Assembly (NCBI GenBank): GCA_021799275.1 | Contig: JAJZAT010000007.1 | Location: 1-64,000, forward strand | Source of the DNA: Bacillota bacterium | GTDB taxonomy: Bacteria; Bacillota; Sulfobacillia; JAJZYS01; JAJYTV01 | DNA: 64,000 nt | Direction: 5' to 3' | Part shown: positions 1-64,000 of the stretch, one piece after another | Numbering within the stretch: position 1 is the stretch's first letter | Layout: the number at the start of each line of letters is the position of its first letter | Made by a program: the position numbers and the translations under genes | The notes under the pieces: generated by a model | Seen by the model: only the letters and a program-made list of their open reading frames with translations | What the model was told of the DNA's origin: nothing | Databases searched by the model: none

Positions 1-87
1 CGCCACACCCTCCGCGACAAGCCGATCAAGGCCATCTTCCTATACCCGTTGGCCAAGGACTTCCGCACTCAACTCACAGCGATCTGA
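1..87 (+). CDS. C-terminal end of a truncated (window-edge) protein, possibly a transposase
   Basis: An open frame runs from the first base to a TGA at 85-87 and encodes 28 residues ending LYPLAKDFRTQLTAI. The start lies outside the window. The basic, aromatic tail vaguely resembles the end of some DDE transposases, but there is too little to identify it. A hairpin that overlaps the stop codon supports a real gene end. Confidence 0.35.
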   Translation, partial: RHTLRDKPIKAIFLYPLAKDFRTQLTAI

Positions 88-109
88 ACCCTCTCCGCAT
101 GGGGTTCAG
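84..109 (+). terminator. Short hairpin at the end of the first partial gene
   Basis: Arms CTGAACCC (84-91) and GGGTTCAG (102-109) pair perfectly around a 10-nt loop and overlap the stop codon. No clear T-run follows. It may be a weak terminator or, if the upstream gene is a transposase, an insertion-sequence end. Confidence 0.35.
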
Positions 110-142
110 TGAATGTGTACTCGTCCGAAAGGATCGGTGCCT

Positions 143-1138
143 ATGCGCCGTCACTCCCAGCGACATCGCCTGATCGTATCCTTGGTGCTCGGTTTGTTGC
201 CGCTCCTTGCAGGCTGCTCCATAGGCCAAGGGCCGCCCGCTTCCTCCGCGCTGTCCATCCAGACTGCCAAGCACCGTAGGGCCAACGGCACGCCGATTGC
301 GCTCGAGCCTGTGCGTCTTTCGAAGTCCGCCCTGGCCCACGTTCCCACAGGTGTACGCATCTATAGCCTCACCTACTGGAGCCGAGGCCTGCGTTGCCAG
401 GCTTATCTCGACGTCCCGAGCGGCGGACGCGCCTACCCGCTTTGGGTCTTGTTGCACGGCGGGGACATCTGGGGAGAACCTGGCCACTACAACGGCTTTC
501 CCGTCATGAGCCCTTCCTTCGCCGCGGGGACAGCCGAACCCGACGCGATCACCTTCCTGCCGAACTACGGCGGATACGGTCCTAGCCAAGGCGACGTCGG
601 GGACGGCTATAACGACTACGTCGACGTGATGAACGGCTTCAGGGCCCTGAAGGAGATCACGGGACTGCACGTGCGGCGAAAGGACACCATCCTGTCCGGA
701 GCGTCGCTTGGCGGCATCGTGGCCCTCCTGACGGCTGCCCACGATCCCGAGGTGCGCGGCGTCGTCCTGATCAGTCCCTGGCCCGGCGCCGAGGAGATGG
801 CATCCTGGCTCGAGTCCCATCCGACGGCCAAGCTCACCACCGACGACCAGCTCTACGCCATCTCCTTGTCCGAGACGTGCAGCACCGGCCTCCAATCGGG
901 GTGGTGCCGGCAAAACTCGGTGCCTTACCAGGACATCAAGGTGCCCGTGCTGATCGTGGGCGGCGCGCAAGATCCGAAGAACCCCCCCGGCATGTTGCAG
1001 GCCATGGCTAAAGATCTCCGTCGGTTCAACAAGCACGTCGAACTGCGCATCGTGCCCGGCGGGCACGCCCCCATGACCGCGGCGGCCGGGGCCATCGAGC
1101 ATGCCTGGTACCTGGCGCACGGGTGGAACATGCCATGA
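143..1138 (+). CDS. Secreted lipoprotein alpha/beta hydrolase, paralogue 1
   Basis: The 331-residue product starts at ATG 143, preceded by AAAGGA; an upstream in-frame ATG at 113 lacks such a site. The N-terminus is a lipoprotein signal with lipobox LLAGC, so the enzyme is probably anchored outside the membrane. The hydrolase core shows an oxyanion HGG (LLHGGD), the nucleophile elbow SGASLGG, an acid in VGGAQDP and the catalytic His in PGGHAP. This matches the prolyl-oligopeptidase/dienelactone-hydrolase type of serine hydrolase. It is the first of three tandem paralogues and overlaps the next by ATGA. The substrate is unknown. Confidence 0.8.
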   Translation: MRRHSQRHRLIVSLVLGLLPLLAGCSIGQGPPASSALSIQTAKHRRANGTPIALEPVRLSKSALAHVPTGVRIYSLTYWSRGLRCQAYLDVPSGGRAYPLWVLLHGGDIWGEPGHYNGFPVMSPSFAAGTAEPDAITFLPNYGGYGPSQGDVGDGYNDYVDVMNGFRALKEITGLHVRRKDTILSGASLGGIVALLTAAHDPEVRGVVLISPWPGAEEMASWLESHPTAKLTTDDQLYAISLSETCSTGLQSGWCRQNSVPYQDIKVPVLIVGGAQDPKNPPGMLQAMAKDLRRFNKHVELRIVPGGHAPMTAAAGAIEHAWYLAHGWNMP

Positions 1139-2157
1139 CCGGCACGGATGCGCAGCCATCGAACCATTCCGTTCCGGCGGGTCGCCACGCCGCGGCCGCC
1201 CTTGCGGCCCTATCGCTACTTGTGGCTTCCCTCGCGCTCTCCCTGGCCAGGTTCACCTTCGCTCCGGCCATCGCCCTGTCTCTCGTCGGTAGCGCCACCA
1301 TGCCAAAGGCCGGCTTGCCCATTTCCCTGACGCCTGTCGCCGTCTCGCCGCCGCCGGGCTTCGAGATTCCGGCCGGCACAGGCATCTGGAGCTTCCTGTA
1401 CTGGAGCCGCGGCCTGCGCTGCCAGGCCTACCTCGTGGTGCCGTCCAGCAGGACTCCCCAGCCGCTGCTGATCGTCCTGCACGGCGGTTTCCCGCTCGGC
1501 CTGCCCTACCACGACGCGCAGGTGTACGAATCCGCCTTCGCCGCGGCGGGAAACGCCCAGGTCGACGGCATCGTCTTCGCGCCGAACTACGGCGGCTATG
1601 GGCCAAGCCACGGGACCGTCGGCGACACGCGGGACGATGTCATCGACACCGTGAACGGTCTCAAGGCGCTGCGGGACGTCCGAGGCTTGCGCCTCGCTCC
1701 CGATTCGACCTATCTCGCGGGGTCCTCTCTCGGTGGCGCCATCGCCCTCATGCTGGCGCAGCGCGATCCTGCCGTTCGCGCTGGGGTCCTGATAAGCCCC
1801 TGGCCGGGAGCCGTTCTCGCCCTGCGCTGGTTCGCCGCCGCCTTCCCGCACCTCACCCAGGACGATCTCGCGGGCTACAGCAACCTCGTGGGCCTGCAGG
1901 GCATTAACGCGGACACCACCTGGTACCGGACAAACTCCCCGGATCTCGCGCGCATCCACATTCCGCTCCTCCTGATCGGCGGCACCCACGACCCGATCGT
2001 CGCGCCGGGCATGCTGCGGTCCCTGTTCGCAGCGCTGCGCCGCCATGACCGGACCGTCACCCTGCGCTTCTTCCCGGGCGGACACGGGCCGCAATCGCCA
2101 GGGGTCGGTATCGCCGAGGTGGACTTCTTTGCACGCCACGGGCTGCATCTGCGCTGA
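1135..2157 (+). CDS. Membrane-anchored alpha/beta hydrolase, paralogue 2
   Basis: This 340-residue paralogue of the upstream gene is translationally coupled to it: its ATG overlaps the TGA. A GTG at 1123 is an alternative start. The N-terminus has one hydrophobic segment (about residues 20-45) but no lipobox cysteine, so it is probably a signal anchor rather than a lipoprotein. Catalytic landmarks are LHGGF, AGSSLGG, GGTHDP and PGGHGP. The conserved YWSRGLRCQAYL segment is shared with paralogue 1. It is likely an extracytoplasmic esterase or peptidase of unknown substrate. Confidence 0.78.
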   Translation: MTGTDAQPSNHSVPAGRHAAAALAALSLLVASLALSLARFTFAPAIALSLVGSATMPKAGLPISLTPVAVSPPPGFEIPAGTGIWSFLYWSRGLRCQAYLVVPSSRTPQPLLIVLHGGFPLGLPYHDAQVYESAFAAAGNAQVDGIVFAPNYGGYGPSHGTVGDTRDDVIDTVNGLKALRDVRGLRLAPDSTYLAGSSLGGAIALMLAQRDPAVRAGVLISPWPGAVLALRWFAAAFPHLTQDDLAGYSNLVGLQGINADTTWYRTNSPDLARIHIPLLLIGGTHDPIVAPGMLRSLFAALRRHDRTVTLRFFPGGHGPQSPGVGIAEVDFFARHGLHLR

Positions 2158-2201
2158 AGGAGCACCCGCCGACACAACCGCGACACGGAGGTGACCATGC
2201 A

Positions 2202-3212
2202 GTGCGAAGGCCAGTTTCCGCACGCCGCATCGCGACCCTTGTCGCCATTCTCGCCATAGCTGCAGCCGCCGCCGGCTGCAGTGGCGGCAGCATGGCGACG
2301 CGCGCCCTTGCGCCGTTGCCAGGAGGGCTTGCCCTCAAAGTCCGGTCGTCGACACCTGTGAATGGCCTGCCCATTTCCTTGACCCTGGTACGCCCTGGAT
2401 CGATGGGCGTGATCTACGTACCCCCCGGCGGCCACGTGTACAGCCTCACCTACTGGAGCCGCGGGCAGCGGGCCCAGGGCTACCTGACCGTTCCGGCCGG
2501 TCCCAAGCCGCACGCCCTCTTCATCTACCTGCATGGCGGGTACTACATCGCGGAACCGGGCCACACGGACGACGACTATTGGACCCGGCAAGAGGCCATC
2601 GTCAACGCACAGGCGCGCGCCGTCGCGTTCCTGCCCAACTATGTGGGCTACGGCCCGAGCGGCGGCAAGGTCGGCGACGCCTACCAGGACACGCAGGACG
2701 TCGCGAACGGCCTGAAGGCCCTCGCACGGATCCGCGGCCTGCGCCTCGAGCGCAACGCGACCTATCTTCTCGGTTTCTCCCTGGGCGGCGCCATCGGCGT
2801 GCTGCTCGCGGAACACGACCCCCAGGTGCACGCGGCGGCGCTCGACAGCCCGTGGCCGGGAGCGCGCATGTCCCTGAGCTGGTACCAGACGAACTACTTT
2901 CACCTGAATCGGGATGAGCGCCTGGGCTACAAGATCCTGACGCGGTACGAGGGGTCCAACACGGCCAGCCGCTGGTATCGTCGCAACTCCTACGACTGCC
3001 AGGACGTCCACATGCCTCTCCTGATCGTCGGCGGCACGCAGGACGACATCGTGCCGCAAGCTATGCTCACCACCATGGCGGCCGACCTGAAGGACTGTGG
3101 CCAGAACGTGGAGTTCAAGCTCTTCCCCGGCGGCCACTCGCCCTACGGTGGGGACGAGCAGGCGCTGATCCAGGACTGGTTCCTTCGCCATGGCATCTCG
3201 TTGCAACTCTGA
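2202..3212 (+). CDS. Secreted lipoprotein alpha/beta hydrolase, paralogue 3
   Basis: The 336-residue product starts at GTG 2202, 8 nt after GGAGGT. An ATG at 2197 is in another frame. A lipoprotein signal ends in AAAGC. The active-site pattern repeats that of the two upstream paralogues: LHGGY, LGFSLGG, GGTQDD and PGGHSP. The gene follows paralogue 2 after a 44-nt gap, so the three are probably one operon formed by tandem duplication. It converges on the helicase gene with no obvious hairpin between them. Confidence 0.8.
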   Translation: MRRPVSARRIATLVAILAIAAAAAGCSGGSMATRALAPLPGGLALKVRSSTPVNGLPISLTLVRPGSMGVIYVPPGGHVYSLTYWSRGQRAQGYLTVPAGPKPHALFIYLHGGYYIAEPGHTDDDYWTRQEAIVNAQARAVAFLPNYVGYGPSGGKVGDAYQDTQDVANGLKALARIRGLRLERNATYLLGFSLGGAIGVLLAEHDPQVHAAALDSPWPGARMSLSWYQTNYFHLNRDERLGYKILTRYEGSNTASRWYRRNSYDCQDVHMPLLIVGGTQDDIVPQAMLTTMAADLKDCGQNVEFKLFPGGHSPYGGDEQALIQDWFLRHGISLQL

Positions 3213-3239
3213 GGGCCCGTAGGGACTTCGCAAACGACC

Positions 3240-5414
3240 TCAGGAATCGGTCCGCGCGGTGAGCGCCGCCGCGATGCGGGCCCCCAGCCGCCCGTAGCGG
3301 ACATTACGCCCCTCGGCACGCACGGCTTGGCGCAAGGCGCGCGCGGGCGCCACTACGACGATGCGCTCGCGCGCCCGCGTGACCGCCGTGTAGAGAAGGT
3401 TGCGCTGCAAGAGCATCCAATGCTGCGGCGACAGCACGAGCACCACACCGCGATACTCGCTGCCCTGCGCCTTGTGCACGGTCGTCGCGTAGCCGAGCTG
3501 GAGCTGGCGCAACTCGTCGGACCCGTACTCCACTTCGCGCACGCCCGACGCATCGGGGAACGCGACGGTGAGGCCACCATCCTTGGCTCCGAGCCGCGTG
3601 ATCCGTCCCACCTCGCCGTTCAGGGCCCCGCGCTGATAGTCGTTGCGCAGTTGCACCACCCGATCGCCCAGGCGGAAGATGCGATCGCCGTGCCGCAATT
3701 CGGCCTGTCCCCTTGGCGGGTTGAGCTTGGCCTGGAGGGCGACGTTCAGGGCCTGCACGCCGCTCTCGTGCTTGTGTCCCGCCGACAGCACCTGGATCTC
3801 GTCGGGCTCGATGCCCAGCCTCGGCAGCGTCTCGATGGCCGCCTGCAAGGCCAGGTGCTGGAGTTCGAGCGGCGCCTCCGCCTGCAGCCAGACGAAGTCC
3901 TGGGCCTGCTGCGGCAGGTAGCCCTGGCGGATGCGGTGCGCCGCCTGCACGATGCCGCTCTGCGCCGCCTGGCGGAAGATCTCGGTCAGTTCCGCCCGTG
4001 GCACCTCGCGCCGGGCGAGAAGGTCCGCAAAGGGCTGGCCGGCACCCACCGGCGGCAGCTGGTCGGGATCGCCCACGAGCACGAGCCGCGCCGTGCGCGG
4101 CAGAGCGTCGAGCAGGCGGTCGAAGAGCCAGAGGTCGATCATGGACGCCTCGTCCACGATCACGAGGTCCGCCGCGATCTCATGCACCTCGCTTTGGGGA
4201 CCCCGCAGACCCAGCAGGCGATGCAAGGTCTGGGCGCGCAGGCCGCTCGCCTCCTGCATGCGCTTGGCCGCTCGACCGGTCGGCGCGGCGAGCTCCAGGC
4301 GCAGCCCGTGGCCGATGGCCGAGCGAGCGATGGCCTGGACCGTGGTTGTCTTGCCGGTACCGGGACCGCCGGTGAGGACGAAGAGCCCGCGCCCTAGGGC
4401 CGCCTGGGCAGCCGCCGCCTGGGCGGGCGACAGGGTGCCGCGGTTTCTCAGCGCCACCGGCGCCGGGCGCGCCTCGAGATACCGCGCCACCGCTCGCGCC
4501 ACCCTCTTCTCGATCTGGTGGTTGCGCGTGAGGTAGGTGAGGTCGTCGTCGAGCACCAAAAGGCCACCCTCGGCCAGACCCCGCAGCGCCCCTGCGGTGC
4601 GCTCCGCCGTGCCGCCCAGGCGGACGGCCCTCTGCACGAGTTCGTCCTCGGGCAGGCAGACATGGCCCTCGTCCATCGCGGTCTGCAGGAGGTAGAGCAC
4701 AAGCGCCTCCATGCGCTCCGGTGCATCCTCCGCAATGCCCATGGCGCGTGCGACGCGGTCGGCCGTGAGGAAGCCGATGCCGCCCACGTCGCGCCAGAGC
4801 CGGTAAGGCTCGTGCGCCACGATCTGCTCCGCCTCGTCTCCGTAGCGGGCCTCGATCTTGCGCGCCACGTGCAGCGGCACCTGATATGGGCGCAGGGCCA
4901 CGACCAGTCGCTCGAGCCGCACCTGGGCCTTCGCCGTGCGGTTGGCCTCGACGATGCGCCGCTGGCCGATGCCGGGCACCTCGGCAAGGCGCCGCGGTTC
5001 CCGCCGTACCACTTCGAGGCTCTGCGCGCCGAAGTGCTCATAGATGCGCTGCGCGAGCTTCGGGCCGATGCCGGGGATCAGGCCAGAGCCAAGGTAGGCG
5101 ACGATGCCCTCCGGCGTGACGGGCAGCAGCCGCTCGATCTCCTCCACCTCGAGCTGCGGCCCGTAGCTCGGATGTGTCTTGGGCTTGCCCTTGGCGGAGA
5201 CGCGCTCGCCCGTGGCCAAGGCGGGCAAGGCCCCGACCAGGGTCACCTCCCCGTGCGCCGTCTTCAACTTGACGACGCTGAAGCCGCTTTCCTCGTCCCG
5301 GTAGGTGGTGCGCATCACCTCGCCCTGGACTTCCGGGCCCAGCGCGAAGAGCCCACTCTGAGCAGGGGGGTGCGCGAAGCTGCGGTAAGGCCGTCCGCGT
5401 CGGGCGTTTGCCAT
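3240..5414 (-). CDS. recD2: RecD2-like ATP-dependent DNA helicase
   Basis: This 724-residue superfamily 1 helicase is of the stand-alone RecD-like type found in bacteria without RecBC. The N-terminal part has an OB-like region and helix-hairpin-helix segments (IPGIGPK, VPGIGQR). The motor carries Walker A GGPGTGKTTT, Walker B VIVDEASM, and the late motif VHKAQGSEY. It probably unwinds DNA 5'-3' in repair or replication-fork maintenance. It is the last gene of a long minus-strand block and starts 3 nt after the M24 peptidase stop. Confidence 0.92.
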   Translation of the reverse strand: MANARRGRPYRSFAHPPAQSGLFALGPEVQGEVMRTTYRDEESGFSVVKLKTAHGEVTLVGALPALATGERVSAKGKPKTHPSYGPQLEVEEIERLLPVTPEGIVAYLGSGLIPGIGPKLAQRIYEHFGAQSLEVVRREPRRLAEVPGIGQRRIVEANRTAKAQVRLERLVVALRPYQVPLHVARKIEARYGDEAEQIVAHEPYRLWRDVGGIGFLTADRVARAMGIAEDAPERMEALVLYLLQTAMDEGHVCLPEDELVQRAVRLGGTAERTAGALRGLAEGGLLVLDDDLTYLTRNHQIEKRVARAVARYLEARPAPVALRNRGTLSPAQAAAAQAALGRGLFVLTGGPGTGKTTTVQAIARSAIGHGLRLELAAPTGRAAKRMQEASGLRAQTLHRLLGLRGPQSEVHEIAADLVIVDEASMIDLWLFDRLLDALPRTARLVLVGDPDQLPPVGAGQPFADLLARREVPRAELTEIFRQAAQSGIVQAAHRIRQGYLPQQAQDFVWLQAEAPLELQHLALQAAIETLPRLGIEPDEIQVLSAGHKHESGVQALNVALQAKLNPPRGQAELRHGDRIFRLGDRVVQLRNDYQRGALNGEVGRITRLGAKDGGLTVAFPDASGVREVEYGSDELRQLQLGYATTVHKAQGSEYRGVVLVLSPQHWMLLQRNLLYTAVTRARERIVVVAPARALRQAVRAEGRNVRYGRLGARIAAALTARTDS

Positions 5415-5417
5415 CCG

Positions 5418-6623
5418 CTACCCCTTCCGCTCCAGCAGGATCGGCCCGCGCGGATAGTCCGTCAGCACCTCCGGAGCTCCCTGGCGGATCACGAAGGAGT
5501 CCTCCACGCCGACCGCGCCGACACCGGGGAAGACAAACTTCGGCTCGATCGCCACCACCATGCCCGCCTCCAGCGCACCCTGCGCGTTCGGCGTCAGCAC
5601 CGGCATCTCGTCCAGTTCGAGGCCGATGCCATGGCCCAGGAAGCGGACGCGGTCGCGGCCGTAGCCCATGAAATGCTCCTCGAGCCCCTCGGCGGCGGCG
5701 TGCTCGACCGCCTTGCGGTAGAGGGCGCCAAGTTCCGCTCCCGCGCGCAGGGTCTCCTCGGCCTCGGCAATGATGTCCACCGCCGCGGCGGCGGCCCTGG
5801 CCAGCTGTGGGGGCAGTTCGCCAACGCAGAAGGTGCGCGTCCCGTCCGCGACGTAACCGCGCGTGCCGACGCCGAAGTCGGCGAGGATCGGCATGCCGGG
5901 CTCGATGCTGACGTGCGCGGAGCCCTGGCCGATCGACGCGTGCGGTCCCTGGCCGCCCGTCGGGCCGTCGAAGTGCGCCGGCATGGCCCCCGGCGGTCCG
6001 GCGAGCGTGTGTGGGGCGAAATACTCGAAATTGAAGCCGCGGGTGCGCATCAGGCCCTGCCCGCCAAGGTGCCGGCCATGCGCGTCCACCGCGATCGCGA
6101 GCAGGTGATCGTCAAGGCCCGGCCTGATCTGCCGCGCCGTCTCCTCCATCATGCCCCGCCAGACCTTGGCGGCCGCCCGCATCTCGTCGAGTTCGAACGC
6201 GGTCTTGACCTGGCGCACCTGACGCAGCGGCAGGCCACCATCTACGAGGCTGCGGTCCGGGAAGAGGCGCGCCACCTGCTGCCAGAGCTGCATCGGCACG
6301 ACGTCGGCCTCCAGGCCGATCGGGCCGTCCTGGGGAAAGCCGGCCTCCCGCAGGAGGTCCGGCAGGTCCTTGGGCCGGTCGAGCGGCCACACCTGCCAGG
6401 GCGTCTCTTCGCGGGCCCTGTCCACGCCTTTGCGGCAGAAGAGCACCGGCTCCAGCCCGGGAGCGATGGCCAAAAAGCCCTGCTGCACCGTCCCGGAGAG
6501 ATAGTACTTGTCGGTGTTCTGCTGGATGAGCGCGAGCCCGATGCCCGCCGCCGCCAGTGCCTTGCCGTAGCGCTCCACGCGACCCAGGAACTCCGGACGC
6601 ATGTTCTCCGTCTCCCGACTCAT
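5418..6623 (-). CDS. M24-family Xaa-Pro aminopeptidase/dipeptidase
   Basis: The 401-residue product has the creatinase/prolidase layout: an N-terminal substrate-gating domain and a C-terminal pita-bread metallopeptidase. Metal ligands are visible as Asp in ILADFG and YVADGTRT, His in FLGHGIG, and Glu in AIEPK and VGVEDS. It likely releases N-terminal residues preceding proline in the cytoplasm. Its start overlaps the coaX stop by ATGA, so the two are co-translated. Confidence 0.88.
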   Translation of the reverse strand: MSRETENMRPEFLGRVERYGKALAAAGIGLALIQQNTDKYYLSGTVQQGFLAIAPGLEPVLFCRKGVDRAREETPWQVWPLDRPKDLPDLLREAGFPQDGPIGLEADVVPMQLWQQVARLFPDRSLVDGGLPLRQVRQVKTAFELDEMRAAAKVWRGMMEETARQIRPGLDDHLLAIAVDAHGRHLGGQGLMRTRGFNFEYFAPHTLAGPPGAMPAHFDGPTGGQGPHASIGQGSAHVSIEPGMPILADFGVGTRGYVADGTRTFCVGELPPQLARAAAAAVDIIAEAEETLRAGAELGALYRKAVEHAAAEGLEEHFMGYGRDRVRFLGHGIGLELDEMPVLTPNAQGALEAGMVVAIEPKFVFPGVGAVGVEDSFVIRQGAPEVLTDYPRGPILLERKG

Positions 6624-7393
6624 CTGGCCACCTCCGTGACGCGCTCATAGATCCGCAAAAGGCCGCGCAGCGTCAGATCCTGATCGATCCGACGCACGGT
6701 CTCGGTGTGGGGCGCGATGAGTTCCGCAAGCCCGCCCGTCGCGACGATCTCCGCGCCATCCAGTTCACGCTGCATGCGACGCACCAGCGCGTCCACCTGG
6801 CCGGCGAAGCCCAGAACGATGCCGGACTGCAGGCTCTCCTCCGTCGTGCGCCCGATCGCGCGCGCCGGCGGTTGCAGCGGCACGCGATGCAGCAGCGCCG
6901 CGCGCTGAAAGAGCGCGTCCGTGCTGACCGAAATGCCTGGCGCGATCGCGCCGCCGAGATAGCGGCCGTCGCGATCGATGGCGTCGAGGGTGGTGGCGGT
7001 GCCGAAGTCCACGATGATGATGGGTGGACTCATCTCGCTCAGCGCGCCGACCGCGTTGACAATCCGGTCCGCGCCAAGTTCCTCGGGGTGCGCGTAAGCG
7101 ACGACGAGCCCCGTGTCGAAGTTCTGGTCCACGAGGACCGGCTGGGCACCGAGAAATTCCCGTACGCCTTCCGCCACTGGACCGGTGGCCTGCGGCACCA
7201 CCGACGCCATGATCGCGCCCGTGATGTCGGCAGGGCCGATCTCCCGCTGCGCGAGCTGCTGGGCAATGAGGAGCCCCCACTCGTCGCTGGTGGCGTCGCG
7301 CCGCGTCGAGATGCGTGCCCGCAGCCTGAGGCGCCCCTGCGCGAAGACGCCGCAGGTGAGGTTCGTATTGCCTAGGTCGAGCGCAAGCAGCAA
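6620..7393 (-). CDS. coaX: Type III pantothenate kinase
   Basis: The enzyme catalyses the ATP-dependent first step of coenzyme A synthesis. The 257-residue product begins with the phosphate-binding LALDLGNTN motif and has FGTATTLD and GIAPG-type segments (GGAIAPG) typical of the ASKHA-fold CoaX family. I chose TTG 7393 because GGGGGGA lies about 7 nt upstream and the family's N-terminus begins exactly there; longer reading frames upstream lack homology. It lies about 100 nt downstream of bioY and overlaps the M24 gene. Confidence 0.92.
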   Translation of the reverse strand: MLLALDLGNTNLTCGVFAQGRLRLRARISTRRDATSDEWGLLIAQQLAQREIGPADITGAIMASVVPQATGPVAEGVREFLGAQPVLVDQNFDTGLVVAYAHPEELGADRIVNAVGALSEMSPPIIIVDFGTATTLDAIDRDGRYLGGAIAPGISVSTDALFQRAALLHRVPLQPPARAIGRTTEESLQSGIVLGFAGQVDALVRRMQRELDGAEIVATGGLAELIAPHTETVRRIDQDLTLRGLLRIYERVTEVAR

Positions 7394-7498
7394 GCGGCAG
7401 TCCCCCCAAGGCGCTCCGTGCGTGGCGCGCGCTGCGCGCCACGCATGTCCAGCCTCCAAACTGCCGCACGTGCCGGAATTTTGCAAGACACCCGGGCT

Positions 7499-8053
7499 TC
7501 AGGCACCTTCCGCAGACGAGCCGATTCCGGGTGCCAGACGGGTCAGGGCAGGCGCGATCGCCCAGGCCACCAGCACCTTGGCGACGTCGAAGGGCAGGAA
7601 GGGCGCAGCCCCAGCGAAGAACGCGGCGTGCCAGTTCATGCCCTGGCTGAGGTGCAGGCCGGCGATGCCGCCAAGGTAGATCACGCAGAGCGCCAGGAGG
7701 GCAGGCACGAGCCGCCCCAGCGGCCCTCTGCCCCGTCCGAGGCCGGCGATCGCCGCCGCCACGGGCCAACTGACGAGATAGCCGCCAAGCGGTCCCAGGA
7801 TGACGCCGAGGCCGGCGCTCCCCGCCGCGAACACGGGAACGCCCACCGCCCCCAGCAGCAGGTAGACGAGCACCGAGAGGGCACCGAGCCCAGGGCCGAG
7901 TACCAGGCCGGCCAGGACCACCACCAGGACCTGCAGGGTGAACGGCACGTCCGTGAGCGGTAGCGCGAAGCTGACATAGGAGGCGACGGCAAGCAGCGCG
8001 GCGAACGCTGCGGCGTAGGCGACTCGCCTCGCTCGGCGCAAGTCCTCTGACAT
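7499..8053 (-). CDS. bioY: Biotin transporter substrate-binding membrane protein BioY
   Basis: This 184-residue integral membrane protein has about six hydrophobic helices and the BioY signatures DVPFTLQVL, LGPLGGYL and PFDVAKVL. It is the S-component of an ECF-type biotin importer; no energising EcfAT genes are seen here. The ATG at 8053 follows AGGGGATCC closely and lies 12 nt downstream of a BirA operator, so transcription should be repressed by biotinyl-AMP-bound BirA, encoded about 240 nt upstream. Confidence 0.93.
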   Translation of the reverse strand: MSEDLRRARRVAYAAAFAALLAVASYVSFALPLTDVPFTLQVLVVVLAGLVLGPGLGALSVLVYLLLGAVGVPVFAAGSAGLGVILGPLGGYLVSWPVAAAIAGLGRGRGPLGRLVPALLALCVIYLGGIAGLHLSQGMNWHAAFFAGAAPFLPFDVAKVLVAWAIAPALTRLAPGIGSSAEGA

Positions 8054-8065
8054 CTGGATCCCCTT

Positions 8066-8097
8066 TCGTAAACCCATAGAGCGTTTCTGGTTTACAA
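8066..8097 (-). promoter_or_regulatory. BirA operator (biotin box) upstream of bioY
   Basis: On the minus strand the site reads TTGTAAACC, 14 nt, then GGTTTACGA. This matches the known BirA consensus of TTGTNAACC with an inverted GGTTNACAA arm about 14-16 nt away. It ends 12 nt before the bioY start, so repressor binding should block bioY expression directly. Confidence 0.88.
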
Positions 8098-8155
8098 TCA
8101 GGGCTGGCGGCCACCTTGTCAAGACGCAGCTCTAGGCCGCGAGGAGAGAGCGACG

Positions 8156-8347
8156 ATGGGTCAACGGCTGTTCTCGGAGCTGCCGATCGGGTCCCGCTTC
8201 GTCCTCGAGGGCGAGGTCTGCGAGAAGCTTGAGCGCCACCTCCGCGATGGCATGCTCCACTGCTCGAACGCACGTACCGCCGGCGGGCGCTACATGCTGC
8301 TCGAGGACGACCTGCCGGTCGAGCCGCTCGGTCCCGCCGCATCCTGA
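8156..8347 (+). CDS. Small conserved-looking protein, antiparallel to birA
   Basis: The 63-residue product starts at ATG 8156 after GAGGAGAGAG. It begins with FSELPIGSRFVLEGEV, a pattern like small proteins with an F-x-D-L-x-x-G-x-x-F start. It overlaps the last 58 nt of birA tail to tail. Its promoter region is shared, divergently, with bioY, so the BirA box may also affect it. The function is unknown. Confidence 0.5.
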   Translation: MGQRLFSELPIGSRFVLEGEVCEKLERHLRDGMLHCSNARTAGGRYMLLEDDLPVEPLGPAAS

Positions 8348-9303
8348 TCGAGGCTGATCTCGCCCGCCGCGTACGCCTGGCGCCGGCCATCCGGCGTCTC
8401 GAGCACGATGCGGCCGATCTCGTCGACATCGAGCGCCAGGCCCCGCACCCCGCCCTGGCTGGTGCGGATCTCCACCTCGCGGCCCAGGGTCACGCTCTGG
8501 GCGCGCCAGGCGTCCCGCAGCCGGGGGGGATCCAGTTCGAGCTCCTCCACTGCCCCGAGCACTCCGGGCACCAGCGTGGCCATGAGTTCGGCCCTGGTGC
8601 CCCGATAGCCGAGTGCCTGCCTGAGCGAGGTCGCGCGTCCCGCGATCTCCGCGGGAAAGGCGGTCTGGTGCACGTTCACGCCGAGGCCCGCGACGGCGTA
8701 GCGCACATCCTGCTCGTCCAGCGTCAACTCGACGAGGATGCCCGCCAGCTTGCGCCCCTCGTGCAGGAGGTCGTTCGGCCACTTGATGCCGGGCGCCCCT
8801 CCCGTCACCTCTCGTACCGCCCTAGCGGCTCCGACGGCCACCGCGAGCGGCAGCCAGCCGGCCGCCCCCGCCTCGAGGCGGGGCCGCAGCACGATCGACA
8901 TGAGCAAGGCCTCGCCAGGCGGATCCTGCCAGTTTCGGCCCCGCCGCCCGCGCCCCGCGGTCTGGTGATCGGTCACGACAGTGGCGCCGGCGGGAGCGCC
9001 GGCTCTCGCCCACTCCCCGGCCAGCTGCATCGTCGACGGGAGCTCGGGAAGGAACCGCACCGGGTAGTCGAAGCGCCCGTGCCAGAGCGCCGCCATCACA
9101 TCCGGCAACGGGCCGTCGGGCAGGGCCAGCAGGCGGTAGCCGCGTCCCGTGACGGCCTCGATTCGGCAGCCCGCCGCCGCGAGGACGCCGATCTCCCGGC
9201 TGACCATCGCGCGCGATACTCCGAGTCTCTTACCGATCTCGGCGCCAGAGACGAAGCCTCCGCTCCGCAGCATGGCTAGAATACGTCCGCGGTCCGCCAC
9301 CAC
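8290..9303 (-). CDS. birA: Bifunctional biotin-[acetyl-CoA-carboxylase] ligase / biotin repressor
   Basis: The 337-residue product has an N-terminal winged helix-turn-helix (about residues 5-60, SGAEIGKRLGVSRAMVSREI) and a ligase core with the biotin-AMP loop GRGRRGRNW and the KWPNDL motif. It activates biotin, attaches it to carboxylases, and represses biotin genes. A BirA box upstream of bioY fits the repressor role. GGAGG is followed by tandem GTG codons at 9303 and 9300; either could be the start. The C-terminus has a Ser-rich tail beyond the usual end. Confidence 0.92.
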   Translation of the reverse strand: MVADRGRILAMLRSGGFVSGAEIGKRLGVSRAMVSREIGVLAAAGCRIEAVTGRGYRLLALPDGPLPDVMAALWHGRFDYPVRFLPELPSTMQLAGEWARAGAPAGATVVTDHQTAGRGRRGRNWQDPPGEALLMSIVLRPRLEAGAAGWLPLAVAVGAARAVREVTGGAPGIKWPNDLLHEGRKLAGILVELTLDEQDVRYAVAGLGVNVHQTAFPAEIAGRATSLRQALGYRGTRAELMATLVPGVLGAVEELELDPPRLRDAWRAQSVTLGREVEIRTSQGGVRGLALDVDEIGRIVLETPDGRRQAYAAGEISLDQDAAGPSGSTGRSSSSSM

Positions 9304-9788
9304 CAGCACCTCCCCCTGACACGCCGAACCTCCTGCCCCAGAGTGGCCGCAAGCAGCGGGGCCAGCGGGCGGCCGTCCGGCAACCGCTGCGCGGGCCGCA
9401 CCTCGAGGAGAGGCTCCAGGACGAAGCGGCGGCGCAGGAGTCCAGGATGCGGCAGCATGAGGGCCGAATCGTCCATCTCCCTCTCGCCGAACAGCAGCAG
9501 GTCGAGATCGAGCGTACGCGGCGGCTTACCCGGCGCCCGAACGCGTCCCAGCGCGGCCTCGGTCGCCAGGAGACGATCGAGAAGTGCCCGCGGCGGCATC
9601 GCCTCGGGCACCAGCAGGATGGCCACCGCGTTCAAATAGTTCGGCTGCGCGATCGCTGTCTCCACCGGCAGACTCTCGTAGAGGGAGGAGACGGCGAGCA
9701 CCGGCAGTCCGAGAGACCAGAGCCCACGCCTCAGCGCGGCCTCGGGCCGCCCAAGATTCGCTCCGAGCCCGATCGCGGCCTCAATCAT
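9276..9788 (-). CDS. folK: 6-hydroxymethyl-7,8-dihydropterin pyrophosphokinase
   Basis: The enzyme transfers pyrophosphate from ATP to the pterin in folate synthesis. The 170-residue product contains the family signatures IGLGANLG, the LYESLPVE segment, and RAPGKPPRTLDLDLLLF with the metal- and pterin-binding acidic pair. The start at 9788 overlaps the folB stop by 8 nt; the end overlaps the birA start region. It belongs to a folP-folB-folK operon. Confidence 0.93.
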   Translation of the reverse strand: MIEAAIGLGANLGRPEAALRRGLWSLGLPVLAVSSLYESLPVETAIAQPNYLNAVAILLVPEAMPPRALLDRLLATEAALGRVRAPGKPPRTLDLDLLLFGEREMDDSALMLPHPGLLRRRFVLEPLLEVRPAQRLPDGRPLAPLLAATLGQEVRRVRGRCWWWRTADVF

Positions 9789-10149
9789 CGCGGCCGATCT
9801 CGACCTCCGCCTCGACGCCTTCGGCAACGCCGCCGAGCGGCGCGTGCGGCTTGCGCACGTGCACCCGCACCCGCTCTGCCTGGGGGAACTGCTCGAGGAG
9901 CGCCTGTGCGGTCCGCTCCACGAGCGTCTCCAGCAGTCTCAGGCTCGGTCCCTCGAAGATGGACCGGGCCGTGCGGTAGACGTAGCGGTAGTCCACCGCC
10001 TGCTCCACCGCGTCGGACTGCGCGACATCGCGGAAGTCGTAGCTGATCTCGATGTCCACCAGGAACGGCTGGCCCAGCCCACGTTCGTGCTTATAGTTGC
10101 CATGGCGGCCATAAAAGACGAGCCCGCGCAAGGCGACCTTCCTCTTCAT
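9781..10149 (-). CDS. folB: Dihydroneopterin aldolase
   Basis: The 122-residue product begins KVALRGLVFYGRHG, the typical FolB opening with the catalytic Tyr/Glu region, and has the SYDF and VDYRYVY segments and the LLETLVER helix. It cleaves dihydroneopterin to 6-hydroxymethyl-dihydropterin, the substrate of the next gene, folK. The ATG overlaps the folP stop codon (ATGA), so the two are translationally coupled. Confidence 0.93.
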   Translation of the reverse strand: MKRKVALRGLVFYGRHGNYKHERGLGQPFLVDIEISYDFRDVAQSDAVEQAVDYRYVYRTARSIFEGPSLRLLETLVERTAQALLEQFPQAERVRVHVRKPHAPLGGVAEGVEAEVEIGRDD

Positions 10150-11243
10150 CCTCGCACCGTCCGATCCGCGACACGCACAGCGTCCACCATCTCGGCGACG
10201 TCGTGCACGCGCACAATATCCGCGCCCAGCGCGACCGACAGCGCACAAGCCGCCACCGTCGCCGCGAGCCGGTCCTCGATCGCCTTGCCGGTCGCCGCCC
10301 CGAGAAAGCTCTTGCGCGACGGCCCGGAAAGGACGGGATAGCCGAGTCCCCTCAGGCTTGGCAGCATGCGCAGCAGCGCATAGTCGTCCTCGGGCTTCTT
10401 GCCGAAGCCGAAGCCGGGGTCGAGGACGATCGCGTCGCGCGGGATGCCCAAGGCCTCGGCCGCCCGGGCGCGATCACGCAGGTGCCGCCGCACGTCGTCG
10501 CCGACATGGCGGTAGCCCGGCTCCTCCTGGGCGTGCATCAGGACGACCGCCGCCCCGTGGCGCGCCGTGCCGGGCAGAAGGTCCGGGTCGGCGAGTCCAC
10601 CCGTCACATCGTTCACGATTTCGGCGCCCAGGCGCAGGGCGGCCTCGGCCACCGGCCACTTGTAGGTGTCGATCGACACGGGGACCTCTAACTGGCCGCG
10701 CAGCTGCTCGAGCACGGGAACGACGCGCCGCAGCTCCTCGTCGAGCGACACCTTGACGCCGGCCAGGCCGTCCGACGTGCGGTGCGCCCTCTGGTACCAC
10801 CGCGTCGACTCCCCGCCGATGTCGATGATGTCGGCGCCGGCAGCCTGCAGCTCGAGCGCGTGGGCCACCGCCCGTTCCACGGCGCTGTAGCGCCCACCGT
10901 CCGAGAAGGAGTCCGGCGTGACGTTGACGATGCCCATGACATAGGTGCGCTCGCCGAGCGGCAGGACGCCGCGCGCTAGACGCAGGACCCGCGGCGTCCG
11001 CTCCAGGGCCTGCGCCCCGAGCGACCGCCATGGCTCGTCCAGCGCCGCCAGCATGAGCCCGATCGCGGCAGGGGGGGCGCTGAGTAGCGCCCCCCCGTCT
11101 CCCCGGGTCAGCTGCGGCAGGTCCGGTCCGTCGTAGCCCTCGAGGAAGATGTGCACAGGGCGTGCCGGCCCGAGGCCGACCTCCTCGAGGACGTCCGCCC
11201 GCCAGGGCGGCTGCGGCATGCCGAGAACCCAGGCGTCGGCCAC
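10146..11243 (-). CDS. folP: Dihydropteroate synthase with an N-terminal extension
   Basis: This 365-residue enzyme condenses p-aminobenzoate with the pterin pyrophosphate. Signatures are MGIVNVTPDSFSDGG (about residue 102), DIGGEST, IVNDVTGG, LDPGFGFGK and GPSRKSFLG. The first 100 residues or so precede the usual TIM-barrel start and form an extension of the kind seen in some Gram-positive homologues. GTG 11243 lies one base after the formate-THF ligase stop, so C1 metabolism and folate synthesis are co-transcribed. Confidence 0.93.
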   Translation of the reverse strand: MADAWVLGMPQPPWRADVLEEVGLGPARPVHIFLEGYDGPDLPQLTRGDGGALLSAPPAAIGLMLAALDEPWRSLGAQALERTPRVLRLARGVLPLGERTYVMGIVNVTPDSFSDGGRYSAVERAVAHALELQAAGADIIDIGGESTRWYQRAHRTSDGLAGVKVSLDEELRRVVPVLEQLRGQLEVPVSIDTYKWPVAEAALRLGAEIVNDVTGGLADPDLLPGTARHGAAVVLMHAQEEPGYRHVGDDVRRHLRDRARAAEALGIPRDAIVLDPGFGFGKKPEDDYALLRMLPSLRGLGYPVLSGPSRKSFLGAATGKAIEDRLAATVAACALSVALGADIVRVHDVAEMVDAVRVADRTVRG

Positions 11244-11244
11244 T

Positions 11245-12927
11245 TTAGAAGAGCCCCTTGATCTGGCCCTCGGGCGTCAGGTCGATCTTCTCGGCCGCCG
11301 GCACCTTGGGCAGGCCGGGCATCGTCATGATGTCCCCGAGCAGCGGCACCACGAAGCCGGCACCCGCGGAGAGCCGGACGTCGCGCACGGTGACGCGGAA
11401 GCCCTTCGGCCGGCCGAGGAGCTTGGGGTTGTCGGAGAGCGAGTACTGGGACTTGGCCATGCAGATCGGCAGGTCGCCGTAGCCGAGCTCGGTGTAGCGG
11501 TCGAGGTTCTTCTGCGCGGGCGCCAGGTAGTCGACGCCGTCCGCGCCGTAGATCTCCTTGGCGACGCGCTCGATCTTTTCCTTGAGCGGCAGGCTGCTCT
11601 CGTAGAGCGGGTGGTAGTCGCCCGGCTGGTTCGCCGCGCGTACGACGGCCTCCGCCAGCGCGACGCCACCGTCGCCGCCCTTCACGAACACCTCCGAGAG
11701 CACCATCTCGACGCCGAGCTGGTGGGCGCGACTCTCGAGCAAGGCGATCTCGGCCTCGGTGTCGCTCGGGAAGCGGTTGATCGCCACGACGGGGTTCAGC
11801 CCGAACTGGCGCACGATCGCGACGTGCTGCTCGAGGTTCGGAATACCCTTCTCGAGCGCGCCGATGTCCTCCTGCGAGAGGTTCTTGAGCTCGGCGCCGC
11901 CGTGCAGCTTGAGCGCGCGGATCGTCGCCACCAGCACCACCGCCGACGGCCTGATGCCCGCCTTCGGCGCCACGATGTCCATGAACTTCTCCGCGCCGAG
12001 GTCGGAGCCGAAGCCGCTTTCCGTCACGACGTAGTCGGCCAGCTTGAGCGCGAGGCGCGTGGCCTGGATCGAGTTGTTGCCGTGCGCGATGTTCGCGAAC
12101 GGGCCGCCGTGGATCAGGGCCGGCGTGTTCTCGAGGGTCTGAACGAGGTTCGGCTTGATCGCGTCCTTCAGCAGGGCCGCCATCGCGCCGTCCGCCTTGA
12201 GGTCCTTCGCCGTGACGTAGGTGCCGTCGTAGCGGCTGCCCACCACGATGCTGCCGAGGCGTTCCTTGAGGTCCTGCAGGCTCGTCGAGAGGCAGAGGAT
12301 CGCCATGATCTCGGACGCCACCGTGATCATGAAGCCGGACTCGCGCGGCACGCCGTTCGCCTTGCCGCCGAGGCCGAGCACGATGTTGCGCAGGGCGCGG
12401 TCGTTCATGTCCAGGACGCGCGGCCAGGTGATCGTGCGCGCGTCGATGCCGAGCGTGTTGCCCTGCTGCAGGTGGTTGTCGAGCATGGCAGCCAGGAGGT
12501 TGTGCGCCGACGTGATCGCGTGGAAGTCGCCCGTGAAGTGGAGGTTGATGTCCTCCATCGGCACGACCTGCGCGTACCCGCCGCCGGCCGCGCCGCCCTT
12601 GATGCCGAAGCACGGTCCCAGCGACGGCTCGCGCAAGGCGATGATGGCGTTCTTGCCGATCTTCGAGAGCGCCTGGCCGACGCCCACCGTGGTCGTCGTC
12701 TTGCCTTCGCCCGCCGGCGTCGGGTTGATCGACGTGCAGAGGATCAGGCGGCCGTCCGGCCTGTCCTGCAGCCGCTCATACACCTCGAGCGGAATCTTCG
12801 CCTTGTACTTCCCGTACTGCTCGATGTCGTCCGGACCGAGATCCAGTTTCTGCGCGATCTCGGTGATCGGGAGCATCTTCGCCGCTTCGGCGATTTCGAT
12901 GTCACTCAGCAACCGTATTCCCTCCAT
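11245..12927 (-). CDS. fhs: Formate--tetrahydrofolate ligase
   Basis: This 560-residue enzyme makes 10-formyl-THF from formate, ATP and THF. It shows the P-loop-like [13 protein letters not shown], the EPSLGPCFG segment, and the family's conserved length. The start at 12927 follows GGAGGGAAT. It heads the fhs-folP-folB-folK run and links one-carbon supply to folate synthesis. The upstream stretch holds only a doubtful gene. Confidence 0.96.
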
Positions 12928-13402
12928 GGACGGTCCCCGGGGGCGGATCGTCAGCTTTGGCCAAACACGCGATAAGTATATCTCTTTGCGTCTCGTCGTG
13001 GTTCAGGCCCGAACGGACCATTTGCATAGAGGAGGCATATGGCGCCAGACGCTTGTGGCAAGCGGTTTCCGGGATATCCCGGGGCGAGGCGCCCCGCGAC
13101 AAGACCGCCCAATCGCCTGCGATAGCACCTGCGCCGGCACGGCCAACGCGATCCGCCTGCCCCCTGCCACCTGCAGCGTGGCCATCCCGATCACCCGCCC
13201 GCCGTACGGCCCCGGCGGCGGCATCCTGGGGCAGGGTCACTCGCTCCTGGGCAGGCCGCACCTCCCTGGTCCCCTGCCGCGCGTGGCTGCCCAGCGTCAC
13301 GAGCGAGAGGACCATCGCCGCGACGACGGCCGCGGCCGCGAACGCCGGAACGAATCTGCGCACGCTTCGGCCTGCTCCGCGAAGTGTGCCTAGTATGGGC
13401 AA
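12902..13402 (-). pseudogene. Doubtful gene: membrane-anchored peptide, possibly frameshifted
   Basis: One frame encodes a credible N-terminal membrane anchor (FVPAFAAAAVVAAMVLSLVTLG) and then becomes arginine- and alanine-rich, unlike a folded protein. From about 13224 another frame reads GGRVIGMATLQVAGG and ALAVPAQVLSQAI, which resembles the C-terminal part of trypsin-like HtrA proteases. A TGA precedes that segment. This could be one anchored protease-like gene broken by a frameshift, or chance. The 3' end overlaps the fhs start. Confidence 0.3.
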
Positions 13403-13431
13403 GCGGCGCGGCTCCCACGGGATGAAAGGCC

Positions 13432-13460
13432 GGGGACCGGCCGCCGAACGGCCGGTCCCC
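13432..13460 (-). terminator. Hairpin terminator after the M16 pair
   Basis: A 12-bp perfect stem, GGGGACCGGCCG with CGGCCGGTCCCC, has a 5-nt loop and sits 15 nt beyond the stop codon of the M16 peptidase gene. It probably ends transcription of the DUF2089-DUF4097-M16 block, although no strong T-run follows. Confidence 0.6.
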
Positions 13461-13474
13461 CATTGCGACGCTGC

Positions 13475-14752
13475 TCAGCCGGCGCCCTCCACGATCGAGA
13501 CCGACCGGCGCGGCGTATGGAACTGTTCCTGCAGCCGCCTGCCGACATCGTCCGCGGTGACCTCCTGCAGAAGGTCGTGGACCGCCATGAGGTCGAGTCC
13601 GCGCAAGGCGTACTCGCTGTAGGCGTGCGCGACCGCCTCCGGCGCGTTGAAGAGCGCCACGAACTCGCCCAGGCTGCGGCGGCGGCTGCGCTCCACGTCC
13701 TTTGGGTCGAGTCCGCGCACGAGTGTCTCGCCGAGGAGCGCCTCCACGCGCGCGAGCAGGTGATCGGGGTCCGGCGTCGGGCCGCCGAGCACCGAGGCCG
13801 CGTAGCCGTCGCCGGAGAAGTAGCTCGAGGAGAACTGCTGGCCGATGAGACCTTCCTCGTACAGCTGGCGATGGATCTCGGACGAGGGGCCGAAGAGCAC
13901 GTCGAGCAGGATCTCCATGATCATCTCGCGCCGCAACGCCTCTTCGGGAGGGGCCGGATCGTCCTTGAAGCCGATCGTGATCAAGGGCACCCCGACCGCC
14001 ATGCGCTGGCGCTTCATCTCCTCGGCCACGGGCCGTGGCTCGTCCGGGTAGACCCGGCGCAGAGCCGGCTCCCTCACCCCACCCACCGCCTGGCGCGCCA
14101 TGGCGAAGACCTCTGCGGGGTCGACGTCCCCCGCCACCATGAGCACCATGTTACCGGGCTGGTAGAAGGTCCTGTGACAGAGGAAGAGCTCGTCCGGGCC
14201 GATCCTCCGGATCGATTCAAGGGTGCCGCCGATCTCCACGCGCACCGGATGGCGTTGGTAGAGAGCGCCGAGAAGGTTCTGGAATACCACGGAGCGCGGA
14301 TCGTCGAGGTACATCCGCAGCTCTTCGGCGATGATGCCCTGCTCCTTCTCGACGTTCTCCTCGGTGAAGTACGGCCGCTGGACGAAGTGCAGCAAGAGGT
14401 CGAGCGCCTCGCTGAAATGCTCGGTGGTCGAGAAGAGGTAGCTCGTGGCGCCGTAGTTCGTGTAGGCGTTCGACATCGCGCCCAGGGCGGAGAAGCGCTC
14501 CGCGACGTTGCCGTCCTTCTCCTCGAACAGCTTGTGTTCGAGAAAGTGCGCGATGCCGGCCGGCGTCTCGCGCAGGTTGCCGTCCCGGTCGACGAAGGTC
14601 TGGTCGCAGGAGCCGTAGCGCGTGGAAAAGCTCGCATAGCGGGTGGCGAATCCCGGCTTCGGCAGCACGTAGCAGCTCAGCCCTGAAGGCAGGACCTCCT
14701 GCCAGATCTCCTCGCGCAGGGCGGGCACCTCAATCCGCGTCGCCATCGCCAT
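13475..14752 (-). CDS. M16-family zinc metallopeptidase (YmfH-like)
   Basis: The 425-residue product has the inverted zinc motif HFLEH (HxxEH) in GIAHFLEHKLFE, with the downstream Glu ligand expected in the EKEQGIIAEELRM helix. It resembles the active subunit of two-gene M16 pairs such as Bacillus YmfF/YmfH. Its ATG lies inside the end of the upstream partner gene, which suggests coupled translation and a heteromeric peptidase. The natural substrate is not known. Confidence 0.88.
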   Translation of the reverse strand: MAMATRIEVPALREEIWQEVLPSGLSCYVLPKPGFATRYASFSTRYGSCDQTFVDRDGNLRETPAGIAHFLEHKLFEEKDGNVAERFSALGAMSNAYTNYGATSYLFSTTEHFSEALDLLLHFVQRPYFTEENVEKEQGIIAEELRMYLDDPRSVVFQNLLGALYQRHPVRVEIGGTLESIRRIGPDELFLCHRTFYQPGNMVLMVAGDVDPAEVFAMARQAVGGVREPALRRVYPDEPRPVAEEMKRQRMAVGVPLITIGFKDDPAPPEEALRREMIMEILLDVLFGPSSEIHRQLYEEGLIGQQFSSSYFSGDGYAASVLGGPTPDPDHLLARVEALLGETLVRGLDPKDVERSRRRSLGEFVALFNAPEAVAHAYSEYALRGLDLMAVHDLLQEVTADDVGRRLQEQFHTPRRSVSIVEGAG

Positions 14753-16016
14753 CGCCCTCCCCGTCGAGGAAGTAGACCGTGTCCAGCGCGAGTCCCCGCG
14801 CCGCCGCCACGATCTCGTCTCGCGCCACCGCGGCCAGTGCCGCGATCCGGCGCTTCGGCTCCGTCGGACGTCCCGCCGCGCGCAGCTCGAAGTCCGTCAT
14901 GATCGCCTCGCTGGGAGCGTCCTCGGACTGTTCGATCTGCGTCGCGATGCCCTTCAGCGTGTCCTCCGCCTCCTGCGGCCGGAACTCGCCGCGCCGCAAG
15001 ACCTCGAGCTGCTCCAGCACGAGGTCCTGGGCCGCCTGTCGGTTCTCGGGAGCGATGCCCAGATGCACGAAGAGAAGGCCCTTGAGCCCGTCGACCTGGG
15101 ACTGGGCGTAGTAGGCGAGGGAGTGGCGCTCGCGCACCTCCTGGAAGAGCCGGGAGTGGCTGAAGCCGCCGTAGATCCCGTTCATCATCGAGAGGGCGGG
15201 GTACCCCGGATCCCAGGCGTGCAGGCTCGTCGTGAAGCCGATGGCCAGCTTGCCCTGGGCAACGGGCTGGCGCTCGCGGATCTCGCGCGGGCTGGCGGGC
15301 GCTGCGTGGGGTGTCGCCAGGGCGGGTGGCCGCACCTCGCGGCGTCCGATGCGCTCAAGCAGGCGGTGGGCATGTTTCTCCGCGGTTGCGCTCTCCAGGT
15401 CCCCGACCATGTAGATCGCGAGCGGTGCCCGCCTGAGCGTTTCCTGCCAGTGGCGCCAAAGGCCATCCCCCGTGTGCCGGTCGAGGTCTTCAAGGCGCCC
15501 GAGGCGCGGGATGGCGTATGGCTCTAGGCCGCACATCGCCTCCACGAGGCGCACCTGCGCGTAGTGGGCCTTGTCGCTGTAGATGCCCTGGATGCGGCGG
15601 CGCAGGTTCTCCCGCTCCTGGGAAACCCACTCCCCGCGCAGGCCGCCGCTCTCGAGCGGCGGTTCGGTGAGCACGTCGCCGAGGAGCGTCATGGCCTCGG
15701 GCAGCGGATCCTCACCGGACAGGTAGCGGCTTTGTGCCACCTCGAGGTGGAAGATCGTGACCTGTTCCTCGCCGAACTTCAGCACGTCGGCGCGCAGTTC
15801 GGCGCCAAAGAGCATGTCGAGCCGGCGGGAGAGCAGGATGGTCTGCGGCAGGCTGCGGGTGCCGCGTTGCAGCACCATCGGCACCAAGGCACCCGCGCTT
15901 GCGCCTTGGTCCAGGGGCGCTCGCAGCAGCACGCGGACCGTCGTCGTCTTGAACTTGGGCGTGGACCAGAGGAAGAGCGATGCGCCAGACTCCAAAGGCG
16001 TCTCGATGAAGGCCAA
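14730..16016 (-). CDS. M16-family peptidase-like protein lacking the zinc motif (YmfF-like)
   Basis: The 428-residue product has the M16 fold, recognisable by GGFSHSRLFQEVRERHSLAYY near residue 280, but no HxxEH motif in the first domain. It is therefore probably the non-catalytic partner of the gene it overlaps by 23 nt. The C-terminus ends in an acidic run (GEGDGDGDAD). Such pairs are common next to each other in Firmicutes. Confidence 0.85.
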   Translation of the reverse strand: MAFIETPLESGASLFLWSTPKFKTTTVRVLLRAPLDQGASAGALVPMVLQRGTRSLPQTILLSRRLDMLFGAELRADVLKFGEEQVTIFHLEVAQSRYLSGEDPLPEAMTLLGDVLTEPPLESGGLRGEWVSQERENLRRRIQGIYSDKAHYAQVRLVEAMCGLEPYAIPRLGRLEDLDRHTGDGLWRHWQETLRRAPLAIYMVGDLESATAEKHAHRLLERIGRREVRPPALATPHAAPASPREIRERQPVAQGKLAIGFTTSLHAWDPGYPALSMMNGIYGGFSHSRLFQEVRERHSLAYYAQSQVDGLKGLLFVHLGIAPENRQAAQDLVLEQLEVLRRGEFRPQEAEDTLKGIATQIEQSEDAPSEAIMTDFELRAAGRPTEPKRRIAALAAVARDEIVAAARGLALDTVYFLDGEGDGDGDAD

Positions 16017-16103
16017 CAGTTGGGCCGGGCAGAGCCCGGCCTCCCTCCCTTCGCCATCCGATGCGATGACGCCCCTATTCTTACCGACCCGCCGGTTCTC
16101 CTG

Positions 16104-17099
16104 TCAGCGTTGGCGCTGCACGGCGCGCACCGCGCCATTGGTCGTGGAGAGTTCGGCCTCGATCTCTCCGTCGGTGCCGCTCGTCCGTCCGCGCAGCCGT
16201 CTGCGGCTGAAGTCGCGCACGTCTTCTTCCACCGCAAGGTCGGGCATGTCGACGGAGATCGGCCCGTGCACCGTCTCCGCGGTGAGCTTGCAGGCGATGC
16301 CACGCGCGAGTTCCAGCTCCACGGCCCCATTGAGCGTCTGCAGCCGGCAGCGCCCGCCCTGGACAGGCTTCAGCTCGGCTTCGATGCGCCCGTTGCGCGT
16401 CATCGCGTCCACGTCCTGCAAGGCGCCACGCAGGGCCACGCGCCCATTGTAGGCCTCGACGCGCACCTTGCCGGCGTCTTTGGCCGACACCTCGATGGAA
16501 CCGTTGCGCGACGCCACCTGCAGATCGCGGATGCTTGGCGCCTCCACCTGCACGCGGCCGTTCTGGGTATCGAGCCGCAGCGTCTCCACCGGAAGATCGT
16601 CGATGCGGACGCGACCGAGCCGCTGGGCCACGGTTCCGCCGAGTCGCGTGCCGGGCGGCAGGTAGACGTCCAGGGTGTAGCCCACGAACGGTATGCCAAT
16701 GCCGAAGCCGTAGCGCGCCCGGCCCTCGACGCGCAGCGTACGTCCCTCCAGCCGCACGTCCGGAGGAGGCGGCACCTCGCCGAAGAACGGCCGTCCAACG
16801 CTCCAGACCGCCCGGCAGAGGCCTTCTTCGCCGGGCATCAAGGTGAGCCCGAAATCTCCGTCGACGCGCAGTTCCAGCGGCTCTTCAGACTCCGGCAGTT
16901 CCGCGCGTAGCAGCTCCTGCACGTCCGGCTCGGTGTGTTCGCGCACAACCCGGCCGACGCCCGAAAGACTGTCCTCGACCACGGCACGCAGGTCGCGCAG
17001 GGTACCGCGCTCGTGCGAACGCAGAAGTTCCTCGCCTTCGTCCGCGGTGAGCTTGCCCTCCGCAACGAGTCGCAGCACGCGGCGTTCGAAGTCTCCCAT
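16104..17099 (-). CDS. DUF4097 (adhesin-like beta-repeat) protein with an N-terminal SHOCT-like helix
   Basis: The 331-residue product has a short N-terminal helical region (RRVLRLVAEGKLTADEGEELL), like SHOCT/YvlB-type leaders, then repeated beta-helix-like units rich in N-G-x-(I/V) turns (TQNGRVQVE, SRNGSIEVS, YNGRVALRG, TRNGRIEAE). Proteins of this type often act in cell-envelope stress operons. It follows the DUF2089 gene after 13 nt. No signal peptide is seen, so it may be cytoplasmic. Confidence 0.75.
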   Translation of the reverse strand: MGDFERRVLRLVAEGKLTADEGEELLRSHERGTLRDLRAVVEDSLSGVGRVVREHTEPDVQELLRAELPESEEPLELRVDGDFGLTLMPGEEGLCRAVWSVGRPFFGEVPPPPDVRLEGRTLRVEGRARYGFGIGIPFVGYTLDVYLPPGTRLGGTVAQRLGRVRIDDLPVETLRLDTQNGRVQVEAPSIRDLQVASRNGSIEVSAKDAGKVRVEAYNGRVALRGALQDVDAMTRNGRIEAELKPVQGGRCRLQTLNGAVELELARGIACKLTAETVHGPISVDMPDLAVEEDVRDFSRRRLRGRTSGTDGEIEAELSTTNGAVRAVQRQR

Positions 17100-17112
17100 A
17101 CGGCATCCTCCT

Positions 17113-17487
17113 TCAGCGGTCCTCGGATTCGTCCGGCGTCTCGATCTCGAGCAGGCGCAGCGCCTCATCCGCCCGCAGCTCGCCTCGCCGCAGTCTTTGC
17201 AGCACCGTCTCGCGCCCCCCGCGCGCGGGCGGGGCAAGAGCCGAGACGATCTCGTCGAGTTGCCCGCGCAGGGCCTGGTAGGAGACCGCGTATTCGCGCT
17301 CCAGCTCCTTCAGGTTTCCTCGCGCGGCGAGAAACCGCTCGGCGAACAGCTGCTGGGACGGCGTGAGACCGCGCAGGCCCGGCCGGAACTCTCCCTGCAC
17401 CCTCGTCTGGCAGCGCGGGCAACGCAGTTCAACCACCTGCATGCCAGCACCACAGCCTGGACAGAGCGGCAGGCCCTGGACCTCCAT
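17113..17487 (-). CDS. DUF2089 family protein with a zinc ribbon
   Basis: The 124-residue product starts with two CxxC knuckles (CPGCG and CPRCQ) forming a zinc ribbon, then a helix-turn-helix-like part (LTPSQQLFAERFLAARGNLKELEREYAVSYQALR) and a C-terminal LRRGEL...ALRLLE helix also seen in SHOCT-type regulators. It is likely a DNA-binding regulator of the downstream DUF4097 gene. ATG 17487 was chosen because the zinc ribbon begins directly after it. Confidence 0.78.
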   Translation of the reverse strand: MEVQGLPLCPGCGAGMQVVELRCPRCQTRVQGEFRPGLRGLTPSQQLFAERFLAARGNLKELEREYAVSYQALRGQLDEIVSALAPPARGGRETVLQRLRRGELRADEALRLLEIETPDESEDR

Positions 17488-17579
17488 GATTTGAGCCCCT
17501 TTCGGCACAATCTTGCCACCATACGGAGCACTTTTCAACCCTTGGCGCGTTGTACTCAAGGACAATCGCGGACATGGAA

Positions 17580-17609
17580 AGAGCGCACGGGGCGATCCCC
17601 GTGCGCTCT
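17580..17609 (-). terminator. Terminator after ftsH
   Basis: A perfect 13-bp stem, AGAGCGCACGGGG with CCCCGTGCGCTCT, and a 4-nt loop lie 14 nt past the ftsH stop. On the minus strand the stem is followed by TTTCC. It separates ftsH from the DUF2089 operon. Confidence 0.8.
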
Positions 17610-17622
17610 TGGATTCCCTGCC

Positions 17623-19434
<1,812 letters not shown>

Positions 19435-19486
19435 CGACGCCCGGCCTCCTTTCGCGGGCTCTCATCGACGGGCCACGCGAATCGGT

Positions 19487-20764
19487 TCATTCTAGCACAC
19501 TCCAAAGTTTCGCAACAACGTCCGCCGACCAGGCCCAGACCGTCCTACCGCTCCCCGCATCGGTCGAACGAGCACGGCCAGGCAGCCACACTGGCCTACC
19601 CTCGAGACAGACGACCGGCAGCTCATCACGGAACGGACGCGGCACCTTCGCATCTACCAGGATGTCCTGCAGCTTGCGCGTTCCGCCTGGAAGCCGCAAT
19701 CGGTCTCCCAGGCGTCTTGGCCGCACCGAGAGGCGGCCAGGTCCCACATTGGCCGAGCTGGCGCCGTCGGGCGGCGCTCCGACACCGAACCTCAGGCCCC
19801 GCCAAAGGACCTGCCCTCCTTCCGGCAGATTGCACCATGGCGGTGGCTGCCGCAACCGGAAGAGGAGCCCGCGCTCGAGCCGTAGCTGCCTCGTGATGGC
19901 GTAGCGACCGTCGCGTTCCAAGACTGCCATACAGGCGCTGAGACTGTCTGCGTCAGACGTCACACCCTCTCGCGTCAGCACCTGGCGCAAGGCACGTCGG
20001 CGCAAGGCGCTCGGCGCCGCCCGCAAGGGACGAAGGTCCAGGGCGTATCCCCGGCCGGGGAGATCGACCACGAGCCGCGTGGCCTGCTGCTCGAGCCAGT
20101 CGTCCTCGTCACGGCGGATGGTCGCGAAGCGGCCGAGCGCCGCAAGCACTTCGGGATTCTCGCCGCGCAGTCGCGGCAGGACCTCGAGGCGCATACGGTT
20201 GCGGGCAAAGTCGAGCGAGTCGTTGGTCGGGTCGTCCGCAAAGGCCAGTCCTTCGGCCAGGCAGTACTGGCGCAGGGATGCGCGCGGCACGCCAAGCAGG
20301 GGTCGCCAGAGCGGCGGGCGCCAGACCGCCATGCCGCCCGCGAAGGCGGTGCCCCGCACGAGCTGGAGCAGGACCGTCTCGGCCTGATCGTCCGCCTGGT
20401 GTCCGAGCGCGATCGCGTCAGCACCCAGCGCCTGTGCCGTTCGCCGCAGAGCGGTCATGCGTGCCTCGCGCGCCTGGGCCTCGCTCGCCCTGCCAGGTGG
20501 CGGCAGATGCACCACGCTCCAGCCGACGCCGGCCGCGCGGGCCAGGCGTGCGCAGAGTGCCGCCTCCTGCGCCGCGGACTCTCGCCGCCAGCCGTGGTCG
20601 ACATGGCAGACGTGAAGGTCGAGCAGCCGCTCGTCCCTCAGACCGGCCAGGATGTGGAACAGGGCCACGGAATCCGGGCCGCCCGATACGGCGACCAGGA
20701 TCCTGCGGCCGCATAGGCCCGCCGCCTCCGCCTCTCGGTGGACGAGCGCCGTGAGTTCCTGCAT
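19487..20764 (-). CDS. tilS: tRNA(Ile)-lysidine synthase
   Basis: The enzyme converts the wobble cytidine of tRNA-Ile(CAU) to lysidine. The 425-residue product has the N-type PP-loop SGGPDS (about residue 31), HVDHGWR, ALGHQADDQAETVLLQLVRG and DDPTNDSLDFARNRMR. These are hallmarks of TilS, followed by the C-terminal TilS domain. ATG 20764 was chosen because upstream sequence in this frame is unrelated. It is transcribed with spoIIE and the kinase-like gene. Confidence 0.95.
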   Translation of the reverse strand: MQELTALVHREAEAAGLCGRRILVAVSGGPDSVALFHILAGLRDERLLDLHVCHVDHGWRRESAAQEAALCARLARAAGVGWSVVHLPPPGRASEAQAREARMTALRRTAQALGADAIALGHQADDQAETVLLQLVRGTAFAGGMAVWRPPLWRPLLGVPRASLRQYCLAEGLAFADDPTNDSLDFARNRMRLEVLPRLRGENPEVLAALGRFATIRRDEDDWLEQQATRLVVDLPGRGYALDLRPLRAAPSALRRRALRQVLTREGVTSDADSLSACMAVLERDGRYAITRQLRLERGLLFRLRQPPPWCNLPEGGQVLWRGLRFGVGAPPDGASSANVGPGRLSVRPRRLGDRLRLPGGTRKLQDILVDAKVPRPFRDELPVVCLEGRPVWLPGRARSTDAGSGRTVWAWSADVVAKLWSVLE

Positions 20765-20802
20765 GGGGCCCGGCTTCGACGTCTCGGCTCGCGGTCCTGC
20801 CG

Positions 20803-21483
20803 CTAGTGCTGCGACAGCGCGCCGAGCACCCTCACCATGTCGCGCAGGCGCCGCACGCGGCGGATCCAGGCGCGCGGCGTGAAACGACCGGACAGCCCTT
20901 CCTGCAGGAGCCGCCAGAGCCGGCGATCCTCCGTTGCCCACGGGGGCTCCTCTCCCGGCACGCTGCCGCCTGCCGCCAGCATGGCGGAAGCCAGCCAGCC
21001 GAGGTCGAGCGGGCCGTCGTCGCAGTTCTGCCAGCGACCGGGCGCCGCAAGGCGCCAGCGCCGCTCGTGCGCGCTGTAGATGATCTCGTCCGACGCCACC
21101 GCCGTGAGCTCCACGGAGTGCTTGGCGAGCACCTCGAGCGCCAGGCCTATGTCGAAGCCGAGCCCGCGCAGTTCGTTCGGTGACAGGCGGCGGCCCTCCT
21201 CGAGAAACGTCGTGAGGGTATAGCCGGCCAGCCACTCCGTCACCAGGTAGGAGAGCCGCCCGCCGGGCATGTCGCCGCACTCGCGCACCTGTGGCAAAGT
21301 CCCTTGGGGCAGTCGCCGCGCCAGGGCGGCACGGGCGTGCAGAATCTCGCTGCGGCCGATCTCGACCGTCCAGGCGCGCCCTGCCTCGTCCAAAGCCCAG
21401 AAGCTGCGCTCGCCCAGCGCCACCCCGATCTGATAGCGATGCGACTCGCCCCAGATCACCGGCCGGTCGACCGCTTCGCCCAT
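20803..21483 (-). CDS. Protein-kinase-like protein next to spoIIE (probably degenerate)
   Basis: The 226-residue product resembles the N-lobe and part of the C-lobe of Ser/Thr kinases (YLVTEWLAGYTLTTFL hinge-like segment) but lacks a convincing HRD or DFG motif. A kinase-like gene between spoIIE and tilS is known in several spore formers. Its start overlaps the spoIIE 3' end by 28 nt, so the two are coupled. It may act as a regulator or scaffold rather than an active kinase. Confidence 0.7.
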   Translation of the reverse strand: MGEAVDRPVIWGESHRYQIGVALGERSFWALDEAGRAWTVEIGRSEILHARAALARRLPQGTLPQVRECGDMPGGRLSYLVTEWLAGYTLTTFLEEGRRLSPNELRGLGFDIGLALEVLAKHSVELTAVASDEIIYSAHERRWRLAAPGRWQNCDDGPLDLGWLASAMLAAGGSVPGEEPPWATEDRRLWRLLQEGLSGRFTPRAWIRRVRRLRDMVRVLGALSQH

Positions 21484-23573
21484 GGGACACGCCTCCTTCC
21501 GCCAGCATTCTTTCCCTGATCGGGCAAAGCTATCCCGGCCGCCACCGTGCGCCGGTGCCAGGGCAGGATCTCCGTCCCGCCGCCCTGGGGATAGAACGCG
21601 ATGACCAGCACCGTCGCATCGTCCCGCGGCTTGGACCGCCTGCCCAGCGCCGCGTCGAGGATGGCTTCCGCCAGGAACTGCGGGTCATGGCCGCCGAGCG
21701 TCTCCAGGATCGCCTCGAGCCACTCGCCGCGCTGTCCCGGCATGGTCTCGAGCACACCGTCCGAAACGAGGACGAGCCTGTCCCCAGGGTGCAGCGACAG
21801 GTGCTGCACCGTGGCCTCGGCCTCGGGCAGGACGCCCAGCGGCAAGGCCTCGCCGCGCAGCACCTGCACGCCGTCGCTGCGCCAGAGATAGGTCTCGGGG
21901 GCTCCGATCTTGAGCACCGCGACCTCGCCGGCGACGAGGTCGACGAGTGCCACGTCCAGCGTCGCGTACCCGTCGCCGCCCAAGGCGCGCCGCACGGCGT
22001 TCGTGCTGCGCACCGCCAGCACCGGGTCCATGCCGGTCGCGATCAGCCCCTCGAGCGTGTCGAGGGCCCCAGCGCTCTGCTCGGCCGCCGCGTAACCGGT
22101 GCCCATGCCGTCCGATAGCGCGATCAGGAGGCGGCCTTCCTCGAGCTCGCGCGCGAGATAGCTGTCGCCGCTCAGACCTGCCTGCCCCTTGGCGAGCTGA
22201 GCGATTCCGCAGGCGTAGTGGATCCTGGGCGGCAGGAGGGCCGTCGGCGGCGCGAACGCCCAGCCGAGCATCTGGCGCACGCCCATCAGAACGTCATGGG
22301 CAAGTGTCCGCTCGGCCTGCAAGAGCCGGCGCACGTTGGCCTCCGCGCGCAGGCGGTCTCCAGCCAGCGAAACCGCGGTGGCCACCTGATCGGGACGCGG
22401 GCAGCGCTGGCGCAGCTCCGGCGGCAGATCGCCGCCGCTGGCGGGCCCGCCCTCCTGACGCAGCATCAGCTCCCGGACGCCGGTATACGTGCGGTAGAAA
22501 CCTTGATCCCAGCAGGTGCGTTCGAGCGGACAGCCAGTGCAGACATGCTCGCGCACGCTGCCGAGATAGCGGGCCACATCGGCCTCCTCGGCGGACGTGG
22601 CCGCCACCTCCGGCGCCAGGGCGCGGATCAGCGCGTCGAGCTCGCCGAGGGCGACCCCCACGCGCTCGTCGGGCCCTGTCGGCGCCTTGGGCGGCGGCGG
22701 CTCGAAGATCCGCCGCAAGGCGGCGAACGCCTTGTCCGGCACCGCCTGGCCAAGGACCAGCAGGCCGAGGGCGCAGCCCACGACGGCCTCTCCCGCCTCG
22801 AGGGGCAGCTGTGGCAGCGCGAGGGCCAGCGGAGCGACGAGCCCAAGCCAGCCCCAGAATGGACCGTAGCGCCGCAGCGTCGCTCCGAGAGCGCCACCGG
22901 CCGCCAACCACAGCCCCGCCGCTGGAGGCACCGACGTACCCAAGGCCAGGACCGCGCCGAGGGCCAGGGCGAGCTGCGCGGCAGGCAGGCGACAGCGCAA
23001 GGCGAGGAACACGACGGCGACGGCCAGCACGAGGTCCGGGTGGAGCAAGGGGGTTCTGGCCGCCTGAAGGGACCAGACGGCCGCAATCGCGAGTAGGCCG
23101 GCGGCGAACTGGCGCTGCTGCGGGTCGTCGCCCAGGAGGGTTTTCCAGGCGAACGCCACCGTCCACCCCCCGAAGACGGTTACCGGCACCAGAAGGAAGC
23201 GGGCCGAGTCCCCGTGGAGTGCCAAGGCGAGCGGTAGCGCCAGGAAGCCGGCGAGCACGGGACCGCCAACGCCACGGCGCAGGCGCGGCCATATGCCCTC
23301 GCCCACTGCGAGCGGCAGCAGGGCAAGGGCGAGCAGGGCGGAAAACGCAGCGCCATCCGCGCCGCGCAAGAGGGTGCCGACGACGGCTGCGAGCACGCCG
23401 ACCACCGCGAAGGGCAACTCGACCAGTCCGCCGGCGGCCGCCAGTCCCATGGGCCAGGCGGGATGGCCGATGGAGGCTTGTCCCAGGACCAGACCGAGAA
23501 CGCCGACGAGCATGACCCGGAGCCAACGTCTTCGGTCCGAAGGCGCATTTTCGCGTCCCGGCCGATCAGTCAA
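21456..23573 (-). CDS. spoIIE: Stage II sporulation protein E-like PP2C phosphatase
   Basis: The 705-residue product has about ten N-terminal hydrophobic helices, a middle region with the Cys pattern CTGCPLERTCW typical of SpoIIE, and a C-terminal PP2C domain with GDSYL, LSDGMGTG and DDATVLVI metal-site motifs. In sporulation SpoIIE dephosphorylates SpoIIAA to release sigma-F and interacts with the septum. It heads the spoIIE-kinase-tilS-ftsH run and is direct evidence for sporulation ability. Confidence 0.93.
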   Translation of the reverse strand: MTDRPGRENAPSDRRRWLRVMLVGVLGLVLGQASIGHPAWPMGLAAAGGLVELPFAVVGVLAAVVGTLLRGADGAAFSALLALALLPLAVGEGIWPRLRRGVGGPVLAGFLALPLALALHGDSARFLLVPVTVFGGWTVAFAWKTLLGDDPQQRQFAAGLLAIAAVWSLQAARTPLLHPDLVLAVAVVFLALRCRLPAAQLALALGAVLALGTSVPPAAGLWLAAGGALGATLRRYGPFWGWLGLVAPLALALPQLPLEAGEAVVGCALGLLVLGQAVPDKAFAALRRIFEPPPPKAPTGPDERVGVALGELDALIRALAPEVAATSAEEADVARYLGSVREHVCTGCPLERTCWDQGFYRTYTGVRELMLRQEGGPASGGDLPPELRQRCPRPDQVATAVSLAGDRLRAEANVRRLLQAERTLAHDVLMGVRQMLGWAFAPPTALLPPRIHYACGIAQLAKGQAGLSGDSYLARELEEGRLLIALSDGMGTGYAAAEQSAGALDTLEGLIATGMDPVLAVRSTNAVRRALGGDGYATLDVALVDLVAGEVAVLKIGAPETYLWRSDGVQVLRGEALPLGVLPEAEATVQHLSLHPGDRLVLVSDGVLETMPGQRGEWLEAILETLGGHDPQFLAEAILDAALGRRSKPRDDATVLVIAFYPQGGGTEILPWHRRTVAAGIALPDQGKNAGGRRRVPWAKRSTGR

Positions 23574-23710
23574 TCAACCGCCCCCAGACCGCAGCGTCTA
23601 CCGCTGTGGTAGTCGTGCGCCGCGGACAGTATAGGCGGGTGTCGGCGCCTGACCGTGGCGAACCCGGGCGACGGCCGTGCGACAGGATACGTGTCGACGG
23701 AAAACACGGG

Positions 23711-23747
23711 GCCGCGGCCACCCCGAAACGTTCGGGGTGACCGCGGC
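23711..23747 (-). terminator. Hairpin after the YbjN-like gene
   Basis: A long stem, GCCGCGG-CACCCCGAA with TTCGGGGTG-CCGCGGC, has a single bulged base on each arm and a 3-nt loop. It lies about 40 nt beyond the stop of the YbjN-like gene and probably terminates its transcript before spoIIE. Confidence 0.65.
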
Positions 23748-23785
23748 GCCACTTGCTCTTCCTTATTACTCGCTGCAGCCCGCTC

Positions 23786-24244
23786 TCAGCTGCCGGGCGG
23801 TTCGCAGAGTTCGATCGCCTGGAGAGGACTCAGGCTACCCTCCGCGACCCCTTCGATACCGGGCAGATAACGGTCGAGCGTGGCCACATTGACGTGCAGA
23901 AGTCTGCGCACAAAGGCCGTATTCGCCTCTGTCTGCCCGAGTTCGACGCTGGTCTTGAACCGCGTCTCCCCATCACTGAAGTCCATCTCGAAGTTGCCGA
24001 GCACGAGACCGAAGTTCGCCCGGGTCAGGAAGTCGGCCATGGACTGCCTAGCCTCTTCAGGGACCGCCTTGGCCGTCACCGAATAGATCACGAGGGCGTT
24101 TCGCTCGTCATCGATGTGGGCGTAGCACATCCAGCTGCCATGCTGGCCGCGAAACCCCATCGCCAGGGTGGACTGGCCCTCCACGGGCGCATACTGCCAG
24201 CCGTCCTCCTGCAGCAGCGCCTCGACCATCTCCCGTAAGGACAT
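23786..24244 (-). CDS. YbjN-domain protein
   Basis: The 152-residue soluble product starts LREMVEALLQEDGWQY, a pattern of the YbjN/type III secretion chaperone-like fold, and has the alternating strand-helix layout of that family (GFRGQHGSWMCYAHID, ALVIYSVTAKAVPEE). No catalytic motif is seen. It appears monocistronic, with a terminator behind it. Family members are usually of unclear function, so only the fold is proposed. Confidence 0.65.
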   Translation of the reverse strand: MSLREMVEALLQEDGWQYAPVEGQSTLAMGFRGQHGSWMCYAHIDDERNALVIYSVTAKAVPEEARQSMADFLTRANFGLVLGNFEMDFSDGETRFKTSVELGQTEANTAFVRRLLHVNVATLDRYLPGIEGVAEGSLSPLQAIELCEPPGS

Positions 24245-24298
24245 GACTGCACCTCCAAGCCTGCCTGCGCAAGGCAGTATAGCACCGAGCGCCGGGCA

Positions 24299-25471
24299 TC
24301 AGCCTTGCCGCAGGGCCTCGATCGGGTCGAGGCGGCTGGCCCGCATGGCGGGCCACATGCCGAACACGATGCCCACGACGAGCGAGAAGCCGAGCGCCAG
24401 GACGATGGAGTTTGTCGCCACTCCGCCGCTCCAGCCGAGGGCCGACGCCATGATGCTGGCCCCGAGGCTGCCGAGCAGCGCTCCGATCGCGCCGCCGAAC
24501 AGGCTGAGGATGCCGGACTCCACCAGGAACTGCGTCAGGATGGCGCCGCGACGGGCCCCGATCGCCTTGCGCAGGCCGATCTCCCTCGTCCGCTCGGCGA
24601 CGGTCACCAGCATGATGTTCATGATGCCGATGCCGCCCACCAGCAGCGAAATGCCGGCGATGCCGCCGAGCATCATCGTCAGGGTGCCCGTGATAGTGGA
24701 GAGTGTCGAGAGGATCTGGTCCTGCGAGACGACCATGGCCGCGTTCTGGTTTTGGAAGCGCGCATCCATGACGGCCTCGATCTGGGCCACCGCGAGGGGC
24801 GCGATGCCCGCGGAACGGGCCTCCGCGATGATCGACGTGATCTGGTTGGTGCCTAGGATCTCCTCGGCGGTAGTGATGGGCGTCAGGATGACGTCGTCCT
24901 CGTTGGCGCCGAACGCCCCGCCTGCGCTCTTGAGCACCCCGATCACCGTCAGGGGCGTGCCGTTGACGTAGATGGTCTGTCCCATGCCGGAGCGAACCCC
25001 GAAGAGTTGCTGCTCCACGGTTTGGCCAAGCACCGCGACATCACGCCTGTAGGTGATGTCCGACGCGATGAGGTAGCGCCCCGCGGCCAGGGTGCGACCC
25101 TGGATCTTCAGGGACTGCGGCGTTGAGCCCATCAGCGACGTGGAGTAGGTCTGCGAGCCGAAGGCCGAGGTCACCTGGCCGGTCATGAGAGGTGCGTCGG
25201 CGCTGATTTGCGGCACCACCTGCTTGAGCCAGGTCACGTCCTGCGGGTAGTAGAGGACTGCGCCGTTCGAGCGCATCGGCGTGATCGTGATCAGATTCGA
25301 GCCGAGGGACTGGATCTGCGATGTGACCGATCCGGTGGCGGCCTGGCCGATCGAGATCAGCGCGATGACCGCACCGACTCCGATGATGATGCCGAGCATG
25401 GTCAGGAACGCCCGCAGCTTGCCCAGCATCAGGCTGCGCCACGCCATGCGGATGCTTTCCCAGATCATCAT
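24299..25471 (-). CDS. MacB-like ABC transporter permease
   Basis: The 390-residue product has a transmembrane helix at residues 20-42, a large extracytoplasmic domain, and three C-terminal helices with the FtsX-like signature GGIGIMNIMLVTVAERTREIG. This is the layout of MacB/LolE-type mechanotransmission permeases that expel antibiotics, peptides or lipids. The start overlaps the ATPase stop by ATGA. It is the last gene of a MarR-adaptor-ATPase-permease operon. Confidence 0.92.
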   Translation of the reverse strand: MMIWESIRMAWRSLMLGKLRAFLTMLGIIIGVGAVIALISIGQAATGSVTSQIQSLGSNLITITPMRSNGAVLYYPQDVTWLKQVVPQISADAPLMTGQVTSAFGSQTYSTSLMGSTPQSLKIQGRTLAAGRYLIASDITYRRDVAVLGQTVEQQLFGVRSGMGQTIYVNGTPLTVIGVLKSAGGAFGANEDDVILTPITTAEEILGTNQITSIIAEARSAGIAPLAVAQIEAVMDARFQNQNAAMVVSQDQILSTLSTITGTLTMMLGGIAGISLLVGGIGIMNIMLVTVAERTREIGLRKAIGARRGAILTQFLVESGILSLFGGAIGALLGSLGASIMASALGWSGGVATNSIVLALGFSLVVGIVFGMWPAMRASRLDPIEALRQG

Positions 25472-26193
25472 TGCGCCTGCACCTCCCCCGGGATGCGCCT
25501 GCGCTCGGGGGGCACCTCTTCGTCCGAGACGACGGCGCCGTCGCGCAGGTGGATGATGCGTTCGGTGTGCAGGGCGACGTCCTCGTCATGGGTGACGACC
25601 ACGATCGTTCGTCCCGTCTTGTGCAGGTCGAGGAAGAGCCGCATGACGTCCTCACCGGATGTGGAGTCGAGGTTGCCCGTCGGCTCGTCCGCCAGGATGA
25701 CGTCCGGCTGCCCCGCCAAGGCGCGGGCTACGCCCACGCGCTGCTGCTGCCCGCCGGACATCTCCATCGGCCGGTGATGCCAGCGGTCCGCGAGGCCGAC
25801 AGCCGCAAGGGCGTCTTCCGCCCGCTTGCGCCTCTGGGATCCGCTGAGGCCCCGATAGACGAGCGGCAGTTCCACGTTCTCGAGCGCCGTGAGCTGGGGT
25901 AGCAGGTTGTAGTTCTGAAAGACGAAGCCGATGCGGCGGTTGCGCACGTCCGCCAAGGCATCGTCGGACTTGCGCCCGACCTCTTCGCCACCGAGGAAGT
26001 ACTGTCCGGCGCTGGGACGATCGAGGCAGCCGAGCAGGTTCAGCAGGGTGGACTTGCCCGACCCGGAGGGGCCCATGATGGCCACCATCTGCCCCTCCGA
26101 GATCGCGAAGTCGAGCCCGCGGAGGGCATGCACTTCCACAGTGCCCATGCGGTAGGTGCGCCTCAGATCCTCGACGCGGATGACCTCGGGCAT
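25468..26193 (-). CDS. MacB/LolD-type ABC transporter ATPase
   Basis: The 241-residue product has Walker A MGPSGSGKST, Q-loop FVFQNYNLL, signature MSGGQQQRV, Walker B VILADEPTG and H-loop VTHD. Together with the adaptor and permease it forms an export pump. ATG 26193 lies one base after the adaptor stop. A separate ATPase and permease is the usual Gram-positive arrangement of MacB. Confidence 0.94.
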   Translation of the reverse strand: MPEVIRVEDLRRTYRMGTVEVHALRGLDFAISEGQMVAIMGPSGSGKSTLLNLLGCLDRPSAGQYFLGGEEVGRKSDDALADVRNRRIGFVFQNYNLLPQLTALENVELPLVYRGLSGSQRRKRAEDALAAVGLADRWHHRPMEMSGGQQQRVGVARALAGQPDVILADEPTGNLDSTSGEDVMRLFLDLHKTGRTIVVVTHDEDVALHTERIIHLRDGAVVSDEEVPPERRRIPGEVQAQ

Positions 26194-26194
26194 A

Positions 26195-28210
26195 TCACTG
26201 GCCCCCGTTGCCGCCGCCGAACCCGCCACCACCGCCACCGCCGCCAAAGCCGCCCGAGCCGCCGCCCGAGGAGCCACCCTGGCCGGAGCCCCCGCCGGAA
26301 CCCTGGGTACGGGTACGGAAGCCACCACCGCCGCCGCCCAAGCCACCGCCGACCCTAAGTCCGCCGCCCAAGCTGCCGGACGTCGAGCTCGAGACCGATG
26401 CCGTGACAACCTTGTCGCCTGCCTTAAGTCCGGAGAGGACCTGGATCGCGACGTCGTTCGAGAGACCGGCGTCCACACGCTGGACGGTGATTCTGCCGTT
26501 CTTGACGACTTCGACGGTGGCAGCCTGGCCCGTGCCGCTCACGGCCTCCACCGGTACCAGGAGCGTCTGGCGGACGAAGGCCACATCGATGGTGACGCTC
26601 GCCGACATCCCGGCCAGGAGCCCGCCCGGCTTCGCGACATTGATGATCACGTTGAAGTTCGCGACGCCCGAGGAGTTCGTTCCCGCGGGAGAAATCAGCG
26701 CTACACTCCCTGCGAACGTCTGCCCCGGCAGCGCGTCCGACGTCACGATCGCCCGCTGGCCCGTCTTCACCTGGGCGATCGAAACCTGGCTGATCGGGAC
26801 GACGATCTGCAGGGAACTCGGCGCTTCCACCGCAAACGGTGCGGTAGATGCGCTCGTCGTGGTGGACGAACTGTTGCCGCTCGTGACGCCGCCACCCTGG
26901 GTTACGGTGTCACCCGGCTGCACGTTCACCGCCGTGACGATGCCCGCGATCGGGCTTGTGATGTTGAGGTCCGCCAGCGCATTCTTGGCTTTTTGCACGT
27001 TCAGCTGGTCCACGGCGATCTTCGCCTTGATCGATGACACCTGGCCGGCCGACGGCGGCGTCGGGCTCTCGACCTGCTGCAGGGTTGCCTGATCGGACGT
27101 CAGCTGCGCCTGGTCGGAAGTCACGGTGGTCTTATCCGAATTCACCACGGCCTCGTCGGAGTTCACCTGGGCCTCGTCCGTCTGGAGCTGCGTCTGCAGC
27201 GACGGGTTGGATAGCGTCACAACGGTCTCGCCCGCCTGAACCGTCTGCCCGGCCTGCAGCGCAACGCTTGTGACGCTGCCCGATACCTGCGTCGTCACCG
27301 CCTGGGTGTCCGCGAACGCAACCGTACCTGCCTCGGTGAGGTAAGACTGCGTGAAGTTGACCGTCGCGTTCATGCCGGCCCTCATGCCCGAAGGCGGATT
27401 CTCAATCGTCAGGGTCACAGGGAAGAGCGCTCCCTGCCGGTTCGAGCCGCTCGAAGTGACGCCGATCGTCGATACCGCAGCGTTCAACGTGCCCTGGTCC
27501 TGCGTCCAGACCTGCACGCCCTCGCCTACGTAGATGTTCGGCAGGTCGATCTCGGGCACGCTGGTCTGCACTTCGATCGAGTTCGGCTGCACCACCTGGA
27601 AGACGGTCGTGCCCTGTCCGACGTTCTGTCCAGGCGTGACGCTCACGGACGAGACGATGCCGGAGACCGGTGACGTGACGTCCAGGTATCCGATGTTCTG
27701 CTGGTCGGTCGCGACCTTCTGCTCGTCGCTTGTGACCTTCTGCTCGTCGTTCTTGATTTTCTGCTGGTCGTTCGCGATCTTCTGCTGGTCAACCTTGATC
27801 CGGTCTTTGTCTGCCTGGATCTGCGTCGCTGAGGCGGGCGTCGGCGAGACGAGTTGGCTCAGGCTCGCCTGATCGGAAGCGAGCTGCGCCTCGGCCGATA
27901 AGAGGTTCGACGAGAGCGTGCCCTGTGTGTCGGCGACGGTGGCAAGGATCTGTCCCGCCTTTACCTGGCTTCCGACCTGCACGGGCACCGTCGTGACGGT
28001 GCCCGGCTCCTGGGCGTTCACATTGACGGAGGTGGCCGCCTGCACCGTTCCGCTTCCGGTCACGTTGACGATGAGCGGGCCATTGTAGGCGGTGGCGACG
28101 GCATAGTTCTGCTGGGTGGTCTTGTGGCCGGCTCTGAGTGCGCGGACGCCGACGAAGGCGACCGCCAAGATAACCACGACCACCACGACGATGGTCACGA
28201 CTCGACGCAT
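26195..28210 (-). CDS. MacA/HlyD-like efflux adaptor with two coiled-coil/lipoyl modules
   Basis: This 671-residue protein is much longer than typical adaptors (about 350-450). An N-terminal membrane anchor (residues 5-25) precedes a first lipoyl half, a hairpin with heptad-like KIANDQQKIKNDEQKV repeats, and the closing half DVTSPVSGIVSSVSVTPG. A second such set follows (TTQVSGSVTSVALQAG, a TSDQAQLTSDQATL hairpin, NITSPIAGIVTAVNVQPG), then a beta-barrel domain and a Gly-rich tail of about 60 residues. It links the membrane pump to the envelope. Confidence 0.9.
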   Translation of the reverse strand: MRRVVTIVVVVVVILAVAFVGVRALRAGHKTTQQNYAVATAYNGPLIVNVTGSGTVQAATSVNVNAQEPGTVTTVPVQVGSQVKAGQILATVADTQGTLSSNLLSAEAQLASDQASLSQLVSPTPASATQIQADKDRIKVDQQKIANDQQKIKNDEQKVTSDEQKVATDQQNIGYLDVTSPVSGIVSSVSVTPGQNVGQGTTVFQVVQPNSIEVQTSVPEIDLPNIYVGEGVQVWTQDQGTLNAAVSTIGVTSSGSNRQGALFPVTLTIENPPSGMRAGMNATVNFTQSYLTEAGTVAFADTQAVTTQVSGSVTSVALQAGQTVQAGETVVTLSNPSLQTQLQTDEAQVNSDEAVVNSDKTTVTSDQAQLTSDQATLQQVESPTPPSAGQVSSIKAKIAVDQLNVQKAKNALADLNITSPIAGIVTAVNVQPGDTVTQGGGVTSGNSSSTTTSASTAPFAVEAPSSLQIVVPISQVSIAQVKTGQRAIVTSDALPGQTFAGSVALISPAGTNSSGVANFNVIINVAKPGGLLAGMSASVTIDVAFVRQTLLVPVEAVSGTGQAATVEVVKNGRITVQRVDAGLSNDVAIQVLSGLKAGDKVVTASVSSSTSGSLGGGLRVGGGLGGGGGGFRTRTQGSGGGSGQGGSSGGGSGGFGGGGGGGGFGGGNGGQ

Positions 28211-28321
28211 CCCGGTTCCCCCTCTGACTGCGCGGTGTGCACGGCGCTTTGATTCTGGGCGACGTTTCTTTCGCTAAGATAAGTTCCTGGCCAAGTTTTC
28301 CTAAGATGCCTGCAGCACACC

Positions 28322-28792
28322 TTAGTGATCCGGTGTTTCCCCTCGGTGGTTCATTTCCCTGAGGCGATGGAGAATGCGCACAACAGCCTCCCTATCCTCT
28401 GGATCGAGTGCTTCCACGAGGCGCTGCACCTCCAACCGCCTGCGCTGCCTATGCTCGGCGAGCACCTCCTCGCCTGCTGACGTAAGACTCACGACGACTG
28501 CCCGACGGTCCCGCTCGTCGCGGTCGCGGCGGACGTAGCCGCGGCGCTCCAGATCCGCAACCAGCTGGGTGATCGCTGCAGGCGTCAGCTGAAGGGCCTG
28601 CGCGAGGTCGGAGACGCGCGAAGGGCCCTGGGGCCAGGGTGCTTCGAAGCGTCCTCGCGGCTTGAGACGCCAGAGCAGCATCTGGTGGCTCGGTCCGAGT
28701 CCTGTCTCGGCCTCCCTGCGCTGCTGTCGCCGCAGGCCGGAAAGCGTCTGAAAGAGCAGCGTAATCAGTTCGTCGACATCCGGCTCCGCCAC
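28322..28792 (-). CDS. MarR-family transcriptional regulator
   Basis: The 156-residue product has the MarR winged helix (RVSDLAQALQLTPAAITQLVADLERRGYVRRDRDERDRRAVVVSLT split over the recognition helix and wing). It heads the adaptor-ATPase-permease operon, separated by 112 nt, so it is probably the local repressor that responds to the pump's substrate. Other targets cannot be excluded. Confidence 0.9.
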   Translation of the reverse strand: MAEPDVDELITLLFQTLSGLRRQQRREAETGLGPSHQMLLWRLKPRGRFEAPWPQGPSRVSDLAQALQLTPAAITQLVADLERRGYVRRDRDERDRRAVVVSLTSAGEEVLAEHRQRRRLEVQRLVEALDPEDREAVVRILHRLREMNHRGETPDH

Positions 28793-28864
28793 GCACTCAC
28801 CCCTGAAGACTTTTAGTCGCTTAACTATTGCCTTGCCCTGCTATGCTGTCAAGCCAAGAAAAAG

Positions 28865-28896
28865 GGCGCGAGAGCTGCCGCGCAGCTGCTCGCGCC
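28865..28896 (-). terminator. Terminator after tRNA-Glu
   Basis: On the minus strand the hairpin GGCGCGAG-CAGCTGC / GCAGCT-CTCGCGCC is followed by CTTTTTCTT, a classic T-run. It lies 9 nt past the tRNA 3' end. Confidence 0.85.
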
Positions 28897-28905
28897 ATCA
28901 AGGCC

Positions 28906-28981
28906 TGGTGGCCCCAACGGGATTCGAACCCGTGTTCCCACCTTGAAAGAGTGGTGTCCTAGGCCTCTAGACCATGGGGCC
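28906..28981 (-). tRNA. tRNA-Glu (anticodon TTC)
   Basis: The 76-nt gene folds as a complete cloverleaf: acceptor GGCCCCA/TGGGGCC, a D arm with GTCTAGAGGCCTAGGA, anticodon stem CCACT/GGTGG around loop CTTTCAA, T arm ACGGGTTCGAATCCCGT, and an encoded CCA end. It aligns well with bacterial tRNA-Glu. A T-tailed terminator follows it. Confidence 0.97.
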
Positions 28982-29095
28982 GACATCGGCATTATACGCT
29001 GTCGGCTCGTCCGTGGCGAGAATCTCCGCCATCAGGCAGGCGATTCATCGGCTGCAGCCCGGGCGGGGACACTTTCAATCGGGGAGGTGGCGTAG

Positions 29096-29311
29096 ATGGC
29101 GGGCCGCGATGGCAAGAAGACGCCCGAGGAGGCACTCGACGACCTCAAGATGGACGTCGCCGACGATGTCGACGTACCCCTTGAGGAAAACGGCGACAAC
29201 GGCGATCTGACCGCGCGCCAGCTGGGCAAGGTCGGCGGACAGATGGTCCGGCGCCTCGTGCAGCGCGGCGAGGAAGCTCTGGCCGAGGACGAGCCGGGGA
29301 GCCAGGAATAG
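29096..29311 (+). CDS. Alpha/beta-type small acid-soluble spore protein
   Basis: The 71-residue product shows the SASP pattern LDDLKMDVADDVDVP, then LTARQLGKVGGQMVRRLVQ and a C-terminal EEAL helix. Such proteins coat DNA in the spore core and give UV resistance; they are cut by the Gpr protease near an E-I/V-A site, here KMDVADD. It is strongly acidic. GGGGAGG precedes the ATG. It supports a sporulating host. Confidence 0.85.
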   Translation: MAGRDGKKTPEEALDDLKMDVADDVDVPLEENGDNGDLTARQLGKVGGQMVRRLVQRGEEALAEDEPGSQE

Positions 29312-29330
29312 ATCTGGGTGGACTCGGTGC

Positions 29331-29381
29331 CGGGCGGCAGTCCTTGGCGAGGCAATCGGGCCTCGTCCGGACTGCCGCCCG
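29331..29381 (+). terminator. Hairpin after the spore protein gene
   Basis: Arms CGGGCGGCAGTCC and GGACTGCCGCCCG (13 bp) flank a 25-nt loop, itself partly paired (GAGGC/GCCTC), 20 nt past the SASP stop. ATCTTGCT follows. Confidence 0.7.
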
Positions 29382-29551
29382 CATCTTGCTGCCAGTGGCG
29401 CCCTGTTTCCGCCGTGGTATGTTCTTCCGCTGCTTCTAGGGAGCGAATAGGGGCAGGTATTGGCTCACGCAAGGAGGAATGAAGCCGTCGACGCGATTTT
29501 GATCGCGGACTGCACACCCGCTGAAACATCCTGGCACGTTTTGCGTCTAAG

Positions 29552-30160
29552 TTGTTGCAGCGGGCTTTCTGGAGGGACAGGCGGCTGTCGGTCAAAGAGG
29601 ACCTCGCCAGCTTGGACGACCGTGAGCTCGTGCGCCGTGCCCAAGAGCGGGATGCACGTGCGTTCGCCATACTCGTCGCGCGGTATGAGGTCCGGGTGAG
29701 GCGCATGTGCGCCGCGCTGACCGCAGACCCCGATGCGGCCGAGGAACTGGCCCAGGTCACCTGGGTCAAGGCGTTCGAAGCGGTCGGTCATCTGAGGGAC
29801 GGCGAGCGCTTCTTCGGCTGGCTCAGGCAGATTGCGGTCAACCATCTGCGGGATGGCTGGCGCAGGCACAAGCTGCCGCAGTTGCCGTTCGACGACGCGC
29901 TGCATGACCGCCCCGATCCCGGAGCCTTGCCCGATGAGCAGCTGCTGCGCGCGGAGCGCCAGCTGGAGATCGCGCAGGCACTGGCGGCGCTGAGCCTGCA
30001 TGATCGCAGGATACTCGCCCTGCGCTACGAGCAGGACCTCTCCTACCACGAGATCGCGGGTATGCTCCACACGACCGAAGGAACCGTCGCAACCTGGCTC
30101 TACCGCGCAAAGGAGCGGCTACGCAAGGTAATGGACCAACCGAAGGGCAGGCAGCGGTGA
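29552..30160 (+). CDS. ECF-type RNA polymerase sigma factor
   Basis: The 202-residue product has sigma region 2 (ELVRRAQERDARAFAILVARYE, then AEELAQVTWVKAFEAV and FFGWLRQIAVNHLRD) and region 4 (LSLHDRRILALRYEQDLSYHEIAGMLHTTEGTVATWLYRAKERLRK). The start is uncertain; TTG 29552 is used, and a later start near LSVKEDL is possible. Its stop overlaps the downstream zinc-finger anti-sigma gene, so the pair is a standard signalling unit. Confidence 0.92.
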   Translation: MLQRAFWRDRRLSVKEDLASLDDRELVRRAQERDARAFAILVARYEVRVRRMCAALTADPDAAEELAQVTWVKAFEAVGHLRDGERFFGWLRQIAVNHLRDGWRRHKLPQLPFDDALHDRPDPGALPDEQLLRAERQLEIAQALAALSLHDRRILALRYEQDLSYHEIAGMLHTTEGTVATWLYRAKERLRKVMDQPKGRQR

Positions 30161-30732
30161 TGGTCGCACATATTTCAGGCAAGGACATCGGACGTTACGT
30201 GGACGGTGAGATGGGTCGCGACGAGGCGCTTCGCTTCGACCGCCACCTCTCCGCATGCCCATACTGCCGTGGTCGCCTCGAATCGGAACAGCGGCTGACG
30301 CTGGACCTCAAGTCCTATTTCGCCATGCCGCTGCCCGCAGGGGCGCACGCCAGCGTTCCGCGCAGCCCCCTGCCGCTCCAGGTCCCGGCCGCCGCCGCTG
30401 CGGTGCTTGCCGCGTTCCTCGCCTACCCCGCCCTCAGCCACGACCTGCAGCCACCCCGTATCACCGGCGCCAGCTCCGTCATGCCGTTCAACCTGGGCGT
30501 GCGCGTCGACAGCGGGCCGGACTGGTCGCAGCTCTCGACCTGGACCGGGTTTGTGGTCGGCCAGAGCGGCCAGGCGCTTGAGGTGCGGACGGGCGACAAG
30601 GTCTTGCGCGTCGAGCTGCCGAGCGGCACGAAGCCCGCCGCCTACCCGGTCGGCTCGGCGGTGGTGGTACGCGGCAGCCTCGCCCGTGCAGGCGTCGTGT
30701 CCGCCGCGGCCGTGCAACAGGTCGCGCCGTAG
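30157..30732 (+). CDS. Zinc-finger anti-sigma factor, membrane bound
   Basis: The 191-residue product has an N-terminal ZAS motif with HLSACPYC (HxxxCxxC), a transmembrane helix (about residues 72-90, AAAAAVLAAFLAYPAL) and an extracytoplasmic C-terminal domain of beta character. It probably holds the upstream ECF sigma factor inactive until an envelope signal. GTG 30157 and ATG 30160 are both possible starts, overlapping the sigma stop. Confidence 0.88.
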   Translation: MMVAHISGKDIGRYVDGEMGRDEALRFDRHLSACPYCRGRLESEQRLTLDLKSYFAMPLPAGAHASVPRSPLPLQVPAAAAAVLAAFLAYPALSHDLQPPRITGASSVMPFNLGVRVDSGPDWSQLSTWTGFVVGQSGQALEVRTGDKVLRVELPSGTKPAAYPVGSAVVVRGSLARAGVVSAAAVQQVAP

Positions 30733-30751
30733 GAAAGACTTGACTCGCGGC

Positions 30752-30777
30752 GACGCCCGGCCGGATGGCCGGGCGTC
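30752..30777 (+). terminator. Terminator after the anti-sigma gene
   Basis: A perfect 11-bp stem, GACGCCCGGCC with GGCCGGGCGTC, has a 4-nt loop and is followed by CTTTCGTTGT. It lies 20 nt past the stop and just before the convergent hydrolase end. Confidence 0.85.
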
Positions 30778-30788
30778 CTTTCGTTGTC

Positions 30789-31871
30789 TCAAACTTGCGC
30801 GAGGAACTCCCTGATCTCCCGCGTGAAGACCTCCGGCTGTTCGAGATGCGGTGAATGTCCGCTCTCCGCCACGACCACTTCCCGGTAGCGTCCGCCTACC
30901 GCAGCGTAGCGCTCGAGCAGGTGGCGCGTCTGGCTCACCATCGGCTGGGGTGGGAAGACACCGGCTCCGGGCCACCCCGGCACCGCGCCCATCTGGCCGA
31001 GCGCACCGAAATCGAGCATTGAGAAGTCCGAGACGATCTGGTCGTCGCTGCCGCGCACCCACAGCACCGGCGGCTGCGGCGAAATGCCTGCGAATCCCGA
31101 GAGATCGCAGTAGCCGGGGGCCATGCAGTTGTTGATGCCGTCCTCCCCCGGTGCCACGCCCGGCCAGTTTGGAGACGGCGTAAGCCCTCCAGGATAAAAC
31201 CCTTCGCCAACGCGCATCGCGAGCACCGCGGAGACGAGTTCCTCCTCCCTCTCGGGACGCACCCGGAAGGGCGGCTTGAAATAGAAGGAATTCATCACGC
31301 TCCGGGGCGAGAACGGACTCTCCTCGCTGCGGTCCCTTTCCGCCAGGCGCCGCACATACTCGGGGTTCGCGGCACCACCCCCGCTGCCGGCGCGATCCGG
31401 CCAGCAGTACGTGCCCTGCAGATCCTTCGTTCCACCGAAGCCGAAGGGGGGCAGCGGGCTCTCCAGCGTCACCGAAACCACCCGCTCCGGGTGGTCGATG
31501 GCGTACTGCATGACGACCCCTGCGCCCATGGACCAGCCCACGAGGTGCAGCTTGCCGGAGATGTCCATGCTGTCCACCAGGGCCGCGATATCATCGCTGA
31601 AATCCCGCATGCCCCGCCGCCCATCGATCGGCTTCGGCTCCGTCTCGCCGTAGCCGCGCAAATCCGGTGCGATGACCCGATAGTCGCCGGCTATGGCCAG
31701 GATGAGCTCGTCGAAGAACACCGACGAGGAGGCGTTTCCGTGCACCAGCAACAGGGCGTCTTTTCCCTCGCTGCCTGCGCAGCGCAGGTAGGTCTCGACC
31801 CTCTGCGTCCGCCGCTTCTGCGCTTTGATCTCCGTGGCCAGCCTCTCCTTGCAAACTGACATGAACGTCAT
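30789..31871 (-). CDS. Cytoplasmic alpha/beta-fold hydrolase
   Basis: The 360-residue product has the oxyanion region LLVHGNASSS, the nucleophile elbow VGWSMGAG, an acid in RGSDDQIV and the catalytic His in ESGHSPHLEQP. No signal peptide is present. The sequence resembles haloalkane-dehalogenase/epoxide-hydrolase-like hydrolases in broad pattern, but the substrate is unknown. Starts at 31871 or 31862 are possible. A perfect palindrome lies across them. Confidence 0.8.
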   Translation of the reverse strand: MTFMSVCKERLATEIKAQKRRTQRVETYLRCAGSEGKDALLLVHGNASSSVFFDELILAIAGDYRVIAPDLRGYGETEPKPIDGRRGMRDFSDDIAALVDSMDISGKLHLVGWSMGAGVVMQYAIDHPERVVSVTLESPLPPFGFGGTKDLQGTYCWPDRAGSGGGAANPEYVRRLAERDRSEESPFSPRSVMNSFYFKPPFRVRPEREEELVSAVLAMRVGEGFYPGGLTPSPNWPGVAPGEDGINNCMAPGYCDLSGFAGISPQPPVLWVRGSDDQIVSDFSMLDFGALGQMGAVPGWPGAGVFPPQPMVSQTRHLLERYAAVGGRYREVVVAESGHSPHLEQPEVFTREIREFLAQV

Positions 31872-31873
31872 GT
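31859..31873. promoter_or_regulatory. Perfect 15-bp palindrome over the hydrolase start
   Basis: ACATGA-ACG-TCATGT is a perfect inverted repeat across the two candidate start codons of the minus-strand hydrolase. It may be an operator for a dimeric regulator, or a chance consequence of the coding sequence. The short divergent region to the FTR1-like gene also holds TGAGT-GCATA-ACTCA at about 31944-31958. Confidence 0.3.
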
Positions 31874-31981
31874 TTGACGACACATGCCCCGGTCCCTGCC
31901 TTTGCAACCTTGACGCGAGGCAGGTGCTCTTGTACAAATGTTGAGTGCATAACTCATATTAGTTGCGGAGGGGGGCAGCGG

Positions 31982-32818
31982 TTGCTTCCGACCTTCATCA
32001 TCTTTTTCCGTGAGACCCTGGAGGCCAGCCTCGTTGTGGGCATCATCCTGGCGTACCTGCACCGCATAGGGCGACAGGACCGCACGGCGAGCGTCTGGTT
32101 CGGCGTCGGCGTCGCCGTCGCCCTCGACCTCGCGGTCGCCATGATCAGCTATCATTTGATCCATCAGTACGACGGTTCACGCGTCCAGGCGATCCTCGAG
32201 GGCTGCACCTACGTCGTCGCCACCGCCATGTTGACGTACATGAGCTTCTGGATGAAAGGTCAGAGCAGCCAGATCCGCGGCGAGCTCGAGCGCAAGGTGG
32301 ACATCGCCCTCTCGCGCGGGTCGCTCGGGGCGCTGGTCCTGCTCTCAGCGGTCACGGTCGGACGCGAAGGCCTGGAGACCGCGTTCTTCACGCTTGCGAT
32401 CGCACTGAACCAGCAGGGACTGCCTATGCTGCTCGGCGCCTTTCTGGGCCTGCTCGCCGGTCTTGGTGTGAGCGCGTGGGTCTACAGCCTCGGGCGCAGG
32501 GCACCGCTCGGCCTGTTCTTCAATGTGCTCGGCGTTCTGCTGCTGCTGTTCGGAGCGGGCCTGCTGGCGGACGCCGTCGAGTCGTTCCAGTCCATCGGCT
32601 GGCTGCAGTTCCTGACGGGCATCGTCTGGCACAGCCAGGCGCTACTAAGCGAGGAGAGCCCCCTCGGGGACATCCTCCACAGCCTCTTCGGCTACGCGCA
32701 GGCCCCGACCGTGTTGCAACTCGGCGTCTACGTCGCCTTCCTGGCCGTCGCCGTCATCGCCTATCTCGGTCTCACGGGCACGCAGAAGCGGCCCCGCGCG
32801 GCCGAGGTCAGGGAATAG
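31982..32818 (+). CDS. FTR1-family iron permease-like membrane protein
   Basis: This 278-residue protein has about seven transmembrane helices and the two REXXE motifs that define FTR1-type iron permeases: RETLE in the first helix and REGLE near residue 125. Such permeases import iron, often with a ferroxidase or Dyp peroxidase partner; none is adjacent here. TTG 31982 follows GGAGGGGGG, and the first REXXE falls at the expected position near the N-terminus. Confidence 0.85.
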   Translation: MLPTFIIFFRETLEASLVVGIILAYLHRIGRQDRTASVWFGVGVAVALDLAVAMISYHLIHQYDGSRVQAILEGCTYVVATAMLTYMSFWMKGQSSQIRGELERKVDIALSRGSLGALVLLSAVTVGREGLETAFFTLAIALNQQGLPMLLGAFLGLLAGLGVSAWVYSLGRRAPLGLFFNVLGVLLLLFGAGLLADAVESFQSIGWLQFLTGIVWHSQALLSEESPLGDILHSLFGYAQAPTVLQLGVYVAFLAVAVIAYLGLTGTQKRPRAAEVRE

Positions 32819-32851
32819 CACGAGAGACCGTCCCAAGACGGTCTCTCGTGC
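32818..32851. terminator. Bidirectional terminator between the FTR1-like and CsoR-family genes
   Basis: A perfect 15-bp stem, GCACGAGAGACCGTC with its complement, and a CCAA loop begin at the last base of the FTR1-like stop codon. The element lies 13 nt from the stop of the convergent CsoR-family gene, so it can serve both. Confidence 0.85.
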
Positions 32852-32864
32852 TCGGTCACAGGCG

Positions 32865-33158
32865 TCAGAGTCCGATCCGGCTCATCCAGTAGGAGAGCGT
32901 ACGGCGCGCGTCCGCCTTCGGCAGGCCGGTGATCTCCTGCGCCACCTGGCAGGCCACAAGTTCGGCTCCCACACGACTGAGGGCGCCGCGCATGGCCGCG
33001 ATCTGATGGAGTACGCGCTCGCAGGTATCGTCCTCGGTGATCATGCGCTCCACGGCACGGGCCTGCCCTTCGATGCGACGCATCCGGGCGATCAGCGCCT
33101 GGCGCTGCTCCGCATCGAGGTGCGGCCCGTCAGCGGGCGGCGTCGTCGACGATGGCAC
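32865..33158 (-). CDS. CsoR/RcnR-family (DUF156) repressor with an unusual ligand set
   Basis: The 97-residue, all-helical product contains RMRRIEGQARAVERMI and DDTCERVLHQIAAMRGAL, diagnostic of the CsoR family. In copper-sensing members the first Cys is followed by His at +25 and Cys at +29; here those places are Gln and Glu, with a second Cys at +24 (VACQVAQE). It may therefore sense something other than Cu(I). GTG 33158 lies 8 nt after GGAGGT, inside the end of the DUF302 gene. Confidence 0.85.
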   Translation of the reverse strand: MPSSTTPPADGPHLDAEQRQALIARMRRIEGQARAVERMITEDDTCERVLHQIAAMRGALSRVGAELVACQVAQEITGLPKADARRTLSYWMSRIGL

Positions 33159-33531
33159 GAAGCTCAACCTCCACATCGCTCGCGAGCCTGGCCATACGCT
33201 CGGCGCCTTCAGCCCCATCCGCCAGGCCGATGAGTTTTTCCGGCCTGAGGATACCGATTTCGCTGCCCTCCGCCGTCTGCCGAACTAGCATGCGGCAGGG
33301 CAGGAAGTACGCGCTTTCAACGTCGATCCGCAGCAGTTCGTCCGCGCGAGCGGGATTGCAGATCTCGAGCACATGCATCGCGCCATGGCCCGGAAAGCCC
33401 TTCTCTGCAAGGGTGGCGCCCATGTCGGTCTGCCATAGGGCCTTGAAGCGGTGTGCGGCGAGCGCCTCCTGCACGGACGCCAGCGCGTCGTCCACGCTCT
33501 TGGCACTTTGCACGCTGTACGCAAACGACAA
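33130..33531 (-). CDS. DUF302 family protein
   Basis: The 133-residue product has the DUF302 layout: VDDALASVQEALAAHRFKAL, a middle MHVLEICNPARADELL and YFLPCRMLVRQ with a conserved-looking Cys, then IGILRPEKLI. TTG 33531 was chosen because AAGGAGGA lies 7 nt upstream; an ATG at 33561 lacks such a site. It precedes and overlaps the CsoR-family gene, so the two form an operon. DUF302 genes often neighbour sulfur or metal stress genes. Confidence 0.83.
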   Translation of the reverse strand: MSFAYSVQSAKSVDDALASVQEALAAHRFKALWQTDMGATLAEKGFPGHGAMHVLEICNPARADELLRIDVESAYFLPCRMLVRQTAEGSEIGILRPEKLIGLADGAEGAERMARLASDVEVELRAIVDDAAR

Positions 33532-33558
33532 GGCGCATCCTCCTTCGTCGGAGCCCAT

Positions 33559-33576
33559 CATACCCTACCGTGTATG
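33559..33576 (-). promoter_or_regulatory. Candidate promoter and operator of the DUF302-CsoR operon
   Basis: On the minus strand TTGCGC, 17 nt, TAGCAT forms a plausible sigma-A promoter. Its -10 box begins an inverted repeat, CATAC-N8-GTATG. A related repeat overlaps the -10 box of the selenoprotein-like gene near 57.7 kb. Repression by the CsoR-family protein is inferred, not shown. Confidence 0.45.
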
Positions 33577-33655
33577 CTACCCTGACCGGACGTCCTGCGC
33601 AACGTGGAGCAGGGATAGGCCACCGCGGGTGGAATCGCCCGATTGGGTGACAGAC

Positions 33656-34462
33656 ATGCCGATCGTGTTCAAAGCCATCATGCCCCATGGCGACGAGCTG
33701 CTTCCGTTTACAGGGGAGGACGCCGGTCTTCTCGTGCTGCGCCGCAGCATGGCGGCCATCGGCCAGGCCCTGCGCCTGAGCGCACCCGACCTTCTCCTCA
33801 TCGCAAGCCCGCACCACCTGCGCATCCCGGGTCACCTCTGCATCGCGGACACGGCCTATGCCGAAGGTTCCGTGGCGGCCGGCGATGACGGCTACCGCCG
33901 CCAGGTGGAGCTCGACCGCGGCTTCAACCGCACCCTCGCCGAGGCGTCCGCCTCCGCCGGGCTGCCGCCGGCGCGCGTCAGCTTCCAGACATCCGAGGGA
34001 CCGCTCTCGACCCTGCCCCTCGACTTCGGCTCACTCGTGCCGCTCTACTACCTGATCGGGGGCGCTGGCGGCCCCAGGGTTTGCCTCGTCGGCCCGCCGC
34101 GCGATCTCGGCCTGAGGCCCCTCGTGCGCCTCGGCGAGGAGATCGCCCGGCGCTCGGGCGAGCGGCGCGTCGCGTTCATCGCCAGTGCGGACCTCGCGCA
34201 TGCGCATCAGGCAGCGGGTCCGTACGGATTCGATCCCGCCGCGGCAAGCTATGACGCACTCGTGCAACATGCCGCGCTGGCCGGCGACCTCACGCCGCTG
34301 GCGGCCCTATCGCCCGCGCTTCTGGATGCCGCCAAGCCCGACGCGCCATGGCAACTCGCCATTCTGCAAGGCATGATGGCCGGCCCCGAGCGCGTGGAGG
34401 ATTTCGCCTACGCCCGGCCCAGCTACTTCGGCATGCTGACCGCGCGGTTCGACGCCCGCTGA
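33656..34462 (+). CDS. LigB/MEMO-like class III extradiol dioxygenase-family protein
   Basis: The 268-residue product begins IVFKAIMPHGDELLP and has IASPHHLRIPG, LDFGSLVPLYYL and FIASADLAHAH. These are recognisable His positions of the class III extradiol dioxygenase/MEMO superfamily, whose members bind Fe(II) or act in AmmeMemoRadiSam systems. No radical SAM or AMMECR1 gene is adjacent. ATG 33656 is used; a GTG at 33647 is an alternative. Confidence 0.78.
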   Translation: MPIVFKAIMPHGDELLPFTGEDAGLLVLRRSMAAIGQALRLSAPDLLLIASPHHLRIPGHLCIADTAYAEGSVAAGDDGYRRQVELDRGFNRTLAEASASAGLPPARVSFQTSEGPLSTLPLDFGSLVPLYYLIGGAGGPRVCLVGPPRDLGLRPLVRLGEEIARRSGERRVAFIASADLAHAHQAAGPYGFDPAAASYDALVQHAALAGDLTPLAALSPALLDAAKPDAPWQLAILQGMMAGPERVEDFAYARPSYFGMLTARFDAR

Positions 34463-34568
34463 CAGATTGGTCCCAAGTACAATCACCCTTCTGTCCCAAG
34501 GTGCGCTGTGAGCGGTCCCAGTCCCGCCTATGCTGGTGACAGGTCGCGGTAACGAACTGGGAGTGGTC

Positions 34569-34964
34569 ATGGTGCGCATTCGTCGACGCAGCTACCTGAG
34601 CGACTTCTGGCCGGTAAACGATGGCGGCCGTCTCCTCGGCGGCGCACTTCTCCTGGTCTGGGGCCTGTCGCTCGCCGTGCAGGGCCTCGGCATTCACGAC
34701 GGCCCGATCGCCCAGGCTTTCCAGCTCTATTGGGCGGTGCCGTTCCTGGTCTGGGGTGCCCTCGGCTTCCTCTGGCACCTCGCGCGCGGCACCGGCGGAA
34801 CCATGTTCTACCTCGTCGTCGCGGCGCTGGCGGCGCTGGTCGAGGTGGACGCCCTGCACATCGCGCACGTGGAGGTCTGGACGCTGTTCGTAGCGGTTCT
34901 GCTCGTAGGCTTCGGCCTGAGCTTCCTGCGTGACCTCGTCCGTCGGGGAGGCGGCCGGGCATGA
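34569..34964 (+). CDS. Small membrane protein with LiaF-like transmembrane region
   Basis: The 131-residue product consists of four hydrophobic helices and basic ends, resembling the membrane part of LiaI/LiaF-type proteins. It is related to the N-terminal half of the next gene (GGRLLGGALLLVWGLSLAVQGLG versus LIGYLLLAWGVILALRGLG), so the two probably arose by duplication. ATG 34569 follows GGGAG. Its stop overlaps the start of the next gene. Confidence 0.8.
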   Translation: MVRIRRRSYLSDFWPVNDGGRLLGGALLLVWGLSLAVQGLGIHDGPIAQAFQLYWAVPFLVWGALGFLWHLARGTGGTMFYLVVAALAALVEVDALHIAHVEVWTLFVAVLLVGFGLSFLRDLVRRGGGRA

Positions 34965-35758
34965 GTGGCAAGAGCGACCGCACGAGCTGGTACGGCGGCT
35001 GGCACGAGTTCAGCTTCCGCGCCCTGATCGGCTACCTTCTCCTGGCCTGGGGCGTCATTCTCGCCCTGCGCGGCCTTGGTCTCGGGACCACGGAGATCGG
35101 CCAGATCGTGCAGCTCTACTGGCCCGTGCCGATCATCGCCTGGGCCGTCGTCGGTCTCGTCTACCGGCTGGCGCGAGGCGCGGGAGGCGTGCTCATCTAC
35201 CTCCTCGTGCTGCTGATCGCCGCGCTGATCCAGCTCAGCGCACTGCACATCGGCCACTTCGACGCCGGAACGATCTTCTGGGCGATCCTGATCATCGCCT
35301 TCGCGTTCGAGGTGCTCCGTGGACCGGGCTGGCGCAGCGGCTGGAGCCGCGGCTGGCGGCGCGACTGGCGCCGCGAGTGGCGCCAAGGCTGGCGCTATGG
35401 CATCGGCGACGTCGACGTCGACGCGCCGGTGGGCCCGGGGCACAGCCGGCGCCTGCACCACGAAGGCCACCTGATCGGCGACCTTCGTCTCGACCTTTCG
35501 CAGGTGCACCTTGAGGACGGCGAGACGCCGTTCGAGCTCAATGCCATGATCGGCGACATCACCGTGCTCGTGCCGGCCGATCTCGCGGTCTCCGTGGTGG
35601 CGGAGGTCACGGTCGGCGACATCCGGATCTTCCGGCAGAGCGCCGACGGCATCGGGCGGCGCATGAGCTACGAGTCTCCAGACTACGACAGCGCAACGCG
35701 CAAGGTGCGCATCATGGCGCACCTCCTGATCGGTGACATCACCGTGCAGAAGTTCTGA
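34961..35758 (+). CDS. liaF: LiaF-like membrane protein
   Basis: The 265-residue product has four N-terminal helices, a basic linker with WRSGWSRGWRRDWRREWRQG repeats, and a C-terminal beta domain (GHLIGDLRLDLSQVHLEDGETPFELNAMIGDITVLVPADL) typical of the LiaF/VraT C-terminal domain. In Bacillus LiaF inhibits the LiaSR two-component system until cell-wall stress. The gene is overlapped by its neighbours on both sides, and kinase and regulator genes follow directly. Confidence 0.88.
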   Translation: MSGKSDRTSWYGGWHEFSFRALIGYLLLAWGVILALRGLGLGTTEIGQIVQLYWPVPIIAWAVVGLVYRLARGAGGVLIYLLVLLIAALIQLSALHIGHFDAGTIFWAILIIAFAFEVLRGPGWRSGWSRGWRRDWRREWRQGWRYGIGDVDVDAPVGPGHSRRLHHEGHLIGDLRLDLSQVHLEDGETPFELNAMIGDITVLVPADLAVSVVAEVTVGDIRIFRQSADGIGRRMSYESPDYDSATRKVRIMAHLLIGDITVQKF

Positions 35759-36795
35759 TGGCCAGCAAGGAAGGGCCTCCCGCAAGCGGCTCCCTCGGCA
35801 TCGACTGGCAGATCGCCGGCTTTGGGCTCATCATCGGCGCCGCCGCGGCGCTCGCGGCACTGGCGCTCGGCCAGCACCCGCTGGGCGTGCTGCTCGGCGG
35901 CGCCGCGCTGGGGGCGGCCATCGGCGGGGCTCTCGGATTCCTGCTGGCGCGGCCGCTCAAGCGGGACCTGCGGGAACTGTCGCTCTACGCGGCCCTGCTC
36001 GCCCACGGTCAGCTAGACGCGAGACTGCCCGGCGAAGGCGCAGGCGAACTCCGCTACCTGATGCGCCAGCTGGACGCCATGGCCGTCTCGCTCGCGGACC
36101 AGGTGGCCGCGGTGCGGCGCCTGGCTGCCGAGCGGCAGGCCTTGGCCCAGCAGGCCGAGCAGGTGGCCGTGCTCGAGGAACGGCAGCGCCTGGCGCGTGA
36201 GCTGCATGACACGGTCAGCCAGGAACTGTTCGCCCTCGCGATGATGCTCGGAGCCATCCGCAACCTCTTGCCCACCGAGGACGGCACGGCGCGCGAACAG
36301 CTCAGCCGCGCGGAAGAGACCGCGAGGCGCGCCCAGGCCAGCATGCGCGGGCTCATTCGCGCGCTGCGGCCGGTGGAGCTCGGCAGCCGCAGTCTCGCCG
36401 CGGCGCTCGAGAGCCTTCTCGACGAGGTGGCCGAGCGCCAGGGCATCGAGGCGGATCTGCAGGTGCAGGGCAAGGGGCCGCTCCCCGCCGGCATCGAGGA
36501 CAGGCTCTTCCGCATCGCCCAGGAAGCCGTGTCGAACGCGGTCCGCCACGGTCAGCCGACCCGCGTCGTCCTGACCTTGCGCCGCGGCGACGGCGACCTC
36601 GCGCTCAGCATCGCGGACGATGGCTGCGGCTTCGATCCAGCCACCGTCGCCGCGCACATCGGACTCGCCAGCATGCGCGAGCGGGCGGCGGAGATCGGCG
36701 GCCAGCTCGCGATCCAGAGCAGGCCTGGCGCGGGCTGCACCGTGCAGCTCCGCCTCACGGGACTCGGCGCTTACGAGGAGGAGGATGAAGTTTGA
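35758..36795 (+). CDS. liaS: LiaS-like NarL-family sensor histidine kinase
   Basis: The 345-residue product has two transmembrane helices separated by a very short loop (residues 19-64), a HAMP-like linker, the HisKA_3 motif ERQRLARELHDTVSQ with the phospho-accepting His, and the ATPase domain with NAVRHG and DDGCGFD. Intramembrane-sensing kinases of this type respond to antibiotic damage through LiaF. It overlaps liaF and the regulator gene. Confidence 0.92.
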   Translation: MASKEGPPASGSLGIDWQIAGFGLIIGAAAALAALALGQHPLGVLLGGAALGAAIGGALGFLLARPLKRDLRELSLYAALLAHGQLDARLPGEGAGELRYLMRQLDAMAVSLADQVAAVRRLAAERQALAQQAEQVAVLEERQRLARELHDTVSQELFALAMMLGAIRNLLPTEDGTAREQLSRAEETARRAQASMRGLIRALRPVELGSRSLAAALESLLDEVAERQGIEADLQVQGKGPLPAGIEDRLFRIAQEAVSNAVRHGQPTRVVLTLRRGDGDLALSIADDGCGFDPATVAAHIGLASMRERAAEIGGQLAIQSRPGAGCTVQLRLTGLGAYEEEDEV

Positions 36796-37403
36796 GCGTC
36801 CGCATCGTGCTCGTCGATGATCACGCGGTCGTCCGCCAGGGCCTGGCGGCGCTGATCGCGACCGATCCCAGGCTGGAGGTGGTGGGCGAGGCGGCAAGCG
36901 GCGAGGACGCGGTGCCGCTTTGCCGGCGCCTGCAGCCGGACGTGGTGCTGCTCGACATGATCATGCCAAAGATGAACGGTGTCGCCGCGGCTTCGGCCAT
37001 CAAGGCCGCCGCGCCCGCGACCCGGGTGCTGCTGCTCACGAGTTACACCGAGGGCGACCTCGTCCAACCCGCCCTCGCCGCAGGTGCGGACGGCTACCTC
37101 TTGAAGACCGCGTCGGCGGACGGCGTGCTGCAGGCGGTGATGGCTGTCGCGCAGGGGCAGCAGGTGCTCGACGCCGTGGCCGTGGAGGCGTTGCGGCAGC
37201 CCAAGGTCTCGGATCTCAGCCTGCGCGAGCAGGAGGTGCTGCACCTCGTGGCGCAGGGGCTCAGCAACGCGGAGATCGCGGACCGCCTGACGATCACGGT
37301 GCGCACCGTCAAGGCGCACGTCTCGAGCCTGCTGCAGAAGCTGGACCTCCAGGATCGCACCCAACTGGCGATCTACGCCCTCAGGCGCCAGAGCGAGCGT
37401 TAG
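36792..37403 (+). CDS. liaR: LiaR-like NarL/LuxR-family response regulator
   Basis: The 203-residue product has a receiver domain with acidic pocket DD (residues 9-10), phospho-acceptor Asp in VVLLDMIMPK and Lys in LLKTA, and a LuxR helix-turn-helix (LSLREQEVLHLVAQGLSNAEIADRLTITVRTVKAHV). The TTG start overlaps the kinase stop (TTGA). It is the output of the LiaFSR-like operon and converges on the sugar-kinase gene with a 4-nt overlap. Confidence 0.93.
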   Translation: MSVRIVLVDDHAVVRQGLAALIATDPRLEVVGEAASGEDAVPLCRRLQPDVVLLDMIMPKMNGVAAASAIKAAAPATRVLLLTSYTEGDLVQPALAAGADGYLLKTASADGVLQAVMAVAQGQQVLDAVAVEALRQPKVSDLSLREQEVLHLVAQGLSNAEIADRLTITVRTVKAHVSSLLQKLDLQDRTQLAIYALRRQSER

Positions 37404-38341
37404 GCCCCGGCACGCAGGGCGGAACGCAGCCGGTCGGGCTCGAGTCCCTCCCGCTCGGCCGCGAAGACCACGGCACCTCGGCTGGCGTCGAGACGATCGC
37501 GCGGCGGCGGGCCGGCAGCGAAACGACGGCGCATCGCGCGCCTGAACGCGTCCCGGTATGGCCTCGGCCCGCCCTGCAGCAGGGCGCCGTAGAGCGCCAC
37601 AGGCGTGCCGGGCTCAAGTCCCTGCGACGCGAAGTAGCGGCCGGCCGTCTGGCCGAGTGCGCTTCCCACCTGCCGCAAGACCGCCCTGCTCACCTCGTCG
37701 CCCTCCTCCGCCAGTTGCGCACAGAGCGGGGCGACCAGCATGGCGACCTGCCACGCCGGCAACTCGTTCCCCTCGGTCGCGCGCGCGAGGGCCACGTGAT
37801 CGGGCAGGCCGAACATCGCAAGGATGCGCGGGAGCAGCCGCGTCGGCGGGGCTCCGCCCTGCGCGGAGAGAATGGCCTCGCGCAGGGCCATGACCGCGAT
37901 GTCCGCGGCGCCGCCCTGCGGGCCCGTATAGTCGCTCAGCGCGAGGATGCGCCGTACCTCGCCGCCCTGGCGCAGGGCGACGGCCGCGCCCGTGCCGGCC
38001 GACACGACCCCGATCGAATCGCCAGGCGCGGCCCAGAGTGCCGCCACGATGTCGTTCTCGACGTGCACCCTGGCCGCGAGCGTCTCCTCGAGCGCCGTAT
38101 GCAGGAGCTCCCCATGCTCCGGGAGGTCGATCCCCGCGAGACATGCTCCGACCGCGTCCGCCTGGCTTCCGCCCGTCGCGGCCAGCACCGCCTGACGCAC
38201 GGCCGCCACCGCGCCGTCGACGCCCACGACCTGGTGGTTGGACGGTCCGGACCGTCCCTCGCCGACGACCGTACCGTCGAGGGCGACGGCCACGGCACGG
38301 GTGTGCGTGCCGCCGCCGTCGACGCCAACAAGAAGCTTCAT
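37400..38341 (-). CDS. BadF/BcrA-type ATPase, probable N-acetylglucosamine kinase
   Basis: The 313-residue ASKHA-fold product starts LLVGVDGGGTHTRAVA (phosphate 1 motif) and has the ENDIVAAL, SAGTGAAVAL and GPQGGAADI segments common to GlcNAc kinases of the BadF/BcrA family. It probably phosphorylates a (deacetylated) amino sugar. It overlaps the GH4 gene by ATGA and ends a three-gene operon with a PIG-L deacetylase. Confidence 0.83.
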   Translation of the reverse strand: MKLLVGVDGGGTHTRAVAVALDGTVVGEGRSGPSNHQVVGVDGAVAAVRQAVLAATGGSQADAVGACLAGIDLPEHGELLHTALEETLAARVHVENDIVAALWAAPGDSIGVVSAGTGAAVALRQGGEVRRILALSDYTGPQGGAADIAVMALREAILSAQGGAPPTRLLPRILAMFGLPDHVALARATEGNELPAWQVAMLVAPLCAQLAEEGDEVSRAVLRQVGSALGQTAGRYFASQGLEPGTPVALYGALLQGGPRPYRDAFRRAMRRRFAAGPPPRDRLDASRGAVVFAAEREGLEPDRLRSALRAGA

Positions 38342-39627
38342 CTCAGATCGGGCCAGAAGGCGGCGTTGGCCGCCTGCAGGTCGTCGAGCAGGCGGTCGGC
38401 CACGTCCGCGCCACCCACCAGCGGATGGCACATCAGGGCTTCGAGCGCCTTCCTGCGCGAGCCCTCTGTCACGGCGGCGACGGTCAGGCGCTCGTACTCC
38501 TTCACGGTCTGCGCGATGCTCCGGAGCAGCGGCGGCAGGGGCTCCTCCCGGGGAACCGGGCGGATGCCCGCGCGGCTGATCTCGGCGTTGCGCTCGACAA
38601 CGTCACCGTCCGCGAATTCGCGCAGCGCGCCGCGATTCGGCAGGTTGAGCACGAGCCTGCGCGGCCTCTCGGCCTGCAGGGCCGTCATGACGTCCACCGC
38701 CACCTCCGAGTAGTAGGCTCCGCCGCGCTGTTCGAGCTCGGGCGGCTTGCCTGCCAGTCCCGGGTCGCGGTAGCGTGCGAAGAGCTGCTGCTCGATGGCC
38801 TGCACCCGCTCGGCGCGCGTCCCTTCGGCGGATGCGGCTGCCTCCTCGGCGTGCCGCAGGGTGGCGCGCGGGAAGAAGAAATAGTTGAGATACGGGTTCG
38901 GGAAAAACCCGAGTTCACGGAAAAAGCCCGACGGCACCTCGGCGTCCGGGGCGACATGCCGCAGCTCCTCCTCGAGCGCACCGCTCGCGAGCACCATGGC
39001 CGTCGCGTCCTGGCCGCCGATGCGGATCCAGCTGCCTGTCAGATGGTTGAGACCCGCCGCCTCGAGCTCCACCGCCTCGACGGGTAGACCGCCGAATTGC
39101 GCGATGCGGCGTTCCATCGTGCGGGCGACGTTGCACAGGCCGATGGCCCTCTCGTGTCCGGCGCTGCAGACCGCCTGCGTCACGAGACCGGCGGGGTTCG
39201 TGAAGTTGAGCAGCCACGCCTTGGGCGCCAGCCTCGCCATGTCTTCGGCCACCTCGAGCGCGACCGGTATGGTCCGCATCGCATTGGCAAAGCCACCAGC
39301 CCCCGTCGTCTCCTGGCCGATCAGTCCATGCCTCAGCGGTATCCGCTCGTCCGCGGCACGCATCTTGAGCCCGCCGACACGCATCTGGCTGAGGACGAAG
39401 CTCGCGTCTTCGATGGCCGCGCGCCGGTCCTCCGTGACGGGAAAGCGGACCCGCCGTCCCATCGCCGTTGCCATGCGGCTTGCGAGACCCGCGATGACTT
39501 CGACTTTGTCGCGCCCTTCGGGCACGTCGACGAGCCATACCTCTTCGATGGACTCGAGCCTGGTGAGGAGCCCCTCCAGGAGTTCCGGCGTATACGAGCT
39601 GCCCCCGCCCAGCACCGCTACCTTCAT
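38338..39627 (-). CDS. Glycoside hydrolase family 4 (6-phospho-beta-glucosidase-like)
   Basis: The 429-residue product shows the GH4 NAD site VAVLGGGSSYTPEL, the NFTNPAGLVTQAV segment, the metal-binding Cys-Asn pair in IGLCNVA, and GLNHLTG. GH4 enzymes use NAD+ and Mn2+ to cleave phosphorylated disaccharides by redox elimination. Start ATG 39627 overlaps the deacetylase stop. Pairing with a deacetylase and a GlcNAc-kinase-like gene suggests an amino-sugar disaccharide as substrate. Confidence 0.92.
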   Translation of the reverse strand: MKVAVLGGGSSYTPELLEGLLTRLESIEEVWLVDVPEGRDKVEVIAGLASRMATAMGRRVRFPVTEDRRAAIEDASFVLSQMRVGGLKMRAADERIPLRHGLIGQETTGAGGFANAMRTIPVALEVAEDMARLAPKAWLLNFTNPAGLVTQAVCSAGHERAIGLCNVARTMERRIAQFGGLPVEAVELEAAGLNHLTGSWIRIGGQDATAMVLASGALEEELRHVAPDAEVPSGFFRELGFFPNPYLNYFFFPRATLRHAEEAAASAEGTRAERVQAIEQQLFARYRDPGLAGKPPELEQRGGAYYSEVAVDVMTALQAERPRRLVLNLPNRGALREFADGDVVERNAEISRAGIRPVPREEPLPPLLRSIAQTVKEYERLTVAAVTEGSRRKALEALMCHPLVGGADVADRLLDDLQAANAAFWPDLR

Positions 39628-40355
39628 GCCAGCACCGCCGCCGGGTTGAAGTGCAGGAAGAACGGATGCAGCACCTTGAAGGGCTCGAAGAAGCCCTCCT
39701 CGCCTTGAGACATGCTTTCGGCGAATGCTCTCAGCTGGATGAGCGCATCGGGCGGGAACTGCGTCTGGTGCCGCGCGACCGCTTCCCACTTGCGTTGCCA
39801 GTATGGGCCCGCGGGAATCCGGACGTTCGGCTGAGCGGTGCCGTAGAAGGCCACCACGGGTTGCGCCGGAGCATCCTTCGGCGCGCCTGGGACGTGCGGG
39901 AACTGGAGAAAACTCACCGCTTCGGCCACGGCCATGCCCACCGCGCGGTGATCGGGATGCGCTTCGTAGGGCAGCCAGGGATCGCAGGTGAGGACAAAAT
40001 CCGGCCGGAACTCCCCGATCTCCTGCATCAATTCGGCTCGCAGGCCGGGCATGGGACTGTCGAGGAGATCCCGATGGCCAAGGTGCCGGTTCTCCGAAAC
40101 GCCCAGCAGGCTCGCGGCGGCATCGGCCTCCCTGCGCCTCAGCCCTGCAAGCTCCGCCGGTGCCATGTCGGGGTCCATGGTTCCCATGCTGCCGTCGGTG
40201 ACCGTGACGTAGCGCACATCGCACCCCTGGTCCCGCAGCCTGGCGATCAGGGCGCCGGCGCCGATCTCGTTGTCGTCGGGATGCGGCTGAACGGCAAGGA
40301 CACGCCGCGCGGACAGGACGTCGGGCCTCAGGGACATCGCCGACAATCGCGCCAT
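39624..40355 (-). CDS. PIG-L/LmbE-family N-acetylglucosamine deacetylase
   Basis: The 243-residue product has the zinc motif QPHPDDNEIG (HPDD) and the downstream His in EAHPDHRAVG, the signature of GlcNAc de-N-acetylases such as BshB, MshB and archaeal chitin-degrading enzymes. It leads the operon with GH4 and sugar-kinase genes. The start is uncertain (40355 or 40337); AAGGAG abuts 40355 too closely for an ideal spacing. Confidence 0.85.
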   Translation of the reverse strand: MARLSAMSLRPDVLSARRVLAVQPHPDDNEIGAGALIARLRDQGCDVRYVTVTDGSMGTMDPDMAPAELAGLRRREADAAASLLGVSENRHLGHRDLLDSPMPGLRAELMQEIGEFRPDFVLTCDPWLPYEAHPDHRAVGMAVAEAVSFLQFPHVPGAPKDAPAQPVVAFYGTAQPNVRIPAGPYWQRKWEAVARHQTQFPPDALIQLRAFAESMSQGEEGFFEPFKVLHPFFLHFNPAAVLA

Positions 40356-40468
40356 CTCCTTTGCGGCTCCCGGCTTCGGGAGGCGGATCCCCGTTTCCTG
40401 CGTCGCCAGGGAGATGCGGCCGTCGTGGCGAATGAACGTTTTATCCGTCGGCGCGAGGGGGAGCCCGC

Positions 40469-41347
40469 GTGTCTTATATTTTACGTTCTTCGACTCCGGC
40501 CGACGCCGAGGCGCTGGCTGCTCTTGGGTTCGATCCGCACGGGCAGCGCGGTCTGAACGAGGCCGATCTGTTTGTCTATCCAAGCCACGAAACCTGGGTT
40601 GCCGAGCACGGCAACGAGGTGGTGGCCACGGCCCGCCTGTGCATCGCCCCGCACTCCGGTCTCGCCCTCCTTACCGACCTGGCCGGCGAGTCGGGGGCCC
40701 TGCTCGCTCTCCTTGACGAACTTGGCCAGCACGCGCTTGGTCAAGGGGCCGAGATGATCCAGGTCGCGGCGCCGACTGGCTCGCCCATATGTGCGACGCT
40801 CGCGGGACGCGGCTTCACGGTGCAGCGGCGCGTCGTGCACATCCACTGGAACCTCCCGGCGCCTCCGCCTGGCGACCCGCCGAGCGGCGTCGCCTTCGCG
40901 GAAGAGATTCCCGATCCCGAGGAATACGCCCGGCTCGCGGTGGCTGCCTACCGTGGATCCTGGGACTGGCTCTTCGATCACTGGGGTGGCGACATCGCTG
41001 CGCGCCGCAATTTTGCGAGACTTTTCGAGTCGCCCCGCGACGAGCGCTTCATCGGCGCACGCCACGGCGGCGAGCTGATCGGCTTTGTCAGCACGGGGAG
41101 CGGCGAGGTTGTCCCGGGGGACTTCTCCACGTTCGGCGTGCTCGTCCGGCCCGCCATGCGGGGGCAAGGGATCGGCAACTATCTCCTGCTGCGCGCTTTG
41201 CAGACGCTGGCGAAGCGCGGCGTCAAGACTGCGGACATGCACACCACCGCGCCCGCCCAGGGCGATCCCGCCGCCGTGCGCCTCTACCTGCGCTACGGTG
41301 AGCGCCGTGGTGACATGGCGATTCTGCGCCGCCCGGCGCAATCCTAG
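40469..41347 (+). CDS. GNAT acetyltransferase with two GNAT-like halves
   Basis: The 292-residue product has two GNAT-like domains. The C-terminal one is intact, with the acetyl-CoA loop RPAMRGQGIGNYLL and a preceding beta strand (FSTFGVLV). The N-terminal half (DAEALAALGFDPHG to HIHW) looks degenerate. GTG 40469 follows GAGGGGGAG. It is divergent from the amino-sugar operon with a short shared promoter region. The substrate is unknown. Confidence 0.8.
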   Translation: MSYILRSSTPADAEALAALGFDPHGQRGLNEADLFVYPSHETWVAEHGNEVVATARLCIAPHSGLALLTDLAGESGALLALLDELGQHALGQGAEMIQVAAPTGSPICATLAGRGFTVQRRVVHIHWNLPAPPPGDPPSGVAFAEEIPDPEEYARLAVAAYRGSWDWLFDHWGGDIAARRNFARLFESPRDERFIGARHGGELIGFVSTGSGEVVPGDFSTFGVLVRPAMRGQGIGNYLLLRALQTLAKRGVKTADMHTTAPAQGDPAAVRLYLRYGERRGDMAILRRPAQS

Positions 41348-41357
41348 GATCCTGCCC

Positions 41358-41405
41358 AAGGCTGCGGAACGGCCAGGCGCGGTCGTGGCCCGGCCGCTCC
41401 GCCTT
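41358..41405 (+). terminator. Imperfect hairpin after the GNAT gene
   Basis: AAGGC-GCGGA-GGCC pairs with GGCC-TCCGC-CTT around a GC-rich loop, with small internal mismatches, 11 nt past the stop. Confidence 0.5.
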
Positions 41406-41483
41406 CACGGCGGTGACCGTACCCTCCGAGAAGTGGTCCACATACGATGTCGCGACACGCCAAGGACGAGAGGGGCTGTCGCG

Positions 41484-42470
41484 ATGAGAAAATTGGCCGT
41501 CAAAGTGCTGCAGAACATGCTTGCACGACTCGATCCTCAGGCTGCCCGGCCGGTGCCGGCAGCCCCTCCTGAAGGGTTGCTTGCGCCTGCCCTTGAAACG
41601 CAGACCGCTGAGGTTTCGGCACAGATGCCGATCTCCTCTGCCGCCGCGGATCCGCCTGTAGCGATGCCAAAGGCGTTTCTGCAAGACCCCATCCAGGCAC
41701 TAAGCGTTGAGGCCTCACCCGTACCCGCTGCGGCTGGGGGACCAGAGTTTGCAGCCACCCCCGTACCTGCAGCGGCTGAGGAGCTTCCGCAAAGGGCGCC
41801 TTCGGAGCCTGCGCCGGCTGAGGAACCCGGGGTGGCGGCCCCGTCCGAGCCTGCGACGACTATGGAGCCCCGGTTGGAGACCCCGCCTGAGCATGTCACG
41901 GCCATGGAGCCCCAGGTAGAGACCCCACCCGAGCCCGCGGCGGCTGAGAAGCCAGAGGTAGCGGCCGCCCCAGTGCCTGCGGCGGCTGAGGAACCCGAGG
42001 TGGCGGCCCCGTCCGAGCCTGCGACGGCTATGGAGCCCCGGTTGGAGACCCCGCCTGAGCATGTCACGGTCGTGGAGCCCCAGGTAGCGACCCCACAAGA
42101 GCCAGCGGCGGCTGAGAAGCCAGAGGTAGCGGCCGCCCCAGTGCCCGCGGCGGCTGAGAATCCCACGTATCCGACTTCCATTACGATACGGGCTGGACGG
42201 CTGGGCTTGAGCCATCCCAATACAGTCGGCATGTTCTCGACGGCTTACGCTCCGCCGATCACCGTGCAGACGCCCCGCGTGCCGAGAGGCGGGCTTGTTT
42301 ATAACCTGCCTACAGTGACCTTTCAGCAACCGCCAGTGCTCAGCGACCTGGCTCGAGGTGCCTCGACCGCCTGGGCTGCCAAGCAGCAACAACTTAGCGT
42401 GGCGCAATCCTCTGGAGCCGTCGTTTTCCACCCATGGAAGGTCGCGCTGGACAAAGTCGCCTTCCCCTGA
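41484..42470 (+). CDS. Pro/Ala/Glu-rich repeat protein with a unique C-terminal domain
   Basis: The 328-residue product has a short basic, amphipathic N-terminus, about 190 residues rich in Pro, Ala and Glu with P-E-V-A-A and P-A-A-A-E units, and a C-terminal region of roughly 100 residues (ITIRAGRLGLSHPNTVG, GGLVYNLPTVTFQQPPV, FHPWKVALDKVAF) without a family I recognise. No signal peptide is seen. The Cys-rich and hypothetical neighbours hint at a spore-coat or surface role, but this is inference only. Confidence 0.65.
   Translation: MRKLAVKVLQNMLARLDPQAARPVPAAPPEGLLAPALETQTAEVSAQMPISSAAADPPVAMPKAFLQDPIQALSVEASPVPAAAGGPEFAATPVPAAAEELPQRAPSEPAPAEEPGVAAPSEPATTMEPRLETPPEHVTAMEPQVETPPEPAAAEKPEVAAAPVPAAAEEPEVAAPSEPATAMEPRLETPPEHVTVVEPQVATPQEPAAAEKPEVAAAPVPAAAENPTYPTSITIRAGRLGLSHPNTVGMFSTAYAPPITVQTPRVPRGGLVYNLPTVTFQQPPVLSDLARGASTAWAAKQQQLSVAQSSGAVVFHPWKVALDKVAFP
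41817..42152 (+). repeat. Two tandem copies of a 168-bp coding repeat
   Basis: Unit 1 (41817-41984) and unit 2 (41985-42152) are nearly identical, and each encodes 56 residues beginning A-E-E-P-x-V-A-A-P-S-E-P. Sub-repeats of about 14 codons (x-P-x-V-E/A-T/A-P) can be seen inside each unit, so the region grew by at least two rounds of duplication and is likely to vary in length between strains. Confidence 0.85.
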
Positions 42471-42946
42471 CAGAAGCGAAAGTTGCTTGCCGGTGCGGCG
42501 AGCAGATAACCGCATGTCGGAGCGGAGCGCCGCTCCACGCCGTCGCACGTTGTAGGTACGGCCGCCCTCTGGCGGCTGGCACGCACGAGCCAAGGTCAGG
42601 CACCGCTATGGCGCGCTTCTGCGGAGCAGGCTCGTCTCGCGCCAGAAGGTGCCTGACGTGGCTCGGGCGGCCCGGGTGCACGGAGTGCTCCGCGATAGCC
42701 AAGGAGCGCTAATCCTCGGCCAAGACGATCGTCGCGCTTCGGCGCGGATCGGCATGGGCTTCCAGACCAGCGTCTCGCTTGCGATGTTGCACGCCGCGAG
42801 GTCGCGGGGGGCCACCGCAGAGCCTCCCGTCTCCTCCCGCGGGCCAGTGCGTTCTCGTATTGTTCCGGCACGCGTGTGCGCTCGTACCGCCTCGCCTGCG
42901 GATGGTGCGCCCTGCCACCCTTCCGCCAACGCCGATGCGAAAAATC
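42471..42946. other. Non-coding stretch with one structured element
   Basis: No convincing gene is seen on either strand; open frames here are arginine-rich and lack good starts. The stretch contains the nested inverted repeat listed at 42595-42657 and ends in the terminator of the minus-strand Cys-rich gene. Confidence 0.55.
42595..42657. repeat. Nested inverted repeat / stem-loop
   Basis: Outer arms GTCAGGCACC and GGTGCCTGAC (10 bp, perfect) enclose inner arms TGGCGCG and CGCGCCA (7 bp, perfect) separated by small internal loops of 4 and 3 nt. A 22-nt loop remains. The element is symmetrical enough to be a structured RNA or the remnant of a small mobile element; it lacks a T-run on either side. 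Confidence 0.55.
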
Positions 42947-42980
42947 GAGGGAGCCTGGACAGTGCTGTCCAGGCTCCCTC
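42947..42980 (-). terminator. Terminator of the Cys-rich protein gene
   Basis: A perfect 15-bp stem, GAGGGAGCCTGGACA with its complement, has a 4-nt loop and is followed on the minus strand by GATTTTTCGC. It lies 13 nt past the stop codon. Confidence 0.9.
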
Positions 42981-42993
42981 GCGAGTAGATTTC

Positions 42994-43536
42994 TTAGGGG
43001 TCGCAAGGTAACGGCATGGGCCCGATCGGGCAGGGCAGGAGCCCTCCGGTCTGACATTCGGACGGGAAGAGTTCGCCGAACGTCTGCACGAGCAGTTTCG
43101 CATTCGCCAGCACTTCGAAGGTCAGGCAGATCTGGATCTGCACCAGGATCGTGTTGCCTACGACGGCCGGCGGATACTGCAGTACGGTGGCCTCGCAGAC
43201 AGGGGTGGTGTTGGTCGGAGCGCAGAGCAGAACATTCTGCTTGAAAAACTCGAATGGGATCTCCTGGGACTTCGTTGAGCTGTCGCAAGTCCAGGTCAGG
43301 GTGACCGTGCCGGAGTAGACCCAGGTGGTGAGGACGTAGTTCGCGGTAGCCGCGGGAATGCTGCTTGCGAGAGAGCAGGTCACCGTGACGTCGCAGCTGG
43401 GGTTCGCAGGTACCTTCTTATCGGGGCAAGCTGACGTAACTGTGAGGGTGAACGCCTCCTCCTGGTAGCAGTAGTCGTACACAACCTGGGTGAGGATCGG
43501 CAAGCAAGTCGGAGTCCCCGTACAGGTAAAACTCAT
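42994..43536 (-). CDS. Cysteine-rich, beta-rich protein of unknown function
   Basis: The 180-residue product starts MSFTCTGTPTCLPILTQVVY and contains twelve or so cysteines spread along the chain (for example TCDS, LLCAP, VCEA, ICLT, CQTG, LPCP, LPCDP), with alternating hydrophobic strands rich in Thr and Val. GGGAGGGGAG lies just before ATG 43536. No signal peptide is visible. The pattern resembles cross-linkable spore-coat or exosporium proteins in composition, but no family match can be claimed. Confidence 0.7.
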   Translation of the reverse strand: MSFTCTGTPTCLPILTQVVYDYCYQEEAFTLTVTSACPDKKVPANPSCDVTVTCSLASSIPAATANYVLTTWVYSGTVTLTWTCDSSTKSQEIPFEFFKQNVLLCAPTNTTPVCEATVLQYPPAVVGNTILVQIQICLTFEVLANAKLLVQTFGELFPSECQTGGLLPCPIGPMPLPCDP

Positions 43537-43551
43537 CTGGACTCCCCTCCC

Positions 43552-44421
43552 ATGGGATTCCGGGTCACTCTGTACTATGTAAATCCGCCCGACCTGGTGC
43601 GTGATAGCATGCGGCAGATCCACCTTCCGGCAGCGAGATTATGGGTAGGCGTCGGCCCGCGTGGCGTACACGTGCTACGCCAAGGCAGGGAGTGGGTCAC
43701 ACCAATGGCCGCCCTGTCGGTTCTGCTCGGTCCGGGCCAACCTATGCCGCGGATACTGGCCCACGCCGCGGACGGGACGCTCTGGGACGTGACCGGGGTG
43801 CCCGCGCGGCGCTACCTTGATGCCGTCATCGCCTGCGACGGCGACCCGATCGTTCTCGCGGCCGCTCGGCCGGGGCCGATCCTGCACCTGGAGAGCGCCC
43901 GGTCCTGCACGACGCTGGCTCTCCCCGAAGAGCCCCGCATGATCCAGGCTCTTGGTGCGACGCAGACTACGCCCCACCTCGCGCTGGTGGTCCTGCAGGG
44001 CGCCGCCTGGCTGGTTGCGTGGGCTGAGAAGGCGGAAGAGGTTCAACTGCAGCAGATCGTGGCCGGGGCGGTCACGGACGCGCTGCTCCTGGCCGGAAAT
44101 CCGGCGCTTGTCCTGGTGCGCATGTCGCGCGGAAGCCATGACCGCCTGTTGTCCTGGCAGGTCGTCGGAGCCGGCGGCGGCCTAGAGCTTTGCCCTCTGC
44201 CGCCCCTGCTGCTGGCCACGGACGTGCCAACCGCAGCACGCAACCCGGCTGCGGGTCCGTTCCTGCTTGCCGGTCAGGCTACGTGGATGGCCCTCCAGTC
44301 AGACCAATGGGCCGCGACGCAAGCGCCGCCACCGGATGGACCGCTCCCCACCCGCATCTTCGCAGGCATAGCCGCCATGGAACCACTCTGGTGGCAAGGT
44401 CAGAAGCAGCATACTCCATAA
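43552..44421 (+). CDS. Hypothetical protein with beta-propeller-like composition
   Basis: The product of up to 289 residues has repeated short strands with G-x-x-W turns (GREWVTP, DGTLWDV, GAAWLVAWAE, GQATWMALQ), as in propeller-like folds; no known family is recognised. It is divergent from the Cys-rich gene with almost no space, so the true start may be ATG 43609. No signal peptide is evident. Its codon usage matches neighbouring genes. Confidence 0.55.
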   Translation: MGFRVTLYYVNPPDLVRDSMRQIHLPAARLWVGVGPRGVHVLRQGREWVTPMAALSVLLGPGQPMPRILAHAADGTLWDVTGVPARRYLDAVIACDGDPIVLAAARPGPILHLESARSCTTLALPEEPRMIQALGATQTTPHLALVVLQGAAWLVAWAEKAEEVQLQQIVAGAVTDALLLAGNPALVLVRMSRGSHDRLLSWQVVGAGGGLELCPLPPLLLATDVPTAARNPAAGPFLLAGQATWMALQSDQWAATQAPPPDGPLPTRIFAGIAAMEPLWWQGQKQHTP

Positions 44422-44559
44422 GCTCGTAAGTTGGCGGATTTGGAACAGGGCCATAGCGCCAGGGCACATATCGCAATGCTGTGGCGCACAGGGTCCGGTT
44501 TTGCCTTTGCCTGCCGCGTTGGGGTCCTATATCGTGGACGGCGCGGAGGTGGAATATCT

Positions 44560-45528
44560 TTGTTGCGGTTGCGTGTTCTGGCTCCGGTAGTCGTTGCGTC
44601 CTGCGTTGCCATACCCCCGCTGGCATCCGCAAATTTTGCCGTTCAGCCCAACTCCGGCCCAGCGCTTATGACCGTGGTGCAGTGGCCGACTCATGGCGGT
44701 GCGTACACTGCTCCGGCACCATCTGGGCAGGTCGGCGTCAGCCAGCCGAGCGGAAGCCCGAGTTCGATCCGCTTCGTGGCATGGCCCGGGCCTAATCCGT
44801 CGTCGCCTGCTACGGCACCCTCCAGCCAGGTAGGCATCCCCTCTGCGCCCAATGCAGGCCAGGTGCAGATCCAGGTTGTGCCGTGGCCGCAGAGTCCGTC
44901 GGCACCTAGCAGTCCGCCGGTCTCCTCTTCATCCGGCTCCGGCTCGGGCCAAGCCAGCACGGGAACGAACGGAGCCGGTTCGGCGGGTGGCAGCACGACG
45001 CCCACAGCTCCCCCTGTCACCACGTTTCCACAGGTGCCTGCATCCGGTTCCGCGACTTCGCCGATCTCCGGGGTGAGCGAGCCCCAGACGCTCCTGTACC
45101 CCGGTTCCGCGCCCACGACGCCGCCCACGAACCAGGCGGGGCTTGCGCAGCAGTTCCTGGCTCTCGTCAACCAGGCAAGGGCCCAGAACCATGAGGGGTC
45201 GCTGGCGGACAACCCGCTCCTGGACCAGCTAGCCTTGGCCAAGGCCCAGGACCTCGTCGCCTACAACTATTTCGATCACTACTCGCCCCGGCTGGGCTGG
45301 CCCATAGACCAGGAGGCGAAAGCCGGCTTCCAAGCCTACGACATGGGTGCTGAGAACATGGCGACGTCCGGCAGCGTCCAGCAGGCGTACCAGCAGTTCA
45401 TGGCCAGCCCCGTGCACCGGGAGAACCTGCTCGACTCAGCCTTCACCCAGACCGGTATCGCAGTCGTACAACTCCCGAACACCAACAGCGTGCTGGTTGA
45501 ACAGCTGTTCGCCGGGCCGAGCTACTAG
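44560..45528 (+). CDS. Secreted CAP-domain (SCP/YkwD-like) protein
   Basis: The 322-residue product has an N-terminal signal peptide (VLAPVVVASCVAIPPLASA), a long Ser/Pro/Gly-rich linker, and a C-terminal CAP domain of about 120 residues with ALVNQARAQNHEGSLADNPLLDQLALAKAQDL, FDHYSPRLGWP and GAENMATS. TTG 44560 is chosen because GGAGGT lies 9 nt upstream and the signal peptide begins there. YkwD-like CAP proteins are common among spore-former surface proteins. Confidence 0.87.
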   Translation: MLRLRVLAPVVVASCVAIPPLASANFAVQPNSGPALMTVVQWPTHGGAYTAPAPSGQVGVSQPSGSPSSIRFVAWPGPNPSSPATAPSSQVGIPSAPNAGQVQIQVVPWPQSPSAPSSPPVSSSSGSGSGQASTGTNGAGSAGGSTTPTAPPVTTFPQVPASGSATSPISGVSEPQTLLYPGSAPTTPPTNQAGLAQQFLALVNQARAQNHEGSLADNPLLDQLALAKAQDLVAYNYFDHYSPRLGWPIDQEAKAGFQAYDMGAENMATSGSVQQAYQQFMASPVHRENLLDSAFTQTGIAVVQLPNTNSVLVEQLFAGPSY

Positions 45529-45546
45529 CCGACGCGACTCCATGGC

Positions 45547-45580
45547 AAGGCGCCGTCCCCGCCAACGGGGGCGGCGCCTT
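45547..45580 (+). terminator. Terminator after the CAP-domain gene
   Basis: AAGGCGCCGTCCCC pairs with GGGGGCGGCGCCTT around a short loop, 18 nt past the stop codon. Confidence 0.75.
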
Positions 45581-45627
45581 CACCGTCGGCCTTGGCTCCC
45601 CATACGGTGGTGCGGGAGGCCGATTGC

Positions 45628-47106
45628 ATGCTCCTTTCGCTGGCTATGATCGTCCGCGACGAGGAAGCGATGTTGGCTGGCTGCCTCGCATCCGTGAAAG
45701 ACATCGTCGACGAGATGATCATCGTCGACACCGGCTCGACGGACAACACCGTCGCAATTGCCAGGTCCTACGGTGCGCAGGTTATCCAGATCGCTTGGCA
45801 TGACGACTTCGCCGCAGCCCGAAACGTGGGGCTGGATGCGGCGAAGGGGAAATGGATCCTCGTGATGGACGCCGATGAGCGGTTCGTCGGCACGAGAAAG
45901 GCACTCAGGGGGGCGCTCGCCAAGCCGGGGGTGGCCGCCTTGGACGTGCCGATCCACAACGAGCTTGAGCACCGGGAGGACCGGCACAGCACCATCCGCG
46001 TCTTTCGGAACCTCCCTACCGTCCGCTTCGAGCGCCGGCTGCACGAGCAGGTCCTGCCGAGCCTCAAGCAGGCCATGCCTCAAGGGAGGTTCGACCCGGC
46101 GCCATTCTACCTGCGGCACCTGGGCTACTTGTCCAGCGAGGTACGGCGCAAGGACAAGCGCAAGCGCAACATGGGTCTCGCCAAGGCGGAGGCCGAAGCG
46201 CACCCGGATGAGCCGTTCTCCATCTACAACCTTGGTGTGGAGTACCTTGCGTCTGGAGAGATCGATGCCGCCATCGCGGAGTTCGGCCGGGCCCGCGCTC
46301 TCCTCAAGCAGCCGCATTCAACCCACGGCCGGCTGTACAAGCTGGAAGCCCAGGCCCTGAGCCGCCAGGGCAGGCTGGAAGAAGCACTCGACGTCATCGA
46401 ACTCTTCCTGTCGAAGTGGCCCGGCTACACAGACCTCCACTTCCTCAAAGGCCTCATCCTACAGCAGCGCGGCGAATGGCAGGAGGCAGAGAAGGTGTTC
46501 AGGCACTGTCTGCGCCTCGGCCCCGCACCGACGCCGCCATACGACGGCGTGGACCCGATGGCCGGCGGTCTCGACGCGCAACAGGCCCTTGGCTCCGTGC
46601 TGGCGCTGCAGGGCCGCTACCAGGAAGCGATGCGGCAGCTCAGGGCCGTCGTAACGCAGCGCCCAGGCCACATGCCTTCCGTGCGGGCGCTCGTAGAATG
46701 CACCATTGCCGCGGGCGAAGACGTGGACGAACTGATGAAGGATCCTCCACCTACGCCTGCGGAGGTCGGGGCCGTGCTGTTCCGCATGGGACACTACGGC
46801 CTGGCTCTACGCGCGTTCAGGCAGGCGGAGACGCCCGAGGCCGACCTCCCAGTCGACCACTATCTCGTCAAGGCTCACGCCTACCTGCGTCTGCACGACG
46901 CCAGGTCTGCCCACGGCGAGCTACGAACGGCAGGTCCCGCCATCCGGAGTTCCGATCGCGCCTTTGTGGCCGACCTCGTATATTGGAGCCTTGGCAGACG
47001 GGCAGAGTCGGAACTGAAGGCCATCTATCCTGACGACCATCCGCTGTGGCACGAAATGAGGGCAGAGAGAGAACGCGACAAAGGCGCAAGTGTCCCGCTC
47101 CCGTGA
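45628..47106 (+). CDS. Family 2 glycosyltransferase with TPR repeats
   Basis: The 492-residue product has a GT-A domain (SLAMIVRDEEAMLAGCLASV, IVDTGSTDNT, WILVMDADERF with the DxD-type metal motif) followed by TPR-like helical repeats from about residue 190 (PFSIYNLGVEYLASGEIDAAIAEF, GRLEEALDVIELF, GEWQEAEKVFRHCLRLGP). SunS-like S-glycosyltransferases and many envelope GTs share this layout. ATG 45628 follows GGGAGG. It is possibly involved in glycosylating surface or coat proteins. Confidence 0.87.
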   Translation: MLLSLAMIVRDEEAMLAGCLASVKDIVDEMIIVDTGSTDNTVAIARSYGAQVIQIAWHDDFAAARNVGLDAAKGKWILVMDADERFVGTRKALRGALAKPGVAALDVPIHNELEHREDRHSTIRVFRNLPTVRFERRLHEQVLPSLKQAMPQGRFDPAPFYLRHLGYLSSEVRRKDKRKRNMGLAKAEAEAHPDEPFSIYNLGVEYLASGEIDAAIAEFGRARALLKQPHSTHGRLYKLEAQALSRQGRLEEALDVIELFLSKWPGYTDLHFLKGLILQQRGEWQEAEKVFRHCLRLGPAPTPPYDGVDPMAGGLDAQQALGSVLALQGRYQEAMRQLRAVVTQRPGHMPSVRALVECTIAAGEDVDELMKDPPPTPAEVGAVLFRMGHYGLALRAFRQAETPEADLPVDHYLVKAHAYLRLHDARSAHGELRTAGPAIRSSDRAFVADLVYWSLGRRAESELKAIYPDDHPLWHEMRAERERDKGASVPLP

Positions 47107-47420
47107 CCAAAGGACGCGTCGTCTGCCCCCGCTCCGCACCGGTCTTCGTCTCATGATCATTCCGTCAGTTGGCCGTGCCTCAGCCGAGCCTGGGCATCGT
47201 TGCGACATGCCTAGGGAGTCGTCCGGAGTGACAACGCTGGTAGATGAGGGCCGCCCACGGCAAGCCAGGCCCCGCCTTCGCCGTCGGCCCTCACCGGTCG
47301 GACTGGCAGCGGGGCGAAAAGATCCCAGGGCCAAACCAGGCGAGGTGGGCCTATCATCGGAGGGATCGGTCCGCAACGTGGCGAACTCGTTGATGAGTCA
47401 TCGACAAGGAGGATCCTCTG
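47107..47420. other. Intergenic stretch without a recognised feature
   Basis: No gene, tRNA or strong hairpin is seen in this stretch. Only the ribosome binding site AAGGAGGA at its end, belonging to the lipoprotein gene, can be assigned. Confidence 0.5.
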
Positions 47421-48005
47421 TTGCGTCAGTTCCGTACCCTGGTTCTCGCATTGGCCGCGGCGCTTTTGATCGCCGGCTGCGGCAGCAGTCCGAACGGGCC
47501 GAGCACCGCTGAACAGAGCGCCATGGGCGACATCTCCGGAGCCATCAAAGTGCTGAGCTACCCCATCTCGACGACCGGCGTCCTCTCCTACCTGCCCGAG
47601 GGGGGCAGCGTCGGTTCGCCCGCCTACGTTTTTACCATGGAGCGCAAGGGCACGAAGCAGCCCGTCTGGGTGGTCTCCGGTCCGAAGGGCGCCGAGGTGC
47701 TGCGCGTCTACCCCGATCTAGCGGCTGCGGCGGCGCACGCAGGTCAGCTGCGCGTGCCTGCCGCCTCCCTGGCGATTGTCGGCAGGAGTGCCCTGGGCCA
47801 CGTCAAGCTGCAGGTCGTCGGTGCGCATCTCGGTCGCGCCTCGGGCGCCTCCTTGCGCAAGCTCGGCCTGAAGCTCAACGCGCAGTCCTACCAGGATCTC
47901 GCGGTGGTCACCCTGCCGCCGCGCGCGAACGCCGCGCATCTCGGCGTCGCGCACTTCGTGCTCGCGCAGGGGAAGGTCGTGGGAGAATACGGCGGCAACC
48001 GCTGA
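47421..48005 (+). CDS. Secreted lipoprotein of unknown function
   Basis: The 194-residue product has a lipoprotein signal ending LLIAGC, then a small alpha/beta region (YVFTMERKGTKQPVWVVSGPKGAEVLRVYPDLAAAA). TTG 47421 follows AAGGAGGA at good distance. No family is recognised. It is monocistronic, with a hairpin after it. Confidence 0.78.
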   Translation: MRQFRTLVLALAAALLIAGCGSSPNGPSTAEQSAMGDISGAIKVLSYPISTTGVLSYLPEGGSVGSPAYVFTMERKGTKQPVWVVSGPKGAEVLRVYPDLAAAAAHAGQLRVPAASLAIVGRSALGHVKLQVVGAHLGRASGASLRKLGLKLNAQSYQDLAVVTLPPRANAAHLGVAHFVLAQGKVVGEYGGNR

Positions 48006-48025
48006 TCTCCCAGGCAAACATCACG

Positions 48026-48050
48026 CCGCTGCACCCAAGGTGCGGCGGCG
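48026..48050 (+). terminator. Terminator after the lipoprotein gene
   Basis: GCCGCTGCACC pairs with GGTGCGGCGGC (one G-T pair) around a 3-nt loop, followed by GGTTTCTTTCC. Confidence 0.8.
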
Positions 48051-48712
48051 GTTTCTTTCCTGCGGAGAACGGTCTTCGCGAACTGTCGTCCGCCGCATGG
48101 CGCAAGCGGCCGTCCTTCAAAGCCATCCGCGCAAACTCCCGAGAGGCCGGCGGGCGGAATCCCCGGTCCTCTTAAATTCATGTGTGCCGGCACCTTCCGC
48201 ACGGCATTCCCAGGCGGTTCCCAGCCACCGCGCCGCGCACATCTTCCCCACTTGGCTAGGGGCGGTGGACCGCGGGGACATGATTTTCGGACCTGTCACG
48301 AGGTGAAAGGCAACGCCCGTGTCGCCAACCTGGGGATAGGGCGCCCGGAGCGCTTTCGCTCCTTGCCGCCGGGCATAGACCTTTTTGCGGGCCGCAATGA
48401 GGCCGGAGGCAGCGTCCTTTTGTGCGTTGGTTCACATAGTGCTCTGGCCCACACTGTATTCGGGCCGCGCGCAGTCGCGACGAGGCGCCCTTTTTAGCGG
48501 GTCCAGCCACCGCACGAGCAACCACTTGGGCACCTCGCGGGCGCGTCCCCTGGCGCGATCCCGCCCTGGACCGGCCTCCGCCGCAGCCGCCCGAGGGCAT
48601 CGGCGGGTCAGGCGCAAGACCCGCCACAGGCACGGAACGTACTCATCGATTCCAGAGTGGGCAGGTGCGGGGTGAGGGCGGCCACCTCGCCACCGCTCAA
48701 GGAGGAGATTCC
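48051..48712. other. Long leader region upstream of the first polytopic membrane protein
   Basis: About 660 nt hold no convincing gene. The stretch carries the shared 16-bp element at 48421-48436 and, at its end, the ribosome binding site AAGGAGGAG. The 277 nt between the element and the start codon would form an unusually long 5' leader. Confidence 0.55.
48421..48436 (+). promoter_or_regulatory. Shared (T/A)GTGC-N6-TCACA element, copy A
   Basis: TGTGC-GTTGGT-TCACA, preceded by GCGTCC and followed by TAGTG. Its arms and spacing resemble CRP/FNR-type half-sites (TGTGA-N6-TCACA). Three further copies precede the secreted-protein cassettes and the second membrane protein in this window. Confidence 0.6.
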
Positions 48713-50089
48713 ATGTCGACCGGAAGCGAGCGAAGCCTTTCAGAGACGCTTTGGTCCCCCGAGAAGCGCGTCGTCGTCGCCATGCTGATATGGCTGGCGC
48801 TGCTCGCGCTCGGCAGCGCCTTCGTCTCCACCCCTTTCATCGACCAGCACGCCGGCGCGCCGCCGACGTACGCGAACACGATGTACCTGCACGGGCTCCT
48901 GATCGGCATGGTGGGACTCCTCGGGCTCATCGCCATGGACGTCTTCGGCGCGGGTCACAAAAACCCGACCATGCACAAGCTCGTGCTGTGGGGCACCCTC
49001 GGCGCGGCGCTGTTCAGCGGCGTGGGTGGCATCTTCGACCGCGATATCGAGGACACGGTGTTCCTTTGGATGCAGATCGTGTCGTTCTTCTTCCTCGACG
49101 AGATCCTCATCAGCCTGACGCTCGCGCTTTTCTTCCGCGCGGTGGAGACGCGCTTCGTCGCCACATGGCTCGCGGCCATCGCGGCGTTCAGCGGCTTCAT
49201 CTCCGCGGTGATGGGCCACATCGCAGGCTGGATCCTCGAGTTCGGCAACTACCCGGCCGCCATCGTCGGCGGGTACGCCTCGATGGCCGCGGAGACTTGG
49301 CAGAGCCTTCTCACCCATCTCATCTCGGCGCACGCCCACGAAATGGTGGTCGCGGTGATCGCCCTGCTGGTCGCGACGTTCTGCGCCTACTTCAGCATGG
49401 AGACGCGAGGCAACCGCCTGATGCGCTTCGGTCTCTGGTGGACGGCGATCGGGACCATCGCGATGACCCTCGTGTACCTAGTGGCGGGGTTCTCCCAGGC
49501 CCAGCCCCCCGTGCTCTTCGCCCACGGCCTGAACGGCATCGGCGGCGACGACTTCGTCACCGGACTCGGCGTCATGCTTCCCGGCCTCGTGGCGCTCGTC
49601 GGCCTGGGCATCGAAAAGCTCCCCGACCCGGTTACCCGTTGGGGGTCCGCACTGCTCAGCACCCTGCTCCTCGTGACCGTGCCGGTGTCGGGCTACTACA
49701 TCTACATGCACGAGACGCTCTACAACCACGGCCTCATCTCCGCGCCGCGCGGCGTGAACGACGCCGTGTACGGCTGGTTCCACCAGGACTTCGCCCTGTT
49801 CCTGATCCCGGCCGTCATGACGCTCATCCTGGCGGTCATGCACTTCACGGTGGACGCCCGCCAGCGCCGCACGTCGGTCGGCACGCTCCTCGCCGGCAGC
49901 GCGCTCGCCTTCATCGGCGGCATGCTCTACGTCTTCGTCTCGCCTACTCTCTACGGTGTTTCCTTCATCGTGACGACGGTCGGCCTGGCCGGCATCGTCC
50001 TGGGCGTCGTGCTGGCCTTGCGGGCCATCATGGCCCAGGGCGTCCAAGCGGGAACGCCCGAGCGGGCGGTGCTGTCCGGGACGGACTGA
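48713..50089 (+). CDS. Polytopic membrane protein with conserved histidines, paralogue A
   Basis: This 458-residue protein has about 12 transmembrane helices. Histidines conserved with its paralogue at 61078 sit in YLHGLLIGM, MGHIAGW, SAHAHEMVVA, YMHETL and WFHQDFA, an arrangement reminiscent of haem-copper oxidase subunit I or other haem-binding membrane proteins, but the canonical HPEVY and HH motifs are missing. Only 'divergent membrane redox-like protein' can be proposed. ATG 48713 follows AAGGAGGAG. A small secreted protein gene follows after 74 nt. Confidence 0.8.
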   Translation: MSTGSERSLSETLWSPEKRVVVAMLIWLALLALGSAFVSTPFIDQHAGAPPTYANTMYLHGLLIGMVGLLGLIAMDVFGAGHKNPTMHKLVLWGTLGAALFSGVGGIFDRDIEDTVFLWMQIVSFFFLDEILISLTLALFFRAVETRFVATWLAAIAAFSGFISAVMGHIAGWILEFGNYPAAIVGGYASMAAETWQSLLTHLISAHAHEMVVAVIALLVATFCAYFSMETRGNRLMRFGLWWTAIGTIAMTLVYLVAGFSQAQPPVLFAHGLNGIGGDDFVTGLGVMLPGLVALVGLGIEKLPDPVTRWGSALLSTLLLVTVPVSGYYIYMHETLYNHGLISAPRGVNDAVYGWFHQDFALFLIPAVMTLILAVMHFTVDARQRRTSVGTLLAGSALAFIGGMLYVFVSPTLYGVSFIVTTVGLAGIVLGVVLALRAIMAQGVQAGTPERAVLSGTD

Positions 50090-50163
50090 CCTCGAGCACA
50101 CGTCCAGGCCATCGTGAGTTGTCCGCGGCCACAACCACTCCAGATGTCAAGGAGGAACGGGCC

Positions 50164-50562
50164 ATGAAACGTACGCACGCCCTCGCGCTCATCACTGCCA
50201 CCGCGTCACTGCCGCTGGCGGCTCTGGCGCCAAGCCTCGCCTCGGCGGCCGGTCCAGCCGTCCACAGCGCGCAGCCGGCTCCTGCCGATGCCCATCCGGC
50301 TACCCCCGCAATCCATCGGCTTGCCTCGAGCCGCGGCGCGGCCCACCTCTTCGCCGGTGCGAAGCCCGCGGCAGCGTCGCCGATCACCGCGAAGTGGCTG
50401 CCCAAGGGCTGCAAGCTGGTCGAGATCGGACCGGCCAATGCCGGCTACACCGCCGCGCAGATGTGCACCCTGCCGAAGGGATACCACCTGCGTCGGGGCT
50501 ACATGCTGGTGCGCGGCTCCGTGAAGCCGAGCGTGCACACGAGTTCCGGCGCATCCGGCTGA
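50164..50562 (+). CDS. Small secreted protein
   Basis: The 132-residue product has a signal peptide (ALALITATASLPLAALAPSLASA), an Ala/Pro-rich linker, and a C-terminal domain of about 50 residues with two cysteines (KGCKLVEIG and QMCTLPKG), possibly a disulfide pair. CAAGGAGGAA precedes the ATG. It is probably in one transcript with the membrane protein upstream and is followed by a strong terminator. No family is recognised. Confidence 0.75.
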   Translation: MKRTHALALITATASLPLAALAPSLASAAGPAVHSAQPAPADAHPATPAIHRLASSRGAAHLFAGAKPAAASPITAKWLPKGCKLVEIGPANAGYTAAQMCTLPKGYHLRRGYMLVRGSVKPSVHTSSGASG

Positions 50563-50585
50563 TTCGACAGGTCCCGGGTGCCCAA

Positions 50586-50619
50586 GAGCGCACCCCCTGC
50601 GAGCGCAGGGGGTGCGCTC
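50586..50619 (+). terminator. Strong terminator after the small secreted protein gene
   Basis: A perfect 15-bp stem, GAGCGCACCCCCTGC with its complement, and a GAGC loop, followed by CTTGTTG. Confidence 0.88.
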
Positions 50620-51365
50620 CTTGTTGCAGTGGGCATCGCCCGAGCGACCGAACGGGCCCCGCACCCGTGTGCCACGACCGGTCGCACCAGCCGGGGCACT
50701 TCATGCGACATAGGACTTCGAGCCGCGAGCCAGCTGGGCACTCCTCCCTTCTTCCTACCACCGCGGAGGATAGTGCCAAGGCGCATGGGCCGGCCTGTTC
50801 CGCTCCAAGACTTCTGCTCCATGGGCACAGTGGCGGACCATGCGGCAAAGATATCGCCGATGGGTCAGGGCCGCCTGCGCGAATCCGGGCACGCAAGCCT
50901 GCCCGGCCAACCGTCCCTATGCACTTCCGGCATCCAACCGGAGCATGCGGCAAAGCGCTGCCAGCTTGCCAGACTAGTCCATTCGAGAAAGAGGACTGTG
51001 ATCACAAGCAGCGTCCACAAGTGCATTGTTTCACATAGTGGCGTGTCGTGTGATGTTGTAGGACGGATGCCTCGGTATGGGGCGAGCTGTTACCGCAGAA
51101 CGAGCCGACCCGCATCGCCTCCCCGGCGAGGAGGAGGGAGGCGGAGATGCGGGACGCGACCCGCGTCACGGGGCGCACGCGCTTCCCCCGTTGCGCCCGG
51201 CGGCGCCCGCGGTCCGGATGGATCAGCTCAAGTGGCCGTCTTCTGCGGCCGAGCCGTCCAGGCCGTTTCAAGTCTGGAGAGGATCGCCGCAGACGCCTCC
51301 TGCGCGAGGCAGCACAGCGAACATCCGCCCATGCGCAATCGTCAGAGATCCAAGGAGGAAACAAG
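50620..51365. other. Long leader region upstream of secreted cassette 1
   Basis: About 750 nt without a convincing gene. It contains an exact 12-bp direct repeat, CATGCGGCAAAG, at 50839-50850 and 50944-50955, the shared element at 51020-51035, and the ribosome binding site AAGGAGGA just before 51366. The distance from element to start codon is 330 nt. Confidence 0.55.
51020..51035 (+). promoter_or_regulatory. Shared element, copy B
   Basis: AGTGC-ATTGTT-TCACA, preceded by GCGTCC-ACA and followed by TAGTG exactly as in copy A. It lies 330 nt upstream of the first gene of secreted cassette 1. Confidence 0.6.
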
Positions 51366-52175
51366 ATGCAGTTCCGCAAGAGCATCGGGACCCTGGCAGG
51401 TCTCGCAGCCGCAGCGACCATGGTGGTCGCGACCGCCGCACCGGCGTTCGCCGCCTCGACCGGCGGCCTTACCGTCTACGCCGACACCGTCACAGACCAG
51501 GGCTGCGTGCAGACCAACGTGTTCCACCGCGGTGTCGATGGCATCGTCTGGCGCATCAACGTGCTCCAGAACGGCCAGCAGGACAAGAACGCCACCGTGA
51601 CCGTGCAGGTCAAGGGCGGCAAGACGTTCAAGGCGCCCTTCAACACCAAGGACGGCTTCTACACCGCGTTCTGGCCGCTCCCGGTCACCCAGCACACCGG
51701 CACCATCCAGTACACCGTCGCCGCCACGGACGGCTCGGCCACAGGCTCCTACCAGCCGCAGTTCATGGTCGCCCCGTCCGAGCTCATGATCGTCCCCGCG
51801 ACCTACACCGTGAACGCCAAGGTCGGCGCGGGCGCCAAGGCGGTCACGCTGTTCGGCAAGGCCGTCAAGGCCATCCCGGTCTCCGCGGCCGTGGACCTCG
51901 TGACGTCGTCCCACGGCAAGACCTCGCTTGCCCCGATGACCTCCGGCACCGTCAAGGCCCAGATCGGGCTCGAGGGCAACATCAACGCCAAGGGCGAGCA
52001 GATCGTCAACAAGACGGTCGCGATGCGCTACAACGCTTCGAGCAAGACCTGGGTGGGCAGCATCCCGACCGCCGGCCTCAAGGCGGGCCTCTACGTCGTC
52101 GTCGTGAACGCGGCCGACCACGCCGCGCCGGCCAACACCGGCACGGGCACCTCGTTCGCTTTCACGGTACAGTAA
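51366..52175 (+). CDS. Secreted beta-sandwich-like protein, cassette 1 gene A
   Basis: The 269-residue product has a signal peptide (LAGLAAAATMVVATAAPAFAA) and two Ig-like beta domains. The first begins LTVYADTVTDQGCVQTNVFHRG, with a Cys and a His conserved in the paralogue at 54260, and reads on through VWRINVLQNGQQ; the second contains IGLEGNINAKGEQIVNKTV. No enzyme motif is seen. A strong AAGGAGGA precedes ATG 51366. The stop is one base before gene B, so both are made together. Confidence 0.8.
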   Translation: MQFRKSIGTLAGLAAAATMVVATAAPAFAASTGGLTVYADTVTDQGCVQTNVFHRGVDGIVWRINVLQNGQQDKNATVTVQVKGGKTFKAPFNTKDGFYTAFWPLPVTQHTGTIQYTVAATDGSATGSYQPQFMVAPSELMIVPATYTVNAKVGAGAKAVTLFGKAVKAIPVSAAVDLVTSSHGKTSLAPMTSGTVKAQIGLEGNINAKGEQIVNKTVAMRYNASSKTWVGSIPTAGLKAGLYVVVVNAADHAAPANTGTGTSFAFTVQ

Positions 52176-52176
52176 C

Positions 52177-53625
52177 ATGGCACGGGCGTTAGTTCGGAAC
52201 TCCCTGCGGTCCCTGGCCCTCGTCGCCCTCGCTGCGGTTACGGTGGCCGGCTTCAGTGCGCCCGCTTTCGCCGGCGGCTCTGGCGCGAGCGCTCCTGCCA
52301 CCAGTGGGCAGATCAATGTACTCACCCCGAACGTCTACCCGGGCGACAAGATCCAGTGGACGGCAACGGGTCTCACACCGAACGCAACGCTCGACCTGGA
52401 CTGGCAGACCGTCAGCGGTCACTGGGTAGTGAGCGGCGATGCTCTCGGTACGAGCACCGAGGCACCGGCGAGTTACACCTTCGGCAGCAAGCAGATCGGC
52501 ACCGTGCAGACGTCCGCGACCGGCACGGCATCGGGTTCGTTCCCGGTGCCGGCCGGTTTCGGCGGCACGCACAACTTCCAGCTGACGGACGCCAACGGGA
52601 CGGTGGAGGCGGTCGGCAGCGTCGCCGAGTGGCCGTCCGCTACCATCGCCCAAACCACGGAGCCGCAGGGCGGCTTCTTCCACATCCAGGTGCTCGGGCT
52701 TGCCTATACCCCCTACACGTCCGATTACGGCGTCCTCTACGACGACCAGTACATGGGGTTCATCTCCGCGGTGAGCACGAACGGCACCGCGAACTTCGAA
52801 GTGCGCGCCGAGGGCGTCGGCAACCATCAGATTTCCCTGCGCGGCGCAGGCGTCTGGGGGCCCTACCTCAACCAGGAGGAGAGCCCATACCCGCTCAACC
52901 CGCGCTACTACTGGAACGTCAAGGTCACGGCGGCGACGCCGAAGACAGTCAATGACCCCGAGCCCAAGGTCGTACTGCCCGCAGGCACCAACCTGACGGT
53001 CACCCCGACCTCCGGCGTCGTCGGCAGCACCATCACCCTGCACGGTCATGGCCTCCCGGCCAATGAGACCCTGCAGATCGTATGGAACACCGAGTCGGGC
53101 AACCGCGTCACGGCGTCCATGTACCAGACGGCCCAGATGCCTCTCGCGTCCGTCACCACCGACGCGAGCGGCGCCTTCACCTGGGCCGGCAAGGTGCCGA
53201 ACGACCTCGGCGGCCCGCCGCACGAGATCGACCTCGTGGACCAGAGCCAGAGCGTTCTCGGATCGGCGCAGTACCGCATCCTGCCCCAGTTCATCAGCGT
53301 GTCGCCGAACCCGGCCAAGCAGGGCAGCCTGATGACCGTCCACCTGACCGGAGTCGGCTGGACCGACTACGACAACATCTACGCCGTGAACTACGACAAC
53401 GCGTTTATGGGCTACGCCTGCGGCTTCAACAGCCACGGCGACGTCCACATCCAGATCCCGGCCGTGGGCGCTCCTGGCTACCACTTCATCGACATCTATC
53501 CCTCGCCGTACATGGGCTCCAAGACGTTCCCCAACTGGTGGGGCATGCCGCAGCTCACGTACGCGCAGGATCACCCCGGCGACTCCCTGCCCGCCTTCCA
53601 CCTGGTCATCGAGGTGGTGCGGTAG
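52177..53625 (+). CDS. Secreted multi-domain Ig-like protein, cassette 1 gene B
   Basis: The 482-residue product has a signal peptide (SLALVALAAVTVAGFSAPAFA) and at least three IPT/TIG-like beta domains (VYPGDKIQWTATGL, VTPTSGVVGSTITLHGHGL, VSPNPAKQGSLMTVHLTGVGW). The last contains GYACGFNSHGDVHIQIP and APGYHFIDIYPSPY, a Cys/His cluster conserved in the paralogue that could bind a metal. It begins one base after gene A with no ribosome site of its own, implying translational coupling. Confidence 0.8.
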   Translation: MARALVRNSLRSLALVALAAVTVAGFSAPAFAGGSGASAPATSGQINVLTPNVYPGDKIQWTATGLTPNATLDLDWQTVSGHWVVSGDALGTSTEAPASYTFGSKQIGTVQTSATGTASGSFPVPAGFGGTHNFQLTDANGTVEAVGSVAEWPSATIAQTTEPQGGFFHIQVLGLAYTPYTSDYGVLYDDQYMGFISAVSTNGTANFEVRAEGVGNHQISLRGAGVWGPYLNQEESPYPLNPRYYWNVKVTAATPKTVNDPEPKVVLPAGTNLTVTPTSGVVGSTITLHGHGLPANETLQIVWNTESGNRVTASMYQTAQMPLASVTTDASGAFTWAGKVPNDLGGPPHEIDLVDQSQSVLGSAQYRILPQFISVSPNPAKQGSLMTVHLTGVGWTDYDNIYAVNYDNAFMGYACGFNSHGDVHIQIPAVGAPGYHFIDIYPSPYMGSKTFPNWWGMPQLTYAQDHPGDSLPAFHLVIEVVR

Positions 53626-53651
53626 GGACCGTCCCACAAGAGCCAGTCCTC

Positions 53652-53691
53652 GAGAAGCGGGAGTACGGCCACGGCCGGACTCCCGCTTCTC
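53652..53691 (+). terminator. Terminator after cassette 1
   Basis: A perfect 13-bp stem, GAGAAGCGGGAGT with ACTCCCGCTTCTC, encloses a GC-rich loop and is followed by CTCTCTCCC, 26 nt past the stop. Confidence 0.82.
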
Positions 53692-54259
53692 CTCTCTCCC
53701 GGGCAACCGTCCATCGACCTCCTGAAGGCGCATCCCGCCAGGGATGCGTTTGCCGTCTGGGCCGGTGGGCGGAGCCCAACCGGCCGCACGCCGGTAGTCC
53801 ACCGCGGCGGCCGAACGAAAGTGCCCCTACGGCAAAGCCCCGGAGCACGTCCCGGTCGCACGGGTGGGCCGTCTGTTCCAGGCGTCTGGACGACCCGTTG
53901 CAAGGTCGCCGTAGCGCAGGTCCGCCCTGCCTGAAATGGGGCCTTGTGGGGCATGGCATCCGTTGCCATCGGCGGACCTTTCCCGTCCGCTTGAAACGCC
54001 GCACTGCGTCCACATGTGCGTTGTTTCACAATTCCCGCAGCGGTGAGATGTTCATGGGATGGTGCGGTGCTCCGAAGGGTGCAGCAGCACCTCGATGCGA
54101 GGCCAAGGCGGTTGCGGATCCCGTACATCGGCAATGCGGCGCGCTCCCCCGCCCAAAGCCGACGTCTGCCCCATTGCAAGCGGGCCACCGCGGGCATCGC
54201 GTTGCGCGCCGAAGCCTCAGCCAGGCACCGCCGTCCCGATCGTGCAAGGAGGGTTCGAA
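53692..54259. other. Long leader region upstream of secreted cassette 2
   Basis: About 570 nt without a convincing gene. It holds the inverted repeat ATGGCA-TCCGT-TGCCAT (53953-53969), the shared element at 54015-54030, and the ribosome binding site AAGGAGGG before 54260. Confidence 0.55.
54015..54030 (+). promoter_or_regulatory. Shared element, copy C
   Basis: TGTGC-GTTGTT-TCACA, preceded by GCGTCC-ACA as in copy B. It lies 229 nt upstream of the first gene of secreted cassette 2. Confidence 0.6.
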
Positions 54260-55072
54260 ATGTCACTTCGCAGGAACCTTGCCGCTTTGGTGGGATTGGC
54301 AGGAGCGGCAACCATGCTGGCTGCGACGGCGGCCCCCGCGTTTGCCGCATCGACGGACAACGGACTCATGGTGTATGCAGACACCGTGACCAACGTCGGC
54401 TGCCTGCAGACCAACGTGTTCCACCGCGGGGTCGATGTCGTCGTCTGGCGCATCAACGTGATCAAGAACGGCCAGCAGGACAAGAGCGCGAAGGTCACCG
54501 TCTACGTCAAGGGTGGCAAGACCTACCCGGCGATCTACAACACGGAGGACGGGTTCTTCACAGCGGCCTGGCACGAGGGCCTCAACACCCCGACCGGCAC
54601 CATCCAGTGGTCGGTCACCGCGACCGACGGCAGCCTGAACGGCAGCTATGAGCCGCAGTTCATGGTCGCGCCGTCCGAACTGATGATCGTCCCGGCCACC
54701 TACGCGGTGAACGTCAAGGTCGGCAATGCCGCGAAGTCCGCGACGGTCGTCGGCAAGGCCCTCAAGTCCCTGCCGATCACAGCTAACGTCGGCCTCGCCC
54801 AGGTGTCGCATGGCAAGACCACGATGGTCCCGATGACCGCCGGCAAGGTCACGGCCAGCGTCGGCCTCGAAGGCAACATCAACGCCAAGGGCCAGCAGAT
54901 CGTCGCCCAAACCGTCACACTCCGCTACAACGCGGCCAAGAAGGTCTGGCTCGGCAACATGTCGATGGTCGGTCTCAAGACGGGCCTTTACGTCGTCCAG
55001 GTCAACGCGCAGGACAACGTGAAGCCGGCGAACACCGGAACCGGCACGTCGCTCGCCTTCCAGAAGCTGTAG
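54260..55072 (+). CDS. Secreted beta-sandwich-like protein, cassette 2 gene A
   Basis: This 270-residue paralogue of the protein at 51366 matches it over its whole length: a signal peptide (LVGLAGAATMLAATAAPAFAA), then LMVYADTVTNVGCLQTNVFHRG with the same Cys and His, and the shared FMVAPSELMIVPATY junction between its two beta domains. AAGGAGGG precedes ATG 54260. The stop lies 3 nt before gene B. Confidence 0.8.
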   Translation: MSLRRNLAALVGLAGAATMLAATAAPAFAASTDNGLMVYADTVTNVGCLQTNVFHRGVDVVVWRINVIKNGQQDKSAKVTVYVKGGKTYPAIYNTEDGFFTAAWHEGLNTPTGTIQWSVTATDGSLNGSYEPQFMVAPSELMIVPATYAVNVKVGNAAKSATVVGKALKSLPITANVGLAQVSHGKTTMVPMTAGKVTASVGLEGNINAKGQQIVAQTVTLRYNAAKKVWLGNMSMVGLKTGLYVVQVNAQDNVKPANTGTGTSLAFQKL

Positions 55073-55075
55073 CCC

Positions 55076-56515
55076 ATGTCTAGGACAACGCGCGGCGGCC
55101 TCCTCCCGGCTCTGGCGGCGACACTTCTTGGCGCGGTCTCGCTCGCCGGATTCAGCCTTCCCGCCTTCGCGGCCGACTCCACCACGTCGGCGCCGCAGGG
55201 ACAGCTGACCGTCCTTACCCCCTACGTCTACCCCGGCGACAAGATCCAGTGGACCGCAACCGGCCTGCCGGCAAGCACGACGCTCGAGCTCGATTGGCAG
55301 ACGGTCTCCGGCCACTGGGTCATCGACGGCCCGAACCTCGGCACCAGCACGGAGAAACCGGTCGTCTACTCCTACGGCAGCGAGCAGATCGGCTCCGTGA
55401 CGACATCGGCGACCGGGACCGCCTCGGGCTCTTTCCCGGTGCCCGCCGGATTCGGCGGCATGCACAACTTCGAACTGAACGAGGCCGACGGAACGACCGC
55501 CGCCGTCGGGTCCGTGATCGAGTCGATCGGCGCCACGATCTCGAGTACCTCGGTACCACAGGGCGACCTCTTCCACGTCACCGTGAAGGGCCTCGCCTAC
55601 GGCGCTGAAGGAGCCGAGTACGGCGTGCTCTACGACAACCACTACATGGGCTTCATCTCGGGCGTCACGACGGACGGAACGGCGACCTTCTCGGTCCGGG
55701 CGGAAGGTGTGGGTACCCACCAGATCTCCCTGCGCGCCGGCGCCGTGGAGGGCCCGTACCTCAACGAGCAGGAAGGCCCCTACGCCTACCTCCCCCGCTA
55801 TTACTGGACCGTGCAGGTCACCAAGGGCACGCCGGCGAACGTCGTGGACGCCGAACCTGCGACCGACGTGCCGGCGGGCAGCAACCTCACCGTATCCCCG
55901 ACCTCCGGTGTCGTGGGCAGCACGTTCACCCTGCAGGGCCAGGGACTCCCGGCCAACACCCAGTTGCAGGTCGTCTGGAACACCATGTCCGGCAACCGCG
56001 TCACGAAGTCCATGTACCAGACGGCGCAGAGCCAGCTCGCCACCGTGACCACCGACGCGAGCGGCAGCTTCACCTGGAAGGGCACGGTCCCCGGCGACCT
56101 CGGCGGTCCGCCGCACGAGATCGACCTGATGCAGGGCAGCCAGAAGGTGGGCTACGCCTACTTCCGGATCATGCCGCAGTTCATCGATATGTCGCCGAAC
56201 CCGGCGAAGGTCGGCAGCATGGTCATCGTTCACCTGACGGGCGTGGGCTGGACGCAGTACGACAACATCTACGCGGTCGACTACGACAACGCCTACATGG
56301 GCTACGCCTGCGGCTTCAACAGCCACGGCGACGTACACATCCACATCCCCGCCATCGGGGCGCCTGGCTACCACTTCATCGACATCTACCCGTCCCCGTA
56401 CCAGGGAAGCACGGTCCTGCCGAACTGGTACGGCATGCCGCAGCTCACCTACGCGCAGGACCACCCGGGCGACACGTTGCCCGCGTTCCACCTCGTGCTC
56501 AAGGTGACCGAGTAG
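55076..56515 (+). CDS. Secreted multi-domain Ig-like protein, cassette 2 gene B
   Basis: This 479-residue paralogue of the protein at 52177 keeps the signal peptide, the VYPGDKIQWTATGL opening, the SPTSGVVGSTFTLQGQGL domain and the C-terminal GYACGFNSHGDVHIHIP and YHFIDIYPSPY Cys/His cluster; here the cluster has one His more. Absence of an own ribosome site and a 3-nt gap to gene A imply coupled translation. A role in an envelope layer or as a metal/redox protein is possible but unproven. Confidence 0.8.
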   Translation: MSRTTRGGLLPALAATLLGAVSLAGFSLPAFAADSTTSAPQGQLTVLTPYVYPGDKIQWTATGLPASTTLELDWQTVSGHWVIDGPNLGTSTEKPVVYSYGSEQIGSVTTSATGTASGSFPVPAGFGGMHNFELNEADGTTAAVGSVIESIGATISSTSVPQGDLFHVTVKGLAYGAEGAEYGVLYDNHYMGFISGVTTDGTATFSVRAEGVGTHQISLRAGAVEGPYLNEQEGPYAYLPRYYWTVQVTKGTPANVVDAEPATDVPAGSNLTVSPTSGVVGSTFTLQGQGLPANTQLQVVWNTMSGNRVTKSMYQTAQSQLATVTTDASGSFTWKGTVPGDLGGPPHEIDLMQGSQKVGYAYFRIMPQFIDMSPNPAKVGSMVIVHLTGVGWTQYDNIYAVDYDNAYMGYACGFNSHGDVHIHIPAIGAPGYHFIDIYPSPYQGSTVLPNWYGMPQLTYAQDHPGDTLPAFHLVLKVTE

Positions 56516-56532
56516 GCGGTGTACGCTCACAT

Positions 56533-56567
56533 GGAAGCGGGAAGGGCCCTCGGCCCTTCCCGCTTCC
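56533..56567 (+). terminator. Terminator after cassette 2
   Basis: A 14-bp stem, GGAAGCGGGAAGGG with CCCTTCCCGCTTCC, and a short loop lie 18 nt past the stop codon. Confidence 0.85.
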
Positions 56568-56727
56568 GCTTTCCGGCGCAAGACGTCCCGTATCGACAGG
56601 TCCGATCGGGGCTGGGGCGCACGCGCGCATGCATGGCCCAACCTGCCCTTGTGCAAGGTGACGCGCCGCGGGATGCTTGACCCGGAAGACGAACCGCGCG
56701 ACCAGGCAGCTGTGAGGCGACCTGAAG

Positions 56728-57684
56728 TTGGTGACCAGAGGACCGGACGGCTCCTACCGCTGGACGGCGATGCACTCTCCTGTCAGCCTGCACCTGCCTG
56801 CTGTCGACGACGCGCTTGCCCTGGCGATCGCGCGGGCGACGGAGGAAGACTTCGAGGTCAGCGAGCAGGCGATGTCCCGCTTCCGGCCCAGCGCAGATCT
56901 CTCCCGCCTGAACGAGCGCGTCGGGCTCTGGACGGCTGTCCCGCCGCGGCTCTATGATGCGCTCGCCAGCTCGCTGCGCGCCTACCGGCGCACAGGCGGG
57001 CTCTTCGACCCGCGCATCCTGGAGCGCCTGGAGGAGTACGGCTATGTTGGCGCGCAGCGCGGCGCGGCGCCTGCGGAGAGTCCCGGCCCAGGATGGCTCG
57101 AGCGCAGGCCGCGCCGTCGTGAGGTACGCACCTCGGCGCCGCTCGACCTCGGCGGCATCGGCAAGGGGCTGGGCGTGCGCTGGAGCGCCCGGATCGCTCG
57201 GCGCGTGACGGGCAACTTCCTGCTCAACGCCGGCGGCGACCTGCTCGCCTCGGGCAACGGCCCCGACGGACGAGGCTGGCAGGTCGGGATCGAGGACCCG
57301 CGCCGTCCAGAAGACATGATCGCGGCCCTGCACCTGCCGCGGGGCGGCGCCGTCTGCACCTCCTCGATCGCGAGGCATCGGTGGCAGCACGACGGGGAGA
57401 CCGTCCATCACCTGATCGACCCGCGCACGGGACGTCCCGGCGGGCAGGGTCTCCTCGCCGTCACCGTCGTCGGCCAGGACCCGGCCTGGGCGGAGGTTTG
57501 GAGCAAGACGCTGTTCCTGTACGGGCCCGAAGGGATCCAGGCAGCCTGCGGCAGCCTCGCCGCCGTATGGGTGACGGACGACGGGCGGCTCGGCATCTCG
57601 CCCGCGGCCAGGCCCTTCGTCTTCTGGCGGGCGCGAGGCGAGACGGGCGCAGCCCCCTCGGGGCCAGAGCGACCACAAACCTGA
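56728..57684 (+). CDS. apbE: ApbE-like FAD:protein FMN transferase
   Basis: The 318-residue product has the ApbE landmarks: WTAMHSPVSLHL near the start, MSRFRPSADLSRLN, LDLGGIGKGLGV, LLNAGGDLLASG and HHLIDPRTGRPG with metal-site residues. Such enzymes attach FMN covalently to Thr/Ser in extracytoplasmic or membrane flavoproteins. There is no clear signal peptide. TTG 56728 is the best start; GTG 56731 is an alternative. Its flavoprotein target is not obvious in the window. Confidence 0.87.
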   Translation: MVTRGPDGSYRWTAMHSPVSLHLPAVDDALALAIARATEEDFEVSEQAMSRFRPSADLSRLNERVGLWTAVPPRLYDALASSLRAYRRTGGLFDPRILERLEEYGYVGAQRGAAPAESPGPGWLERRPRRREVRTSAPLDLGGIGKGLGVRWSARIARRVTGNFLLNAGGDLLASGNGPDGRGWQVGIEDPRRPEDMIAALHLPRGGAVCTSSIARHRWQHDGETVHHLIDPRTGRPGGQGLLAVTVVGQDPAWAEVWSKTLFLYGPEGIQAACGSLAAVWVTDDGRLGISPAARPFVFWRARGETGAAPSGPERPQT

Positions 57685-57718
57685 TGGGGAACTTGGTTGT
57701 CCGTTGGGCAAACTGGGG

Positions 57719-57755
57719 TTGCAGGGGCGGCGCCATATACCTATACTGGTATGTG
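57719..57755 (+). promoter_or_regulatory. Promoter with operator-like repeat upstream of the selenoprotein-like gene
   Basis: TTGCAG (57719-57724), a 17-bp spacer and TATACT (57742-57747) form a near-consensus sigma-A promoter. The -10 box is the centre of an inverted repeat, CATATACC-N6-GGTATGTG (57734-57755). Its geometry and GGTAT ends recall operators of CsoR-family repressors, one of which is encoded at 32865. The transcript would start about 85 nt before TTG 57843. Confidence 0.6.
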
Positions 57756-57842
57756 TGTAGCGCCTACGCCCGTAGCGGCGTGGCCTGCGTAAACCCTGCG
57801 GAGCATGTCGCCCATGGCCGCAGCGAAAGGAAGGTGCAGCCA

Positions 57843-58475
57843 TTGGCCATCCTGCCGACGAACGTCAAGCAGCAGGTCGAGGAGATGTTCTCCCAGATCA
57901 GCGATCCGATCAAGATGATCCTCGTGGACGAGGGAGGCAACTCCGAACTCGACCAGCTGCTCACGGAACTCGACGCGCTGAGCCCCAAGCTCAGCTACCA
58001 CCGCGCCACGACCTCCGACATCGGACGGTACGGCCTCGAGGAGGAGTCGCTGCCGTCGATCCTGCTCGAGGGGCCGGAGGGCCTGTCCCGTGCGCGCTTC
58101 ACCGGCGCACCGGCGGGACATGAGTTCGGTGTGCTGGTCCAGGACATCATCGATCTGTCGCAGGGCAAGATCGAGCTCTCGGAGGCGACCAAGCGTTACC
58201 TCGAGTCGCTGACGGAGGACGTCCACCTGCAGGTCTTCACCACCCCCACCTGACCGTACTGCCCCCGGGCGGTACGCCTGGCACACCAGATGGCGATGTA
58301 CTCGCCGCACGTCGTGGCTGAAATGGTGGACGCGAACGAGTTCTGGGACTTGACGCGCAAGCACAACGTGCGCGGCGTCCCGAAGACCGTGATCAACGAG
58401 GGGCGGCACTACGTCGAGGGCGCGGTGCCCGAAGACCACCTCGTGAAGGCCATCAAGGCCGTCGTAGGCGCCTGA
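57843..58475 (+). CDS. Protein disulfide oxidoreductase (glutaredoxin-like), probable selenoprotein with a UPYC site
   Basis: Read through an in-frame TGA at 58251-58253, the frame gives 210 residues with two thioredoxin folds like PDO proteins. The first fold (IKMILVDEGGNSEL) lacks a CxxC. The second has VHLQVFTTPT-[TGA]-PYC-PRAVRLAHQ, with the TGA exactly at the first Cys of the expected C-P-Y-C, then VDANEFWDLTRKHNVRGVPKTVINEG with the cis-Pro. Translation resumes in the same frame to the natural C-terminus. A hairpin follows the TGA. The TTG start has AAGGAAGG upstream. A Cys-to-stop mutation is the alternative. Confidence 0.8.
58255..58295 (+). promoter_or_regulatory. Candidate bacterial SECIS region after the in-frame TGA
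   Basis: Two mutually exclusive hairpins are visible. The first (58255-58276) pairs CGTAC-T-GCC with GGC-G-GTACG around loop CCCG, beginning one base after the TGA. The second (58275-58295) pairs CGCC-TGG with CCA-GGCG around CACA, with its loop about 30 nt after the TGA. Either could serve as the SelB-binding element; the distances fit only roughly with known bacterial elements. Confidence 0.5.
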
Positions 58476-58480
58476 GCGGA

Positions 58481-58525
58481 GCCAAAAGCAGCGGGACCCC
58501 GAACAGGGGTCCCGCTGCTTTTGGC
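58481..58525. terminator. Bidirectional terminator after the selenoprotein-like gene
   Basis: A 20-bp perfect stem, GCCAAAAGCAGCGGGACCCC with its complement, and a 5-nt loop lie 5 nt past the stop codon and 24 nt from the convergent DUF2892 gene. The arms contain A- and T-runs, so it works in both directions. Confidence 0.92.
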
Positions 58526-58548
58526 TGGACTGCAAGCCCTGCCGGGAT

Positions 58549-58752
58549 TCAGTCCTTGCGGTTCGCGTCGATGTGGAACGCGGAGTAGAGGGGGCAAGTG
58601 CCCGAGATGCCGGTCACCAGTGCGATCAGAGCCAGGATGCCGAAGATGATGACGCCGACGGTACCACCGAGCCGGACGATCGCGAGGATGGCAAAGATGA
58701 CTCCGAACGTCGTGCGGATCGCGCGCTCTGTTCCGCCGATGTTGACGTTCAT
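58549..58752 (-). CDS. DUF2892-type small membrane protein (YgaP-like)
   Basis: The 67-residue product begins MNVNIGGTERAIRTTFG, the typical DUF2892 opening, and has two transmembrane helices ending in GTCPLYSAF with the conserved Cys. Similar domains are fused to rhodaneses such as YgaP. AAGGAGG precedes ATG 58752. Its placement opposite the disulfide oxidoreductase fits a sulfur or thiol context, though this is inference. Confidence 0.85.
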   Translation of the reverse strand: MNVNIGGTERAIRTTFGVIFAILAIVRLGGTVGVIIFGILALIALVTGISGTCPLYSAFHIDANRKD

Positions 58753-58961
58753 CCGGACGCCTCCTTGGTGGCCGAAAGCGGCCGCCGATGCTGCCGACGA
58801 TCGTAGTATAGCGCAGTGCCGGAGCCATCCCAAGTGCGCAGGGATGGCCCCCGCCCTCGCCGAAACACCACCACGTTCGTATGTGAAAGCGGGTGGGCGA
58901 AGGGAGGCGGTCCTCCAGGCAGCATCCGGCAGGTAGGCAATTCGAGAGGGAGGCATGCGCA

Positions 58962-60311
58962 TTGTCCGTCTGGCAGGCAGAGACGCACGCGGTTGAGCCG
59001 ATACCTTTGGGGGAGCGCCACGGCAAGGCACGCGACCTTTTCACCCTCTGGTTCTCGGCCAACATGCAGGTGACCACCATCGCGGTGGGGGCGGCCTACG
59101 TCTTCATCGGGCTGCCGCTGATCTGGTCCATCCTCGCCATCATCCTGGGCAATCTGGTCGGTGCCGTCTTCATGGCCTACCACAGCGCGCAGGGTCCGAT
59201 CATTGGCGTACCGCAGATGATCCAGTCCCGGGCGCAGTTCGGCTTCTTCGGGGCGATTCTGCCGCTCGTCCTGGTCGTCGTGATGTATCTCGGCTTCTTC
59301 GCCCTCAGCGGAGCGCTCGGCGGCGAGGCCCTGCAGAGCCTGACGGGCCTGCCGGTGGCGGTGGGGACGATCATCCTCGGAGCCATCACCGCCGCCATGG
59401 CCATCTTCGGCTACGACCTGATCCACGCGTACCAGCGCTACCTGTCGCTCATCTTCCTCGTCGTCTTCATCATCTTCACGGTTGCGGTGGCAGTCGGCGG
59501 CCATGTTCCGAGCGCCGCCTGGGGCATGTCCGGCTTCAACTGGGGTACGTTCCTGCTCGGCGTGACCATCGCGGTCACGTGGCAGATCACCTATGCCCCG
59601 TACGTCTCGGACTACTCCCGCTACCTGCCCAAGGACATCGGCGTCGGCGCCACGTTCAACACCACCTTCTGGGGCACCGTGGTGGCCTCGGTGTGGATGA
59701 TGATCCTGGGCGCCGTCCTGACCGAAGTCAACGAGAAGCTGTCTTCGGTCGGCGTCATCCAGCAGCTGTCCGGCGGATTCGGCTGGCTGATGATGATCAT
59801 AATCCTGCTGGGCATCATCGCCGCAAACGTGCTGAACAACTACGGCGGCATGCTGACAATCGACACCATCGGCGGCACCTTCAGTACGCGCGAGCGTACG
59901 TCGCCGGGCGGCCGGCTGGGTCTCATCATCGGCTTCGCCGTGGTCGGCATCGTCTTCGGCATCATCGCCGCAGGCAACTTCAACACCGACCTGACGAACT
60001 TCATCACGTTCCTCACCTATTTGGTGGTGCCCTGGACCGCGATCAACCTGACCGACTTCTATCTGGTGCGCCATGGCCACTACGATCCGGAGGCGTTCTA
60101 CAGGCCGCAGGGCTACGGCGGCACCAACTGGCTGGCGCTTGGCACGTTCGTGCTGTCGATCCTCGCGGAAATCCCCTTCATCAACTCCACGCTCTACGAA
60201 GGCCCCGTCGCCAAGGCGCTCGGCGGCGCGGACATCTCCTGGATCCTTGGGCTGATCGTGGCGGGAGGCCTGTACCTGGCCTTCTCGGGCAGCCGCAGGG
60301 TTGCGGCCTAG
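58962..60311 (+). CDS. NCS1-family nucleobase/cation symporter (cytosine permease-like)
   Basis: This 449-residue, 12-helix transporter starts PLGERHGKARDLFTLWFSANMQ, the hallmark of bacterial NCS1 permeases, and has ITYAPYVSDYSRYLP and YLVVPWTAINLTDFYLVRHG. Related proteins import cytosine, purines, allantoin, hydantoins or thiamine precursors. No catabolic partner is adjacent, so the substrate is open. TTG 58962 follows GGGAGG at 9 nt; longer frames upstream have no support. Confidence 0.87.
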   Translation: MSVWQAETHAVEPIPLGERHGKARDLFTLWFSANMQVTTIAVGAAYVFIGLPLIWSILAIILGNLVGAVFMAYHSAQGPIIGVPQMIQSRAQFGFFGAILPLVLVVVMYLGFFALSGALGGEALQSLTGLPVAVGTIILGAITAAMAIFGYDLIHAYQRYLSLIFLVVFIIFTVAVAVGGHVPSAAWGMSGFNWGTFLLGVTIAVTWQITYAPYVSDYSRYLPKDIGVGATFNTTFWGTVVASVWMMILGAVLTEVNEKLSSVGVIQQLSGGFGWLMMIIILLGIIAANVLNNYGGMLTIDTIGGTFSTRERTSPGGRLGLIIGFAVVGIVFGIIAAGNFNTDLTNFITFLTYLVVPWTAINLTDFYLVRHGHYDPEAFYRPQGYGGTNWLALGTFVLSILAEIPFINSTLYEGPVAKALGGADISWILGLIVAGGLYLAFSGSRRVAA

Positions 60312-60321
60312 CCGAACGCGC

Positions 60322-60352
60322 GAGAGTCCCCGGCCACGTGCCGGGGACTCTC
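60322..60352 (+). terminator. Terminator after the NCS1 permease gene
   Basis: A perfect 13-bp stem, GAGAGTCCCCGGC with its complement, and a CACGT loop, followed by ATCTTTAA, 10 nt past the stop codon. Confidence 0.9.
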
Positions 60353-61077
60353 ATCTTTAACGGTCTTCCGGGTCAGCTCCTGGCTGGGCGGGGCCCGCGG
60401 CCTTCGGCATCGGCAGCGAGGCGGGCCGCTCCTGCCAGCAGCCAAAGCGCCACTGCGGCCGGGTCTCCCAGCCGAGCCGCCGGCAGCGGAAAACGACAGC
60501 GCCGGATCGTGATTCGGCGACGATGTGTCGGCAGGTGGCGCAGCAGTGACGATCAGCCAACAATCCGCCCCCCGGACCGATAGTTCTCGTTTGGACCTGT
60601 CGATCCTGGGTCCCACGGACCATCGCAACGTGGAAGCCATGTGGTATAGTGCGATGGTTGCCCTCGCGTCGCATCGTGGCGCAGACGACCTGCCATCCGG
60701 CAAGTGTCCGCCAGATGTCGAGCCACGGCCCGGCTTCGCATGGTTGGCTGCCCATTCGGGCCCCGGCCGATTGGCACAATGCATCCGTTCATCCGACTTT
60801 TGCTGCGAGGTCCGTCCTGCCAAAACGTGCGCAGCCGCGAGGCGCAGATCGTGTCTGACCTGATGCGGGATAGACCGCTTGGATCCTCGGACGTTGGACC
60901 TTGTGCACAGTTTCACAGAATGTCGGCACTGCTATCCTGAGTCGGAGGGCGCGGCCCGGGCCGCACCCTGCACCGCTCCCAAGGCGGTAGGACACCCGAG
61001 ATGGCGCCAACGCCAGCCACCTGGCACAATGGCGCCCCGGCCTCGCGCGGACTCTTTGGTCGAGGAGGCATCCCACA
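60353..61077. other. Long leader region upstream of the second polytopic membrane protein
   Basis: About 725 nt without a convincing gene. It contains a 9-bp inverted repeat, ACCATCGCA (60619-60627) with TGCGATGGT (60650-60658), around an extended -10-like TGGTATAGT, and the shared element at 60902-60917. GAGGAGG ends the region as ribosome site. Confidence 0.5.
60902..60917 (+). promoter_or_regulatory. Shared element, copy D
   Basis: TGTGC-ACAGTT-TCACA, with the same 5-6-5 spacing as copies A-C but without the upstream GCGTCC. It lies 160 nt upstream of the second polytopic membrane protein. Confidence 0.55.
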
Positions 61078-62463
61078 ATGTCCAAGGACGGCAAGAGCAA
61101 CCTGAGCGATATGCTCTGGTCGCCGGAAAAGCGTGTCGTCGTCGGCATGCTGGTCTGGCTGCTTCTCTTGGCGCTGGGCAGCGCATTCGTCAACACGCCG
61201 TTCCAGGCGCAATCGGCAGCCGGCGCGAACGCAGGCTTCGCCAATGTCATGTACCTGCATGGGCTCCTCATCGGTATGGTCGGCTTCGTCTCGCTGATCG
61301 CGATGGATGTCTTCGATGCGGCCCGCCAGCACCGGACACTCTGGAGCCTGGTGCTCTGGGGCACCATCTTCGCGGCGCTTCTGAGCGGCATCGGTGGCAT
61401 CTTCGATCGCGCGATCACCGACACGTTCCCGCTCTGGATCCAGATCATATCCTTCTTCCTTCTTGACCTCATCCTCGTCGCCCTGAGCCTGGCGCTCTTC
61501 TTCCGGGCCGCCGACACCCGGCGCGTCTGGACCTGGACCGCGGCCATCGCGGCCATCAGCGCCCTGCTGGCGGCGATCATGGGGCACATCGCCGGCTGGA
61601 TGCTGGAGTTCGGCGACTGGCCCAAGGGAATCATCGGCGGTTACGCCACGCTTGCGGGCATGCAGTGGCAGGTGTGGATGTCCAACCTCATCGCTTCACA
61701 CTCGCATGAGATGGTCGTCGCGATCATCGCCCTCGTCGTCGCGACGACGTGCGCGGCCTTCGGGGTCGACCGCGCCGGCAGCAGACTCATGAAGTTCGGG
61801 CTCTGGATGGCAGCGGTCGGCACGGTCGCCATGTCCATCATCTACGTCGTAGGCGGCTTCTCCCTGGCGCAGCCGCCAATCCTGTTCTCGAGCGGCCCAG
61901 GCGGAATCAACGGTCTCGCCGGCGACGACCTCGTCACGGGCATCTTCGTGATGGGTGGAGGCCTTCTGGCCCTGATCGGCCTTGGCGCCGAGGCACTGCC
62001 CGACGCCGTGCACCGTTGGGGCGCGGCGCTCATCTCGGCCATCCTCTTCGTCACGGTGGTCGTCTTCGGTTACTACATCGAGTTCCACGAGAACGTCTTC
62101 GGCTCAGGCGCCGTGAACGCGCCGGGCGCAGCCGCGGACTCGGTGTTCACCTGGTTCCATCAGGACTTCGCCTTCTTCCTCCTGCCGGCGATCCTCACGG
62201 TTCTGCTGGCTCTCAAGTGGCTTGCCGTCGACGAAGCCCTGCGGCGCAGCGCCACCTGGACCTTGATCGCGGGGGCGGTCGTCTCCTTCGTCGGCGGCCT
62301 CCTCTACATCTTCGTCAACCAGACCAGCCACGGTGTCTCGTTCATCATCACGACCATCGGTTTCGCCGTGATCGTGGTCGGCGCGCTGCTCGCCATCTGG
62401 TCGGTCACGGGGCGCGGGCAACCGCAGCCAGCCCGCACCGCCCGGCTGCAGCACTCGCACTAG
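61078..62463 (+). CDS. Polytopic membrane protein with conserved histidines, paralogue B
   Basis: This 461-residue paralogue of the protein at 48713 has about 12 helices. Its N-terminus LWSPEKRVVVGMLVWLLLLALGSAF nearly repeats the paralogue, and histidines recur in YLHGLLIGM, MGHIAGW, ASHSHEMVVA, FHENV and WFHQDFA. Like its relative it suggests a haem- or metal-binding membrane protein but lacks diagnostic oxidase motifs. GAGGAGG precedes ATG 61078. A short hairpin follows. Confidence 0.8.
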   Translation: MSKDGKSNLSDMLWSPEKRVVVGMLVWLLLLALGSAFVNTPFQAQSAAGANAGFANVMYLHGLLIGMVGFVSLIAMDVFDAARQHRTLWSLVLWGTIFAALLSGIGGIFDRAITDTFPLWIQIISFFLLDLILVALSLALFFRAADTRRVWTWTAAIAAISALLAAIMGHIAGWMLEFGDWPKGIIGGYATLAGMQWQVWMSNLIASHSHEMVVAIIALVVATTCAAFGVDRAGSRLMKFGLWMAAVGTVAMSIIYVVGGFSLAQPPILFSSGPGGINGLAGDDLVTGIFVMGGGLLALIGLGAEALPDAVHRWGAALISAILFVTVVVFGYYIEFHENVFGSGAVNAPGAAADSVFTWFHQDFAFFLLPAILTVLLALKWLAVDEALRRSATWTLIAGAVVSFVGGLLYIFVNQTSHGVSFIITTIGFAVIVVGALLAIWSVTGRGQPQPARTARLQHSH

Positions 62464-62472
62464 CGGCGGAAG

Positions 62473-62491
62473 GGGGCGGCAATGCCGCCCC
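62473..62491 (+). terminator. Short terminator after paralogue B
   Basis: An 8-bp stem, GGGGCGGC with GCCGCCCC, has a 3-nt loop and TTTA after it, 10 nt past the stop codon. Confidence 0.65.
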
Positions 62492-62525
62492 TTTACATGG
62501 TTCCGAATCCATGGAGGTGGCCATC

Positions 62526-63782
62526 GTGGGGGAGCTTGTCAGGTACCAGAATTCGTTGCAGCACACGACGTCGTGGGTCCGGCCGAAGAGCGCCAGGGCC
62601 CTCCTGGTGCGTACGCTGCGCAAGGAGTTTGACCAGAGCGCTTTCGCCGCCGAGGAGATCGCCGACGAGAGTCTCGCCTGGATGAGCCAGGTGCAGGGCC
62701 TGACACTGCCGGGCTCGGTGCGCCTGTCGGTCCCCGAGACGGCATCGCGCCGTTACGCGCCTACGCGGCGCCGGACCGCCACCGTCACCGCCGTGGACGT
62801 CGACGAGGACGCGGAGATCTGGCAGATCTACGGCCTTGCGGTGCTGCAGCGCCGCCGCCTGATCCGCTGGATCTACGAGATCTACCGCCAGGGCGGCTAC
62901 GCCTCGCTGACGGAATTGGCGGCCTGGGCCAACCTCACGCCGACCGCGCTCGAACATCGCCTCGAGCCCGTCCGCGAACTCGGCATCTGGCTGCCGCACG
63001 TTGGCGGTCCCAAGCCGGGCGAAGACCGCCAGGCCCTCGACGCATGGCTCGTCCGCCGCTACCTCGAGTTCGGGGACGTTTCGCTGGAACGCAGCGTGCT
63101 CGGCATCAGCGAAGGCTCCTTCCGACGCATGATGCGTCGCCTGGGCCAGCTCATGTCGGACAGCCAGAGCCGCATCCCCGGCTACTCGGACGTCGAGCAC
63201 GAGCACCTTGCGGCCGTGGCGCGCTGGGCGACGCTCCACCCGCGCCTCCACCACCAGGCGGCGACGCTCGTGGACGAGTGGCTGCAGCCGATCGGCAAGA
63301 GCCCTGTGGAGTCGAACGCCTTTACGGCGTTCGAGGGCCAGCGCTACTTGCAGTGGCTTGGCGAGACGGTCGAAGAACTCGGGCTCCGCACCTTGTGCGA
63401 CGACGAGATGGTCTTCTTCGCCCTCGCGGCCGATCAGGGCGCGGGCGCTCGTCTGGAATCGGCGCGGGTGCTGCCTGTGCACCTCAGCTACTTCACCGAG
63501 CAGGATATCGCCGCAGGGTACCGCAGCGCCTCACGCAGGCGCGTGTTCGAACTCAAGTTCGGGCGGATCGAACGCTACGCCAACGAAGCGTGGGAGCAGG
63601 GCGCCCTGCTCTCGCTGCCCGACCTCTCCCTCCTGATGGGCATGCACACGGCAGCGATCCGGCGCAAGATCCTGGCGCACGAGGGTCGCTTCGTCCCGAC
63701 GCGCGGCCGCATCTGGCACATCGGCGCGAGGCCCCGGCCCGTGCGCCGCGACCTGCATCCGAGGACCGCCGCGAACTCATGA
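62526..63782 (+). CDS. DUF1670-like protein
   Basis: The 418-residue product is soluble and helical, with several helix-turn-helix-like segments (YASLTELAAWANLTPTALEHRL, DVSLERSVLGISEGSFRRMMRR, LLMGMHTAAIRRKIL). The order resembles the DUF1670 family, which is widespread but uncharacterised. The repeated DNA-binding-like motifs suggest a regulator or transposon-related protein. GTG 62526 is preferred because GGAGGTGG lies 7 nt before it. It may be cotranscribed with paralogue B only through leaky termination. Confidence 0.6.
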   Translation: MGELVRYQNSLQHTTSWVRPKSARALLVRTLRKEFDQSAFAAEEIADESLAWMSQVQGLTLPGSVRLSVPETASRRYAPTRRRTATVTAVDVDEDAEIWQIYGLAVLQRRRLIRWIYEIYRQGGYASLTELAAWANLTPTALEHRLEPVRELGIWLPHVGGPKPGEDRQALDAWLVRRYLEFGDVSLERSVLGISEGSFRRMMRRLGQLMSDSQSRIPGYSDVEHEHLAAVARWATLHPRLHHQAATLVDEWLQPIGKSPVESNAFTAFEGQRYLQWLGETVEELGLRTLCDDEMVFFALAADQGAGARLESARVLPVHLSYFTEQDIAAGYRSASRRRVFELKFGRIERYANEAWEQGALLSLPDLSLLMGMHTAAIRRKILAHEGRFVPTRGRIWHIGARPRPVRRDLHPRTAANS

Positions 63783-63794
63783 CCGCCGCCATGC

Positions 63795-63835
63795 AAGGCC
63801 GCCCCCGTCAAACAGGGGCGGCCTTCTTCCGTACT
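63795..63835 (+). terminator. Terminator after the DUF1670-like gene
   Basis: AAGGCCGCCCC pairs with GGGGCGGCCTT (11 bp) around an A-rich loop and is followed by CTTCC, 12 nt past the stop codon. Confidence 0.85.
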
Positions 63836-63849
63836 CAGCGAGGCGCGAC

Positions 63850-64000
63850 CTAGCCTTCCAAGGCGCCGATCCGGCTTGCCGCCCGCAGCAGGGCCGGCAC
63901 CACATCCGTGGCGAACGTCGCCGGCGCCATGCGATGTCCCGAGGAAGAGGCGTTCAGTGCCCAGCGCAGCGTGCCTCCCCTGTCGTACACAGGCACGGCG
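63850..64000 (-). CDS. IclR-family regulator, C-terminal part (cut by window edge)
   Basis: The visible 49 residues read AVPVYDRGGTLRWALNAS, then SGHRMAPATFATDVVPALLRAASRIGALEG and stop. This fits the end of the IclR effector-binding domain (A-x-P-V-x-D-x-x-G-x-x-x-x-A-L-N). The start lies beyond the window. The gene converges on the DUF1670-like gene. Confidence 0.7.
   Translation of the reverse strand, partial: AVPVYDRGGTLRWALNASSSGHRMAPATFATDVVPALLRAASRIGALEG

Follow-up and report, generated by a model that had tools for sequence, protein, structure and literature searches.

The question raised by this locus is whether the TGA codon that interrupts a redox protein gene in a 64,000-nucleotide stretch of Bacillota DNA (the window) is read as selenocysteine (Sec). 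Codon 137 is the sole internal stop of its frame and falls exactly where a C-P-Y-C active site would have its first cysteine, as an earlier sequence-only reading had proposed. The surrounding residues are VFTTPT-U-PYC-PRAVRLAHQ, with the VPK cis-Pro segment further downstream. The gene is laid out as follows.

57826-57834, + strand: Shine–Dalgarno-like AAAGGAAGG, 5′ of the TTG start, read from the sequence; the purine-rich site is kept in 7/7 family members
57843-58475, + strand: probable selenoprotein gene, 210 aa, TTG start, TGA stop; TIGR02187 (PDO / AhpF N-terminal domain homologue)
58251-58253, + strand: in-frame TGA, probably read as selenocysteine 137 (the U of U-P-Y-C), given the TGA column shared with homologues and the Sec machinery of the genome
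58482-58524, no strand assigned: probable intrinsic terminator 3′ of the gene, a near-perfect inverted repeat with T/A tracts, read from the sequence; spurious Rfam miRNA matches fall here

The TTG start is conserved in all seven family members and can be considered well fixed, because a stop lies in frame two codons upstream of it in three of the seven. Standard gene callers would be expected to truncate such a gene at codon 136. The gene is convergent with that of a YgaP-like transmembrane-domain protein (58549-59031, − strand), with which it shares the terminator-like hairpin, and in two genera the selenoprotein gene is followed directly by an NCS1-type nucleobase permease gene (58893-60311 in the window; L058:7025-8491). 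Elsewhere in the window, a two-gene unit encoding large predicted secreted proteins is duplicated in tandem (51147-53625 and 54059-56515); the members tested have no Pfam match.

The protein scores 196.2 bits against NCBIfam TIGR02187 (PDO_seleno_TRX; cut-off 185) over model positions 3-208 of 209, and its C-terminal thioredoxin fold carries the UxxC/CxxC motif followed by the cis-Pro. Its AlphaFold model (pLDDT 94.7) gives TM scores of 0.88-0.90 with the Pyrococcus and Aquifex PDOs and of 0.83-0.85 with AhpF N-terminal domains. The earlier description of a PDO-like selenoprotein is well supported, except that true PDOs have two redox sites and this protein has one. The N-terminal fold has no CxxC in any of the seven family members; a gap or GGN-SEL stands opposite the CQYC of 1a8l. 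Because this N-terminal CxxC is missing, the chemistry would rest on the single U137-P-Y-C140 site. Nor is the protein an AhpF: it reaches 76.0 bits against a cut-off of 502.9 and ends after its two folds, with no FAD/NAD(P)H reductase fused to them. A TrxR-type reductase is encoded in the same genome (C1:20328-21221).

We searched 61 genomes (its own and 60 relatives) and found the protein in 30 of them; the closest named records are Bacillota metagenome assemblies (LSA2.bin86, DX1.bin73, SKS1.bin49, DX1.bin42 and DX2.bin40). Position 137 holds a Sec or a Cys codon at each of the 30 homologous loci fetched, always in the same alignment column: TGA in 24 and TGC/TGT in the other six, which is far beyond chance, bearing in mind that the loci are related, so that these counts are not independent and overstate the independence of the observations. 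Residues U137-PY-C140 and VP180 are invariant in the alignment. Comparisons among family members give a dN clearly lower than dS both 5′ and 3′ of the TGA; the downstream part is therefore selected as protein, and the frame is indeed intact and homologous on both sides, as had been claimed. Within one genus the active-site codon is TGC in one genome (L043) and TGA in another (L045); the 39 bases that follow it are nearly identical and contain no passing SECIS hairpin. To judge from these sequences, this difference appears to be a recent Sec/Cys switch. The family would thus offer a natural Sec/Cys series within a single redox protein (24 versus six loci, and once inside one genus).

A Sec codon in this gene had been taken to imply selenocysteine machinery elsewhere in the genome. 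The assembly to which the window belongs (3.14 Mb, 97.5% complete) contains all of it: SelA (C45, 522.9 bits), SelB (C11, 637 aa), two SelD that score above the cut-off and each carry a single in-frame TGA at the catalytic site, and tRNA-Sec (C47, 68.7 bits, anticodon TCA). Among the 24 genomes whose gene has TGA, 22 have SelA above the cut-off; of the remaining two, G005 has a SelA fragment at a contig end and no SelA was found in the 78%-complete assembly of G002. The two genomes that are more than 90% complete and possess the homologue without any SelA match (G023 and G046) both have the Cys form.

We then considered how the UGA could be recoded. Two overlapping hairpins lie just downstream of it.

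58255-58276, + strand: hairpin noted in the sequence-only reading, 9 bp, loop CCCG; the local energy minimum, but not SECIS-like (fails the loop-G and spacing rules)
58265-58281, + strand: the hairpin most likely to act as SECIS, with a stem of 7 bp and a GTA loop, 18 nt from the UGA; conforms to the published bSECIS rules

These rules (PMC13188914, Fig. 2A) require a loop of 3-9 nt with a G in its first two positions, a stem of 4-16 bp, a spacing of 16-37 nt and an energy of at most -7.5. The stable hairpin reported one base after the TGA does exist, but is probably not the SECIS; a search for a SECIS after the TGA, as had been suggested, instead picks out 58265-58281 (CCGGGCG-GTA-CGCCTGG), whose 3-nt loop starts with GU, whose energy is -10.5 to -11.2 kcal/mol and which satisfies every rule. 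In the isolated RNA it is not the most stable fold, being excluded there by 58255-58276 (-18.9 kcal/mol together with a neighbouring hairpin). If the 8 nt directly following the UGA are made unavailable, however, 58265-58281 forms with pair probabilities of 0.87-1.0, and a ribosome standing at the UGA would be expected to have this effect. A SECIS therefore need not be the most stable hairpin beside the UGA.

As the plain folding-energy z-score after the TGA is weak (-1.7 in the window, p 0.06; medians of -1.2 for Sec and -0.3 for Cys genes), tests of specific structures were used instead. The stem of 58265-58281 retains on average 6.0 of its seven pairs in Sec genes, compared with 4.1 expected from synonymous codons, whereas Cys genes keep 3.3 pairs for 3.6 expected. 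A hairpin passing the bSECIS rules is found in 23 of 27 Sec loci (related loci that include the two SelD and a paralogue from the same genome), compared with 4.7 expected from synonymous shuffles, and in one of six Cys loci, compared with 1.0 expected. The four Sec loci with no passing hairpin are L039, L045, L053 and L062. Within the family, the synonymous codons of residues 138-149 are frozen (variation at three of 12, compared with 82 of 113 at other positions; Fisher p=0.0017, for related loci). Rfam returned no SECIS family over the region, only five chance matches, three of them on the terminator-like hairpin.

Taken together, we consider with a probability of about 95% that the gene encodes a TIGR02187 selenoprotein, a putative electron carrier with a U-P-Y-C centre, in which UGA 137 is decoded as Sec via SelB at the SECIS 58265-58281. 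A sequencing error (the codon really being TGC or TGT), or a point-mutant pseudogene making the first 136 residues only, would need just one base change in what is a metagenome assembly; yet the identical TGA occurs at 23 other loci from separate assemblies and purifying selection persists 3′ of it, which makes this explanation extremely improbable. It is also very unlikely that the UGA is passed by ordinary readthrough, or read as Cys or Trp by a near-cognate or suppressor tRNA. Some homologues do use Cys at the site, and a full-length protein would also be expected from readthrough, but the Sec system of the genome is complete, the SECIS-like hairpins accompany TGA and not TGC/TGT, and TGA is a normal stop here, since the gene itself ends in one.

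A different matter is whether Sec insertion could depend on hairpin 58255-58276, or on a switch between both hairpins. This is unlikely, even though 58255-58276 has the lowest local energy and six of the seven family members preserve it intact. Its CCCG loop breaks two of the published rules, lacking a G in the first two positions and beginning 10 nt from the UGA; L027 loses two of its pairs, and Sec loci hold 7.6 of the nine pairs for 6.5 expected. We therefore rejected it as the SECIS on spacing, loop and pair counts, and retain 58265-58281 as the most likely one.

The reading frame, the place of the TGA and its conservation, the Sec machinery, the family, the fold and the SECIS-like hairpin are computed results, whereas Sec insertion itself, the redox mechanism and the partners are inferred. 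SelB-GTP-Sec-tRNA(Sec) would bind the in-frame hairpin 58265-58281, so that the UGA at codon 137 is decoded as selenocysteine, and the product would consist of two thioredoxin folds with the U-P-Y-C centre on the C-terminal one. Purely by analogy, the most likely scheme would have Sec137 attack as the nucleophile and Cys140 act as the resolving thiol. Electrons would pass from a flavoprotein reductase of the thioredoxin-reductase type, most likely that at C1:20328-21221, through the protein to disulfides or peroxidases, with peroxiredoxin-type proteins as clients.

The same genome encodes a second, divergent TIGR02187-like protein (L062:3152-3718, + strand, equivalent to G000:C5:91151-91717; 80.9 bits, below the cut-off). 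Its motif TSPGUGRC contains an in-frame TGA that is not followed by a hairpin passing the bSECIS rules, and some 0.7 kb downstream the opposite strand carries an msrA gene (L062:4457-5176). L053 and L054 have related forms with TSPGU. The genome also contains four AhpC-TSA-family genes (L069, L071, L073 and L075, on G000 C35, C1, C3 and C52:97335-97694) with one in-frame TGA each, at likely active-site positions (FVUPT, GGUTI, FAUPYC and YGUINC), which, judging from these motifs, points to a rich selenoproteome. We may wonder whether the seleno-PDO, the TSPGUxRC paralogue near msrA, the TGA-bearing peroxiredoxin-/TlpA-like proteins and the two SelD form a broad selenium-based thiol network, in which the single-site seleno-PDO would be a dedicated electron carrier to seleno-peroxidases; we put this forward only tentatively.

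The protein is not the uncommon variant that it had been taken for. A ‘Homolog of AhpF, amino-terminal domain’ was tabulated among the selenoprotein families of bacteria as early as 2006, and its hosts there include Carboxydothermus hydrogenoformans and Symbiobacterium thermophilum (PMC1794560); the 2022 and 2026 catalogues enter the family as TIGR02187, UxxC (PMC9312934, PMC13188914), and four Asgard archaeal sequences have been reported (PMC11227280). Because the family is already catalogued, the gene of the window adds a well-supported member to it but does not represent a new kind. Like the catalogued selenoproteins, it encodes a stand-alone two-domain protein above the family cut-off with a UxxC motif in which Sec comes first; unlike them, it lacks the N-terminal CxxC. 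With the archaeal and Aquifex PDOs (PDB entries 1a8l, 1j08, 2ywm and 2ayt) it shares two thioredoxin folds, the TPT-C/U-PYCP motif and the cis-Pro segment, but of their two CxxC sites it retains just the C-terminal one, which contains Sec. It resembles the AhpF N-terminal domain (PDB entries 1zyn, 5h29 and 6il7) in its two fused folds and one redox-active site, yet it is far below the NCBIfam AhpF cut-off, is not fused to a flavoprotein reductase and has Sec in place of the first Cys. Its host lineage, an uncultured Bacillota family, is not reported in the cited literature and is hereby added to the users of the TIGR02187 selenoprotein.
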